Origin: Acidimicrobiales bacterium
GTDB lineage: Bacteria > Actinomycetota > Acidimicrobiia > Acidimicrobiales > RAAP-2
Reading direction: 5' to 3'
Length of the DNA: 45,946 bases
Assembly (NCBI GenBank): GCA_025449805.1
Contig: JANWIR010000035.1
Location: 1-45,946, forward strand
Part shown: positions 1 to 45,946 of the stretch, in pieces
Numbering within the stretch: the first letter of the stretch is position 1
Layout of the letters: the number at the start of each line of letters is the position of its first letter
Position numbers and translations under genes: made by a program
The notes under the pieces: generated by a model
The model's input: the letters and a program-made list of their open reading frames with translations, nothing else
What the model was told of the DNA's origin: nothing
The model's database searches: none

Positions 1-2146
1 CCTGGTCCCCGTTAACGAGTCCGACGTAGGTAGGCGTAATTGCCCCTGGCGTCGAACCGTAGATTGACGACCCCGACGAGGCCGTGATCGTGAGCGGTAC
101 CGGCGTCACGTTGACGCTGCCGTTGACGTACGAGATGTTCAAGTAGTTGGACGTCGAGGACGGTCCCGAGCATGTCGTGGTGTAGCTGCCCACGGGCGAA
201 CCGGCACTGTAGCCACTCACCGAACAGGTCACGCCCACAATCGACGTGTCCGCACCCAGCAAGCCCGAGTACGTCGCGCTCACCGTCGGCGCGCCGTCAC
301 CGTACGAAATTGCCGAGGGCGACGAGGCCGTGACGGTGACCGTGGCGGCCGAGGCGGCCACGGCAAGGCTGCCGTTCACGTACGTGATATTTGAATAGTC
401 AGCCGTTGCGGCGGGGCCGGTGCACGTCGTTGCGTAACTGCCGGCCGGGGATCCGGCGTTGTAGCCACTCACCGAACAGGTCACGCCCACAATCGACGTG
501 TCCGCACCCAGCAAGCCCGAGTACGTCGCGCTCACCGTCGGCGCACCATCACCGTACGAAATTGCCGAGGGTGATGAGGCCGTAACGGTGACTGGGGCGC
601 TCGAGGGGCTCACGCTAAATGATTGGACGGTTCCGCTGTTCGGGCCGTAGTTCGTTCCCTGGGCAACGTGAGCGACGAGTGTGCAGGTGCCGGTGCCGAC
701 GAAGGTGACGGTCAGTCCCGTGGCGGCGCACACGTCGGGCGTCGTTGACGTCACTGAACGAGCTCCGTCGCCATTGGTCGCCAGCACGGCGGTGAAACCA
801 CCCTGGAACGTGGCTGAAGTTGGGAGATTCGTGATGGCGGGGGCGTCCGCGACGCACACCGACCCGACGCGCATCTGTGCGTCAAATGCCTCCGCGGGAG
901 CGCCGCTCTTTACTTGAACGACGATCGTATTGGTCCCGGACTGCCAGTTGTGGTTGAGGACCGTCGATGCCTCGTTGCTCGTCTGGAAACCGACGTAGCT
1001 GTAGGGGTTCGAACTCGAAGTCTGGGGCAGACCCGTCGTCTGGGTGCTCTGCGCTACGCCGTTGACGAAGACTTCCGCAACTTCGTTGTCAGCGAGAAAA
1101 CTCATGTTCAGGCTGAACGTCGAAGGGTTGACCGTAGGTGCCAGATTGAACTGGTACTGGTAGTACCAGTCACCGGTTGGGCTATAGGGACTGGCGATTG
1201 TCTGCTGAGAAATCCATTGCGCGTTTCCGTAGGGACTCGGCGAGTAGGCATTCGGCGCAAGATTGCCCACGTTCGCTGGTGCGAACGTTGCCCCCGACGG
1301 TGGCAGCGAGACGGCGTTGCCTGGGTTGGTGCCATTCGGTGAATTCAACGGACCGGCGACCGTCCAGTTCGCGTCATGAGAGTTATTCGCGAGGACGCCG
1401 CCCGTCGACGCGTTATAGCCAGTGTTGAAGATGTTGCCGTTGGTGGCGCAATTAACCGTTGGAATGGGAGGTGCGGGTGGCACCACCGTTCCGTTCAGCG
1501 TGATCGCTGCGTACTGGAGATTGTTACCCACAGGGCAGTTGTCCATTTGAGTGATAACCACACGGTTAACTTCGCCCGCGACCATATAGGTCGAGAGATC
1601 GGCGGTGGCCCCCGTACCGCCCGTGAGGGCAATGTAACTACCAGGAACAATCAAGCCATTTACATTGCGAGAGTTGTAAATCGACACTCGCGCCCCGTCA
1701 TCGGCGCCACTGAGGGACACATTGAATTGATTGATGGTGGTCCCGGCGGGAATACTCACCAGGCTTTGGAAAAAGGTGAAGTCGGCCGATTGGCCACAGG
1801 ACCCAGACGGCAGGCGTGATCCGTTGGGTTGCACCATGTTGATGGTGTCGGCGTTCGGACACAGGTTGTTCCCCGTCCCACAGTTCGCCCAACCCGAATC
1901 GCTCACACCCGGCACGCCCGGCGATGGGATGTAATTGTAAAACGCCGGGTTGCCGAGCGAAGCAGACGGAAGATTCAAGACCGGGGAATAAGGCCGGATC
2001 TCTTGCCAACCAGTCCTACCGAGCGTGGTGGGGGACGAATCGGACGCCTGTGCGGCGGTGCCAAATGACATTGCCGTTCCGCTGAACGTTAACGCGAGAA
2101 CGAGAGTACTGGCGAACCAACCGCGCCTGAAGAACGAAGCTTTCAT
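1..2146 (-). CDS. Large secreted/surface protein with tandem MBG-type (YGX) repeats; partial, C-terminus beyond left edge
   Basis: Minus-strand reading from ATG at 2146 is open to base 1 (about 715 codons), missed by the ORF track because it has no stop in the window. Begins MKASFFRRGWFASTLVLALTFSGTAMSFGTAAQA (signal peptide). Repeats read VTVTASSPSAISYGDGAPTVSATYSGLLGADTSIVGVTCSVSGYNAGSPAGSYATTCTG...NITYVNGSLAV, typical of MBG domains. Confidence 0.9.
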   Translation of the reverse strand, partial: MKASFFRRGWFASTLVLALTFSGTAMSFGTAAQASDSSPTTLGRTGWQEIRPYSPVLNLPSASLGNPAFYNYIPSPGVPGVSDSGWANCGTGNNLCPNADTINMVQPNGSRLPSGSCGQSADFTFFQSLVSIPAGTTINQFNVSLSGADDGARVSIYNSRNVNGLIVPGSYIALTGGTGATADLSTYMVAGEVNRVVITQMDNCPVGNNLQYAAITLNGTVVPPAPPIPTVNCATNGNIFNTGYNASTGGVLANNSHDANWTVAGPLNSPNGTNPGNAVSLPPSGATFAPANVGNLAPNAYSPSPYGNAQWISQQTIASPYSPTGDWYYQYQFNLAPTVNPSTFSLNMSFLADNEVAEVFVNGVAQSTQTTGLPQTSSSNPYSYVGFQTSNEASTVLNHNWQSGTNTIVVQVKSGAPAEAFDAQMRVGSVCVADAPAITNLPTSATFQGGFTAVLATNGDGARSVTSTTPDVCAATGLTVTFVGTGTCTLVAHVAQGTNYGPNSGTVQSFSVSPSSAPVTVTASSPSAISYGDGAPTVSATYSGLLGADTSIVGVTCSVSGYNAGSPAGSYATTCTGPAATADYSNITYVNGSLAVAASAATVTVTASSPSAISYGDGAPTVSATYSGLLGADTSIVGVTCSVSGYSAGSPVGSYTTTCSGPSSTSNYLNISYVNGSVNVTPVPLTITASSGSSIYGSTPGAITPTYVGLVNGDQ
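208..544 (-). repeat. Tandem MBG repeat with 252-nt (84-codon) period; 85-nt identical cores at 208-292 and 460-544
   Basis: Direct comparison: tgtagccactcaccgaacaggtcacgcccacaatcgacgtgtccgcacccagcaagcccgagtacgtcgcgctcaccgtcggcgc is present at both positions. Confidence 0.95.
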
Positions 2147-2855
2147 TGAGTTGCACCGAAGCCTTTCTGGACCTTTTTCTAGTGACAGAAAGAACCGCTC
2201 CAAGACGGGCGTCGGTGATTTATGTCAGCGCTGGTTCTAACACAAATTGACTACCTCGCTATATTTTCCATCTAAAATTTCTTCACTTGGTCGCGCACTC
2301 AACCCACTTTGAAATCGCAGGTCAGGTTTGGTCCACGACACCGAACCCGGCCGTCGCTGCTCCACAATTCGATCGATACGTCCGAAGAACGGTTGGCACG
2401 CTCCTAGTCAATTTGCATCAGCTAGTGAGGTCGCGCGGTGAGCGGTGCTCGAAAATGTTCGGCGCTCTGGGCGGGGAGATAAGCCAGTACTGGCGATCAT
2501 TCGATGCCGTCGAAGCTGACGCCAACGACCCCGCCGCCAAAGATGCGCCCGTCTAGCGAGCGTGGAACCGAATAGCCGAAGGAGTACGACCGTCCGTCAG
2601 CGCCTCGACGCGTAACTGCGTCCCATTGGAAGGTGGGGCCACCGCGAGCACGGCCGCTGCCTTTACCGGCCCTCGCAGGAACTGGTCACCCGTAGCGCCG
2701 AACGCGTCCGTCTTGTCGTCGTGGTCAAGCATCATTGAGGCCACAACGAAGAGGGTACGTTCTTGAGCGCGATCACGTTCTATCCCAACCACGGTGATGC
2801 GAGTCGGGCCAAACCCCGAGAAGACGAGATTTCAGGGCTAAGCGTTGCACGTTGG

Positions 2856-2929
2856 TGCGGCTGGAGGGATTCGAACCCCCGACCCTCGGTTCCGTAGACC
2901 GATGCTCTAATCCGCTGAGCTACAGCCGC
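2856..2929 (-). tRNA. tRNA-Arg(ACG)
   Basis: Reverse complement GCGGCTGTAGCTCAGCGGATTAGAGCATCGGTCTACGGAACCGAGGGTCGGGGGTTCGAATCCCTCCAGCCGCA; 7-bp acceptor stem, anticodon loop CTACGGA, TTCGAAT T-loop. Confidence 0.95.
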
Positions 2930-2998
2930 GTTGATACTGAGGAACCAGTCTAGCCCAGCCTCCGCGAAGGTCGCCGAGGCTGCCCTACCATCGGGTTC

Positions 2999-4192
2999 GT
3001 GACCACTTCGCCCCTCGACAGCCTGCCCCAACTCCTCGACGAGGTGCACGATGACATGGTTGATCGACGCCACGATCTGCACGCGTACCCCGAACTCGCG
3101 TTCCAGGAGGTTCGCACCACCACGGTCATCGTCGAGCGCCTGCGCGAACTCGGATGGGAACTTTTCGCGACGCCCACGCCCACCGGGGCAATCGCCAAAC
3201 TCCGCGGGGCCCGTCCCGGCCACCGCGTCTTACTGCGCGCCGACATTGACGCGCTGCCCGTTCATGAGGAGCGCGAACTGCCCTACCGGTCTCGTCACGA
3301 GGGCGTGATGCACGCCTGCGGTCACGACGTGCACACCGCGGCCCTACTCGGCGTGGCCGATCTCCTGGCGCGTCGCCAGAGCGAACTCCCCGGCGAGTAC
3401 ACACTCGTCTTCCAACCGGCCGAAGAAGGCCTGGGCGGGGCGCGCGCCATGATCGAGGGCGGATTCTTCGACGCGCACCCCGTGGACTTCGGCCTCGGTG
3501 TGCACGTGACCTCACTCGCGCCGGTGGGCGTCGTCGCCACGCGACCGGGCGTGATGATGAGTGAGGCGTGTTCGTTTCGCGTGGTACTGCGCGGACGTGG
3601 TGGACACGGCGCGATGGCCAGCACCGCGGGCAACGTCGTGCTCGCCGTGAGCGCCCTCGCGCCACGCCTGAGCGAAGTCGTTGACGATTTGACCTTTGAG
3701 GGCGCGAACTGCGCGTGCTCGGCCGGCGTGCTCGCGGCCGGGACCGCGAACAACGTCGTGCCGCGCGAAGCCACGCTCCAGGGCACCATTCGCACGTTCA
3801 CGGCCGACCAGGTTGTCGAGACCCGGGCGCGCCTGACGCGCCTCCTGAACGAGGTCGCGGACCGCTTCGAGGTGCACTACGAGCTCAACGTCGACGCGAT
3901 AACGCCCGTCGTGCACAACGACGCGGCCGTCACCGAGGTCGCGCGCGCCAGCGCGCGCCGTGTCGTTGGTTCCGACGGCGTTCTGCAGTTACCACCCGCC
4001 GCGCCGAGCGATGACGTCGCCGAGTTCTGGCAGCGCGTACCGGGCTGTTACCTCTTCGTCGGCGGCGCCAGTAGCGACGGCACGAGTGGCATGCACCACA
4101 GTCCCGACTTCTTCGTCGACGACGGCGCGCTGCGCGTCGCCGCGGGCGTACTCGCCCACGGCGCTCTCACCCTCGCCGGAGCCGGCGCGTGA
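2999..4192 (+). CDS. M20-family metallopeptidase / amidohydrolase
   Basis: HDLHAYPELAFQE...LLRADIDALPVHEE...GVMHACGHDVHTAALLGVA...VFQPAEEGLGGARAMI...; M20 motifs; GTG start. Confidence 0.93.
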   Translation: MTTSPLDSLPQLLDEVHDDMVDRRHDLHAYPELAFQEVRTTTVIVERLRELGWELFATPTPTGAIAKLRGARPGHRVLLRADIDALPVHEERELPYRSRHEGVMHACGHDVHTAALLGVADLLARRQSELPGEYTLVFQPAEEGLGGARAMIEGGFFDAHPVDFGLGVHVTSLAPVGVVATRPGVMMSEACSFRVVLRGRGGHGAMASTAGNVVLAVSALAPRLSEVVDDLTFEGANCACSAGVLAAGTANNVVPREATLQGTIRTFTADQVVETRARLTRLLNEVADRFEVHYELNVDAITPVVHNDAAVTEVARASARRVVGSDGVLQLPPAAPSDDVAEFWQRVPGCYLFVGGASSDGTSGMHHSPDFFVDDGALRVAAGVLAHGALTLAGAGA

Positions 4193-5118
4193 ACGCACCG
4201 CGCGTCTCGTCGAGCATTCTCGAGGCGATCGGTAATACCCCGCTCTTACACCTCGAAGGTCTCTGGTTGAAACTCGAGTACCTCAACCCCTCAGGGTCGA
4301 TCAAGGCTCGTATGGCGCGCTACATCATCGAACGTGCCGAACGCGAAGGTCTCCTCAAACCCGGCGACACCATTGTCGAGGCGTCGAGCGGCAACACCGG
4401 TAACGCGATGAGCATGGTCGCGGCGGTGAAGGGCTATCGCATGATCGTGGTCACCCCCGAAGGGCTCAGCCCCGAACGCGCCGCGATCACGACCGCCTTC
4501 GGTGCCGAACTGCACCAGGTCGGCGACTTTCACGTGAACGAAGCTCTCGAGGTCGTCGCACAGTTCGCGTCACGCCCCGGACACTTCGCGCCGCGTCAGT
4601 TTGAGAACGAGTGGAACGTGGAAGAGAATCGCACCTGGCTTGGCGCGGAGATACTCGACCAGCTCGGCGACGCGCGCGTTCCCGACGCCTTCGTGATGGG
4701 CGTCGGTACGGGCGGCACCTTGATCGGCGTGGGCCAAGCCCTCCGCGCGGCGAATCCCGACGTACTGCTCGTCGCGCTCGAACCGGCCGAGTCGTGCACC
4801 ATCCAGTGCGGCGACGTCAACCTGCACCAGATCGAGGGCATCGCCGACGGCTTCGTGCCGGCGCTCTACGCGCACCACCGCGACCTCGTGGACCGCGTCG
4901 TGGCGGTGCACAGCGACGACGCGATTGCCGAGATGCGCCACCTGGCCCAAGGACACGGGCTGCTCGTGGGACCGAGTTCGGGTGCCAACGTCGTCGCGGC
5001 CCGACGACTCCGTGAGGAGCTCGGACCCGAGGCCGTCGTGGTCACCGTTCTCTGCGACGAAGGCGAAAAGTACTTAAGCGAGTACTTCGGGCCACCCAAC
5101 GTCGCGCCGCGCGCTTAA
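4189..5118 (+). CDS. PLP-dependent cysteine synthase-like enzyme
   Basis: AIGNTPLLHLEGLWLKLEYLNPSGSIKARMARYIIERAEREG...IVEASSGNTGNAMSMVAA...MGVGTGGTLIGVG...; start overlaps previous stop by 4 nt. Confidence 0.9.
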   Translation: MNAPRVSSSILEAIGNTPLLHLEGLWLKLEYLNPSGSIKARMARYIIERAEREGLLKPGDTIVEASSGNTGNAMSMVAAVKGYRMIVVTPEGLSPERAAITTAFGAELHQVGDFHVNEALEVVAQFASRPGHFAPRQFENEWNVEENRTWLGAEILDQLGDARVPDAFVMGVGTGGTLIGVGQALRAANPDVLLVALEPAESCTIQCGDVNLHQIEGIADGFVPALYAHHRDLVDRVVAVHSDDAIAEMRHLAQGHGLLVGPSSGANVVAARRLREELGPEAVVVTVLCDEGEKYLSEYFGPPNVAPRA

Positions 5119-5912
5119 GCGTCGCGCAACGCGCCCGTGACGCGGGCGTAGTCCTCACCAAAGAGTCGTGCCGCGCCGTGAATCGGCGCCTCATTTCCGT
5201 CAATCACGACGCGCGCGCGTAGCCCCTCGAACAGCAGCGGCGTGACGCGCCGAGCGTTGCCACCGGCCAAGTGCACGACCGTGGCGTCGAACTCTTCGGC
5301 GAATCGGGTCACCACCGCCAGCACGGCCTCGTTCCAGCGAGCGTCGCCGGTCGCGCGACCGCGCTCCCCCACGCACTGGTCGTACGACTGTCCGTCACGA
5401 AAAATCTCCGCGCCGACGTCGCGCACCTTTTGGAGTCGTCCCTCACGACACAGCGCCAGACCGAGTCCCGTGCCCAGCGTTAAGACGACCTCAACGGACT
5501 CGTCACCGCAACAGCCCAGGGCCGCCATCGTCGCGTCGTTCACGACGCGTACGTCGCGCGTCGTTGCCGCGCGCAACTGGTCCTGCAGAGCGAAGCCGCG
5601 CCACTGCGCCTCGATCACGGGGTCGACGTCGGTCGTCACGCCCCCGGGGCGCGAGAGATTGCCGGGGCGCACCACGAAGCCGTCGCGGAACTCACCGGGA
5701 AATCCCACGCCGACGCGTCGACAGCCGCTCTTAATGATCCGCTCCACGAGGAACTCCACCAGACGCTCCGGGGTGCACGGGTAGGGCGTGGGACGTCGGC
5801 GCACGCCTCGCAAAAGTTCGCCCTCTTCGTTGACGTGACAGAACTTGATGTTCGTCGCCCCGACGTCAATCGCGAAGATCTGCTCTTGGAGGGGCGAGGG
5901 CGTCAGGGCCAT
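5115..5912 (-). CDS. ROK-type sugar kinase / polyphosphate glucokinase-like
   Basis: MALTPSPLQEQIFAIDVGATNIKFCHVNEEGELL...VGVGFPGEFRDG...VVNDATMAALGCC...LTLGTGLGLALCREG. ORF track start 6011 is probably too far upstream; ATG at 5912 precedes the conserved N-terminus. Confidence 0.8.
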   Translation of the reverse strand: MALTPSPLQEQIFAIDVGATNIKFCHVNEEGELLRGVRRRPTPYPCTPERLVEFLVERIIKSGCRRVGVGFPGEFRDGFVVRPGNLSRPGGVTTDVDPVIEAQWRGFALQDQLRAATTRDVRVVNDATMAALGCCGDESVEVVLTLGTGLGLALCREGRLQKVRDVGAEIFRDGQSYDQCVGERGRATGDARWNEAVLAVVTRFAEEFDATVVHLAGGNARRVTPLLFEGLRARVVIDGNEAPIHGAARLFGEDYARVTGALRDA

Positions 5913-7071
5913 GGGCGAATCGTAGTTTTGCCGCGGTGGTGCCCCGATCGCGTAACGCGCGCACGCGCCACCACGGGCGCAACCGGATCCGGTAGGGCGC
6001 GCGCCGACCACTGATCACGAAGGCCGTACGCCCGGGCGTTCGGCGCAGCGACCGCGGCGGCTGACCTTCGGGGGCGCTCACCAACTCAGGCAGGTACGTC
6101 CCGACGGTGGGATCGGCCAAACCGGCAAGGACGAGTCGCGTCGCGTGGTTGTTGACGATGGACGACGCCCGCTCGCCCCAGCGCGCCCGCAGTTGGGCGA
6201 AGTCCTGCACCACGGTCACCAGCGTCACCTCCAGCCCGCGCACGGTGGCGGCGAGTTGGTCGAGCTCGTCTAATGAGGCGACCGTCGCCGCTTCGTCTAA
6301 GACGAACAAGACTTCACGCGCGCGTCGTTGATCGACCCGGCGTTGTTGCTCATCGAGCACGGCCCGCAACGCCCCGCGAAAGAGGGCTTCGTAGTGGCGC
6401 TGCTCGCCTTGAGGCGCGCAGAGATACAGCGTGTTGGCACCGTGCACGACGCCGCGAATGCTCGCCAGCGGCTGGGGGAAACGCCACGGGTAGAGCATTG
6501 TCTCGGCGGTCGTGAGCACGCTATCGAGCGTGCGCGGCTCGTACTCGAGAAAGCCCCGCAGAATTGCGCCCGCGTCGTCGTCACCGTCGGCCCACGCGTC
6601 AATTCGACGGCGCTCGACCACGCGCGCGACCGCAAAGATGTCCTCGCCGCGCGACGCCGCCACGACCATGAGGGCCGCGACGAGCTTGGTCGCCAACGCG
6701 TTCCAAAACTCCCCCTCGCTCCGATCACCCGACGACAGCGTGAGGTCGCGCGCGACGCGCGACGCGTGTCGCAACGAGCGCAGGCCCTCCATTGGGTTAA
6801 ACGTCAGACCCGCCTCCTCACCGGGTTCGAGCACCGTCACCGCGCCGAGCGCTTCGCGCCATGGTCGAGTACTCACCACGACGTCGCGCTTGACGCTGGT
6901 GACGACCAGCGCGTCGTGCCAATTGAGAATCGCCGGAACGACGAGCGACGAGGTCTTCCCCGACTGCGTCGGCCCTACGACCAAGAGCGAGCTGTCGCGC
7001 TCGAGATAGGTGGTGGGTCCGAGGGCGACCGGTCCAACGAAGCGAACCCCGAGCGGTGGGCGCACGTTCAC
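5866..7071 (-). CDS. Type IV coupling protein-like ATPase (TraG/VirD4 family)
   Basis: LLVVGPTQSGKTSSLVVPAILNWHDALVVTSVKRDVV (Walker A); EVLFVLDEAATVASLDELDQLAATVRGLEVTLVTVVQDFAQLRARWG (Walker B and TraG-like C-terminal region). Confidence 0.88.
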   Translation of the reverse strand: MNVRPPLGVRFVGPVALGPTTYLERDSSLLVVGPTQSGKTSSLVVPAILNWHDALVVTSVKRDVVVSTRPWREALGAVTVLEPGEEAGLTFNPMEGLRSLRHASRVARDLTLSSGDRSEGEFWNALATKLVAALMVVAASRGEDIFAVARVVERRRIDAWADGDDDAGAILRGFLEYEPRTLDSVLTTAETMLYPWRFPQPLASIRGVVHGANTLYLCAPQGEQRHYEALFRGALRAVLDEQQRRVDQRRAREVLFVLDEAATVASLDELDQLAATVRGLEVTLVTVVQDFAQLRARWGERASSIVNNHATRLVLAGLADPTVGTYLPELVSAPEGQPPRSLRRTPGRTAFVISGRRAPYRIRLRPWWRVRALRDRGTTAAKLRFAHGPDALAPPRADLRD

Positions 7072-8240
7072 GTGAGACGCATGACGTCGTCGGTATCGAT
7101 CAGTTCGCGGTCGCCCGCGTCGGGCGTCACGCGAACGATCGATCGGTGCGGGCCGTAGCGCACGAGGGCGCCACCGCGCGGCAACGTCCGCAGGTAGCGC
7201 GTCTCGAGAGCAGTGAGTTCGAGGACGTCAGCGATCTCACGCGCCTCGTCGGGCGGTTGGCGAAACAGCCACGCCGTTTCGGTCTCGCGCAGTAGTCCGC
7301 GGGCTCGTTCAAGTTGAGCCGTACCCGCGTTCGCTACCGACGCGACGTCACTGAATCGGTGCAGGACGAGTACGTGCGCCACGCCCCGGGCGCGCGCGAG
7401 CTTCCACGAGCCGCGCAGCCACTCAAGGGCCGACGCGTCACCGAGCAACGACCACGCCTCGTCGAGGACCAGGTAGCCCAGGCGCTCACCGTCGCCGAGC
7501 ACCCGGCGCGCCGCGGCCACTACGGCCAAGATCGAAAGGGGTAACGCGCTACTCGCCCACTGCGCCGAGAGATCGACCACCACGAAATCGCCCTCCAAGG
7601 TCAGTGGCTCACCCTCCCCGTCGAAGAGGCCCCGGAGGTCACCCTCCACCAGCCGGTGCAGTCCGAGCGCCACCCGTCGCGCCGGTGACGGCGTAGGGTC
7701 CGCCACATGCGCCGCGAGCGTCCCCAGCGCGTGACGCAGCACGCGTCGGGGTCGGGCCATCGTGACCGCACGCCACACCTCGTCAATCACGAAGTGCTCC
7801 TCGACGCCGAGGGATTCACCGAGCGCACTCGCCAGTAGCGACCGGAGCAGACCCGAACCCTCCTGGTCGACGTCGCCGAAGGGATCGCACCACCCGTCAC
7901 GACCCAGTACGACCGGCGCGCACCCGTGGTGACTGGCCAGGGGGCCGTACTCGCCCTTGGGGTCGAGCACCACCACGCGCCGGCCGCGGGCCAGCGCGCG
8001 CCGCAGTTGCATCTTCACGACGGTGCTCTTGCCCGCGCCAATCGCGCCCGCCACCACCACGTTGGGGTTGGTCAGCAGTCCCGCCCGGTAGGCGTCAAAG
8101 ACGTCGAACACGAAGTGCCCGCCGAACTGGGCCTCGCCGAGTGGTGCGCCCGCCAACCCCGTGCCGGCGTCGTGCGCGGGCAGGCCCATTTCCAAGAGGT
8201 CCTCGGAGGTTGCCCAGTGGGTCCAGGCGCGCGCTACCAC
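7068..8240 (-). CDS. VirB4/TraC-like secretion ATPase
   Basis: FDAYRAGLLTNPNVVVAGAIGAGKSTVVKMQLRRALARGRRVVVLDPKGEYGPLA; LGYLVLDEAWSLLGDASALEWLRGSWKLARARGVAHVLVLHRFSDV. ORF runs to 8618 but GTG at 8240 overlaps the upstream gene's stop (8234-8236); N-terminal extension of the ORF looks non-coding. Confidence 0.85.
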   Translation of the reverse strand: MVARAWTHWATSEDLLEMGLPAHDAGTGLAGAPLGEAQFGGHFVFDVFDAYRAGLLTNPNVVVAGAIGAGKSTVVKMQLRRALARGRRVVVLDPKGEYGPLASHHGCAPVVLGRDGWCDPFGDVDQEGSGLLRSLLASALGESLGVEEHFVIDEVWRAVTMARPRRVLRHALGTLAAHVADPTPSPARRVALGLHRLVEGDLRGLFDGEGEPLTLEGDFVVVDLSAQWASSALPLSILAVVAAARRVLGDGERLGYLVLDEAWSLLGDASALEWLRGSWKLARARGVAHVLVLHRFSDVASVANAGTAQLERARGLLRETETAWLFRQPPDEAREIADVLELTALETRYLRTLPRGGALVRYGPHRSIVRVTPDAGDRELIDTDDVMRLT

Positions 8241-9295
8241 GACGGACCGCCCGGCAGTTGCGCACTCCACCACGCGAATTGCCGGCCCCACCCTCGCTCG
8301 AGTCGCAGTCCCGCGTCGTTCGCGCTGTCGACCAGTGCGCGCTCGCGTTCGCGCAACGCGCCCAGTGAGTCGGCGTGACACGTCACGTAGAGCGCCACAC
8401 GGATCAGGGCTCGACCCTGCGCGACGAGCGCTTCGCGACGCGTCACACGCTGGTGGCGTCGCGCCGTGCGCGCACTGCGACGAAAGCCCGCGGCCGTCGC
8501 GGCCGCGACGTCGCTGTCGAATTGGTGCGCGGCGCGCGCGCTCAGCCGACGCGCGCGCGTGGCGCTCAACACCTCGACGTGCAGCGACCACGTCACTGCG
8601 GGCGCGCGACGTTGCCACGCTTCGAGCAGTGGCTGATCGACCCGCGCGGCGCCAAAGTCAAAAACGCGAAACGTTCGCGTCACGCCACTTGCGCCGCGAA
8701 GATACGTCCAGCGTTCGAGGCGCGTGCCCGTCGCGAGCACCGCCGGTGGCGTCGCCACGTCGCGCCACCCCACGGGCGCGCTGACGCCCGGGGTCAACGC
8801 CAGCAGCGTGCGCGGCCGGGCATCCTCGTGCACCACGTGCAGCGAAAAGTGTGTCGTGGTGTCGCGTTGGGCCAAGGCGTCGGCGAGTTCACGAAGCGCC
8901 TCGCCAACGCGCTCACGCTCCGCGTTGAGGTCGAGCCGCCCTCGGTGGTCGAGTTCGTAGCAGTGGATCGCCGTCGTCCCGCCGGCCACGATTACGGCCT
9001 CCCCGTCAACGTCGAGCACTCGGGCGTGGTGGAATCGTTCACGCGCGCCAAATTGGAGAGCGACCCCGGCGAGTTCGCCCACGGTGTCGGCCACCCCCCA
9101 AGGGAGGGCCGTCACCGCAACGAACACGGCGCTCGAAACCCACCACCCCGTTCGCAACGCACCGGTCAGGCCCGCCACCACCAGGAGCGCACTGACGAAG
9201 ATCGCCAGTGCCTGGTGGGGGCGAACCCCCATCCACCGCAGGCGCGCGTCGCTCTCGCCGAGACGCGTCGGTTCACTCGTCAAAGTGCCACCCAA
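8234..9295 (-). CDS. SCO6880-like / conjugation-associated membrane protein (two N-terminal TMs, soluble C-terminal part)
   Basis: MGVRPHQALAIFVSALLVVAGLTGALRTGWWVSSAVFVAVTALPWGVADTVGELAGVALQFGARERFHHARV...; directly upstream of the VirB4-like gene as in actinobacterial conjugative loci. Confidence 0.65.
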   Translation of the reverse strand: MGGTLTSEPTRLGESDARLRWMGVRPHQALAIFVSALLVVAGLTGALRTGWWVSSAVFVAVTALPWGVADTVGELAGVALQFGARERFHHARVLDVDGEAVIVAGGTTAIHCYELDHRGRLDLNAERERVGEALRELADALAQRDTTTHFSLHVVHEDARPRTLLALTPGVSAPVGWRDVATPPAVLATGTRLERWTYLRGASGVTRTFRVFDFGAARVDQPLLEAWQRRAPAVTWSLHVEVLSATRARRLSARAAHQFDSDVAAATAAGFRRSARTARRHQRVTRREALVAQGRALIRVALYVTCHADSLGALRERERALVDSANDAGLRLERGWGRQFAWWSAQLPGGPSW

Positions 9296-10385
9296 TCACG
9301 GGACCCATCTCGTCACGCGACACGTGACGCCGTCCACCGACCGAGCGCGGTTTGCCGATCGGCGGGTCGACCGGATCACCGTCGTACTCGGGCACCGTCG
9401 CCTCGGGGGAACTGGGCCACATCTCGAGACCCAAGTCCGGTCCGCGCGTCGGCGGCGCTGGGGGGCCGACGTCAGGTCGGAGGTACTCGACCGCGCTCGC
9501 GTACGGGGAGGCACCCATCATCGCGCCGGCGCGCGTGGCGCGACCGCGCAGTCCCTCGACCGCGTGCAACGCCGAGTGTTCCACGATCGGCACGACGCGC
9601 AAGATCACGAACGGCGACGCCGCCGCGAGCACCAAGGTAACCAGACCAATCACGACGCCGGTCGCGCCACCGCCTTGCACCTCAGCGAGGCCGAGCACCA
9701 GCGTCAAGATGATGATCAACTTCGACGCCGCCACGGCGACGAAGGTCTCCAGCAGCCGCCAGCCGATTCGCCGGAGCGACGCGAACGTCGCGAGGGGCAC
9801 CACGAGCGGGGCAGTCACGAGTAACAAGGCGAGCAACACGTCACGCACGATGAGTTCGCACCACAACAGCCACGTCCCAATCGCCAAACCACTGGCAATC
9901 ACGAAGAGGCCAAAGCCCGGCACGTTCGCCGTCAGGTTGGTCACGCCCATCACGAGCTGATGTTCCGACGCGACCACGCCACTGGCCGAGGTCGAACTGA
10001 TCTGGTTGACCGCCTCGAGCACGATCAGCGCGAGGGGCCGCGCGAGAACCACGCCCGCCACGCAGGCCGGCAGCACGCCAAAGTACTCACGCCACAGTCG
10101 CGCCGGCTCAGCGAGACGGAGGGCGTGGATGGTCGACACCATCAATCCCACCGCGAGCAGCGCCGGGGACACGACCTCGAGCGCCGCGTAGGGACCGGCC
10201 GTGGCCCGAAGGACGAGTCGCGGATCACTGAGCGACGTCAAGATCCGACCACTCGCGCTGAAGAGCCACTGCACGCTCGCGAGTATCCAACTCGTCCACG
10301 CGTTAAAGAAGTCGGCGAAGGTCGCCTTCGCCAGGGAGCCGGCCACGCACCCCACCGGCGCTAAGAAGCAGGCCAAATGGTTCAT
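9273..10385 (-). CDS. VirB6/TrbL-like polytopic membrane protein
   Basis: Multiple hydrophobic helices, e.g. VSPALLAVGLMVSTIHALRL, LACVAGVVLARPLALIVLEAVN, FETFVAVAASKLIIILTLVLGLAEVQGGGATGVVIGLVTLVLAAASPFVILRVVP; Pro/Gly-rich C-terminal tail. Confidence 0.7.
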   Translation of the reverse strand: MNHLACFLAPVGCVAGSLAKATFADFFNAWTSWILASVQWLFSASGRILTSLSDPRLVLRATAGPYAALEVVSPALLAVGLMVSTIHALRLAEPARLWREYFGVLPACVAGVVLARPLALIVLEAVNQISSTSASGVVASEHQLVMGVTNLTANVPGFGLFVIASGLAIGTWLLWCELIVRDVLLALLLVTAPLVVPLATFASLRRIGWRLLETFVAVAASKLIIILTLVLGLAEVQGGGATGVVIGLVTLVLAAASPFVILRVVPIVEHSALHAVEGLRGRATRAGAMMGASPYASAVEYLRPDVGPPAPPTRGPDLGLEMWPSSPEATVPEYDGDPVDPPIGKPRSVGGRRHVSRDEMGPVIGWHFDE

Positions 10386-10669
10386 TAGTGGACCGCCAGA
10401 CCCTTCGTGAAGAAGAAGTTGATGAGGTGCGGGGCGGCGCCGATCAAGATCGCGGCGCCGAGCGAGGTCAACACCGCTCGGCGGCCCTGGGCGGACTGGT
10501 GCATGTTTTGGGTGTGACTACCGAGTGCCCACAGACCCGCGCCGAGCACCAGCGCGATACAGGCACCCACCAGCGCCCAGCCCGCGATGCCGTTCGCGAG
10601 CTCTTGCAGCACCGCACTACCGGGCAGATTCGTGGTGGTGGGACTATTGGGCAGATCAACGAGTAACAC
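10385..10669 (-). CDS. VirB2-like small membrane protein (candidate pilin)
   Basis: 94 aa; two hydrophobic helices (GIAGWALVGACIALVLGAGLWALGS; VLTSLGAAILIGAAPHLINFFF); first gene of the T4SS-like operon. Confidence 0.6.
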   Translation of the reverse strand: MLLVDLPNSPTTTNLPGSAVLQELANGIAGWALVGACIALVLGAGLWALGSHTQNMHQSAQGRRAVLTSLGAAILIGAAPHLINFFFTKGLAVH

Positions 10670-10745
10670 GGGAACCCACTTTCTTTGAGGGGCTCACAAC
10701 GGTCGCTGGCGCGCGGGCGTGAAGTGCGTCTGCGAGAATGGAGCC

Positions 10746-12044
10746 GTGCTCCTGGTCCTCGGTAAAAACTTCGCGTCTCACTGGCCACCGACGCTGATCT
10801 ACGCCGCGGGTGCGGGGGTGTTACTCGTGGGCGGCCTCTTGGGCATGTTGTTCTATCGCCACCGCGGCCACCGCGCGATCGCCCAGCGCCTCACCGCGCT
10901 CGGATCGCGCTTGGGGGTCGATCCGCACGACGACCGCGGCAAGGTCGAGTCCGCGTTGAACTACCTCGAAGAGGTCACGAGTGCCGCCACCACCGCGGTC
11001 AGTGAGTCCAGCGCCGAGTCGGTACGACTCCGCCGCTCCCTCGATTCGCTACCGCTCGGTCTGGTGCTCTGCGACGAAAGTGGCGCCGTTTTGTTCCGCA
11101 ATCACCAAGCCGAGCAGCTCATGGCGAGCCGCTACGGCGAAGCTATCGCCGCCCAGGCCGTGACCGAAGTGCTCGCCGAGAGCTGGCACCAAGGCGTCGC
11201 CGAGCGCACGATTGACATCTACGGCCCGCCGCGGCGCACGTTGACCATTCGCGCAACCGTCATTGACGACGGTCGTCGCTCACTGGGCGTGCTCGCGGTG
11301 ATCGAGGACGTCTCGGAACGCCGTCGCCTCGAGGACATCCGCCGCGACTTCATCGCGAACGTTTCGCACGAGCTCAAGACACCCATGGGCGCCCTCGGCC
11401 TCTTGGCCGAGACCCTGCAGTTTGAACGCGACCCCACGGTGGCCCAGCGGTTGGCCGAGCGCATTAACTCCGAAGCCTTTCGCGTGAATCGCATCATCGA
11501 AGACCTCCTGGACCTTTCGCGCATCGAGAGCCAGGGCTCACCGAGCCGCGAACCAGTTTCGGTAGTGCTCATCGTCGCCGACGCCATCGAGCGCATCCGC
11601 ACCGCCGCCGAGCAACACGGCATCAAGGTCCACTTTGAGGAACCGCCGGACAATCCCGTGGTCTTTGGCGATCGACGCCAACTGACCTCGGCCATCCACG
11701 CGCTGCTCGAAAACGCGGTCGTCTACTCCCCGCGCGACGGGGTCGTCGATCTCGAGATCACGCGCGTCGACGCGAGCACGACCGACGAGGGTGACGTGAT
11801 CGGACCCTGGGTCCACGTCAGCATTCGCGACCGCGGGGTCGGTATCCCCGCGAAGGACTTAGAGCGAATCTTCGAACGCTTCTACCGCGTTGATCCCGGT
11901 CGCGCGCGCGAAACCGGGGGCACCGGCCTCGGGCTCTCCATCGTGCGCCACGTGGCACAAAATCACGGGGGGTCGGTGATCGTTGACTCGCGCGAGGGTG
12001 AAGGCTCCACCTTCACCTTGGAACTCCCGGCGAACCAGTTGTGA
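10746..12044 (+). CDS. senX3: Sensor histidine kinase SenX3/PhoR-like
   Basis: TM helix, PAS-like domain, RRDFIANVSHELKTPMGALGLLAETL H-box, GDRRQLTSAIHALLENAVVYSP N-box, GGTGLGLSIVRHVAQNHGG G-box. GTG at 10746 preferred over 10719. Confidence 0.88.
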   Translation: MLLVLGKNFASHWPPTLIYAAGAGVLLVGGLLGMLFYRHRGHRAIAQRLTALGSRLGVDPHDDRGKVESALNYLEEVTSAATTAVSESSAESVRLRRSLDSLPLGLVLCDESGAVLFRNHQAEQLMASRYGEAIAAQAVTEVLAESWHQGVAERTIDIYGPPRRTLTIRATVIDDGRRSLGVLAVIEDVSERRRLEDIRRDFIANVSHELKTPMGALGLLAETLQFERDPTVAQRLAERINSEAFRVNRIIEDLLDLSRIESQGSPSREPVSVVLIVADAIERIRTAAEQHGIKVHFEEPPDNPVVFGDRRQLTSAIHALLENAVVYSPRDGVVDLEITRVDASTTDEGDVIGPWVHVSIRDRGVGIPAKDLERIFERFYRVDPGRARETGGTGLGLSIVRHVAQNHGGSVIVDSREGEGSTFTLELPANQL

Positions 12045-12766
12045 GTAAGTCCAAGTCGCACGAACGCCGCACTCGCGTGCTGGTGGTCGAGGACGAGGAG
12101 TCCTTCATTGAAGCTTTGACGATTGGTCTCGACCGCGAAGGGTTTGACGCCACGATCGCGCGCGACGGACAAGAGGCCCTGGCCACCTTTGAGGAAGGTC
12201 GCTTCGACGTGATCTTGCTCGACTTGATGTTGCCCAAGCTCTCGGGTCTTGACGTGTGTCGCTCCATTCGCGAATCGAGTGACGTGCCGATCATCATCGT
12301 CAGCGCCAAGGGTGAAGAGGTCGATATGGTGCTCATGCTCGAAGTCGGGGCCGATGACTACGTGACGAAGCCTTACCGCCTTCGCGAACTCGTCGCGCGC
12401 ATCCGCGCGGTGTTGCGTCGACGCGAAGCGCCCACCGTCTACGAAGAGAGTGACGTGCTGGCCTTTGGTGCGCTACGCATGGAGCTCGACGCGCGACGCT
12501 GCTTCGTGAACGACGAAGAGATCAAGTTGCGCAAAAAGGAGTTCGCGCTGCTGCGTCTCTTGCTCGAGAATCCCGGCCGGGTCCTCACGCGTGACGTGTT
12601 GATCGATCGCGTCTGGGGCAGTGACTACGTCGGCGACACCAAGACGCTCGACGTGCACATCAAACGCCTGCGCTCGCTCATTGAAGAGGACCCGAAGAAC
12701 CCCGAGCTCATCTCCACCGTGCGTGGGGTCGGCTACCGCTTCGAGATCACGAAGCCTTCGCCGTAA
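12041..12766 (+). CDS. regX3: OmpR/PhoB-family response regulator RegX3-like
   Basis: RVLVVEDEESFIEAL...DVILLDLMLPKLSGLDVCR...IIIVSAKGEE...GADDYVTKPY; winged-helix C-terminus DTKTLDVHIKRLRSLIEEDP...ISTVRGVGYRFE. Confidence 0.93.
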   Translation: MSKSKSHERRTRVLVVEDEESFIEALTIGLDREGFDATIARDGQEALATFEEGRFDVILLDLMLPKLSGLDVCRSIRESSDVPIIIVSAKGEEVDMVLMLEVGADDYVTKPYRLRELVARIRAVLRRREAPTVYEESDVLAFGALRMELDARRCFVNDEEIKLRKKEFALLRLLLENPGRVLTRDVLIDRVWGSDYVGDTKTLDVHIKRLRSLIEEDPKNPELISTVRGVGYRFEITKPSP

Positions 12767-14054
12767 GGCGGGTGCGACCCCCGAGATACGGGCTCAGCAC
12801 CTCGGGCAGTTGTACCGATCCGTCCGGCTGGCGATACGTCTCGACGAGCGCCGCCCAGATGCGCGCCCAGGCGAGCGCCGAGCCATTCACCGTGTGCACC
12901 AGGGCCGTTGTGCCGTCGCTACGGCGATAGCGCACGTTGGCCCGGCGTGCTTGGTAGTCCCGGAACCACGACACCGACGAGACCTCGAGCCAGCGATCGA
13001 CACCCGGACTAAATACTTCGAGGTCGATGGTTCGCGCCGAGGACGACCCGAGGTCGCCCGTGCACAGGCGCAACAGTCGATAGGTCAGACCCAGTGAGCG
13101 CAGGAGGGCCTCGGCGCGCGCGAGGATGTCGGCGTGCGCCGCGTCGGCCTGCTCGGGGGTGCAGTAGGCGAACAGCTCGACCTTGTCAAACTCGTGCACG
13201 CGCAAAAGTCCGCGCGTGTCGCGCCCGGCGGCGCCGGCCTCACGACGAAAGCAGGCCGTCTGGGCGGTCAGGCGAATGGGCAGGCGCGCCTCGTCCAAGA
13301 TTTCGCCCCGGTGCATCGAGGTGAGCGGTACTTCAGCCGTGGGAATCGCCCAGAGATCGTCGCGCGGAATCGCGTACATGTCGTCTTGGGACTTGGGCAG
13401 ATGGCCGGTCGAGGTCATGGTCTCGGTGAGGGCGAAACTCGGCGGGCGAATCTCCTCGTAGTCCTCGAGGTGCGCGTCGAGCGCGAAGGCACCGAGTGCG
13501 CGCAGCAGTCGCGCCCCCGCCCCGCGGTACAGAGGGAACATTGATCCCGCGAGGCGCGCGCCCGCCTCGAGGTCCAAGATGCCCAGCTCTTTGCCGACGT
13601 CCCAGTGCGCCACGCGCTGGTGGGGGGCGTACTCGGGAAAGGGTTGTCCCTCGTCCTTACCGACCCACCATCGATCAATCTCGACGTTGTCGTTTTCGTC
13701 AAGACCCTCGGGCACGTCCGGGGCAGGCAGGTTGGGAATCAGTAACAGCGCCTCGCGTAGCGTCGCCGCTACTCGCTCCGTGGCCTCACGGGCCTGCCGC
13801 TCGTCGTCGCCGAGGGCGCGCGAACGCGCGCTCAGGCCGTCGGCCCGCGCGACGTCCTGGTCGCGCCGGGCCTCGCCCACTTGGCGCGAAAGATCCTTGA
13901 TCTCGGCGCGCAAGCTCTCAGCCTCTTGCAGTAACCGACGATGCTCGACGTCGAGCACGATGATCTCGTCCAGCGTGGCGCTCGAGACACCCCGCCGCGC
14001 AAGGGCGGCCTTCACTTCGTCGGGTTCACGGCGCAGTTGGACCAGGTCAATCAC
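12747..14054 (-). CDS. serS: Seryl-tRNA synthetase
   Basis: MIDLVQLRREPDEVKAALARRG; coiled-coil arm; LTAQTACFRREAGAAGRDTRGLLRVHEFDKVELF; NGSALAWARIWAALVETYRQPDGSVQLPEVLSPYLGG. Confidence 0.97.
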   Translation of the reverse strand: MIDLVQLRREPDEVKAALARRGVSSATLDEIIVLDVEHRRLLQEAESLRAEIKDLSRQVGEARRDQDVARADGLSARSRALGDDERQAREATERVAATLREALLLIPNLPAPDVPEGLDENDNVEIDRWWVGKDEGQPFPEYAPHQRVAHWDVGKELGILDLEAGARLAGSMFPLYRGAGARLLRALGAFALDAHLEDYEEIRPPSFALTETMTSTGHLPKSQDDMYAIPRDDLWAIPTAEVPLTSMHRGEILDEARLPIRLTAQTACFRREAGAAGRDTRGLLRVHEFDKVELFAYCTPEQADAAHADILARAEALLRSLGLTYRLLRLCTGDLGSSSARTIDLEVFSPGVDRWLEVSSVSWFRDYQARRANVRYRRSDGTTALVHTVNGSALAWARIWAALVETYRQPDGSVQLPEVLSPYLGGRTRLTAKAS

Positions 14055-14113
14055 GCTGCCAGCCTACCGAGGGGCGTTCGGGGGTTCGGGCGAAGCGTCT
14101 AGTTTGGCTACTC

Positions 14114-15025
14114 GTGAGCCACGCCCTCGACGTCGTCAATCTTCGGGTTCGTTTTGGCGCGCTGGACGCGGTCGACGACGTGACGCTGCACTGTGACTAC
14201 GGCGAAGTCGTCGCACTCTTAGGTCCGAACGGGGCCGGCAAGACCACGTTGGTGGAGACGGTGCTCGGCTTTCGTTCGCCCACCTCGGGCACCGTGCGCG
14301 TGCACGGACTCGACCCCACGCGCGATCACCACGAGATGACCGTGCGCACCGGCGCTCTCTTACAACGCGGTGGTGTCTGGTTTCCCATGTCCCCACGTGA
14401 CGTCCTTCGCCTCACCGCGTCGTACTACGACGCGCCGCGCTCACCCGATGAACTGCTGGAACTCTTAGCGCTGCGTCACTGTGCCAAGACCCCCTGGCGT
14501 CGGCTAAGCGGCGGCGAACAACAGCGCACCCTCCTCGCGTTGGCCCTCCTCGGAAGGCCGCGCGCGCTGCTTCTCGACGAACCAACCACGGCCGTTGACC
14601 CCGAAGGTCGCCAGGTCATTCGTGACATCATTCGCGCCGAGCGCGACCGCGGGTGCGCGCTGCTGCTGACGACGCACGAGTTGGTCGAGGCCGAACGCCT
14701 GTGCGACCGATTGGTCGTCATGCATCGCGGCAGCGTCCTCGCGCAAGGAACCCTCGACGAGCTCGCGGGCGCACCGGAGATGATCGTCGAACTTTCCGGC
14801 GAGGTCGACGCGACGGCCGTCGCGACGCTGTTGCACTGCCCCGTGACGCAGGAAAACCCGCGCACCGTGCGCTGTCAGGTCGCCTCGACGCCCGCTCGGC
14901 TCAGTGCGCTCAACGCGTTCTTAAGTGCGCGCGACGTGACGATTCTTTCCCTACGCACCCGTGCGTCGCTCGAGGAGCGCTACCTCGAGCTGGTCGCCGA
15001 CGAGAAGACGAGGACGCGCTCGTGA
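14114..15025 (+). CDS. ABC transporter ATP-binding protein
   Basis: LLGPNGAGKTTLVETVLGF (Walker A), LSGGEQQRTLLALALLGRPRALLLDEPTTAVDPEGRQ. Confidence 0.95.
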   Translation: MSHALDVVNLRVRFGALDAVDDVTLHCDYGEVVALLGPNGAGKTTLVETVLGFRSPTSGTVRVHGLDPTRDHHEMTVRTGALLQRGGVWFPMSPRDVLRLTASYYDAPRSPDELLELLALRHCAKTPWRRLSGGEQQRTLLALALLGRPRALLLDEPTTAVDPEGRQVIRDIIRAERDRGCALLLTTHELVEAERLCDRLVVMHRGSVLAQGTLDELAGAPEMIVELSGEVDATAVATLLHCPVTQENPRTVRCQVASTPARLSALNAFLSARDVTILSLRTRASLEERYLELVADEKTRTRS

Positions 15026-15750
15026 AAACGTGGTGGGCGCAGACCCGCGCCGAGGTCTCGATGACCATTCGCCGGGGTGAGACGTTATTGCTCACGATCG
15101 GGATTCCGGTCGTGCTGCTGGTCTTCTTCACCCAGACCCACGTGGTGAGTGCGCCGGGGCGTCGCGTCGACTTCATCACGCCGGGAATCCTCGCACTCTG
15201 CGTCATGTCCACGGCCCTCGTCGCCCTGTCAATCGCGACGGGCTTCGAACGTAACTTTGGGGTGCTGCGGCGATTGCACGTCACCCCGCTCGGCCGCGCG
15301 CAGCTCATCGCCGCCAAGATCGCTGGTGTGCTCGTCACCGAAGTGCTGCAGATCGTCGTGCTGAGTGCGGTGGCCCTCGGGCTCGGCTGGCACCCCCGAG
15401 GCGCGACGATCGGCGCGCTCGCCGTCGCGGGCGCACTGCTCGTAGGTACCGCGGGCTGTGCCGGCATCGGCCTCGCCCTGGCTGGTCGGTTGCGCGCGGA
15501 AGTCAACCTCGCCGCGAGCAACGGCCTCTACCTCGTGTTGTTACTGCTTTCGGGCATCGTGGTGCCGCTCAGCTCACTACCCGAAGTCGTCCAACGTGTT
15601 GTGGTCGCGCTGCCCTCGGGCGCAATGGCCGAGGGACTGCGTCGAGTCCTCGAACACGGCAACCTGCCGAGCGCCGGAGACTGGCTCAGCTTGGGACTTT
15701 GGGCCGTCGTCGCGCCGGCGATCGCCGCGCGCACCTTTCGCTTCGATTAA
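15022..15750 (+). CDS. ABC-2 type transporter permease
   Basis: VKTWWAQTRAEVSMTIRRGETLLLTIGIPVVLLVFFTQTH...; six hydrophobic segments; GTG at 15022 overlaps the ATPase stop (GTGA). ORF track start at 14653 is too far upstream. Confidence 0.9.
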   Translation: MKTWWAQTRAEVSMTIRRGETLLLTIGIPVVLLVFFTQTHVVSAPGRRVDFITPGILALCVMSTALVALSIATGFERNFGVLRRLHVTPLGRAQLIAAKIAGVLVTEVLQIVVLSAVALGLGWHPRGATIGALAVAGALLVGTAGCAGIGLALAGRLRAEVNLAASNGLYLVLLLLSGIVVPLSSLPEVVQRVVVALPSGAMAEGLRRVLEHGNLPSAGDWLSLGLWAVVAPAIAARTFRFD

Positions 15751-16328
15751 GCGCCGAGACGCAGCAGTCCGGCCTTTAACTGCTGCACTGGAATCGCGCC
15801 AAAGTAGACCTGCTGCACCACGCCCTGGGCGTTGACGAACACCGTTTCGGGGATCTGACCAAAACCAAAGAGCCCGGCGGTAATCGAGAAATTGGGATCG
15901 GTAGCGACCGCGAAGTGCACACCCGACTTGCGCACGAAGTGCAACCCGGCGGCGTTCGCGTCGCTAACGTCCACACCCACCACGCGGACGTGGCCCGTGG
16001 GGTGCGCGTCGAGGTACGCGGCGACTTTCGGTAGTTCCTTCTGACAGGGCCCGCACCAACTTGCGAAGAAGATCACCACGCCCGGGTGGCCGCTGGCCCA
16101 CGGCGCGTGCACCGTCGCACCGGTCAGTCCCGCCGTCGAAAAGGCCTTCACGTGTTTTCCCACCAGCGCACTCGGGGGCAACGCGCCCGAGGGCGCGTTG
16201 GCGTTGCGCGTGCTCGTCAGAAACGACACAGTGACGATGAGCACAATCGCCACCGTGGTCCCGATGCCCAGGGAGACGAACATCATCGGTGACGGGCGGC
16301 CCCGCGGCGGCTTAGTGGTATCGGACAA
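15747..16328 (-). CDS. Membrane-anchored TlpA/ResA-like thiol-disulfide oxidoreductase
   Basis: N-terminal TM anchor; VVIFFASWCGPCQKELPKVAAYLDAHP thioredoxin CGPC motif. Confidence 0.9.
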   Translation of the reverse strand: MSDTTKPPRGRPSPMMFVSLGIGTTVAIVLIVTVSFLTSTRNANAPSGALPPSALVGKHVKAFSTAGLTGATVHAPWASGHPGVVIFFASWCGPCQKELPKVAAYLDAHPTGHVRVVGVDVSDANAAGLHFVRKSGVHFAVATDPNFSITAGLFGFGQIPETVFVNAQGVVQQVYFGAIPVQQLKAGLLRLGA

Positions 16329-17226
16329 GGACGTCGACGGCCATCACGAGAAAGAGGGCTGACAGGTACGTAATGGAGTAGTGAAAGAGCCGCATCGCCT
16401 CGGCGACGTCGGCGACGCCACTGCGCGCGTGGCGGTAGAGCAACAGGGCGTAGAAGGTGAAGACACCACCGAGCACCATTGAACTGACGGCGTAGATCCA
16501 GCCCAGGTGGGCGGACGGCCCAATGAGGACCGTGAGTGCCCACATCAAGACGGAGTAAATCAAGATCTCGAGCGTGGTGCGCCGAAGCGACGCCACCACG
16601 GGCATCATCGGCACGTTGGCCGCCTGGTAATCGTCGCGGTAGCGCACGGCGAGGGCCCAAAAGTGCGGGGGCGTCCAGATGAAGATGACCAAGAACAACA
16701 GCACCGGCGTCCAGCCCAACGAATTGGTCACGGCCGACCAACCAATCAAGACCGGCACGGCACCCGCGGCGCCGCCGATCACGATGTTCTGTTTGGAGCG
16801 GCGCTTCAAGATCAAGGTGTAGATCACGACGTAGAAGGCGGTGGCCGACATCGCGAGCCAGGCCGAGAGTTGGTTCACCCAGATCGCGAGGACCGCGAAC
16901 GCGACGATTTCGAGGGCGACCGCAAAGACGGTGGCCGCGCGTGGCGTCATGACGCCCGTGACCAGTGGACGTCGCTTCGTTCGCTCCATCACCGCGTCGA
17001 TATCGCGGTCGATCACCATGTTGAACGCGTTGGCCCCGCCCGCGGCGAGCGTGCCACCAATCAAGGTCGCCACGACGAGCCAGAGGCCGGGAATACCCTT
17101 GGCGGCGACCACCATTGTTGGAATCGTCGTCACCAGCAACAGTTCGATTATTCGCGGCTTGGTCAGCGCGACGTAGCCCTTGAGGACGTCGCGCGTCGAG
17201 ATTGAGGTTGGCGCCGTGATTGTCAC
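16312..17226 (-). CDS. ctaB: Protoheme IX farnesyltransferase
   Basis: VTITAPTSISTRDVLKGYVALTKPRIIELLLVTTIPTMVVA...GGANAFNMVIDRDIDAVMERTKRRPLVTG; GTG at 17226 likely start. Confidence 0.95.
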   Translation of the reverse strand: MTITAPTSISTRDVLKGYVALTKPRIIELLLVTTIPTMVVAAKGIPGLWLVVATLIGGTLAAGGANAFNMVIDRDIDAVMERTKRRPLVTGVMTPRAATVFAVALEIVAFAVLAIWVNQLSAWLAMSATAFYVVIYTLILKRRSKQNIVIGGAAGAVPVLIGWSAVTNSLGWTPVLLFLVIFIWTPPHFWALAVRYRDDYQAANVPMMPVVASLRRTTLEILIYSVLMWALTVLIGPSAHLGWIYAVSSMVLGGVFTFYALLLYRHARSGVADVAEAMRLFHYSITYLSALFLVMAVDVLVRYH

Positions 17227-17268
17227 TCGGGACAGTCTAGGAGTCGGTACAGTCTCTAGGCTAAGTGA

Positions 17269-18207
17269 GTGCCTCTCTCGAGTACCAGAAAAATAAGTGC
17301 GCCCACATTTCGCTGGTTCGCCTTCGCGTCGTTCCTCGCGATGATCGTCATTGTCCTGACCGGAGCGGCCGTTCGCCTCACCGGATCGGGTCTGGGGTGC
17401 CCCGACTGGCCCACCTGCTTTCAGCACCGTCTAAGTGGTTCGTGGAGCATTCACCCCCTCATTGAGTACTCCAACCGGGTCGTGACGATCGCCCTCGTGC
17501 TGGTCGCGATCGCGACGTTTCTGGCCTCGTTGGCGCGCGACGAACGTCGGCGCGATTTGACCTGGCTCTCCTTCTCGTTGATCTTGGGTGTCATCGGCGA
17601 CGCGGTCTTGGGTGGCTTCGTCGTCTACTCCAAACTGAACCCGTGGCTGGTCTCGACGCACCTGATTCTTTCGCTCGCCATGGTGAGCATCGGCGCGACG
17701 CTCTATCACCATTCCAAGTACGTCTACGGCCCCGGTACGCGCGCCGACGTGCGCGACCCCTACTTCAAGTTGCTCGCGCGCCTGTTGTGGATTCCCTTTT
17801 TCGTACTGGTCGCGACGGGCACCGCGACCACCGGATCGGGTCCGCACGCCGGTTCATTCTCCGGCCAGCTGATCGCGCGCCGACTTCCCTTCGCGCTCTC
17901 GTCGGCCGCCTGGGTGCACTCGCTCGCCGCGGTGCTGTTCATCGGGCTCGTCACCGGTCTGCTCGCCGCCATTTGGCGCAGCGCGGCGCCCACCGCCCTC
18001 AAAACGGGCGTACGGCGACTGGTGTACATCGCCCTCATTCAGGCCGCCATTGGCGCGACCCAGTACCTCACGCACTTACCCGCCTGGTTAGTCGAGCTCC
18101 ACGTCGCGGGCGCGGTCTCCTTGACGATCGGCGTCACCCAGTTCAATCTGCGCCAGTGCGCGCGCGACCGCGTGCCCGGTACGAAGCGCGAGCCCGTGGC
18201 GGCCTAG
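17269..18207 (+). CDS. ctaA: Heme A synthase (COX15/CtaA family)
   Basis: MIVIVLTGAAVRLTGSGLGCPDWPTCFQHRLSGSWSIHPLIEYSNRVVT; 8-TM pattern; divergent from ctaB. Confidence 0.93.
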   Translation: MPLSSTRKISAPTFRWFAFASFLAMIVIVLTGAAVRLTGSGLGCPDWPTCFQHRLSGSWSIHPLIEYSNRVVTIALVLVAIATFLASLARDERRRDLTWLSFSLILGVIGDAVLGGFVVYSKLNPWLVSTHLILSLAMVSIGATLYHHSKYVYGPGTRADVRDPYFKLLARLLWIPFFVLVATGTATTGSGPHAGSFSGQLIARRLPFALSSAAWVHSLAAVLFIGLVTGLLAAIWRSAAPTALKTGVRRLVYIALIQAAIGATQYLTHLPAWLVELHVAGAVSLTIGVTQFNLRQCARDRVPGTKREPVAA

Positions 18208-18279
18208 AAAGGGTCCTTAGTCCCTAGTGCGGGGCGATCACCGTCGGCCAGAATCGTCACAGACCCCAGGGAGGGATAC

Positions 18280-18465
18280 GTGATGCACTGGTTCAACACC
18301 GTAGGCGCCTTGATAAACCTCGACCATCCGGGTCACTTCTTGCACTGGCACTTCATCGAGGTCAGCGTCGCCAACGCCGTGGTGATGATCGTGATGGTGG
18401 CGACCTTCGTCGTGGCGCTCCTCGCCCCCTTCCCCGGCCGCCGTAGCCGTAAGGAGAACCGATGA
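18280..18465 (+). CDS. Small His-rich single-pass membrane protein upstream of cytochrome b
   Basis: MMHWFNTVGALINLDHPGHFLHWHFIEVSVANAVVMIVMVATFVVALLAPFPGRRSRKENR; preceded by GGGAGG; overlaps the next start by 4 nt. Confidence 0.75.
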   Translation: MMHWFNTVGALINLDHPGHFLHWHFIEVSVANAVVMIVMVATFVVALLAPFPGRRSRKENR

Positions 18466-19088
18466 CCACCGAGATCGATCGACAGTGGACGACGCGACTG
18501 CGCCGCCGCGCCGAGGGCAAGCTCCCCCCGGAAAAACTCCTCCCCGACACCCAACCCTCGTACGTGTCGTCGTGGATCTACGTCTTTGGCGTCACCACGA
18601 TGGCCGCGCTCTGTATGGTCATCGCGACGGGTTGCGTGCTGGCGATCTTTGGCCCCCAGTGGTGGCACACGTCGAGCGTGGGGCACTTCGTCAACTCCCT
18701 GCACCTTTGGGCCGTGGAAATCTTCTTTTTCGCGATGGTCATTCACCTCTGGGGCAAGTTCTTCATGGCCTCGTGGCGCGGGGGCCGCACCCTCACCTGG
18801 ATGACCGGCGTCGTGACCTTTCTCGCGTCAATTGCGGCGGGTTTCACCGGTTACGCCAGTCAGAGCAACTTCGACTCGCAGTGGATCACGACCCAAGCCA
18901 AGGACGGTATTAACGCCAGTGGGGCCGGCTCGTTTTTCAACGTGTTGAACCTGGGCCAAATGCTGATGTGGCACATCGTGCTCTTGCCGCTCGTCGCGGT
19001 ACTGCTCACCGTGCTGCACGTACTCATGGTGCGCGTCAAGGGTGTCGTGCCGCCCTTCAGTGATGAAACGACGGAGGTGGCGCGATGA
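18462..19088 (+). CDS. Cytochrome b N-terminal-domain protein (split, b6-like)
   Basis: Heme ligands readable: LHLWAVEIFFFAMVIHLWGKF (H-X13-H) and MWHIVLLPLVAVLLTVLHVLMV (H-X14-H). Confidence 0.88.
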   Translation: MTTEIDRQWTTRLRRRAEGKLPPEKLLPDTQPSYVSSWIYVFGVTTMAALCMVIATGCVLAIFGPQWWHTSSVGHFVNSLHLWAVEIFFFAMVIHLWGKFFMASWRGGRTLTWMTGVVTFLASIAAGFTGYASQSNFDSQWITTQAKDGINASGAGSFFNVLNLGQMLMWHIVLLPLVAVLLTVLHVLMVRVKGVVPPFSDETTEVAR

Positions 19089-20026
19089 CCAAGGCCTTTC
19101 GCCCCGACGTTGACGCGCCCGAATGGAAGGGCGGTTACGCCCCCTACGACATTCTCAAAGAAGGCACCATCGCCCTCGTGGTCGTGGCGTTACTGACAAT
19201 TGCGCTCGCGTTGATTTTCAGTTCGCCCGACGAGCACGCCGTCACCATCAAATCGTGGTCCAACGCGACCCCGGTCGACTTTGCCCAGACGGCCTTGAGT
19301 GAACTCAACGGCACCTCGGGCACCGCACAGTACGGCGCGCCCTACAACACCGCGAGTGAGGGTCAAAAGCTTGGCCCACTCGCGCTGGCCAAGTGGGCGG
19401 GCGCGCGTATTCCCGTCAACACGGTGCGCGACTTCGTGATTGACCCCCTTAGGGCCCTCCCCGATCAGCCCCCCCTCACGCAGGGACTCGCGACGTGGCG
19501 TAGTGCCTCCGACGCCACGCGTACGAACTGGGTCGCCCACTACACCAAGGCCGCGAGTCAGATGACCTACGCCAACGGTCAGGTGGTCGTCTCGACCACC
19601 AACGCCGGTCCCGTGCCGCTCTTCATCAACGACCTGACGATGATGGCGCGCAGCGGCGCGCTCGACCAGGCGCTGGTCACCCAACACGGGTTCTACACGA
19701 CCGATTACACGAAACCGTTGCTCTTTCTCTCCGACGGCTCGTACCTCAAGAACCTGGCGCAAAAGGATCATTTGCTCGGCACCCAGTGGGGCATGATGAA
19801 CGAGACGGGCAGCTATCCCGGTCAGGCGTGGCTGTGGCTCTACACCTTTTGGTACCAGGTGACGCCCTTTTCCACCAGTGCCAACGCGGACGTGCAGGTC
19901 TGGGGACTCATGATGTTGCTCTCGGTGATCTTGCTCTTCGTGCCCTTTATTCCGGGCCTGCGATCCATTCCGCGCAAGTCCCGCGTGTACCGACTCATCT
20001 GGCGAGAGCACTACCGAAATCTCTAG
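19085..20026 (+). CDS. Atypical cytochrome b C-terminal-like subunit with large extracytoplasmic insertion
   Basis: Starts PYDILKEGTIALVVVALLTIALALIFSSPDE (resembles start of cyt b C-terminal half), about 190 aa hydrophilic region, then VWGLMMLLSVILLFVPFIPGLRSIPRKSRVYRLIWREHY. No PEWY motif. Start overlaps previous stop. Confidence 0.6.
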   Translation: MTKAFRPDVDAPEWKGGYAPYDILKEGTIALVVVALLTIALALIFSSPDEHAVTIKSWSNATPVDFAQTALSELNGTSGTAQYGAPYNTASEGQKLGPLALAKWAGARIPVNTVRDFVIDPLRALPDQPPLTQGLATWRSASDATRTNWVAHYTKAASQMTYANGQVVVSTTNAGPVPLFINDLTMMARSGALDQALVTQHGFYTTDYTKPLLFLSDGSYLKNLAQKDHLLGTQWGMMNETGSYPGQAWLWLYTFWYQVTPFSTSANADVQVWGLMMLLSVILLFVPFIPGLRSIPRKSRVYRLIWREHYRNL

Positions 20027-20031
20027 TTACG

Positions 20032-20104
20032 TGGAGACGATGGGTCTCGAACCCACGACCTCAGGCTTGCAAAGCCCGCGCTCTACCAACTGAGCTACGT
20101 CCCC
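20032..20104 (-). tRNA. tRNA-Ala(TGC)
   Basis: Reverse complement GGGGACGTAGCTCAGTTGGTAGAGCGCGGGCTTTGCAAGCCTGAGGTCGTGGGTTCGAGACCCATCGTCTCCA; anticodon loop TTTGCAA. Confidence 0.95.
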
Positions 20105-20119
20105 GAAAGAAGTACCAAT

Positions 20120-20965
20120 CTACTCCCCACCTGGCGGCGGCGACGAACGGGCGCGGGCGCGATGACGACGACGCTCGGCGCGCAACAGTTCGCGCTCGAC
20201 GTCGGCCCAGTGCAGCGGTGAGGACTCCAGGTCCACACCGCGCTGATCAGCGCGGGAGAAGATGACGAACGCGACGATCCACATCGGGAGGTACGCCCCC
20301 AATTTCGCCACGAATCCCGCTACCTGTTGATCGGCCAGCGGTGAGAGATGCACGAAGCGTTGCTGGAAGTGCAGCACCGGGTAGAGCGGGCGTGTCGCGA
20401 AGATCCAAACCAACGACAGGCTCGTCACGACGAGGGCCGCGATGAACACGTAGGCGGCTCGGGCGACCTCACTAAGTCGACGCGCGCCGGGCACCAGACC
20501 AAGCGCCGGGAGCCACAAAATCACGCCGAGCGCGACGACGCCCACGATGATGAGATCCCTCGCCCACAGCGATCGCGCACCCCAATCAACGACGGGCACC
20601 GACAGCGTCATCGTGCCCACGATCGTCACGAGCACGAGGGCCGGCACGGGACGCACCAGTCGTCGGGCGACCGCGTCCACCACGGCGGGCCGCGTTACCG
20701 CGACCCACGTTGCGGTCGGGGCGGCCAGCATCATGAGTGGCGCCACCACCAACATCAAGACGAGTCGCTGCAACGTGGCGACGCTGAGTGAGACGCTCGC
20801 CGCGAGGTCGCCGACCGGCCACAACGTGACCGCGGCGAAGGCGGCGACCGCCAGACTCCCGAGCCGTCGTTCGCGCGCCGTCGTCGAGACGCGCACGATA
20901 CTCACGAGGCCCGCGACGATGGCGACGAGAGCAAGCACGTGCAGGTGAAAGGGAAGCGCCGCCAC
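20120..20965 (-). CDS. Cytochrome c oxidase assembly factor CtaG-like membrane protein
   Basis: Polytopic; FHLHVLALVAIVAGL, LQRLVLMLVVAPLMMLAAPTATWVAVTRP, PLYPVLHFQQRFVHLSPLADQQVAGFVAKLGAY; CtaG (caa3_CtaG) pattern. Confidence 0.75.
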   Translation of the reverse strand: MAALPFHLHVLALVAIVAGLVSIVRVSTTARERRLGSLAVAAFAAVTLWPVGDLAASVSLSVATLQRLVLMLVVAPLMMLAAPTATWVAVTRPAVVDAVARRLVRPVPALVLVTIVGTMTLSVPVVDWGARSLWARDLIIVGVVALGVILWLPALGLVPGARRLSEVARAAYVFIAALVVTSLSLVWIFATRPLYPVLHFQQRFVHLSPLADQQVAGFVAKLGAYLPMWIVAFVIFSRADQRGVDLESSPLHWADVERELLRAERRRHRARARSSPPPGGE

Positions 20966-20992
20966 CCGGTCACGGTACCGGCGAGACGCCAG

Positions 20993-21598
20993 CTACGCCA
21001 ACGACGCCTCGCGTCCCTGGCGCCACCGAGGTCCCACCCGCGTCACGATCATTAGGGCCAAAATCGAATCCATCACCATCACGCAGCCCGGGAACAGCAC
21101 CCCGGCTGACGTGAAGGCGCGCAACGTCAACAACGTGATCAGGCAGTTGAGTGCTCCGAGTGCGAAGACGCGCGGCGACTCAGACTCCGGCGCGACCCAG
21201 GATTTTCGTAGCGTCGGTAACGCCGCAATCTGATCAGCGGCGACAAAAGTGAGCAGCGCCAGCGTCGCTTGATGCACGAAGAACCACGCGACGAGTCCGA
21301 GCAGCGAGACCACCCCGCAAGCGACGTCAAAGGGGCCGATGGACCAAACGCCGTGGGGATTGCGAAAGGAGGCGACCACCACCACAATCGGTACGAGGCC
21401 GAGCATCAACGTCATAAGTGCGGCGAGACCAACGTGTTGTTGCACCTCGTTGACCGCCGCGAGGATGCCCTCAACGCCCCACAGCGACCAGGTCACGCGA
21501 TTAGGTCGCGTCGAACCGCGCAACGTGTCGACGACGTAGCCGAACGCGCCGAGCGCCGCGAGTGCGGCGGCGAGGTAGACGAAGCGAGGATCGAGCAC
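20993..21598 (-). CDS. Uncharacterised multi-pass membrane protein
   Basis: 201 aa, about 6 hydrophobic segments, NRVTWSLWGVEGILAAVNEVQQ reminiscent of PQ-loop-like proteins. Confidence 0.7.
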   Translation of the reverse strand: MLDPRFVYLAAALAALGAFGYVVDTLRGSTRPNRVTWSLWGVEGILAAVNEVQQHVGLAALMTLMLGLVPIVVVVASFRNPHGVWSIGPFDVACGVVSLLGLVAWFFVHQATLALLTFVAADQIAALPTLRKSWVAPESESPRVFALGALNCLITLLTLRAFTSAGVLFPGCVMVMDSILALMIVTRVGPRWRQGREASLA

Positions 21599-21655
21599 CG
21601 ACCCAGTCTGGCCGTTGACGCACGCCCCGCGGTGCCTTGGCTAACCTCACTGGTC

Positions 21656-22459
21656 GTGCAGGTCCGCGACTTCCTCGGGATGACGCGCGTCGACGAACGC
21701 ACCTGGCGTTTTAGCGTCACCGAGCGTCTGATTACCCCCGGTCAATTCCTCTTCGGTGGCTGCGGCCTCGCGTCGGGCCTCGTCGCCCTCGAAGAGGCCA
21801 GCGAGCGCCCTACTATCTGGGCCACCGCGCAGTACCTCTCGTACGCACCCTTGGGCGCAACCGTTGACGTCGTGACCGACCTCGCCGTCGTGGGCGGACA
21901 CGTCACGCAGGCGCGCGCGACGACCTTCGTGGGCGACCGAGAGATCTTGACGGTGAACGGCTCGTTCGGTACCGGCGTTCTTAGTGCGCCCACGGCGTGG
22001 GTGACGATGCCCGAGGTCGCCGCGCCCCTGGCGTGTCCCAAGCGCGTCATGCCGCGACGATTCACGAACTCCATCTTCGACCACGTCGAGACGCGTATCG
22101 CCATGGGTCGATCCTTTGAGCAACTCGACGGCACACCCGGCTCACCAATCTCCGCGCTGTGGGCACGGGTGCCGGGTCACCTGACCCCCTCCGCCGCCAC
22201 GCTCGCCATTTTCGGCGATTACGTGTCGGGCGGGGCTACCCAGCCCCTGGGCCGTAACACCATGGGCCGTAGCCTGGATAACTCCATTCGCGTCGCGTCC
22301 TTAGTGCCCAGCGAATGGGTGCTCTGTGAAATCCGGATGCACGCGCTGCACGGTGGATTCGCGCAAGGCACCGCCTTCTTGTGGAGCGAATCGGGCACGC
22401 TGCTCGCGACCGCCTCGCAGTCCATCGCGGCCAAGTTCTGGGAGGAGCCGTCCGCCTGA
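21656..22459 (+). CDS. TesB-like acyl-CoA thioesterase
   Basis: VQVRDFLGMTRVDERTWRFSVTERLITPGQFLFGGCGLASGLVALEEASERPTIWATAQYLSYAPLGATVDVVTDLAVVGGHVTQARA; GTG at 21656; ORF track start is too far upstream. Confidence 0.8.
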   Translation: MQVRDFLGMTRVDERTWRFSVTERLITPGQFLFGGCGLASGLVALEEASERPTIWATAQYLSYAPLGATVDVVTDLAVVGGHVTQARATTFVGDREILTVNGSFGTGVLSAPTAWVTMPEVAAPLACPKRVMPRRFTNSIFDHVETRIAMGRSFEQLDGTPGSPISALWARVPGHLTPSAATLAIFGDYVSGGATQPLGRNTMGRSLDNSIRVASLVPSEWVLCEIRMHALHGGFAQGTAFLWSESGTLLATASQSIAAKFWEEPSA

Positions 22460-22494
22460 GCCCTCGAGAGCCTGGTGTAGATTGGTACCCCTGC

Positions 22495-22571
22495 GGGGCT
22501 ATAGCTCAGTCGGTTAGAGCGCGTCACTGATAATGACGAGGTCGTAAGTTCGATTCTTACTAGCCCCACCA
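22495..22571 (+). tRNA. tRNA-Ile(GAT), CCA encoded
   Basis: GGGGCTATAGCTCAGTCGGTTAGAGCGCGTCACTGATAATGACGAGGTCGTAAGTTCGATTCTTACTAGCCCCACCA; anticodon loop CTGATAA. Confidence 0.96.
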
Positions 22572-22864
22572 TGCGGTAATCCGCGAAGGAAACCGCACGA
22601 TAACGAAGTGCGACGGCTCATTCTTTTAGGGAAATCGGCCCCGACGCGTGGTGCGCTGCGGTTGGTTGCCTCGCCCAACGACCGAGCTTCGCTTGGTCAT
22701 CGGAGCAGTTCTGCGACGCTGTAGGCGCAACCGACGAAAGGCGAACACCGCGGCCATCGACGTCCAACTGCCCGTCCTCATGCACCTCGAAGCTATCGGC
22801 GAGGGCGCCCCGGGGACATGAGAACTCCTGTGCGCGTCCGATCGTTGACGAACAACGTTCCTGG

Positions 22865-23578
22865 TTAGGTACGACGCCGAGCGAGCGATCCGAGCACCAG
22901 GCGATCGCGGGCAAACGTGTTGGACTGGTCGGCGTCCAGCGTCGCGAAGATTCGCAGCATTTCCTTGATCTCACGATGGACACGAGGCTGATACTGCAGG
23001 AGCGTCGCCACCACGTCGTCGACGCGAGCCGAGAGTTCTGCCGCGGGAACTGCCTGGTTGACCAGACCAACCGCCTGGGCCTCGTCGCCTGAAATGGCTC
23101 GACCCGTCGCGGTCAACCAGAAGGCGTTTCGCCGTCCCACCATTGGCGTCAACCAGGCAAGCACGAGTGACGGGGCGAGATCGATGGTGACCTCGGGGAA
23201 CGAAAGTTGCGCGTCCGAGGCAACGAGCGCGACGTCACACAACGCGGCGAGTCCAGTGCCGAAGCCCGCGGCGTCGCCGCCGACTTCCGCCACGGTCACG
23301 AGCGAGGTCTTGACCAAAGCCTCATTGAGTCCGAGCAGTGCTCGCACCTCCGCGTGCAAGTCCTCGACACTCTCGGCGGGGCGCTCACGACCTCGGCAGA
23401 AAACACCCCCGCTACCCGAAAGGCGTAACACGTGTGCGCCCTCGGGCGGATTCGTGAGCAGCGTCGTGAGACGCACGCACATTTCGACGGTGAAGAGGTT
23501 TCCCGGTGGGCGCGAAATTTGCACCCGTACCAACGCACCTTCTTCATGAATAACTAGGTCCTCATTCACGACAGTCAC
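22865..23578 (-). CDS. Enoyl-CoA hydratase/isomerase family protein
   Basis: VRVQISRPPGNLFTVEMCVRL...VAEVGGDAAGFGTGLAALCDVALVASDAQLSFPEVTIDLAPS...AISGDEAQAVGLVNQAVP; crotonase fold motifs. Confidence 0.88.
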   Translation of the reverse strand: MTVVNEDLVIHEEGALVRVQISRPPGNLFTVEMCVRLTTLLTNPPEGAHVLRLSGSGGVFCRGRERPAESVEDLHAEVRALLGLNEALVKTSLVTVAEVGGDAAGFGTGLAALCDVALVASDAQLSFPEVTIDLAPSLVLAWLTPMVGRRNAFWLTATGRAISGDEAQAVGLVNQAVPAAELSARVDDVVATLLQYQPRVHREIKEMLRIFATLDADQSNTFARDRLVLGSLARRRT

Positions 23579-23705
23579 TCCTTATCGTCTCAAGCCGAAG
23601 TCCGGCGTACCGGTAGCGAAAATCTCTCCGTGTTGACCTTGGTCCACAAAATCGCGGCGCCGACCACGGGCGTGGTCATCAACGTAACGCGGGTCATCCG
23701 CGCGA

Positions 23706-25223
23706 CTAGGCATTCTGTGGAAACGCGAAGTCGAGACCTTGATGGCTCGACTCCGGCCACCGCGACGTGACCACCTTGCCGCGCGTAAAGAAGTGAACGC
23801 CCTCGGTCCCGTGCGCGTGAGTGTCACCAAACAACGAGTTCTTCCATCCACCAAAGGAGTAGTAGGACACCGGCACGGGAATCGGCACGTTGATCCCGAC
23901 CATTCCGACCTCGATCTCACTCTGAAAGCGCCGAGCGGCGTACCCGTCACCCGTAAAGATTGCGGCGCCGTTGCCGTGCGCGTTCGCGTTCACCAGATTC
24001 ATCGCCGCGTCGAATGAAGGAACGCGAATGATGGAAAGAACGGGACCAAAAATCTCGTCGGTGTAAATGGTCATCTCTGGTGTGACGCGATCGAACAGGG
24101 TTGGGCCGAGCCAGAATCCTCCCGACGCGCCGTCCACCGCAATGCCGCGACCGTCGACGACGAGGTCAGCTCCTTCACTGACGCCTCGTTCCACGTAGCC
24201 CGCGACCCGTGCGAGGTGCTCCTTGGTCACTAAAGGACCCATGTCACACGATCGCCTGCCGTCACCCACGCGCAACGTCGCCATGGTCTCAACGATCTTG
24301 GCGACCAACGCGTCGGCGACGTCGTCAACCACGACGACCACCGAAATAGCCATGCAACGCTCGCCCGCGGAACCAAAGCCCGCGCTCACTGCGGCGTTCG
24401 CGGCCTGGTTCAGATCGGCGTCCGCCAGCACAATCATGTGGTTTTTCGCACCACCCAGCGCCTGCACCCGCTTACCGGCTTTGGTTCCCAACTCGTACAC
24501 CGAATGCGCGACGGGCGTTGAACCCACGAAGGACACGGCCTTAATGGCGGGATGTTCAATGAGTCCAGTGACGGCCGTCTTGTCACCGTGCAGAACGTTG
24601 AAAACGCCCGCCGGCAGTCCGGCTTCCGCCCAACGTTCGGCAAACCAGTTCGCCGCCGAAGGGTCACGCTCACTGGGCTTAAGTACCACGGTGTTACCCG
24701 CGGCAATGGCCACAGGGAAAAACCAACACGGCACCATGGCCGGAAAGTTAAAGGGGCTGATGATGGCGACGGGACCCAGGGGCTGGCGCAGGGAGTACAC
24801 GTCGACGTTGCTGGAAACGCCTTCGGAGAACCCACCCTTGAGAAGGTGTGGGATACCACACGCGAATTCGACGACTTCAAGACCTCGGGCAATTTCGCCG
24901 GCCGCGTCGTCGAGCGTTTTACCGTGCTCGGACGTGATAATTGCGGCGAGCTCGTCTTGCCGATCGATGCAAAGTTGGCGAAACGCGAAGAGAATCCTCA
25001 CCCTTTGCGCCAGCGTGCTCGTCCGCCACGTCGCGAACGCGGCTTCGGCGGCGGCTACCGCGTCGTTGACGTCACTCGCGGCGGCAAAGGCAACCTTCTT
25101 CGTGACGTCACCGGTGGCCGGGTTGTACACGTCACCCGTGCGCTCGCCAGTGCCCATCCGGAGTGCGCCGGCAATCCAGTGTCCAACAACGGGCACATCT
25201 GAACCTACGTTGACCTTTTCCAT
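23706..25223 (-). CDS. mmsA: CoA-acylating methylmalonate-semialdehyde dehydrogenase
   Basis: GHWIAGALRMGTGERTGDVYNPATGDV...ISPFNFPAMVPCWFFPVAIAAGNTVVLKPSERDPSA...SFVGSTPVA...LGGAKNHMIVLADAD...GSAGERCMAIS. Confidence 0.93.
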   Translation of the reverse strand: MEKVNVGSDVPVVGHWIAGALRMGTGERTGDVYNPATGDVTKKVAFAAASDVNDAVAAAEAAFATWRTSTLAQRVRILFAFRQLCIDRQDELAAIITSEHGKTLDDAAGEIARGLEVVEFACGIPHLLKGGFSEGVSSNVDVYSLRQPLGPVAIISPFNFPAMVPCWFFPVAIAAGNTVVLKPSERDPSAANWFAERWAEAGLPAGVFNVLHGDKTAVTGLIEHPAIKAVSFVGSTPVAHSVYELGTKAGKRVQALGGAKNHMIVLADADLNQAANAAVSAGFGSAGERCMAISVVVVVDDVADALVAKIVETMATLRVGDGRRSCDMGPLVTKEHLARVAGYVERGVSEGADLVVDGRGIAVDGASGGFWLGPTLFDRVTPEMTIYTDEIFGPVLSIIRVPSFDAAMNLVNANAHGNGAAIFTGDGYAARRFQSEIEVGMVGINVPIPVPVSYYSFGGWKNSLFGDTHAHGTEGVHFFTRGKVVTSRWPESSHQGLDFAFPQNA

Positions 25224-25322
25224 TATCGCTATCCAATCAATGTGTGGTTACTGCTTTGAGGTACTGCTCGATGATCACGTTCGATACCTACCGACGAAGC
25301 CACGCGCTCCGACACGACGCTC

Positions 25323-26102
25323 TTACGCTCCGTGTTCGGGCAGTGGCCGCGTTGCCGTGGTCTCGTTTTTAAAACCACCCGAGCCCAGAAAGAGACTCGC
25401 GAGGTCTTCGGTTTGGCGTAGCTCATCGCCGCTCGCGGCGAGGCGAATCTCCCCATCCGTCAGCACGTAACCCCACGAGGCAATGGCCAGCGCGAGGCTG
25501 ACGCGTTGTTCAATCAACAGCACCGCTCGCCCGTCGCTCGCCAACTTGGCCACGGTGTCGGTCAAGAGATTCGTGGCGACAATTGGTGCGAGGTTCGCCG
25601 TGGGCTCGTCAAGAATGAGTAGCGAGGGCTGGGCCATCAACGCCCGAGCGATACCTACCATCTTCAGTTGTCCACCACTCAAACTCTTCGCGGGGCGGCG
25701 ACGCACGTCTCGAAGCACGGGGAATATTTCAAAAATCTCTTCGACGCGCGCGTTCGTTTGCGCGGCCTTTAATCGGTAGCCACCCATCTCAAGGTTTTCC
25801 ATCACCGTGAGCGGCGGAAATACGCTGCGCACTTGGGGAACGTAGCCAACGCCGCGCGCCATTCGTTCGTCTTCGCGCATCCGCGAAATATCTTCGCCGT
25901 CCAGCGTTATGGTGCCGCCTAGAAGCGACAAGGCTCCGGTAATGGACTTGACGAGGGTGCTCTTACCGGCGCCGTTGGGACCCATGATGAGTACGACTTC
26001 ACCCCTACCCACCTCGAGCGACACGTCACGCACGACCGGCGTCTGGGTGTAGCCCGCGGAGATGGCGTCCGCGCGCAAGAAGCCAGGTGGACGTTGATTC
26101 AT
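25323..26102 (-). CDS. livF: Branched-chain amino acid-type ABC transporter ATP-binding protein (LivF-like)
   Basis: MGPNGAGKSTLVKSITG, LSGGQLKMVGIARALMAQPSLLILDEPTANLAPIVA; likely start ATG 26102. Confidence 0.9.
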   Translation of the reverse strand: MNQRPPGFLRADAISAGYTQTPVVRDVSLEVGRGEVVLIMGPNGAGKSTLVKSITGALSLLGGTITLDGEDISRMREDERMARGVGYVPQVRSVFPPLTVMENLEMGGYRLKAAQTNARVEEIFEIFPVLRDVRRRPAKSLSGGQLKMVGIARALMAQPSLLILDEPTANLAPIVATNLLTDTVAKLASDGRAVLLIEQRVSLALAIASWGYVLTDGEIRLAASGDELRQTEDLASLFLGSGGFKNETTATRPLPEHGA

Positions 26103-26145
26103 CTCGGATCTCCTTGGTTCGGGCTCGAGGGTGGTAGTCACTTCG

Positions 26146-27027
26146 TCATCCGAGGTACGCGTCACGGACTTCTTTGTTCGCGACCGCGTCGGCGTAGGTA
26201 CCCGAGCAAATCACTTCGCCCTGGGCCATGACGACGACACGATCACACAATTCACTCACTACCTCGAGGGCATGCTCGACAATCAGCAGGGCGATGCCGT
26301 CGTCGCGCACTGATTTGAGATCATTGACTAACTTCGCAACCAGACGAGGCGCGACCCCGACCATGGGCTCGTCGAGCAACAGCACCTTGGGGTCGCGCAT
26401 CAAGCAGCGCATGATCTCCACGAGTCGACGTTGGCCGCCACTTAACTCGCGACCGTAGGCGTTTGCCGTCTCGGCCATTTCAAAACGATCAAGAATTGAC
26501 CACGCGCGTTCAACGGCCCGTCGTCCAGAATCCCGATTGGCCTTGCGCTGAAACATGACCTGCGTTAGGGCGGCACCCTTGGCACCTTGCCCGGCCGTCA
26601 CGAGATTTTCAAAGACGGTCATTCCTTCGAACTCACTCGTCGATTGAAAAGTTCGTACGAGGCCGAGTCGTGCGCGTTGGTAGGGCGCGAGGCGCTCAAT
26701 GGAACGACCGCCCATGGTGATCACACCGCTCGCAATCTTGAGCTGGCCACCCAGTGCCCCGAGAGCCGACGACTTTCCGGCGCCGTTGGGTCCGATTAAC
26801 CCCACCACTTCGCCGGCGCGAAGATCGAACGAAACGCCGTTGACGGCGGTGACGCCACCATAACGAACAACGATGTTCTGTGCGCTGAGCGCCGCCTCGC
26901 GGTCGCCGCCAACCACACTCGTCGAGTCGTGGGATTCCTCGACGGCAACGTCTTGAGTTCCGTGGTGTGTCACCGCATCTCCTTCTGACGGGGCTCGACG
27001 TTGATGACTTGGAAAGGCACGCAACAC
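26146..27027 (-). CDS. livG: Branched-chain amino acid-type ABC transporter ATP-binding protein (LivG-like)
   Basis: GLIGPNGAGKSSALGALGG, ARLGLVRTFQSTSEFEGMTVFENL, LSGGQRRLVEIMRCLMRDPKVLLLDEPMVGVAPRL; N-terminal start uncertain. Confidence 0.9.
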   Translation of the reverse strand: MLRAFPSHQRRAPSEGDAVTHHGTQDVAVEESHDSTSVVGGDREAALSAQNIVVRYGGVTAVNGVSFDLRAGEVVGLIGPNGAGKSSALGALGGQLKIASGVITMGGRSIERLAPYQRARLGLVRTFQSTSEFEGMTVFENLVTAGQGAKGAALTQVMFQRKANRDSGRRAVERAWSILDRFEMAETANAYGRELSGGQRRLVEIMRCLMRDPKVLLLDEPMVGVAPRLVAKLVNDLKSVRDDGIALLIVEHALEVVSELCDRVVVMAQGEVICSGTYADAVANKEVRDAYLG

Positions 27028-27028
27028 G

Positions 27029-28045
27029 TCATTTCTGAGTACTCACTGGCGTTGTCATGCGGTCGTGACCCCGTAGCGCGATGGGTCGACGCTCGGGCAT
27101 GATGCCGCGTGGTCGCAGTAAGAGACAGAGCATCCACATGATCCCGATGGCAATCCACTGGAGCGAGAAGATCAGACCCGGATAGCCGATCTGGGGAAGA
27201 AACCGCGGAATTTCGAGAAAAATAATGGGAACCAACAAGACGCCGATGACGACACCTCGGTTGTTACCGACACCGCCGACGAAGATGGCCGTGAAGATGA
27301 CGAAGGTCTCGGCGTAGCCCCACGCCCCCGGCGACCAGGCGCCGATGTACTCCACCAGCAGTCCCCCGCTGAGTCCCGCGATCGCACCGCCGATAATGAA
27401 GACCTGGAGACGGAGGGCAGTGATGTTGAAACCCATGGCCGCCGCCGCGTCTTCTTGGTCGCGCATCGCGCGAAGGGCTCGACCCCACGACGAATTGCCG
27501 AGCCACTGCACCAGCGCGTACACGGCCCCGCAGATGATGAGCACCCAGGCCGCGTACACCCACTCCCAACTACTGATCGAGAGTCCGAACGCGCTGAACA
27601 GTGGTCGTGGTACGCCCGTCACGCCATTGGAGCCGTTAAAGAGTGCGACGTCCGATTCGACCACTTGAATGGCGATGAGCGACACGATCAGCAAGATCGC
27701 GGCCTGGTAGTCGCGTCGAATCCGTCGCAGACTGAATAGACCAACGACCGCCGAAAGCGCGGCCCCGGCGACCGCGGCGAGTATGAGCGGTATCGGGAAA
27801 GGAAGATTGGCCCCAAAGACGTATTGCTGAAACGTCGTCGAGCCGCCACTCGGTCCCAGGGTGACCGTCGCGGCGACGTACGCGCCGGCGGCCTGAAACA
27901 CGATGTAGGCGAAATTGATGACTCCCGCATAGCCGTACTGGAGATTTAGTGACCAACCCGAAAGCAGGTCCACTCCGAAATAGACGACGAGCGTCGCGAT
28001 ATAGAACGACCACGCGGACACGCCTACTCTCCCTTCAGGGAACAC
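27029..28045 (-). CDS. livM: Branched-chain amino acid-type ABC transporter permease (LivM-like)
   Basis: Polytopic; SLNLQYGYAGVINFAYIVFQAAGAYVAA...GRALRAMRDQEDAAAAMGFNITALRLQVFIIGGAIAGLSGGLLVEYIG. Confidence 0.9.
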   Translation of the reverse strand: MFPEGRVGVSAWSFYIATLVVYFGVDLLSGWSLNLQYGYAGVINFAYIVFQAAGAYVAATVTLGPSGGSTTFQQYVFGANLPFPIPLILAAVAGAALSAVVGLFSLRRIRRDYQAAILLIVSLIAIQVVESDVALFNGSNGVTGVPRPLFSAFGLSISSWEWVYAAWVLIICGAVYALVQWLGNSSWGRALRAMRDQEDAAAAMGFNITALRLQVFIIGGAIAGLSGGLLVEYIGAWSPGAWGYAETFVIFTAIFVGGVGNNRGVVIGVLLVPIIFLEIPRFLPQIGYPGLIFSLQWIAIGIMWMLCLLLRPRGIMPERRPIALRGHDRMTTPVSTQK

Positions 28046-28105
28046 GCCGAACGCGGCGAAGTCCCCAACTCGTGTGCTGTAACTACTGCAACGTTGGACA
28101 TTTGG

Positions 28106-28996
28106 CTACACCGTGAGTTGTACATTGCCCGACGCTCCTCCCGTGACGCTGCTCGGTTTGCTGAGGAGCACCACGACGAGAATGCCGAAACCGGCGACCG
28201 TGCTGTAGGCGGATCCACCGAGAGCGGAGACCACCTCGGTGGTGATGCCCATGAGCAGTGACGCCACTACGGCGCCGCGCGGCGATCCCACGCCACCCAA
28301 AATTGCCGCGGCAATAACGAGCGGCAAAAACAGCTGACCCGTGTAGTAATTCACGCTTTGGGAATTGATGACGTAAATGACACCCGCCATCCCACAGAGA
28401 AACCCTGTGATAAGCCAAGTAATCGTCACGATCTGCGTCGTGCGGATTCCACACGAGCGTGCCAACGAGGGATCGACGGCCATGGCGCGTAACGCCTTAC
28501 CGAGCTTCGTCAACTTCAGTAGCCCTTCCAGTAACAGGAAGACCACGATGGCGAGACCTATCAAGATGAGCTGCGTCACGGTAATGAAGATCGGTCCCCA
28601 CGAAAGCGAGGCTGACGGAAGCACGGCGAATTGATAGATATTGTCTCGCGACACCGCTTGAACGGCGTACTCAATAACGAGTGCCAAGCCAAGGGTGACC
28701 ATGACCATCTCGAACAGCCGGGCTCCTCGACGGGCGTACACCTTGAACACGAAGTTGCCTAGAAATACGGTCAGCATCGCGCCCGCGACGCCGCCGAGCA
28801 ACAGCGCCACCCAGGCGTTGATCTTCCAGCTCGCCGCGAGATACGCCACGAACGCACCGACGGTCATCACCGCGCCGTAACTCAGATTCAAGACATTGGT
28901 GAGACCCAGTTGTACGGTAAACCCCATTGCCGCCACCGCGATGATCGAGGCGAGGACCACGCCAAAGCCCAGCGACGAGACAATCAAATACCACAT
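28106..28996 (-). CDS. livH: Branched-chain amino acid-type ABC transporter permease (LivH-like)
   Basis: MWYLIVSSLGFGVVLASIIAVAAMGFTVQLGLTNVLNLSYGAVMTVGAFVAY...LGKALRAMAVDPSLARSCGIRT; likely start ATG 28996. Confidence 0.9.
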   Translation of the reverse strand: MWYLIVSSLGFGVVLASIIAVAAMGFTVQLGLTNVLNLSYGAVMTVGAFVAYLAASWKINAWVALLLGGVAGAMLTVFLGNFVFKVYARRGARLFEMVMVTLGLALVIEYAVQAVSRDNIYQFAVLPSASLSWGPIFITVTQLILIGLAIVVFLLLEGLLKLTKLGKALRAMAVDPSLARSCGIRTTQIVTITWLITGFLCGMAGVIYVINSQSVNYYTGQLFLPLVIAAAILGGVGSPRGAVVASLLMGITTEVVSALGGSAYSTVAGFGILVVVLLSKPSSVTGGASGNVQLTV

Positions 28997-29057
28997 CGTT
29001 GCTCCTTGCTCTCGAAATCGTTCGACTCGAACACCACGGTGGACGGCTTCACGGGGA

Positions 29058-30341
29058 TTAGTGAACTGACTGAATCTTCGTCGCGGCAATTACGCCCAAC
29101 GACTGCGGTGGACCCGATACGGGAATGCGGACCGCTTCTTCATTCCCGTAGGAGTTGTGAAAGGCATTGAATTGAATCAGGCCCGTCGCGCCGACGTACT
29201 GGATTGACTTATGCGCCTTGAGGGCCGCCACGCCTTGGGCGAACGTGTAGACGACCGTCTTGCCGGGACCAGGATTCGACACCGCGATAATGGACTTGTT
29301 GAACACCGAAGGCTTCAGACTCTTTGACGCCACAATGGCCAACGCCTGAATCATCATGCCGTCGTAGTACGTGCGAGCAAAGGGGTTGGTGCTGTAGGCA
29401 CTCAACGGCTTGGGCACGATCGACTGCACGGCGGTGATGTCCTTTTCAAACTGGCTCAGTGCCGGTGACGGCTTCGACGCCGCCGTCACGATGCCCGTGT
29501 AGTACTTCAGGAAATCAGAGTTCCCCAGGGCGCCCCGGACCGGGCTAATCCACGTCGAATTAACCGTGGGCTCAGTGCCAATCAGCGGCACCAATCCGCG
29601 CTGTTGCTTGAGTTCACCGTAAAAGGTCGCGGCCGTTGGTCCATCGGACTCGGTCATGATGACTTGGGGATTCGCCTGCTTCACGCGCGCTACGTCGGCC
29701 GAGTAAAGTGACTGGTCAGGAGTGAGATTTATGCTCGCGACGATCTTCATGTGCAGAGCCTTGGCCCCGAGAAGAACGCCCGGCAGGTCACCCTGGGATC
29801 CGCTGTCGGTTCCAAAGACGGTGGCAATTTTCGTGTAACCGCGCTCCTTGGCCCAGAGCACCATGGCGACACCGTTGGCCGCGTCCGGTGGAAACAGGCG
29901 CCAGAAGTAGGGGTCCTTGTTTCGGTTGTACGAGCTCTCACCCGCGACGGCGAACATCGTCACCTTGGCGGAGTTGAGGACCGGAACAATGGTGGGCGCT
30001 TCAGTGGTACCCGGCCCCGTAACACCGATGAGATTGGGCACGGTACTGAGAAGTTGCTGCACGGCGGGTAGGGCGTCGGCGGGGTCGCTTCGTGTGTCGA
30101 CTCCCTTCCAGACGAGCTTTTTGCCCAGTAGGCCGCCGTTCTGGTTGATGTCATAAATAGCCGGGAAGAGTCCCGCCTCTTGATTGAGACCCTCGAAGGA
30201 ATTGGGTCCCGAGAGCGGAATAACGCTCGCTTCGACGACAACCCCGGTCTTGGCACTCGCGCCCGACGGCATAGTAAACGCCGTTGAGATCAGCACGACT
30301 GACCCGATCGACATTCCTACACGTCTAAAAATTCCTCGCAT
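29058..30341 (-). CDS. ABC transporter periplasmic substrate-binding protein (Leu/Ile/Val-binding type)
   Basis: Signal peptide MRGIFRRVGMSIGSVVLISTAFTMPSGASA; PLSGPNSFEGLNQEAGLFPAIYDINQNGGLLGKKLVWKGVDTRSDPADALPAVQQLL. Confidence 0.9.
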   Translation of the reverse strand: MRGIFRRVGMSIGSVVLISTAFTMPSGASAKTGVVVEASVIPLSGPNSFEGLNQEAGLFPAIYDINQNGGLLGKKLVWKGVDTRSDPADALPAVQQLLSTVPNLIGVTGPGTTEAPTIVPVLNSAKVTMFAVAGESSYNRNKDPYFWRLFPPDAANGVAMVLWAKERGYTKIATVFGTDSGSQGDLPGVLLGAKALHMKIVASINLTPDQSLYSADVARVKQANPQVIMTESDGPTAATFYGELKQQRGLVPLIGTEPTVNSTWISPVRGALGNSDFLKYYTGIVTAASKPSPALSQFEKDITAVQSIVPKPLSAYSTNPFARTYYDGMMIQALAIVASKSLKPSVFNKSIIAVSNPGPGKTVVYTFAQGVAALKAHKSIQYVGATGLIQFNAFHNSYGNEEAVRIPVSGPPQSLGVIAATKIQSVH

Positions 30342-30540
30342 TCAAATCCCCCTCTGTTTGAAATACTTATGACGTCAAGACCACGACGTTCGCCGGATCT
30401 GTGCTGACCTTTCGGTAGCCCCCCCGGGGAAACACCACGACCATCCGATTGCGTCGGCTAGTCGCACTATCCACATCACCTGAATTTTCGCGTCTCAACT
30501 CTGCGTAACACCGTGTTCTTATTACTGTTGCCGGCCCAGC

Positions 30541-32367
30541 ATGACAAAGTGCATTCGTCAAGTCAACGAGCAAGTTGTCGCGATTTCTTATCAATTTTCG
30601 ACACTTCGTCTAGGCTCCAGCGATATGTCGGGGAGGATTCACGTCACTGAATCAAATTCGGAGTTCGCCGAACCGCAGGATTCCTCAATAGCGAGTCGCC
30701 CCTTGAGGCAGACCAAAAATCCGTCGTCGGACCTCAATCATTCGAACATTCGTTTACCGACGGTGGCCGAAATTCTTGAACTTCCGGAAGTTCGGCGCGG
30801 GCGACCGACCATCGAAGCGGGGGCTGATTTCATCGATCGACCCGTTCGGTGGGTCCACGTCAGCGAACTGGTCCGCATCAGCCACCTCCTCCAAGGCGGC
30901 GAGCTCATTTTGTCAACAGCCCTGGCATTTCCCCACGACGACAACGAACTCATCAATTACATCAGCGACCTCGCCACGGCGAACGCCGCGGGATTGATCA
31001 TTGAACTGAGTCAACACTTCAACGCCCTTCCGAAGGCCATGATTCGAAGTGCGGAAGCCCACGGTTTACCGCTTATTGCCCTTCACACCGAAGTGCCCTT
31101 CGTGGCCATTACCGAAGCCATCCACTCAATTATCGTCAACACAAAAATTGGACAGCTCCAACTCGGTGACACCGTGCACCGGGTCTTTCGCTCCCTCGCC
31201 GCGGACGCCTCCACGCCGCAAGAGATTGTCGCCAAAGTCGCGCAATTGGCGGGTTGTCCGGCTGTCTTTGAAAGTACTGCTCGCCACGTCATCGCGTTCG
31301 CCGGCGCGACCACGAACGGTACCGAAGTACTCGATCACTGGGAGATGCGCTCGAGTCACGTCCCCTGGAGCAGTGAAGAAACCTTCACCGATGGAGAAAT
31401 TTGGCTTACCACGCTGGTGAGTGCTCGCGGGCATCGATGGGGACGGCTAATTCTGCTGTCGCGACTTCCGGCTGACAACATGCAGCGAACAATTCTCGAA
31501 TTGGGCGCGACCACGCTGGCCCTTCACTTGCTCATCGAGCGCGACGAACGCGTTCTCGAACACCAAACGCATCGCACGCTCATTGCCGACATTATCGATC
31601 AGCGTTACAGCTCACCCGATGAAATTTACGATCGCTCCGCCTCGCTCGGCGTTCCCACCCGACGGCAAGTTTTGGCGGCATTGATCGTGCGCAGCGAATG
31701 GTTGTCGGACCTGTCAGAGGTTGGTCGTCAGTCTCGTGCGCGAGAAGAGGTCACCGCCGTCGCGCGAGCCCTACGCCAAATATCAGCCGCGAGCCTGGTC
31801 GGCATTCTCGAACCGGGTCGGATTGGCGCCATGATTTCCGCACCCACGAACGCCAGTATGAAGAATCTGATTGAACACGCCGCTCAAAAGATTCATGAGA
31901 ACGTCGGCAAGTTGACGCCATCGGGTTGCGTCGTCATTGGCGTTGGCACGACGGTGAGCACAGTTCGCGATCTGCGTCAATCCTTTGATGAAGCGAACGA
32001 GGCGGCCGAGGCGGCCCGAAGTCTTCCTCGAAATCGAATGTTCGTAACCACGGCGGACATTCGCTTAAGGGGATTAATCCACCTATTGCGTGATGATCCT
32101 CGGCTGCAGAGTTACGTTGAACGTGAACTCGGTCCCCTCATCGAATACGACAAAGTGCATCGCACACAACTCGTCGCTACGTTGAGGGCGTACCTTGAAG
32201 CCCGGGGCAACAAATCCGAGGCGGCGGCCCTCGTCCACACAACCCGCGCCACCTTTTATCATCATCTTTCGCGGATTGAAGAAGTGTTAAAGGTGGATTT
32301 GGAAACACCCGAATCGCTGTATTCGCTTTACGTTGCGTTAATTGCCCGTCAATCCATCGAAAATTAA
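30541..32367 (+). CDS. PucR-family transcriptional regulator
   Basis: LPTVAEILELPEVRRGRPTIEAGADFIDRPVRWVHVSELVRISHLLQGGELILSTALAFP (PucR N-terminal domain); C-terminal LVATLRAYLEARGNKSEAAALVHTTRATFYHHLSRIEEVLKVDLETPESLYSLYVAL (HTH_30-type). Start may be 30625. Confidence 0.9.
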   Translation: MTKCIRQVNEQVVAISYQFSTLRLGSSDMSGRIHVTESNSEFAEPQDSSIASRPLRQTKNPSSDLNHSNIRLPTVAEILELPEVRRGRPTIEAGADFIDRPVRWVHVSELVRISHLLQGGELILSTALAFPHDDNELINYISDLATANAAGLIIELSQHFNALPKAMIRSAEAHGLPLIALHTEVPFVAITEAIHSIIVNTKIGQLQLGDTVHRVFRSLAADASTPQEIVAKVAQLAGCPAVFESTARHVIAFAGATTNGTEVLDHWEMRSSHVPWSSEETFTDGEIWLTTLVSARGHRWGRLILLSRLPADNMQRTILELGATTLALHLLIERDERVLEHQTHRTLIADIIDQRYSSPDEIYDRSASLGVPTRRQVLAALIVRSEWLSDLSEVGRQSRAREEVTAVARALRQISAASLVGILEPGRIGAMISAPTNASMKNLIEHAAQKIHENVGKLTPSGCVVIGVGTTVSTVRDLRQSFDEANEAAEAARSLPRNRMFVTTADIRLRGLIHLLRDDPRLQSYVERELGPLIEYDKVHRTQLVATLRAYLEARGNKSEAAALVHTTRATFYHHLSRIEEVLKVDLETPESLYSLYVALIARQSIEN

Positions 32368-32408
32368 CTCGGTGACGATTCGTCAGGCGTAGCCAGCGCC
32401 GTCACTCC

Positions 32409-32675
32409 TCATCGACCGTTACGTTCGCGGTGTTGACAGCCGGGCCAGCAGCAGGGTCGTCGTTTTCCCTCGTCAAGTTGTTCGATGGTGCGACGAATTC
32501 GTCGACTTCGTGTCGTCGGCTGTTTGGCCTCCTCCACCCAACAAATGAACTCATTGCGGGCAAGCTTCGTAATGTCACGCCACGCCTCGAGGGCCACCGG
32601 GTTCTCCAGAAGGGCCGTGCGCAAATCGTGCGGTAACTGGTGCACGACGCCACCGTCAACTTCCACGAGTTTCAC
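32409..32675 (-). CDS. YdeI/OmdA-like (OmpD-associated family) small protein
   Basis: LPHDLRTALLENPVALEAWRDITKLARNEFICWVEEAKQPTTRSRRIRRTIEQLDEGKRRPCCWPGCQHR matches the C-terminal family pattern. Confidence 0.75.
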   Translation of the reverse strand: MKLVEVDGGVVHQLPHDLRTALLENPVALEAWRDITKLARNEFICWVEEAKQPTTRSRRIRRTIEQLDEGKRRPCCWPGCQHRERNGR

Positions 32676-32807
32676 GTCTTGACAGTAGTGCCGACAATTT
32701 ATGCAGTACGAGAGACACCGGGGCCACCGGGAGAGGCGTCATAGGATTGACCAACCGCTCCGCTCGCCATTTTTCCGCGCGTGCGGGTCCGAGGAAGAGA
32801 GAGTCCC

Positions 32808-34154
32808 ATGACCATTGATCGTTCGAATTTGACCAGCGTTGAACGAGAGCGCGCGTCAGTCTTTCACTCCTGGTCCGCCCAGGCGACGCTCAATCCACTC
32901 ATGGTCAAAGATGCCAACGGGGTGTACGTCACGAGCGAAGACGGCACCACGTTTCTCGACTTCTCGTCGCAACTGGTGAATACCAATATTGGTCATCAGC
33001 ACCCTCGCGTGGTGGCGGCGATTCGCGAGCAGGCCAGTCAGCTGGCCACTATCGCTCCCCAACACGGCTACCGTGCCCGCTACGAAGCGGCCGAACGTAT
33101 TGTCGACCTCTCCTTCGACGGCGCGGCCAAAGTCTTTTTCACCAACGGCGGTACCGAGGCCGTCGAGCACGCGGTGCGCATGGCTCGCTTACACACCGGT
33201 CGACCCAAGGTCCTCGCGACGTACCGCAGCTATCACGGCGCGACCGCGACCTCGATCAACTTGACCGGCGACCCGCGTCGGTGGGCCAACGATCAAGGGG
33301 CGGCCGGCGTCGTGCACTTCTTTGGCCCGTTCTTGTACCGTTCGACCTTCTACGCCACGAGCGAAGCCGAGGAGTGCGAGCGCGCGCTCGAACACCTCGA
33401 GAACACCATCCGTTTCGAGGGGCCCGCGACGATTGCGGCCATCATCCTGGAGACCATCCCCGGCACGGCGGGCATCATGGTGCCGCCACCGGGCTATCTG
33501 CGCGGCGTGCGCGAACTCTGTGACCGCTACGGCATCGTCTACATCGCCGACGAGGTCATGTGTGGCTTTGGCCGCACTGGTTCGTGGTTCGCGTACCAGG
33601 ACCACGACGTCACGCCCGACCTGGTGACCTTCGCCAAGGGCGTGAACTCGGGCTACATCCCACTCGGCGGCGTCGTACTGAATGAAACCGTCAGCGCCAC
33701 CTTCAACGATCGGGTCTACCCCGGGGGTCTGACCTACTCGGGACACCCCTTGGCCTGCGCGTCGGCCGTCGCCACCATCGACGCGATGCGCGACGAGGGC
33801 ATTGTTGAGAACGCGCGCCGCATTGGCGATGAGGTGCTGCGACCGGGTCTCGAGGAACTCGCGCGACGTCACCGCGTCATCGGTGAGGTCCGGGGGCTCG
33901 GCGTCTTCTTCGCGCTCGACTTAGTGAGCGACCGCGCCTCGCGTGAGCCCCTCGCGCCCTACGGCCAGAGTTCACCGGCCATGAACGCCGTGCTGGCGGC
34001 GTGTCGCGGCGAAGACCTTTTGATTTTCGCGAACTTCAATCGCCTCCACGTCGTACCACCGTGCACCGTCACCGAGGCCGAAGCGCGCGACGGTCTCGCG
34101 CGACTCGATCGCGCACTCGCGGTGGCCGATCAGTACTACGTGGGGGCTGCGTGA
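32808..34154 (+). CDS. Class III (omega) aminotransferase
   Basis: DFSSQLVNTNIGHQHPRVVAAIREQ...VFFTNGGTEAVEHAVRMAR...YRSYHGAT...YIADEVMCGFGRTGSWFAYQ...DLVTFAKGVNSGYIPLGGVVLN (PLP Lys). Confidence 0.92.
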   Translation: MTIDRSNLTSVERERASVFHSWSAQATLNPLMVKDANGVYVTSEDGTTFLDFSSQLVNTNIGHQHPRVVAAIREQASQLATIAPQHGYRARYEAAERIVDLSFDGAAKVFFTNGGTEAVEHAVRMARLHTGRPKVLATYRSYHGATATSINLTGDPRRWANDQGAAGVVHFFGPFLYRSTFYATSEAEECERALEHLENTIRFEGPATIAAIILETIPGTAGIMVPPPGYLRGVRELCDRYGIVYIADEVMCGFGRTGSWFAYQDHDVTPDLVTFAKGVNSGYIPLGGVVLNETVSATFNDRVYPGGLTYSGHPLACASAVATIDAMRDEGIVENARRIGDEVLRPGLEELARRHRVIGEVRGLGVFFALDLVSDRASREPLAPYGQSSPAMNAVLAACRGEDLLIFANFNRLHVVPPCTVTEAEARDGLARLDRALAVADQYYVGAA

Positions 34155-34789
34155 GCGACGACTTGCGCGCCGACGTCGCCGGCGCGATGCGCGAGCTCGG
34201 TCACGAGTTCGTCGCCCGGGACCTCGACGCCGACGTCTTGGATCTCTTGCGTGAACACCTACACGCAATGCAGCAACTCCTCGAGCGCGCGCCACGTCGC
34301 GTTCGTGAACTGCCCGACTCGCTCGAGGGGTTCAAGATGGCCGTACCCGCCGAAGGGCGCCACGAACGTCGCCAGCTCTTCGCCGACTCCATCGTGTCGG
34401 GAGCTGCCAATCCCCTGGGGCTTGGCGCGTCACTGTGGCGCGAGGGGGACGTCGCCTACATGGAAGTGACACTCGGTAAGGCCTTCGAGGGTGCGCCGGG
34501 GCGCTCGCACGGCGGCGTCGTGGCCGCCCTCATTGACGAAACGATGGGCCTCGTGCTCGCGGTGCACGACCTGCTCGCCTTCACCGGTCAACTCGACATC
34601 ACCTACCTCGCGCCCACCCCCATCAACACCCCCCTCGTCGCCAGCGCGCGCCTCGAGCGCCGTGACGGACGAAAACTGCAGCTGGTAGCGAGCGTGCGCG
34701 CCGACGAGACCGAAGTGGCGAGCGCCTCCGCCCTCTTCGTCGCCGTCGAGCCGGAACGTTTTCTCGCGCACCTGCGTCAGGCGCGGTGA
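34151..34789 (+). CDS. Hotdog-fold (PaaI-type) thioesterase
   Basis: KAFEGAPGRSHGGVVAALIDETMGLVLAVHDLLAFTGQLDITYLAPTPINTPL; GTG at 34151 overlaps aminotransferase stop; ORF track start too far upstream. Confidence 0.85.
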   Translation: MSDDLRADVAGAMRELGHEFVARDLDADVLDLLREHLHAMQQLLERAPRRVRELPDSLEGFKMAVPAEGRHERRQLFADSIVSGAANPLGLGASLWREGDVAYMEVTLGKAFEGAPGRSHGGVVAALIDETMGLVLAVHDLLAFTGQLDITYLAPTPINTPLVASARLERRDGRKLQLVASVRADETEVASASALFVAVEPERFLAHLRQAR

Positions 34790-35574
34790 ACGCACGTCAC
34801 GCGACGCGCTACCTCGCGTGGCGTTTCGCCGCCCCCAAGGTCCCCGAGGTCACCGCGCAGTTCTGGTTTCTCAAGCTGCTCACCACCGGAATGGGTGAGG
34901 CGACGTCGGACTACTTCGTACATCGTTGTAACCCCATCGCGGCGGTTCTGGTCTCGGGCGTCATTTTTCTCGGCGCGCTCATCGCCCAGCTCGCCAGCTC
35001 GCGCTACGCCACGTATCCGTACTGGTTCGCGGTCGTCATGGTCAGCGTCTTTGGCACGATGTGCGCCGACGTGGTCCACGTCGGCTTCGGCGTCCCCTAC
35101 GCCGTATCGAGCGCCGTCTTCGCCGTCGCGCTCGTGGCGGTGTTCGTCACCTGGCAGCGGGTCGAGCACACGCTGTCCATTCACTCGATCACCTCGTCGC
35201 GACGCGAACTCTTCTACTGGAGCACCGTCACGGTGACCTTCGCGCTCGGCACCGCGGTCGGCGACGGTAGCGCCGCCACCCTCGGCCTGGGCTACCTCAA
35301 GTCGGGGCTCTTCTTCCTCGCCCTCTTTAGCGCCGTGGGGATCAAATTCGCCATTCGCCGACGCCAGCCCATCGCGAGTTTCTGGTGCGCCTACGTCTTG
35401 ACGCGCCCCCTCGGGGCGTCGTTCGCCGACTGGCTCGGACGACCGCCCGCGCTCGGGGGCAGAAACTGGGGGCCGGGCACGGTGGCGTTACTGTCCAGCG
35501 CCGTCATCGCGATAACCGTGGTGTTGGTCGCGCGTCACGAACGGAAAGAGAATTCGCGACCGTCATTAGGCTAG
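34786..35574 (+). CDS. COG4705-like membrane protein
   Basis: PKVPEVTAQFWFLKLLTTGMGEATSDYFVHRCNPIAAVL...ELFYWSTVTVTFALGTAVGDGSAATLGLGYLKSGLFFLALF; two related halves. Confidence 0.75.
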   Translation: MNARHATRYLAWRFAAPKVPEVTAQFWFLKLLTTGMGEATSDYFVHRCNPIAAVLVSGVIFLGALIAQLASSRYATYPYWFAVVMVSVFGTMCADVVHVGFGVPYAVSSAVFAVALVAVFVTWQRVEHTLSIHSITSSRRELFYWSTVTVTFALGTAVGDGSAATLGLGYLKSGLFFLALFSAVGIKFAIRRRQPIASFWCAYVLTRPLGASFADWLGRPPALGGRNWGPGTVALLSSAVIAITVVLVARHERKENSRPSLG

Positions 35575-35579
35575 AAGTC

Positions 35580-36536
35580 ATGCCCGCCATCACCGTCGAA
35601 AACCCACTCGAACTACCCAAAGTCGCCGCGCCCCACGACGGCGCCCGAGCGCGACGCGTGAAGTCGATCACTACCGCGCCGCGCGGACTCGAGGGCGAGG
35701 GCTTCCCGGTGCGTCGCGCCTTCGCCGGCATCGACCTCGCGGACCTCGACCCCTTCGTCCACATGGACCAAATGGGTGAGATTGACTACGGTCCGGGCGA
35801 GCCCAAGGGCACGCCGTGGCACCCGCACCGTGGTTTCGAAACGGTGACCTACATGATGGAAGGGACCTTCCTCCACCAAGACTCCATCGGTGGTGGTGGC
35901 GTTATCGAGAACGGCGCGACCCAGTGGATGACCGCGGGCGCGGGCATCTTGCACATCGAACGTCCGCCGGACGCCCTGATTGATTCGGGCGGTCTTTTCC
36001 ACGGCGTCCAACTCTGGGTCAACCTGCCGGCGAAGTTGAAGATGACGACGCCGCGCTACCAAGACATCGGCGCCCAGGCGGTGGCGTTAGTCACCAACGA
36101 CCACGGCGACGCGGTCGTGCGCATCATTGCGGGTGCGCTGGGCGAGTTCGCGGGGCCCGGTTCGACGCACACCCCCATCACGTTGGTGCACGCCACCATC
36201 ATGCCCGGCGCGAACTTGGTGCTGCCGTGGAACCCGGCGTACAACGCGCTCACCTACGTACTCCAAGGTGCGGGCACCGTAGGCCTCGACCGCGTCGCAC
36301 TGAACGAGGGTCAAATGGCCGTCAACGTCGACGGGGACTACGTGGTGCTGTCGGCCAACGACACCCAGGACTCGCGCACCCGCGCGTACGAGGTGCTCAT
36401 CTTGGGCGGCGAACCCATTCGTGAACCCGTAGCCGCTTACGGACCCTTCGTAATGAATACGAAGGACGAACTCCAAAAGGCGTTCGAGGACTACCAGGCC
36501 GGCCGACTCGGCCAGATCCCGGCCAACCACATCTAG
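35580..36536 (+). CDS. Pirin-family protein
   Basis: FVHMDQMGEIDYGPGEPKGTPWHPHRGFETVTYMMEGTFLHQDSIGGGGVIENGATQWMTAGAGILHIE; ATG at 35580. Confidence 0.93.
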   Translation: MPAITVENPLELPKVAAPHDGARARRVKSITTAPRGLEGEGFPVRRAFAGIDLADLDPFVHMDQMGEIDYGPGEPKGTPWHPHRGFETVTYMMEGTFLHQDSIGGGGVIENGATQWMTAGAGILHIERPPDALIDSGGLFHGVQLWVNLPAKLKMTTPRYQDIGAQAVALVTNDHGDAVVRIIAGALGEFAGPGSTHTPITLVHATIMPGANLVLPWNPAYNALTYVLQGAGTVGLDRVALNEGQMAVNVDGDYVVLSANDTQDSRTRAYEVLILGGEPIREPVAAYGPFVMNTKDELQKAFEDYQAGRLGQIPANHI

Positions 36537-36950
36537 CTAGGCGCGGTGCAGTAAAAACGTGCCGGTCGCGCGCGAGACCAACCGCTCGTCGCCGGCAAAG
36601 ACGCTCGCCTCGGCGTAGGCAATCTGGCGCGTCAAGCGCACCACGTCACCGCGTAACAGGTACGCGCTCTCGCGCGTCGCGGGTCGCAATAGTTCCGTCG
36701 TGATTTCGATGGTGGCCTCGGTACGATCGGTTGCGTCGAGCGCGGCGTTGGTCGCGAAGTTCATCGCCGCGTCCAACAAGACTGCGTGGACGCCGGCTTG
36801 GACCACCCCGTGCGGGTTACAGGCGAGCGCGGCCGGGACAAAATCTCCCTCGACCCAACCCAGTTCCTCACCGTCGACGCCGTAACTGGTAAAGGTCGCG
36901 CCCAATTGGCCGAGTAGCGCCATCCCACCGTCGCCCAGCCAACGATCCAT
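36537..36950 (-). CDS. PaaI-type hotdog thioesterase
   Basis: DFVPAALACNPHGVVQAGVHAVLLDAAMNFATNAALDATDRTEATIEITTELLRPATRESAYLLRGDVVRLTRQIAYAEASVFAGDERLVSRATGTFLL; ATG at 36950. Confidence 0.75.
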   Translation of the reverse strand: MDRWLGDGGMALLGQLGATFTSYGVDGEELGWVEGDFVPAALACNPHGVVQAGVHAVLLDAAMNFATNAALDATDRTEATIEITTELLRPATRESAYLLRGDVVRLTRQIAYAEASVFAGDERLVSRATGTFLLHRA

Positions 36951-37049
36951 GTCCTTTTTGACACCGCCCACCTTCGTGACCCTAGCTCTTTCGCCCTCCT
37001 CTAGGCTTCCCCGCGGTGGGGGCGTGGCGTCCCCGCGAAAGGACGACCC

Positions 37050-38228
37050 ATGATCAACGCGGTGATCGTAGACGCGGTGCGCACTCCGGGGGGAAAGCGC
37101 AACGGGAAACTCAAGAATTGGCACGCCGTGGACCTCGCCTCGGAGGCCCTGCGCGCGCTCGCCGCGCGTAACGATCTCGACCCGGCCGTCGTCGACGACG
37201 TCATCATGGGCTGCGTCAGTCAGGTCGGCGAACAGGCCTTTAACGTCGGTCGCTCCGCGGTGTTGGCCGCGGGTTGGCCCGAGTCGGTGCCGGCGACCAC
37301 CATCGACCGTCAGTGCGGTTCCAGTCAACAGGCGCTGCACTTCGCGGCCCAGGGCGTGATGTCGGGCGCCTACGACGTGGTCGTGGCGGCGGGCGTGGAA
37401 GTCATGACGCGCGTCACGATGGGTTCGTCGGTCGGCCAAGGATCGGGGTTCCCGTTCGGACCACGGGTCCAGGCGCGCTACGAGCCGGTGGGTGGACTCA
37501 AGAATCAGGGCATCGGCGCCGAAATGATCGCCGACCAGTGGGGCATCTCGCGCGAAGAGCTCGACGCCTTCTCAGTGGAGAGTCACCGACGGGCGGCGCG
37601 CGCTACCGCCGAGGGGCGCTTCGAACGCGAGATCATTCCGGTGTACGTGCGCGACGACGAGGGTAACCCCACCGACGAACTCATGACGAGCGACGAGGGC
37701 ATTCGCGCCGACTCGAGCGTCGCGGCACTGGCCAACTTGAAGCCCGCCTTCAAGGAGGGCGGCAAGGTAACCGCGGGCAACTCCTCGCAGATCACGGACG
37801 GTTCGTCGGCGGTCTTGATCATGAGCGAGGAGCGCGCTCGCGCGCTCGGCTACACGCCGCGCGCGCGCTTTCACGCCTTCGCGCTGGCGGGCGTCGACCC
37901 CGTCACCATGTTGACCGGCCCGATTCCGGCGACCACCAAGGTGCTCGAACGATCGGGCCTGACCCTCGACGAGATTGACTTGGTCGAGATCAACGAGGCC
38001 TTCGCCTCCGTGGTACTCGCCTGGCAGAAGGAACACCACGTCGACCTGGCGAAGGTGAACGTCAACGGTGGCGCTATCGCGCTCGGTCACCCCCTGGGTG
38101 CTTCAGGCACCAAGCTCTGCGCGACGCTCCTCAATGAGCTCGAGCGCACGTCGGGTCGCTACGGCCTACTCACCATGTGCGAAGGTGGCGGACTCGCCAA
38201 CGCGACGATTCTCGAACGACTGGGCTAG
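37050..38228 (+). CDS. Thiolase-family acetyl-CoA C-acyltransferase
   Basis: VDAVRTPGGKRNGKLKNWHAVDL...TTIDRQCGSSQQALHFAAQGVMSGAYDVVVAAGVEVMTRV...VNVNGGAIALGHPLGASGTKL...MCEGGGLANATI. Confidence 0.95.
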   Translation: MINAVIVDAVRTPGGKRNGKLKNWHAVDLASEALRALAARNDLDPAVVDDVIMGCVSQVGEQAFNVGRSAVLAAGWPESVPATTIDRQCGSSQQALHFAAQGVMSGAYDVVVAAGVEVMTRVTMGSSVGQGSGFPFGPRVQARYEPVGGLKNQGIGAEMIADQWGISREELDAFSVESHRRAARATAEGRFEREIIPVYVRDDEGNPTDELMTSDEGIRADSSVAALANLKPAFKEGGKVTAGNSSQITDGSSAVLIMSEERARALGYTPRARFHAFALAGVDPVTMLTGPIPATTKVLERSGLTLDEIDLVEINEAFASVVLAWQKEHHVDLAKVNVNGGAIALGHPLGASGTKLCATLLNELERTSGRYGLLTMCEGGGLANATILERLG

Positions 38229-38231
38229 GCG

Positions 38232-38507
38232 CTAGCGATAGCGCGTGGCGAGGTAGAAGCCGCTAAAGAGCGTCACCAAACCGAGTACCAGGTACCACGA
38301 CGAGGCCGACCCGGGCAACACCAGTAGGTAGTTCAACACGATCACCAAGATGCCAAAGGCCATCAGGTCGAGAATCAGCCAGCCGTACCAGTGGGGGCTG
38401 TGATCGTCACTGACGGGACGAGCCTGGGTGACGCGACCACGGGACTGGGCGTCGACGTAGCGTCCCACGCTCTTACGGTTGGACTTCTTCGCGGGTGATT
38501 TCGCCAT
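38232..38507 (-). CDS. crgA: Cell division protein CrgA
   Basis: MAKSPAKKSNRKSVGRYV...DDHSPHWYGWLILDLMAFGILVIVLNYLLVLPGSASSWYLVLGLVTLFSGFYLATRYR; two TMs, syntenic with pknB. Confidence 0.85.
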   Translation of the reverse strand: MAKSPAKKSNRKSVGRYVDAQSRGRVTQARPVSDDHSPHWYGWLILDLMAFGILVIVLNYLLVLPGSASSWYLVLGLVTLFSGFYLATRYR

Positions 38508-38526
38508 GGCTCTAGATGCTATTGCC

Positions 38527-40440
38527 TCAACCCGAGCCAACATTGCTGAAGCCCTGGCACACGGCGAGGTCAATGGTCGAGTTGTAGGGCACCGACGAGC
38601 CGCCCGGCGCGCTTTGGCTGACCACTTGACCGTTCTGGGCCGGCGTGCACAGCGTGGTATCGGCCGTGGTGAAGGCCGCCACTAACCCTTGCGCGGTCAG
38701 CGCCGAGTTGGCCGTTGACTGCGTGTCGCCAACGACGTTCGGCACGATGACCTGGCAGACCCCCGAGGAGGTAATGAGCTTGATCGCGGTACCCGCGGCG
38801 ACGGGTGTCCCGGCCACCGGGTCGGTCTTTACGACGTTGCCGGTCGGCACCGAGTTCGAGCACTGGCGCTGCACCGTCGGGGCTACCGCCAGGCCGGCCT
38901 GACCGAGCGTCGAGGCGGCTTGGTTACTGGTCATGAGCGCCACGTCGGGCACGGGGTACTTCGCCCCGGGCGCGAGCACGAAGAGAATAACGGTGTCGCC
39001 GGTCTTGCCCTTCGTGCCACCCGAGGGGCTCTGGGACAACACGGTGTCGGGCGTGGCGCCGGTCGGTGGCACGGTCGAGGTGGAGTTCACCTTGAAGGCC
39101 AAACCAAGTTTTTGCAACGTCGATTCGGCGTCGCCAATGGACATGCCCGTCGTGTCGGGGATCGTCACGGGGGTCGTCGTCTGACCGAGACTGACCTTCA
39201 ACTCAACGGCCTGACCCTTTTTCACGTTGGCGCCCGACAAGGGCGTCGTCGCGATCACCGTGCCACTGGGCTGATTGGAGGCGACCAGGCTGGTCCTACC
39301 GATTAAGAGCCCGTCGTTCACCAGGGTCTGGGTCGCGTTGCCGATCGTTTGACCAACGAGGTTCGGCATGGTCGTCACCGTGGGCTTGTTGTTCAAGAGC
39401 AGCCCCACCGCGGCGGCCGCCGCGATCAAGACGAGGGCGATCGCGATGGGCAGCACCGCGCCATTACGACGACGCCGACGGACGTCTTGGCGCGGACCGG
39501 TCATCACCGGAACGGCCTGCGTGCGATCGATGCCCGAGGTCACCGGCACCGCGCGTGTCGCGTCGGCACCGAAGAAGGCAACGTCGCGCAAGGTGGCGTG
39601 TACCGGTTGGCCCTCGGTGAAGCGCAGCAGGTCCGCACGAAATTCGTCCGAGGTCTGGTAGCGCTGACTCGGCGACTTCGCGAGCGCCTCCATGACGATC
39701 GCCTCGAGGTCGTGGGGGACGGCCGTCGAGAACTCCGAGAGTGGTGGCACGACGCCGTGGACGTGCTGACTCGAAACGTCGAGTGGGGTCGCGCCAACGA
39801 ACGGTGGTCGACCGACCAGCATTTCGTAGAGCACCACGCCCAGGGAGTAGACGTCGCTGCGTCCGTCGACCGCGGCGCCTTCGGCCTGTTCGGGGGAGAA
39901 GTACGCGGCGGTGCCCATGACCGATCCGGCCTCGGCGAGGTGGTCTTCGCTGGCGACCGCTTGGGCGATACCAAAGTCGGTGACCTTCACCTGACCGTCG
40001 CGGGTAATCAAGATGTTGCCCGGCTTCACGTCGCGGTGTACGACGCCACTGCGGTGCGCGTAACCCAGGGCCGCCGCAACCTGTGCGATGATCTGGGCGC
40101 TGCGCGAGGGCGTCACGGTCGTCGAGTCGCGCAGAACCTCCGCAAGCGACGTGCCCTCGATGAGTTCCATGACGATGAAGTAGGTGCCCTCATCCTCACC
40201 CCAGTCAAAGACCGGCACGATATTGGGGTGCGACAGGTTGGCCGCCGCCTGGGCCTCGCGGCGAAAGCGTTCCACGAACGCGGGGTCCGCGCTGAGCTCG
40301 GAATAGAGAATCTTGAGCGCGACGGCCCGGTTTAGGAGTTCGTCTTGAGCACGGTAGACCATCGCCATGCCACCACGCGCGATCAGGTGCGTGACCCGGT
40401 AGCGATTGGAGTAGAGGTGGGGGTCGTTCACGGGCTCCAT
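38527..40440 (-). CDS. pknB: Ser/Thr protein kinase PknB with four PASTA domains
   Basis: RYRVTHLIARGGMAMVYRAQDELLNRAVALKIL; GVVHRDVKPGNILI; DFGIAQA; TM VLPIAIALVLIAAAAAVGLLL; four PASTA units. Confidence 0.96.
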   Translation of the reverse strand: MEPVNDPHLYSNRYRVTHLIARGGMAMVYRAQDELLNRAVALKILYSELSADPAFVERFRREAQAAANLSHPNIVPVFDWGEDEGTYFIVMELIEGTSLAEVLRDSTTVTPSRSAQIIAQVAAALGYAHRSGVVHRDVKPGNILITRDGQVKVTDFGIAQAVASEDHLAEAGSVMGTAAYFSPEQAEGAAVDGRSDVYSLGVVLYEMLVGRPPFVGATPLDVSSQHVHGVVPPLSEFSTAVPHDLEAIVMEALAKSPSQRYQTSDEFRADLLRFTEGQPVHATLRDVAFFGADATRAVPVTSGIDRTQAVPVMTGPRQDVRRRRRNGAVLPIAIALVLIAAAAAVGLLLNNKPTVTTMPNLVGQTIGNATQTLVNDGLLIGRTSLVASNQPSGTVIATTPLSGANVKKGQAVELKVSLGQTTTPVTIPDTTGMSIGDAESTLQKLGLAFKVNSTSTVPPTGATPDTVLSQSPSGGTKGKTGDTVILFVLAPGAKYPVPDVALMTSNQAASTLGQAGLAVAPTVQRQCSNSVPTGNVVKTDPVAGTPVAAGTAIKLITSSGVCQVIVPNVVGDTQSTANSALTAQGLVAAFTTADTTLCTPAQNGQVVSQSAPGGSSVPYNSTIDLAVCQGFSNVGSG

Positions 40441-40481
40441 AGCGAGACCAGCCTACGCCCTTACTTCATTACGATTACTGG

Positions 40482-41975
40482 TCAACTTGGACACGTTGTC
40501 GGCGTTCCCGAGGCTGGAAGGCCCGCCTGCAGGGCCAACGCACCCTCGACAAGGCACTTGACCACCGGACCGGCGGCCGTCGCGCCCTCTTGACTGATGG
40601 ACTGGAACGGCAAGACCACGGCGACGGCGATCGTCGGCGCGTTCGCCGGCGCGAAGGCGATCATCCAGTCGTCGGTGTTCTTGGCGGCGTTGCCAACCTG
40701 GGCAGTACCGGTCTTCGCGGCGACGTTGTCGGCGGCCGGAAAGATGCCCGCCGCGGTCCCGTACTTCACGACGTTTTGCATCAGGGGCACAATCTCGCTG
40801 GCCTGGATGGGCGTCAGGGGTGTTTGCCAGACCTGGGGCTTGTAGCGCTTAACGACCGTCCCGTCGGGCGCCGTGACCTCTTGCAAGAAGTGCGGGGCCA
40901 TCATGACGCCGTGATTGGCAATGGCGGCGGCGATCAGCGCGTTCTGCAGGGCGGTTAAGCGCACGTTGCCCTGACCGATGGCCGAGTACGCGACGAAGGG
41001 AAGATTATTGGCGAGGTCATTAGCGGCCGGAAAGAAACTCGACACGACGCCGGGGAAGTCAAGGGGTGGCGCCGAATTGATGCCGAAGCTATTGGCCGTC
41101 GCGGCGAGCGCGTTCGCCCCGAGGTCGAGACCTAAGAGGGCGTAGCCGGTGTCGCACGACGGCGGCAACATCCGGGGGATGTCCCCGCCGCACGACCCAA
41201 AGCCGAAGTTCGAGAGCGTCTTGTTGGAGTTGGGCAGGCTGATGGTCGTCTTCACGGGGTAGACCTTGGTGAACAGGTCCGGTCGTTGGGTCACGGCCGC
41301 CGAGGTCGTCACGACCTTGAACGTGGAGCCGGGCGGGAACGTTTGTTGCGTCGCGACCGATCCCAACGGCGGAAACCCGTGGGCGTTGTTGGTGATGTCC
41401 TTCTTCCACGCGGCCGAGGCGACGGCGTAGTCGCTCGACGTCAACGGGACCGGGTTATAGGTCGGGTTTGAGTACATCGCGAGCACGTCACCGTTGGTCG
41501 GGTTCAGGACGACCGCCGCTCCGTCCTGACCCGCCAGGGCCCGCGCCGCCACGCGCTCGAGCGCCGGTTGGAGGGTGGTCGTGACGCTGTCGGCCGCGCT
41601 GGTCGGCGCGAGGAGTTGCTCAAACGATTGCGGCGGCTGTGCGTGGGGCGTGAGGAAACTGTTGTACTGCGCCTCGAGCCAATAGGTGCCGTAGGTCGGC
41701 GAGGAGAAGCCCACGACGCCCGCCGTGAGCGAACCGAAGGGATAGATCCGCCGGTACGCGTTCGCGCCCGTGGACACCGACTCGGCCAGGACGCTGCCGT
41801 CGGCGGCGTAGATCGAACCGCGCGCCAGATTCGTGCCGACCGAGGAGTTTCGAGGATTGAGTGGCGAGGCGTCGAGCGCGGGGGCACGAACGAACTGAAT
41901 GTTGAACGCCTGCACCACCACGGCGGCGAGCAACAAAAAGATGATCACCGCGAGAACTCCGAGACGTCGTGCCAT
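40482..41975 (-). CDS. pbpA: Class B penicillin-binding protein (PbpA/FtsI-like transpeptidase)
   Basis: N-terminal TM; FPPGSTFKVVTTSAAV (SxxK); VAAKTGTAQVGNAAKNTDDWMIAFAPA (KTG). Confidence 0.94.
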   Translation of the reverse strand: MARRLGVLAVIIFLLLAAVVVQAFNIQFVRAPALDASPLNPRNSSVGTNLARGSIYAADGSVLAESVSTGANAYRRIYPFGSLTAGVVGFSSPTYGTYWLEAQYNSFLTPHAQPPQSFEQLLAPTSAADSVTTTLQPALERVAARALAGQDGAAVVLNPTNGDVLAMYSNPTYNPVPLTSSDYAVASAAWKKDITNNAHGFPPLGSVATQQTFPPGSTFKVVTTSAAVTQRPDLFTKVYPVKTTISLPNSNKTLSNFGFGSCGGDIPRMLPPSCDTGYALLGLDLGANALAATANSFGINSAPPLDFPGVVSSFFPAANDLANNLPFVAYSAIGQGNVRLTALQNALIAAAIANHGVMMAPHFLQEVTAPDGTVVKRYKPQVWQTPLTPIQASEIVPLMQNVVKYGTAAGIFPAADNVAAKTGTAQVGNAAKNTDDWMIAFAPANAPTIAVAVVLPFQSISQEGATAAGPVVKCLVEGALALQAGLPASGTPTTCPS

Positions 41976-41978
41976 GCG

Positions 41979-43169
41979 CTAACCCTTCGCGATCGTCGTG
42001 GTGGTGGGCGTGGTGGTGGGCGTGGTCGTTGTTTGGGGGTGACCGGACACCCAACGTTGGTGCCAGGTCGCGGCGACGTTCAACGCCACCGCCACCGACG
42101 GCTCGCTCGCCATTGATCGAAGACTCGCCGCGTCGGCGGGCGTGAGTTGGCTTACCGAAAAGTTGGTATCCAGCAGAAACCTCGGGTGATACCACAAGAC
42201 ACCACTGGGTTGACCTTGATAGACGGCGATCGTCCCGGCGTCGTCGGCCAGGTAGTACGTGGAGTAGGCGTACCAGTGCACAATGGCCACGAATCCAATA
42301 CCGACGCCCACGAAGACCAGTGCCGCCGCCCACACGCGCCAGGTCAGTCGCGCGCGACGACGGGCCCTCGGACGCGTGGTCGCCGCCGCGGCGACCGGCG
42401 CTGGGGAGGAAGAGATCGTTCGCTTCACGGGGACCGCCGCCTGGTTCACCTCGTCAAACTCGACCAACACTGCCGAGATGTTGTCGCGACCACCGGCGGC
42501 GCGCGCCGCGGCAATGAGGCTCTCGACGGCCTCGTCGAGACCGCTCGGTGCACTCGCCAGTCGCGCCAACGTGTCGTCGTCGAGCTCGTTCGACAGGCCG
42601 TCACTACAGAGCAAGACGCGATCACCCGGTCGGGCCTCTAACGACATCACGTCGACCGCAATGGTCGACTCCACGCCCACGCCCCGAGTGAGCTGGTGAC
42701 GCCGTGGGTGCACCGCCGCTTCCTCGGGGGTCAAGCGACCCATCCGCACCCACTCTTCGGCCACCGAGTGATCGTCGCTCAGACGTCGCAAGGCACCGTC
42801 GCGCAGTTGGTAGGCCCGGGAGTCACCGACGTGCACCAGGGTGGGCGACACGACGCCCTGCGCGTCTTCGGTCAGACCAATCGCGATAACGGTGGTGCCC
42901 ATGCCGAAGTGTTCGGGGTTGGTGGACGCGTCGGCCAAAACGTCTTGATTCGCCCGCTCGATGGCACGAAAGAGACCTTCGACGTTGGCTCGGGCGCCGA
43001 ACTCGCCGCGCACCACGTCGATCGTCATCGTGGCCGCCACGTCACCCGCGGCGTGGCCCCCCATGCCGTCGGCGACGATCGCGAGGTGGTCGTCAACGTA
43101 GATGGCGTCCTGGTTGTTCTGGCGTACGAGTCCGGTGTCCGTCGCCGCGGCGTACCGCCAACGCGTCAA
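41979..43169 (-). CDS. pstP: PP2C-family Ser/Thr phosphatase with C-terminal TM and Thr/Pro tail
   Basis: YAAATDTGLVRQNNQDAIYVDDHLAIVADGMGGHAAGDVAA...LVHVGDSRAYQLRDG...LLCSDGLSNELDD...AGGRDNISAVLVEF. Confidence 0.95.
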   Translation of the reverse strand: MTRWRYAAATDTGLVRQNNQDAIYVDDHLAIVADGMGGHAAGDVAATMTIDVVRGEFGARANVEGLFRAIERANQDVLADASTNPEHFGMGTTVIAIGLTEDAQGVVSPTLVHVGDSRAYQLRDGALRRLSDDHSVAEEWVRMGRLTPEEAAVHPRRHQLTRGVGVESTIAVDVMSLEARPGDRVLLCSDGLSNELDDDTLARLASAPSGLDEAVESLIAAARAAGGRDNISAVLVEFDEVNQAAVPVKRTISSSPAPVAAAATTRPRARRRARLTWRVWAAALVFVGVGIGFVAIVHWYAYSTYYLADDAGTIAVYQGQPSGVLWYHPRFLLDTNFSVSQLTPADAASLRSMASEPSVAVALNVAATWHQRWVSGHPQTTTTPTTTPTTTTIAKG

Positions 43170-43621
43170 CGAACGACCTCGAACAAGACACCGCCCACTT
43201 GCACGATGTCACCACGCTCGAGGTGAACTCGCCCCTGAACCATTTCTTGATTCACGTAGGTCCCGTTCGTCGAACCGAGGTCTTCAATAGTGAGGTCACC
43301 CTGATCGTCCACCACGCGCGCGTGTCGCGTCGAGAGGTACGTGTCGTTTAGCGAGAGCTCGCAATCACCGCTGCGACCAATGGTCAGTGTGGTCTCGACG
43401 GCGACACGTTCGCCAGCCCGTTCCACAGGTTCGATGAACTCGAGCGCCAACGCGCCGCCGCGGCGACGGCGAGCACTCTTGGGTGCGGCGTCGACCGGGC
43501 GCGCCGCCACCACCGCAACACGGAGCACGCGCAGAAAGAAGAGACCGACGATCACCATGACCAACACCTGCAGTGGCCGAATGACCGCGGCGTAGTTCGA
43601 CGACGCGGCGAAGAACGTCAA
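43166..43621 (-). CDS. fhaB: FHA-domain protein FhaB-like
   Basis: N-terminal TM; LTIGRSGDCELSLNDTYLSTRHARVVDDQGDLTIEDLGSTNGTYVNQEMV. Confidence 0.92.
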   Translation of the reverse strand: MTFFAASSNYAAVIRPLQVLVMVIVGLFFLRVLRVAVVAARPVDAAPKSARRRRGGALALEFIEPVERAGERVAVETTLTIGRSGDCELSLNDTYLSTRHARVVDDQGDLTIEDLGSTNGTYVNQEMVQGRVHLERGDIVQVGGVLFEVVR

Positions 43622-44265
43622 GCCAACTCAATCCGTAGGTGCACGGTGGCAATCGTGACGTCGTCGCGTGGTGAGAGCGACACCGCGCTGATTCGGTGCC
43701 CGTTGACGAACGTGCCGTTCGTCGAGTCCAGGTCACGAATCGCGACGCCCTCACTGGTTCGCCACACTTCGGCGTGGCGCCGCGACACGTTGGAGTCGTT
43801 GATGACGACGCGCACGTCGGGGCTGCGACCGATGATGAGTGGTTCATCACCCACGGCGAAGGTTCGCCCGTCACTCAAAATGAGTCGCGGCTGCGCCTCA
43901 CCACCTTCGAATTCCGCCTTCACCTCGACCTGGCCAACCTTTACGTCATCGTCAATAAAGATTTCGACCGAGACCGGACCGACGAAGGCGTAACCCTCAC
44001 TGATGGCGTGCTGACGCACCGTCTCTTCGAGCTCGCTGACCAGCGCCTTTTGAAAGCCCTCGAAGCGTTGGGCGTCCTCGGGGCCGAGCCAGACGCGAAT
44101 CAGGTTGGGCGACAGCGCACCCTGCGTGGAGATTCGCCGCGCCAGATCAATTTCACGCACGATGCGGGTCCCAATTTCAATGGGCTGCAGACCGCTCTTA
44201 AATGAGCGTGAGAAGGTCCGCTCAAAGAGGCGCTCGAGGCGATTTTCCACACTTTTGAGAACCAT
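43618..44265 (-). CDS. fhaA: FHA-domain protein FhaA-like (DUF3662 + FHA)
   Basis: MVLKSVENRLERLFERTFSRSFKSGLQPIEIGTRIVREIDLARR...IIGRSPDVRVVINDSNVSRRHAEVWRTSEGVAIRDLDSTNGTFVNGHRI. ATG at 44265; the longer ORF to 44556 reads antisense through tRNA-Leu. Confidence 0.93.
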   Translation of the reverse strand: MVLKSVENRLERLFERTFSRSFKSGLQPIEIGTRIVREIDLARRISTQGALSPNLIRVWLGPEDAQRFEGFQKALVSELEETVRQHAISEGYAFVGPVSVEIFIDDDVKVGQVEVKAEFEGGEAQPRLILSDGRTFAVGDEPLIIGRSPDVRVVINDSNVSRRHAEVWRTSEGVAIRDLDSTNGTFVNGHRISAVSLSPRDDVTIATVHLRIELA

Positions 44266-44354
44266 GGCAGTTCCAACTGTACTGGTCGTTGGGCGAATTG
44301 CTCGGTCGCACGGTGGAGCATCGCTCAGGCGTCGACTAAAGTTGCCAGGTCCCA

Positions 44355-44441
44355 GGGCGAGTGGCGAAATTGGCAGACGCGCAGGCTTCAGGTGCCTGTA
44401 TTCGAAAGGATGTGGGGGTTCAAGTCCCCCCTCGCCCACCA
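44355..44441 (+). tRNA. tRNA-Leu(CAG), CCA encoded
   Basis: GGGCGAGTGGCGAAATTGGCAGACGCGCAGGCTTCAGGTGCCTGTATTCGAAAGGATGTGGGGGTTCAAGTCCCCCCTCGCCCACCA; anticodon loop TTCAGGT, class II long variable arm. Confidence 0.96.
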
Positions 44442-44516
44442 TTGTGAACGGCCCGTCGAGCGCCGGAACCTTCGATTGCTCCACGACCGTGGCACTGGTG
44501 TCCCTATCTCGAGATG

Positions 44517-44554
44517 GCCGATCGACGAGCTCACGCAAGAGCCCGTCGATCGGC
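44517..44554. terminator. Strong inverted repeat downstream of tRNA-Leu (candidate terminator)
   Basis: GCCGATCGACG-A-GCTC-ACGCAA-GAGC-C-CGTCGATCGGC: 11 bp + 4 bp stem with one internal mismatch and 6-nt loop; lies between convergent genes. Confidence 0.55.
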
Positions 44555-44579
44555 AATCGCTACAAGGCGGGTGGCTGGT

Positions 44580-44603
44580 AACGACGGCGGGGGATCCGTC
44601 GTT
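44580..44603. terminator. Second inverted repeat adjacent to the 3' end of the minus-strand gene at 44618
   Basis: AACGACGG-CGGGGGAT-CCGTCGTT, perfect 8-bp arms. Confidence 0.4.
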
Positions 44604-44617
44604 CTGCGCCGTAGTCG

Positions 44618-45292
44618 CTAGAAGTTCTTGACGGTGGTGCTGATGAAGGACAAGAGTGATTTCGGCGCCGTCGTAGCGACCGGTGCACTGAACGTCAAGA
44701 AGATGTAGTGCTTGGTCGCCCAGGCGTCGAGTCGCACACCCCCGGCCTTCGCGGTCGAACCGAGTCCGTCCTCTTTGCCGTTACCGAAGTCCAGGTAGTC
44801 GCTTACCCCACCAACGGGCGTCTTCTTCATCGCGCCGGCTGACTGCTGGGCGAGGTACGCCAAATACTGAGCCGCACTCATTGGCGGCTTCGATGATCCT
44901 TGAACCATCGTCGAAAGTTTCTTGATGTCGGAGGGACTGATGCACGACACCACGATGGCCTTAGAACCAAAGTCCAGCGTGGTGCCCAGGGCGTTCGCCG
45001 GATTCATCGAGGGCTTGGTGTAGTTGTACGGGGTGACGACGGGCGTTGCCGCGCCCTTGTAGCCGTCGGCAATCATGAGCGACTTCGTGATGGACGCGCA
45101 CGAACTGGTGGCGGAGGCGGCGACCGCGTTTGTTGCCGGCAACGAAGCGAGCGTTAGCGAGCCCAGTAGTGCGAAGCTCGAAAGAGCGGTGGTGGAAATC
45201 AAACGAGGACGCAAGAAAGTACCTTTCAAAGTGTGTTGGACCTGCGGGGCATTCGCCACGCAGCGACCCGTCAGGATTATCCGCGAAGACAA
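44618..45292 (-). CDS. Secreted protein of unknown function
   Basis: Signal-like LISTTALSSFALLGSLTLASLPATNAVAASA followed by a soluble domain of about 160 aa; true start probably downstream of the listed 45292. Confidence 0.65.
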   Translation of the reverse strand: MSSRIILTGRCVANAPQVQHTLKGTFLRPRLISTTALSSFALLGSLTLASLPATNAVAASATSSCASITKSLMIADGYKGAATPVVTPYNYTKPSMNPANALGTTLDFGSKAIVVSCISPSDIKKLSTMVQGSSKPPMSAAQYLAYLAQQSAGAMKKTPVGGVSDYLDFGNGKEDGLGSTAKAGGVRLDAWATKHYIFLTFSAPVATTAPKSLLSFISTTVKNF

Positions 45293-45427
45293 GACGCCCC
45301 TAAGCCATTCGTAAGAAGATCTGAAGTATGTGGTTCAACGAACCACGTCGAGCACCTCGCGTTACGTCCCACGCGACCGCGTCCGGTTCACGACACCTCG
45401 CGCAGTGACCAGCGCACCGTGGGCGTG

Positions 45428-45946
45428 CTACGCCGACGCCTCGCTGGTTCCGACGACAAAGTCCGGCCATCCACGCAGGTAGGCAATGAAGTCAGGTCCG
45501 ACGCCCTCGAGGGTCAGGGTCTCTTCCGACACGGGCAGTTCGCGCATCGAAAAGTCGGGGTCGTCACGCGTTTGGCGAGGAAAGTCGTGGTTGGTAATGG
45601 CCGCACGGCCGAGGATAACGAGATCGACGCCCTCGTCGATGGCCCGTCGCGCGTCGCGCGCCGTATAGATCTTGCCGGCGGCGCCGAGACGCGTGCGACC
45701 CCGATCGACGTCGGTAAAGAGTTCGAGAAGTTGGCGCCCGGCCAACGCTTCGTCGCTGGCTTCTTTGAAGACGTCCCACAGCGAGAGATCAATCAGATCA
45801 ACGGTGCCCGTGTCAATCAGGCGTTGGTAGAGCTCGAGTACGTCGGGCGTCGACATCGCGAAACGCTCGGGCGAGAGTCGTATCGCAAGGTGAAAGTCAT
45901 CGCCGCAACGCGCGCGAACGCCGTCAATAATCTCGAAGAAGATTCG
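45428..45946 (-). CDS. NADH:flavin oxidoreductase / Old Yellow Enzyme family, C-terminal part, runs off right edge
   Basis: Frame stays open to window end: RIFFEIIDGVRARCGDDFHLAIRLSPERFAMSTPDVLELYQRLIDTG...AAGKIYTARDARRAIDEGVDLVILGRAAITNHDFP; the listed start at 45856 is internal. Confidence 0.8.
   Translation of the reverse strand, partial: RIFFEIIDGVRARCGDDFHLAIRLSPERFAMSTPDVLELYQRLIDTGTVDLIDLSLWDVFKEASDEALAGRQLLELFTDVDRGRTRLGAAGKIYTARDARRAIDEGVDLVILGRAAITNHDFPRQTRDDPDFSMRELPVSEETLTLEGVGPDFIAYLRGWPDFVVGTSEASA

Follow-up and report, generated by a model that had tools for sequence, protein, structure and literature searches.

A conserved gene trio of Acidimicrobiia and other actinobacteria, predicted to form a cytochrome b-derived complex without a Rieske protein and probably under DosR-type control

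The closest described relatives of the locus studied here are the cytochromes b of bc complexes, in which the cd region, canonically GYLLPWDQ..W, has the position of the outer-face quinol site and of the Rieske-docking side. The bc complexes of relatives of our source organism have the canonical cd motif and a PEWY/PDWY-type Qo motif in the form PDWY or PWYF. Two Acidimicrobiia families without the gene module described below (f2 and f4) illustrate an intact split bc complex in this class, with a split b6f-like operon, detected with PF00032, that comes with a Rieske protein, a diheme cytochrome c, GYLLPWDQ and PWYF. A split b6f-like bc operon of unusual gene content was seen in module-negative Acidimicrobiia and G485 (L184, L186-L189), where cytochrome b, a PetD-like protein, a Rieske protein and a diheme cytochrome c are accompanied by a two-cluster ferredoxin-like protein and a NuoA-resembling protein. 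The other described system that bears on the locus is the DosR/DevR regulon, the textbook dormancy response of actinobacteria; how the quinone pool is balanced in that state is debated. The M. tuberculosis DosR consensus oligonucleotide reads TTGGGGACTAAAGTCCCTAA (PMC5999986), predicted Streptomyces OsdR sites include AGGGACCTTCGGCCCC, and the OsdR regulon includes Usp and pyruvate phosphate dikinase (PMC5069765). The heme ligand of the sensor kinase DosS is His149 (PMC4082495).

The window, that is, the whole 45,946-nt stretch of DNA that was analysed, comes from a 1.36 Mb Acidimicrobiales MAG that is 76% complete. The initial annotation had placed a non-canonical split cytochrome b module at 18280-20026, coordinates that are correct, and the stretch consists of three overlapping ORFs on the + strand. 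The module is flanked upstream by ctaA, from which it is separated by a gap of 72 nt, with ctaB, a TlpA-like thioredoxin gene and ctaG nearby. A tRNA-Ala(TGC) gene (20031-20104, - strand) stands directly after the module stop codon and is followed by ctaG, also on the - strand. The features discussed below are:

18211-18224, no strand (palindrome): DosR/DevR/OsdR-type box GGGTCCTTAGTCCC, in the gap between ctaA and the module, 55 nt before the first start codon
18280 (GTG) or 18283 (ATG) to 18465, + strand: small single-TM subunit of 60-61 aa, from a codon-usage gene call
18462-19088, + strand: cytochrome b N-terminal half, 208 aa, a predicted four-helix diheme b (PF13631, PF00033, hhalign)
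18702-18704, + strand: predicted heme ligand His81, invariant
18744-18746, + strand: predicted heme ligand His95, invariant
18849-18896, + strand: altered cd region GYASQSNFDSQWITTQ, family-wide, replacing canonical GYLLPWDQ..W
18972-18974, + strand: predicted heme ligand His171, invariant
19017-19019, + strand: predicted heme ligand His186, invariant
19085-20026, + strand: partner subunit, 313 aa, with a TM helix, an extracytoplasmic domain of ~198 aa, a W-rich amphipathic segment and a second TM helix
19220-19813, + strand: extracytoplasmic domain of the partner, a well-predicted fold that matches no solved structure
19802-19858, + strand: E240-Q258 segment of the partner, with invariant E240 and then PGQ.WLWLY..WYQ, from a 21-row alignment

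The trio is present in several actinobacterial classes. A scan of 85,462 species genomes returned 211 relatives, nearly all labelled Acidimicrobiia or actinobacteria, 80 of which were kept; in profile searches the partner was found in 32 of 296 genomes of its own class and in 19 of 148 genomes of a second one, and two further classes have it in single genomes. The order small TM gene, cytochrome half, partner is maintained across classes. The small TM protein reaches the cut-off of no Pfam or NCBIfam family, and its homologues occur at 79 of the first 84 loci and in other classes too. Its gene is fused to the remaining module genes in some genomes, the cytochrome half and the partner are fused in Acidithrix ferrooxidans, where the fused gene encodes 535 aa, and its relatives, and in several genomes all three subunits make up one protein of 613-636 aa. 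Because gene order is conserved and such fusions exist, the three proteins are best understood as parts of a single complex, and we infer that they would assemble in equal stoichiometry. In G095, whose class has the module in 1 of 36 genomes, there are two diverged copies (L098:3383-4952 and L099:1378-2951) in which the small TM gene was not detected, and which look like horizontal acquisitions.

Homology of the 208-aa protein to cytochrome b is supported both by Pfam (PF13631, E=5e-14; PF00033, E=3e-8) and by hhalign against canonical split cytochrome b (E=1.4e-15). At the same time it scores far below the curated cut-offs of the described families: 26.8 bits against a cut-off of 500 for QcrB_actin (NF050120), 43 bits against 325 for the cytochrome b6 model, and 48.5 bits against 290 for ExtP (NF040969), the last being the best NCBIfam match (E=9e-13). 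Both bis-His pairs that had been noticed in the sequence (H81-X13-H95 and H171-X14-H186) are invariant in 21 aligned relatives, and the four histidines show at least 97% conservation among 92 relatives. Inner-face residues such as R191 are retained as well. The cd region, which had been flagged as atypical, is indeed so: it reads GYxSQxNFDSQWI throughout the family, the GYxLPWxQ motif is absent, and since the change is family-specific GYASQSNFDSQWITTQ does not stem from an error in sequencing. A more divergent version of the module (L162:7542-9385 and L163:1951-3794) has FGLLARGDWESQFVAMHSSD instead of GYxSQxNFDSQW and another small TM gene after the partner; both of its genomes carry several other cytochrome b genes.

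No Pfam or NCBIfam model matches the 313-aa partner above its cut-off. PEWY, whose presence had been named beforehand as speaking against a non-canonical module, is missing from it and from all aligned partners family-wide. It lacks cysteine, and there is almost no cysteine in partners across the family. The earlier description of two clear TM segments separated by roughly 190 hydrophilic residues was right as to the segments (aa 21-51 and 266-297) and slightly short as to the stretch between them, which has ~215 aa, ~198 of them in a separate domain. Its suggestion that the partner begins like a cytochrome b C-terminal half has weak profile support and for the first TM helix alone: compared by itself with canonical C-terminal halves the partner gave an hhalign probability of 1.4%, a negative result, and in a concatenated profile the cytochrome b match reaches just through that helix and not into the rest. 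There are 36 invariant positions in the partners of 21 relatives. Nine of them (E240, P245, G246, W249, L250, W251, Y253, Y257 and Q258, in 21 rows) lie in the E240-Q258 segment, which stands where canonical cytochrome b would have PEWY and the ef helix. For the extracytoplasmic domain alone, with 55 aligned sequences, AlphaFold2 gave a mean pLDDT of 86.2 and a pTM of 0.83, and a comparison with the PDB found no match among solved structures (best E=2.9). The natural Acidithrix fusion of cytochrome half and partner was modelled with a mean pLDDT of 80.6 and a pTM of 0.79. In a whole-chain Foldseek search the matches listed were all cytochrome b chains (best E 4e-6), with global TM-scores of 0.31-0.38 by query length, so low that they support just the general fold.

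The search for Rieske and QcrC genes elsewhere in the genome, which had been proposed as a check, found a separate canonical set: contig C38 has a standard actinobacterial QcrC-QcrA-QcrB with PDWY. Because this QcrCAB is on another contig, and because QcrB coexists with the module, the module is not the bc1 complex of the genome. The coexistence is general: of the 53 genomes with the module that were searched, nearly all encode QcrB_actin at another place (PF00032 misses actinobacterial QcrB, and NF050120 was therefore used as the marker). Cytochrome b normally dimerises, and the module could be an accessory or regulatory paralogue that joins the bcc-aa3 supercomplex at low oxygen, for example as a heterodimer with QcrB, with little catalysis of its own. 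This is the best of the alternatives, if still an unlikely one. It would fit the coexistence with QcrB_actin and the position of the module in Acidimicrobiaceae beside the oxidase biogenesis genes ctaA, ctaB, tlpA and ctaG. However, the module is also present in genomes that have other bc complexes or no detected QcrB_actin (G485, G088, G095, G310 and G366), and the strongly conserved polar residues at its outer-face site suggest a chemistry of its own.

The region upstream of the module points to regulation. The box GGGTCCTTAGTCCC is the sole exact match to GGGNCYWWRGNCCC in the 1.36 Mb genome, and agrees with 12 of 14 positions of GGGACTTTAGTCCC, the core of the DosR consensus oligonucleotide (PMC5999986). 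Such boxes were first noticed by eye in upstream regions, and their enrichment was then scored with the inspected loci left out. A DosR-type score of at least 9 was reached by 58% of 85 uninspected module upstreams against 6% of 488 other intergenic upstreams, with a p value (1e-20) that is too optimistic because the loci are related; 40 permuted palindromes, used as a control, gave means of 7% at module upstreams and 7% at the others. In a reduced set, to which most families contribute from one to a few loci, a score of at least 10 was reached at 11 of 32 loci, compared with 1.0% of random 200-mers; these 11 span about ten families and two classes, and the other 21 are below 10. No FNR, CRP, Rex or Fur sites were found upstream of the module. 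A reading of the palindrome as the ctaA terminator was rejected, the box being present at loci where ctaA is not adjacent (L096, L100, L109, L148 and L152). One-mismatch boxes are not enriched in the source genome, with 29 sites where the reversed control has 46, so that a wider regulon there is hypothetical.

A matching two-component system is encoded elsewhere in the source genome (L229), where the overlapping genes of a GAF histidine kinase and a NarL-type regulator are grouped with a PPOX gene. The best PDB match of the kinase is the heme GAF domain (GAF-A) of M. tuberculosis DosT (E=5e-39), followed by DevS, and the histidine that aligns with DosS His149 is retained. The regulator best matches DevR (3c3w, E=4e-63) and has an identical EKTVKNYVS recognition helix, a segment that, by our reading, holds the core DNA-contact residues K179, K182 and N183 of DevR (PMC5999986). 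In other genomes the regulator is close to the module: at 0.8 kb and divergent in G388, of another class (L147), together with the kinase, a nitroreductase, PPOX and several boxes; at 1.5 kb in G701; at ~5 kb in G662 and in G703, where GGGACTTTAGTCCC is present in perfect form; and at 2.7 kb in Acidithrix, where Usp and PPOX genes have boxes 76 and 49 nt upstream. In a further class (L097) the module neighbours PPOX, Usp and pyruvate phosphate dikinase genes. Altogether, co-localisation with DosR-type regulon genes was seen at L147, L231, L232, L230, L075 and L097 and not in the window; in Acidimicrobiaceae, including the source genome, the module is beside ctaA and not part of a DosRS-type cluster. 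Many lineages have neither box nor regulon genes close to the module, and a DevR-like regulator is equally present in module-negative relatives. A conserved membrane protein of ~200 aa (MRRKTFD...), with DosR-type boxes upstream and no Pfam match, was noticed near the module in three families (L147:14439-15044, L231:9773-10360, L232:8641-9240) and is possibly a further regulon member.

Taken as a whole these observations make DosR-type control of the module probable. The redox complex could also be real and the palindrome serve a different regulator, a reading that we hold to be improbable; the box is missing at many loci and NarL-family regulators are common, but the motif equals the DosR consensus core, exactly so just upstream of the module at L232 (PMC5999986), and resembles the OsdR site AGGGACCTTCGGCCCC (PMC5069765), and a DevR-like regulator with an identical recognition helix is present in the genome and beside the module elsewhere.

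The module could instead help to build cytochrome oxidase, as the electron donor for copper insertion or for the synthesis of heme A, in keeping with ctaA being adjacent at 57 of 120 loci and with ctaB, the TlpA-like thioredoxin gene and ctaG being near in the window. We give this little credence, as such linkage was not seen in other families and classes, where the small TM gene and often the box travel with the module instead. No neighbouring gene accompanies it across classes, and the association with ctaA and oxidase biogenesis genes is limited to Acidimicrobiaceae.

As had been noted from the sequence, the module has no Rieske or cytochrome c gene next to it, nor was a complete bc operon seen around it in relatives. 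Among ~109 loci no linked Rieske was found, with the exception of one DoxD-Rieske protein; the other match is a bc1 locus itself. The exception, found in one genome, is a DoxD fused to a Rieske domain (L147:6469-7698; Pfam E=8e-15 and 5e-12) at ~2-3 kb from the module. Nor was a linked cytochrome c evident, most CxxCH matches being at the TlpA position and the match at L096 being a thioredoxin-domain protein. The only other Rieske-domain protein found in the source genome is a VanA-type oxygenase. The least credible alternative is a working Rieske/cytochrome b quinol oxidase that uses the QcrA and QcrC of the other locus and in which E240 takes the role of the PEWY glutamate; E240 and its W-rich segment do stand at the PEWY/ef helix position. 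Against it speak the shortening and rewriting of the cd region, the docking place of the Rieske head, the insertion of a large domain on that face, and the lack of a linked Rieske that travels with the module.

The initial proposal of an alternative quinone or membrane redox complex, distinct from a standard bc1 or b6f, is thus supported, with quinone use and redox activity suggested by the retained heme ligands and inner-face residues. As judged from sequence, the trio encodes a genuine complex that is conserved, derives from cytochrome b and lacks a Rieske protein. The reading that we favour, with a probability of roughly 55%, is a diheme cytochrome b complex without a Rieske protein, regulated by low O2, NO or CO, that links the quinone pool with a rebuilt outer-face site. 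The diheme cytochrome b half, the partner and the small single-TM subunit would form one membrane complex, in which the partner would supply helix E, an outer-face cap domain and one further helix. Compared with the cytochrome b from which it derives, the trio no longer has the canonical Qo motifs or the Rieske/cytochrome c branch. Electrons would cross the membrane via the two b hemes, between the retained inner-face quinone site and a domain-capped outer-face pocket. The pocket would be made of SQxNFDSQWIxxQxKDxxN from the cytochrome half (invariant residues Q134, N136, D138, Q140, W141, K147 and D148) and E240-PGQxWLWLY from the partner (invariant residues E240, W249, W251, Y253 and Y257), capped by the new domain. 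Because no further cofactor ligands are evident in the partner, electrons would enter or leave at heme bL, and their partner on the outer face could be a soluble carrier, a small molecule or a second quinone.

The heme-GAF kinase would sense O2, NO or CO and act through the DosR/DevR-type regulator; given this type of control and sensor, the complex would be produced under oxygen shortage or with respiration poisoned. With such control, we prefer a redox valve that would serve the menaquinone pool at low oxygen, alongside the bcc-aa3 chain. Heme occupancy, quinone binding, induction by hypoxia, the direction of electron flow and the identity of the outer-face partner are inferences in this picture. 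The trio may be an overlooked low-oxygen respiratory module. That it represents an unrecognised class of Rieske-less cytochrome b, with its own outer-face site, a new fold and a DosR-controlled route to the quinone pool in several actinobacterial classes, is a more tentative proposal, to which we give somewhat less than an even chance. If that proposal holds, the complex would be an alternative way into or out of the quinone pool under low oxygen or when respiration is blocked by NO or CO. A conserved redox complex in the dormancy regulon outside mycobacteria, for example in the non-pathogenic Acidithrix ferrooxidans, would give a testable answer to how the pool is balanced. Such a complex would, moreover, be an example of a cytochrome b rebuilt to do without both the Rieske protein and the canonical Qo motif, a point of interest for the evolution of the Q-cycle core.

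In the literature on Rieske-less and split cytochrome b in these taxa that was covered, most subscription journals being outside its scope, this family is not described. Cytochrome b6 and other split cytochromes b share with the module a four-helix N-terminal half with both bis-His pairs, the split genes, the GY of the cd region and the conserved R106/R109 and R191 positions. Unlike them, the module has no PEWY, LPW, Rieske or cytochrome c, its cd region is shortened, and its partner consists of two TM segments and a large new domain; unlike cytochrome b6f, it has no cysteine where covalent heme cn would be expected. QcrB of the actinobacterial bcc-aa3 supercomplex belongs to the same cytochrome b superfamily and is found in the same genomes but differs from the module in being a single PDWY-bearing chain whose operon also encodes QcrC and QcrA. 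ExtP, a b-type cytochrome of selenite/tellurite reduction (NF040969), is likewise a b-type cytochrome half outside bc1, although no selenite/tellurite reduction operon was recognised near the module. No publication that we found lists a cytochrome b complex among the members of the DosR or OsdR regulons, and the word 'cytochrome' is absent from the main text of the OsdR paper (PMC5069765). The likeness to the DosR/DevR regulon of mycobacteria and the OsdR regulon of Streptomyces extends from the type of box, the DosS/DosT-like heme-GAF kinase and the DevR-like regulator to the Usp, nitroreductase, PPOX and PPDK genes that lie near the module in relatives.
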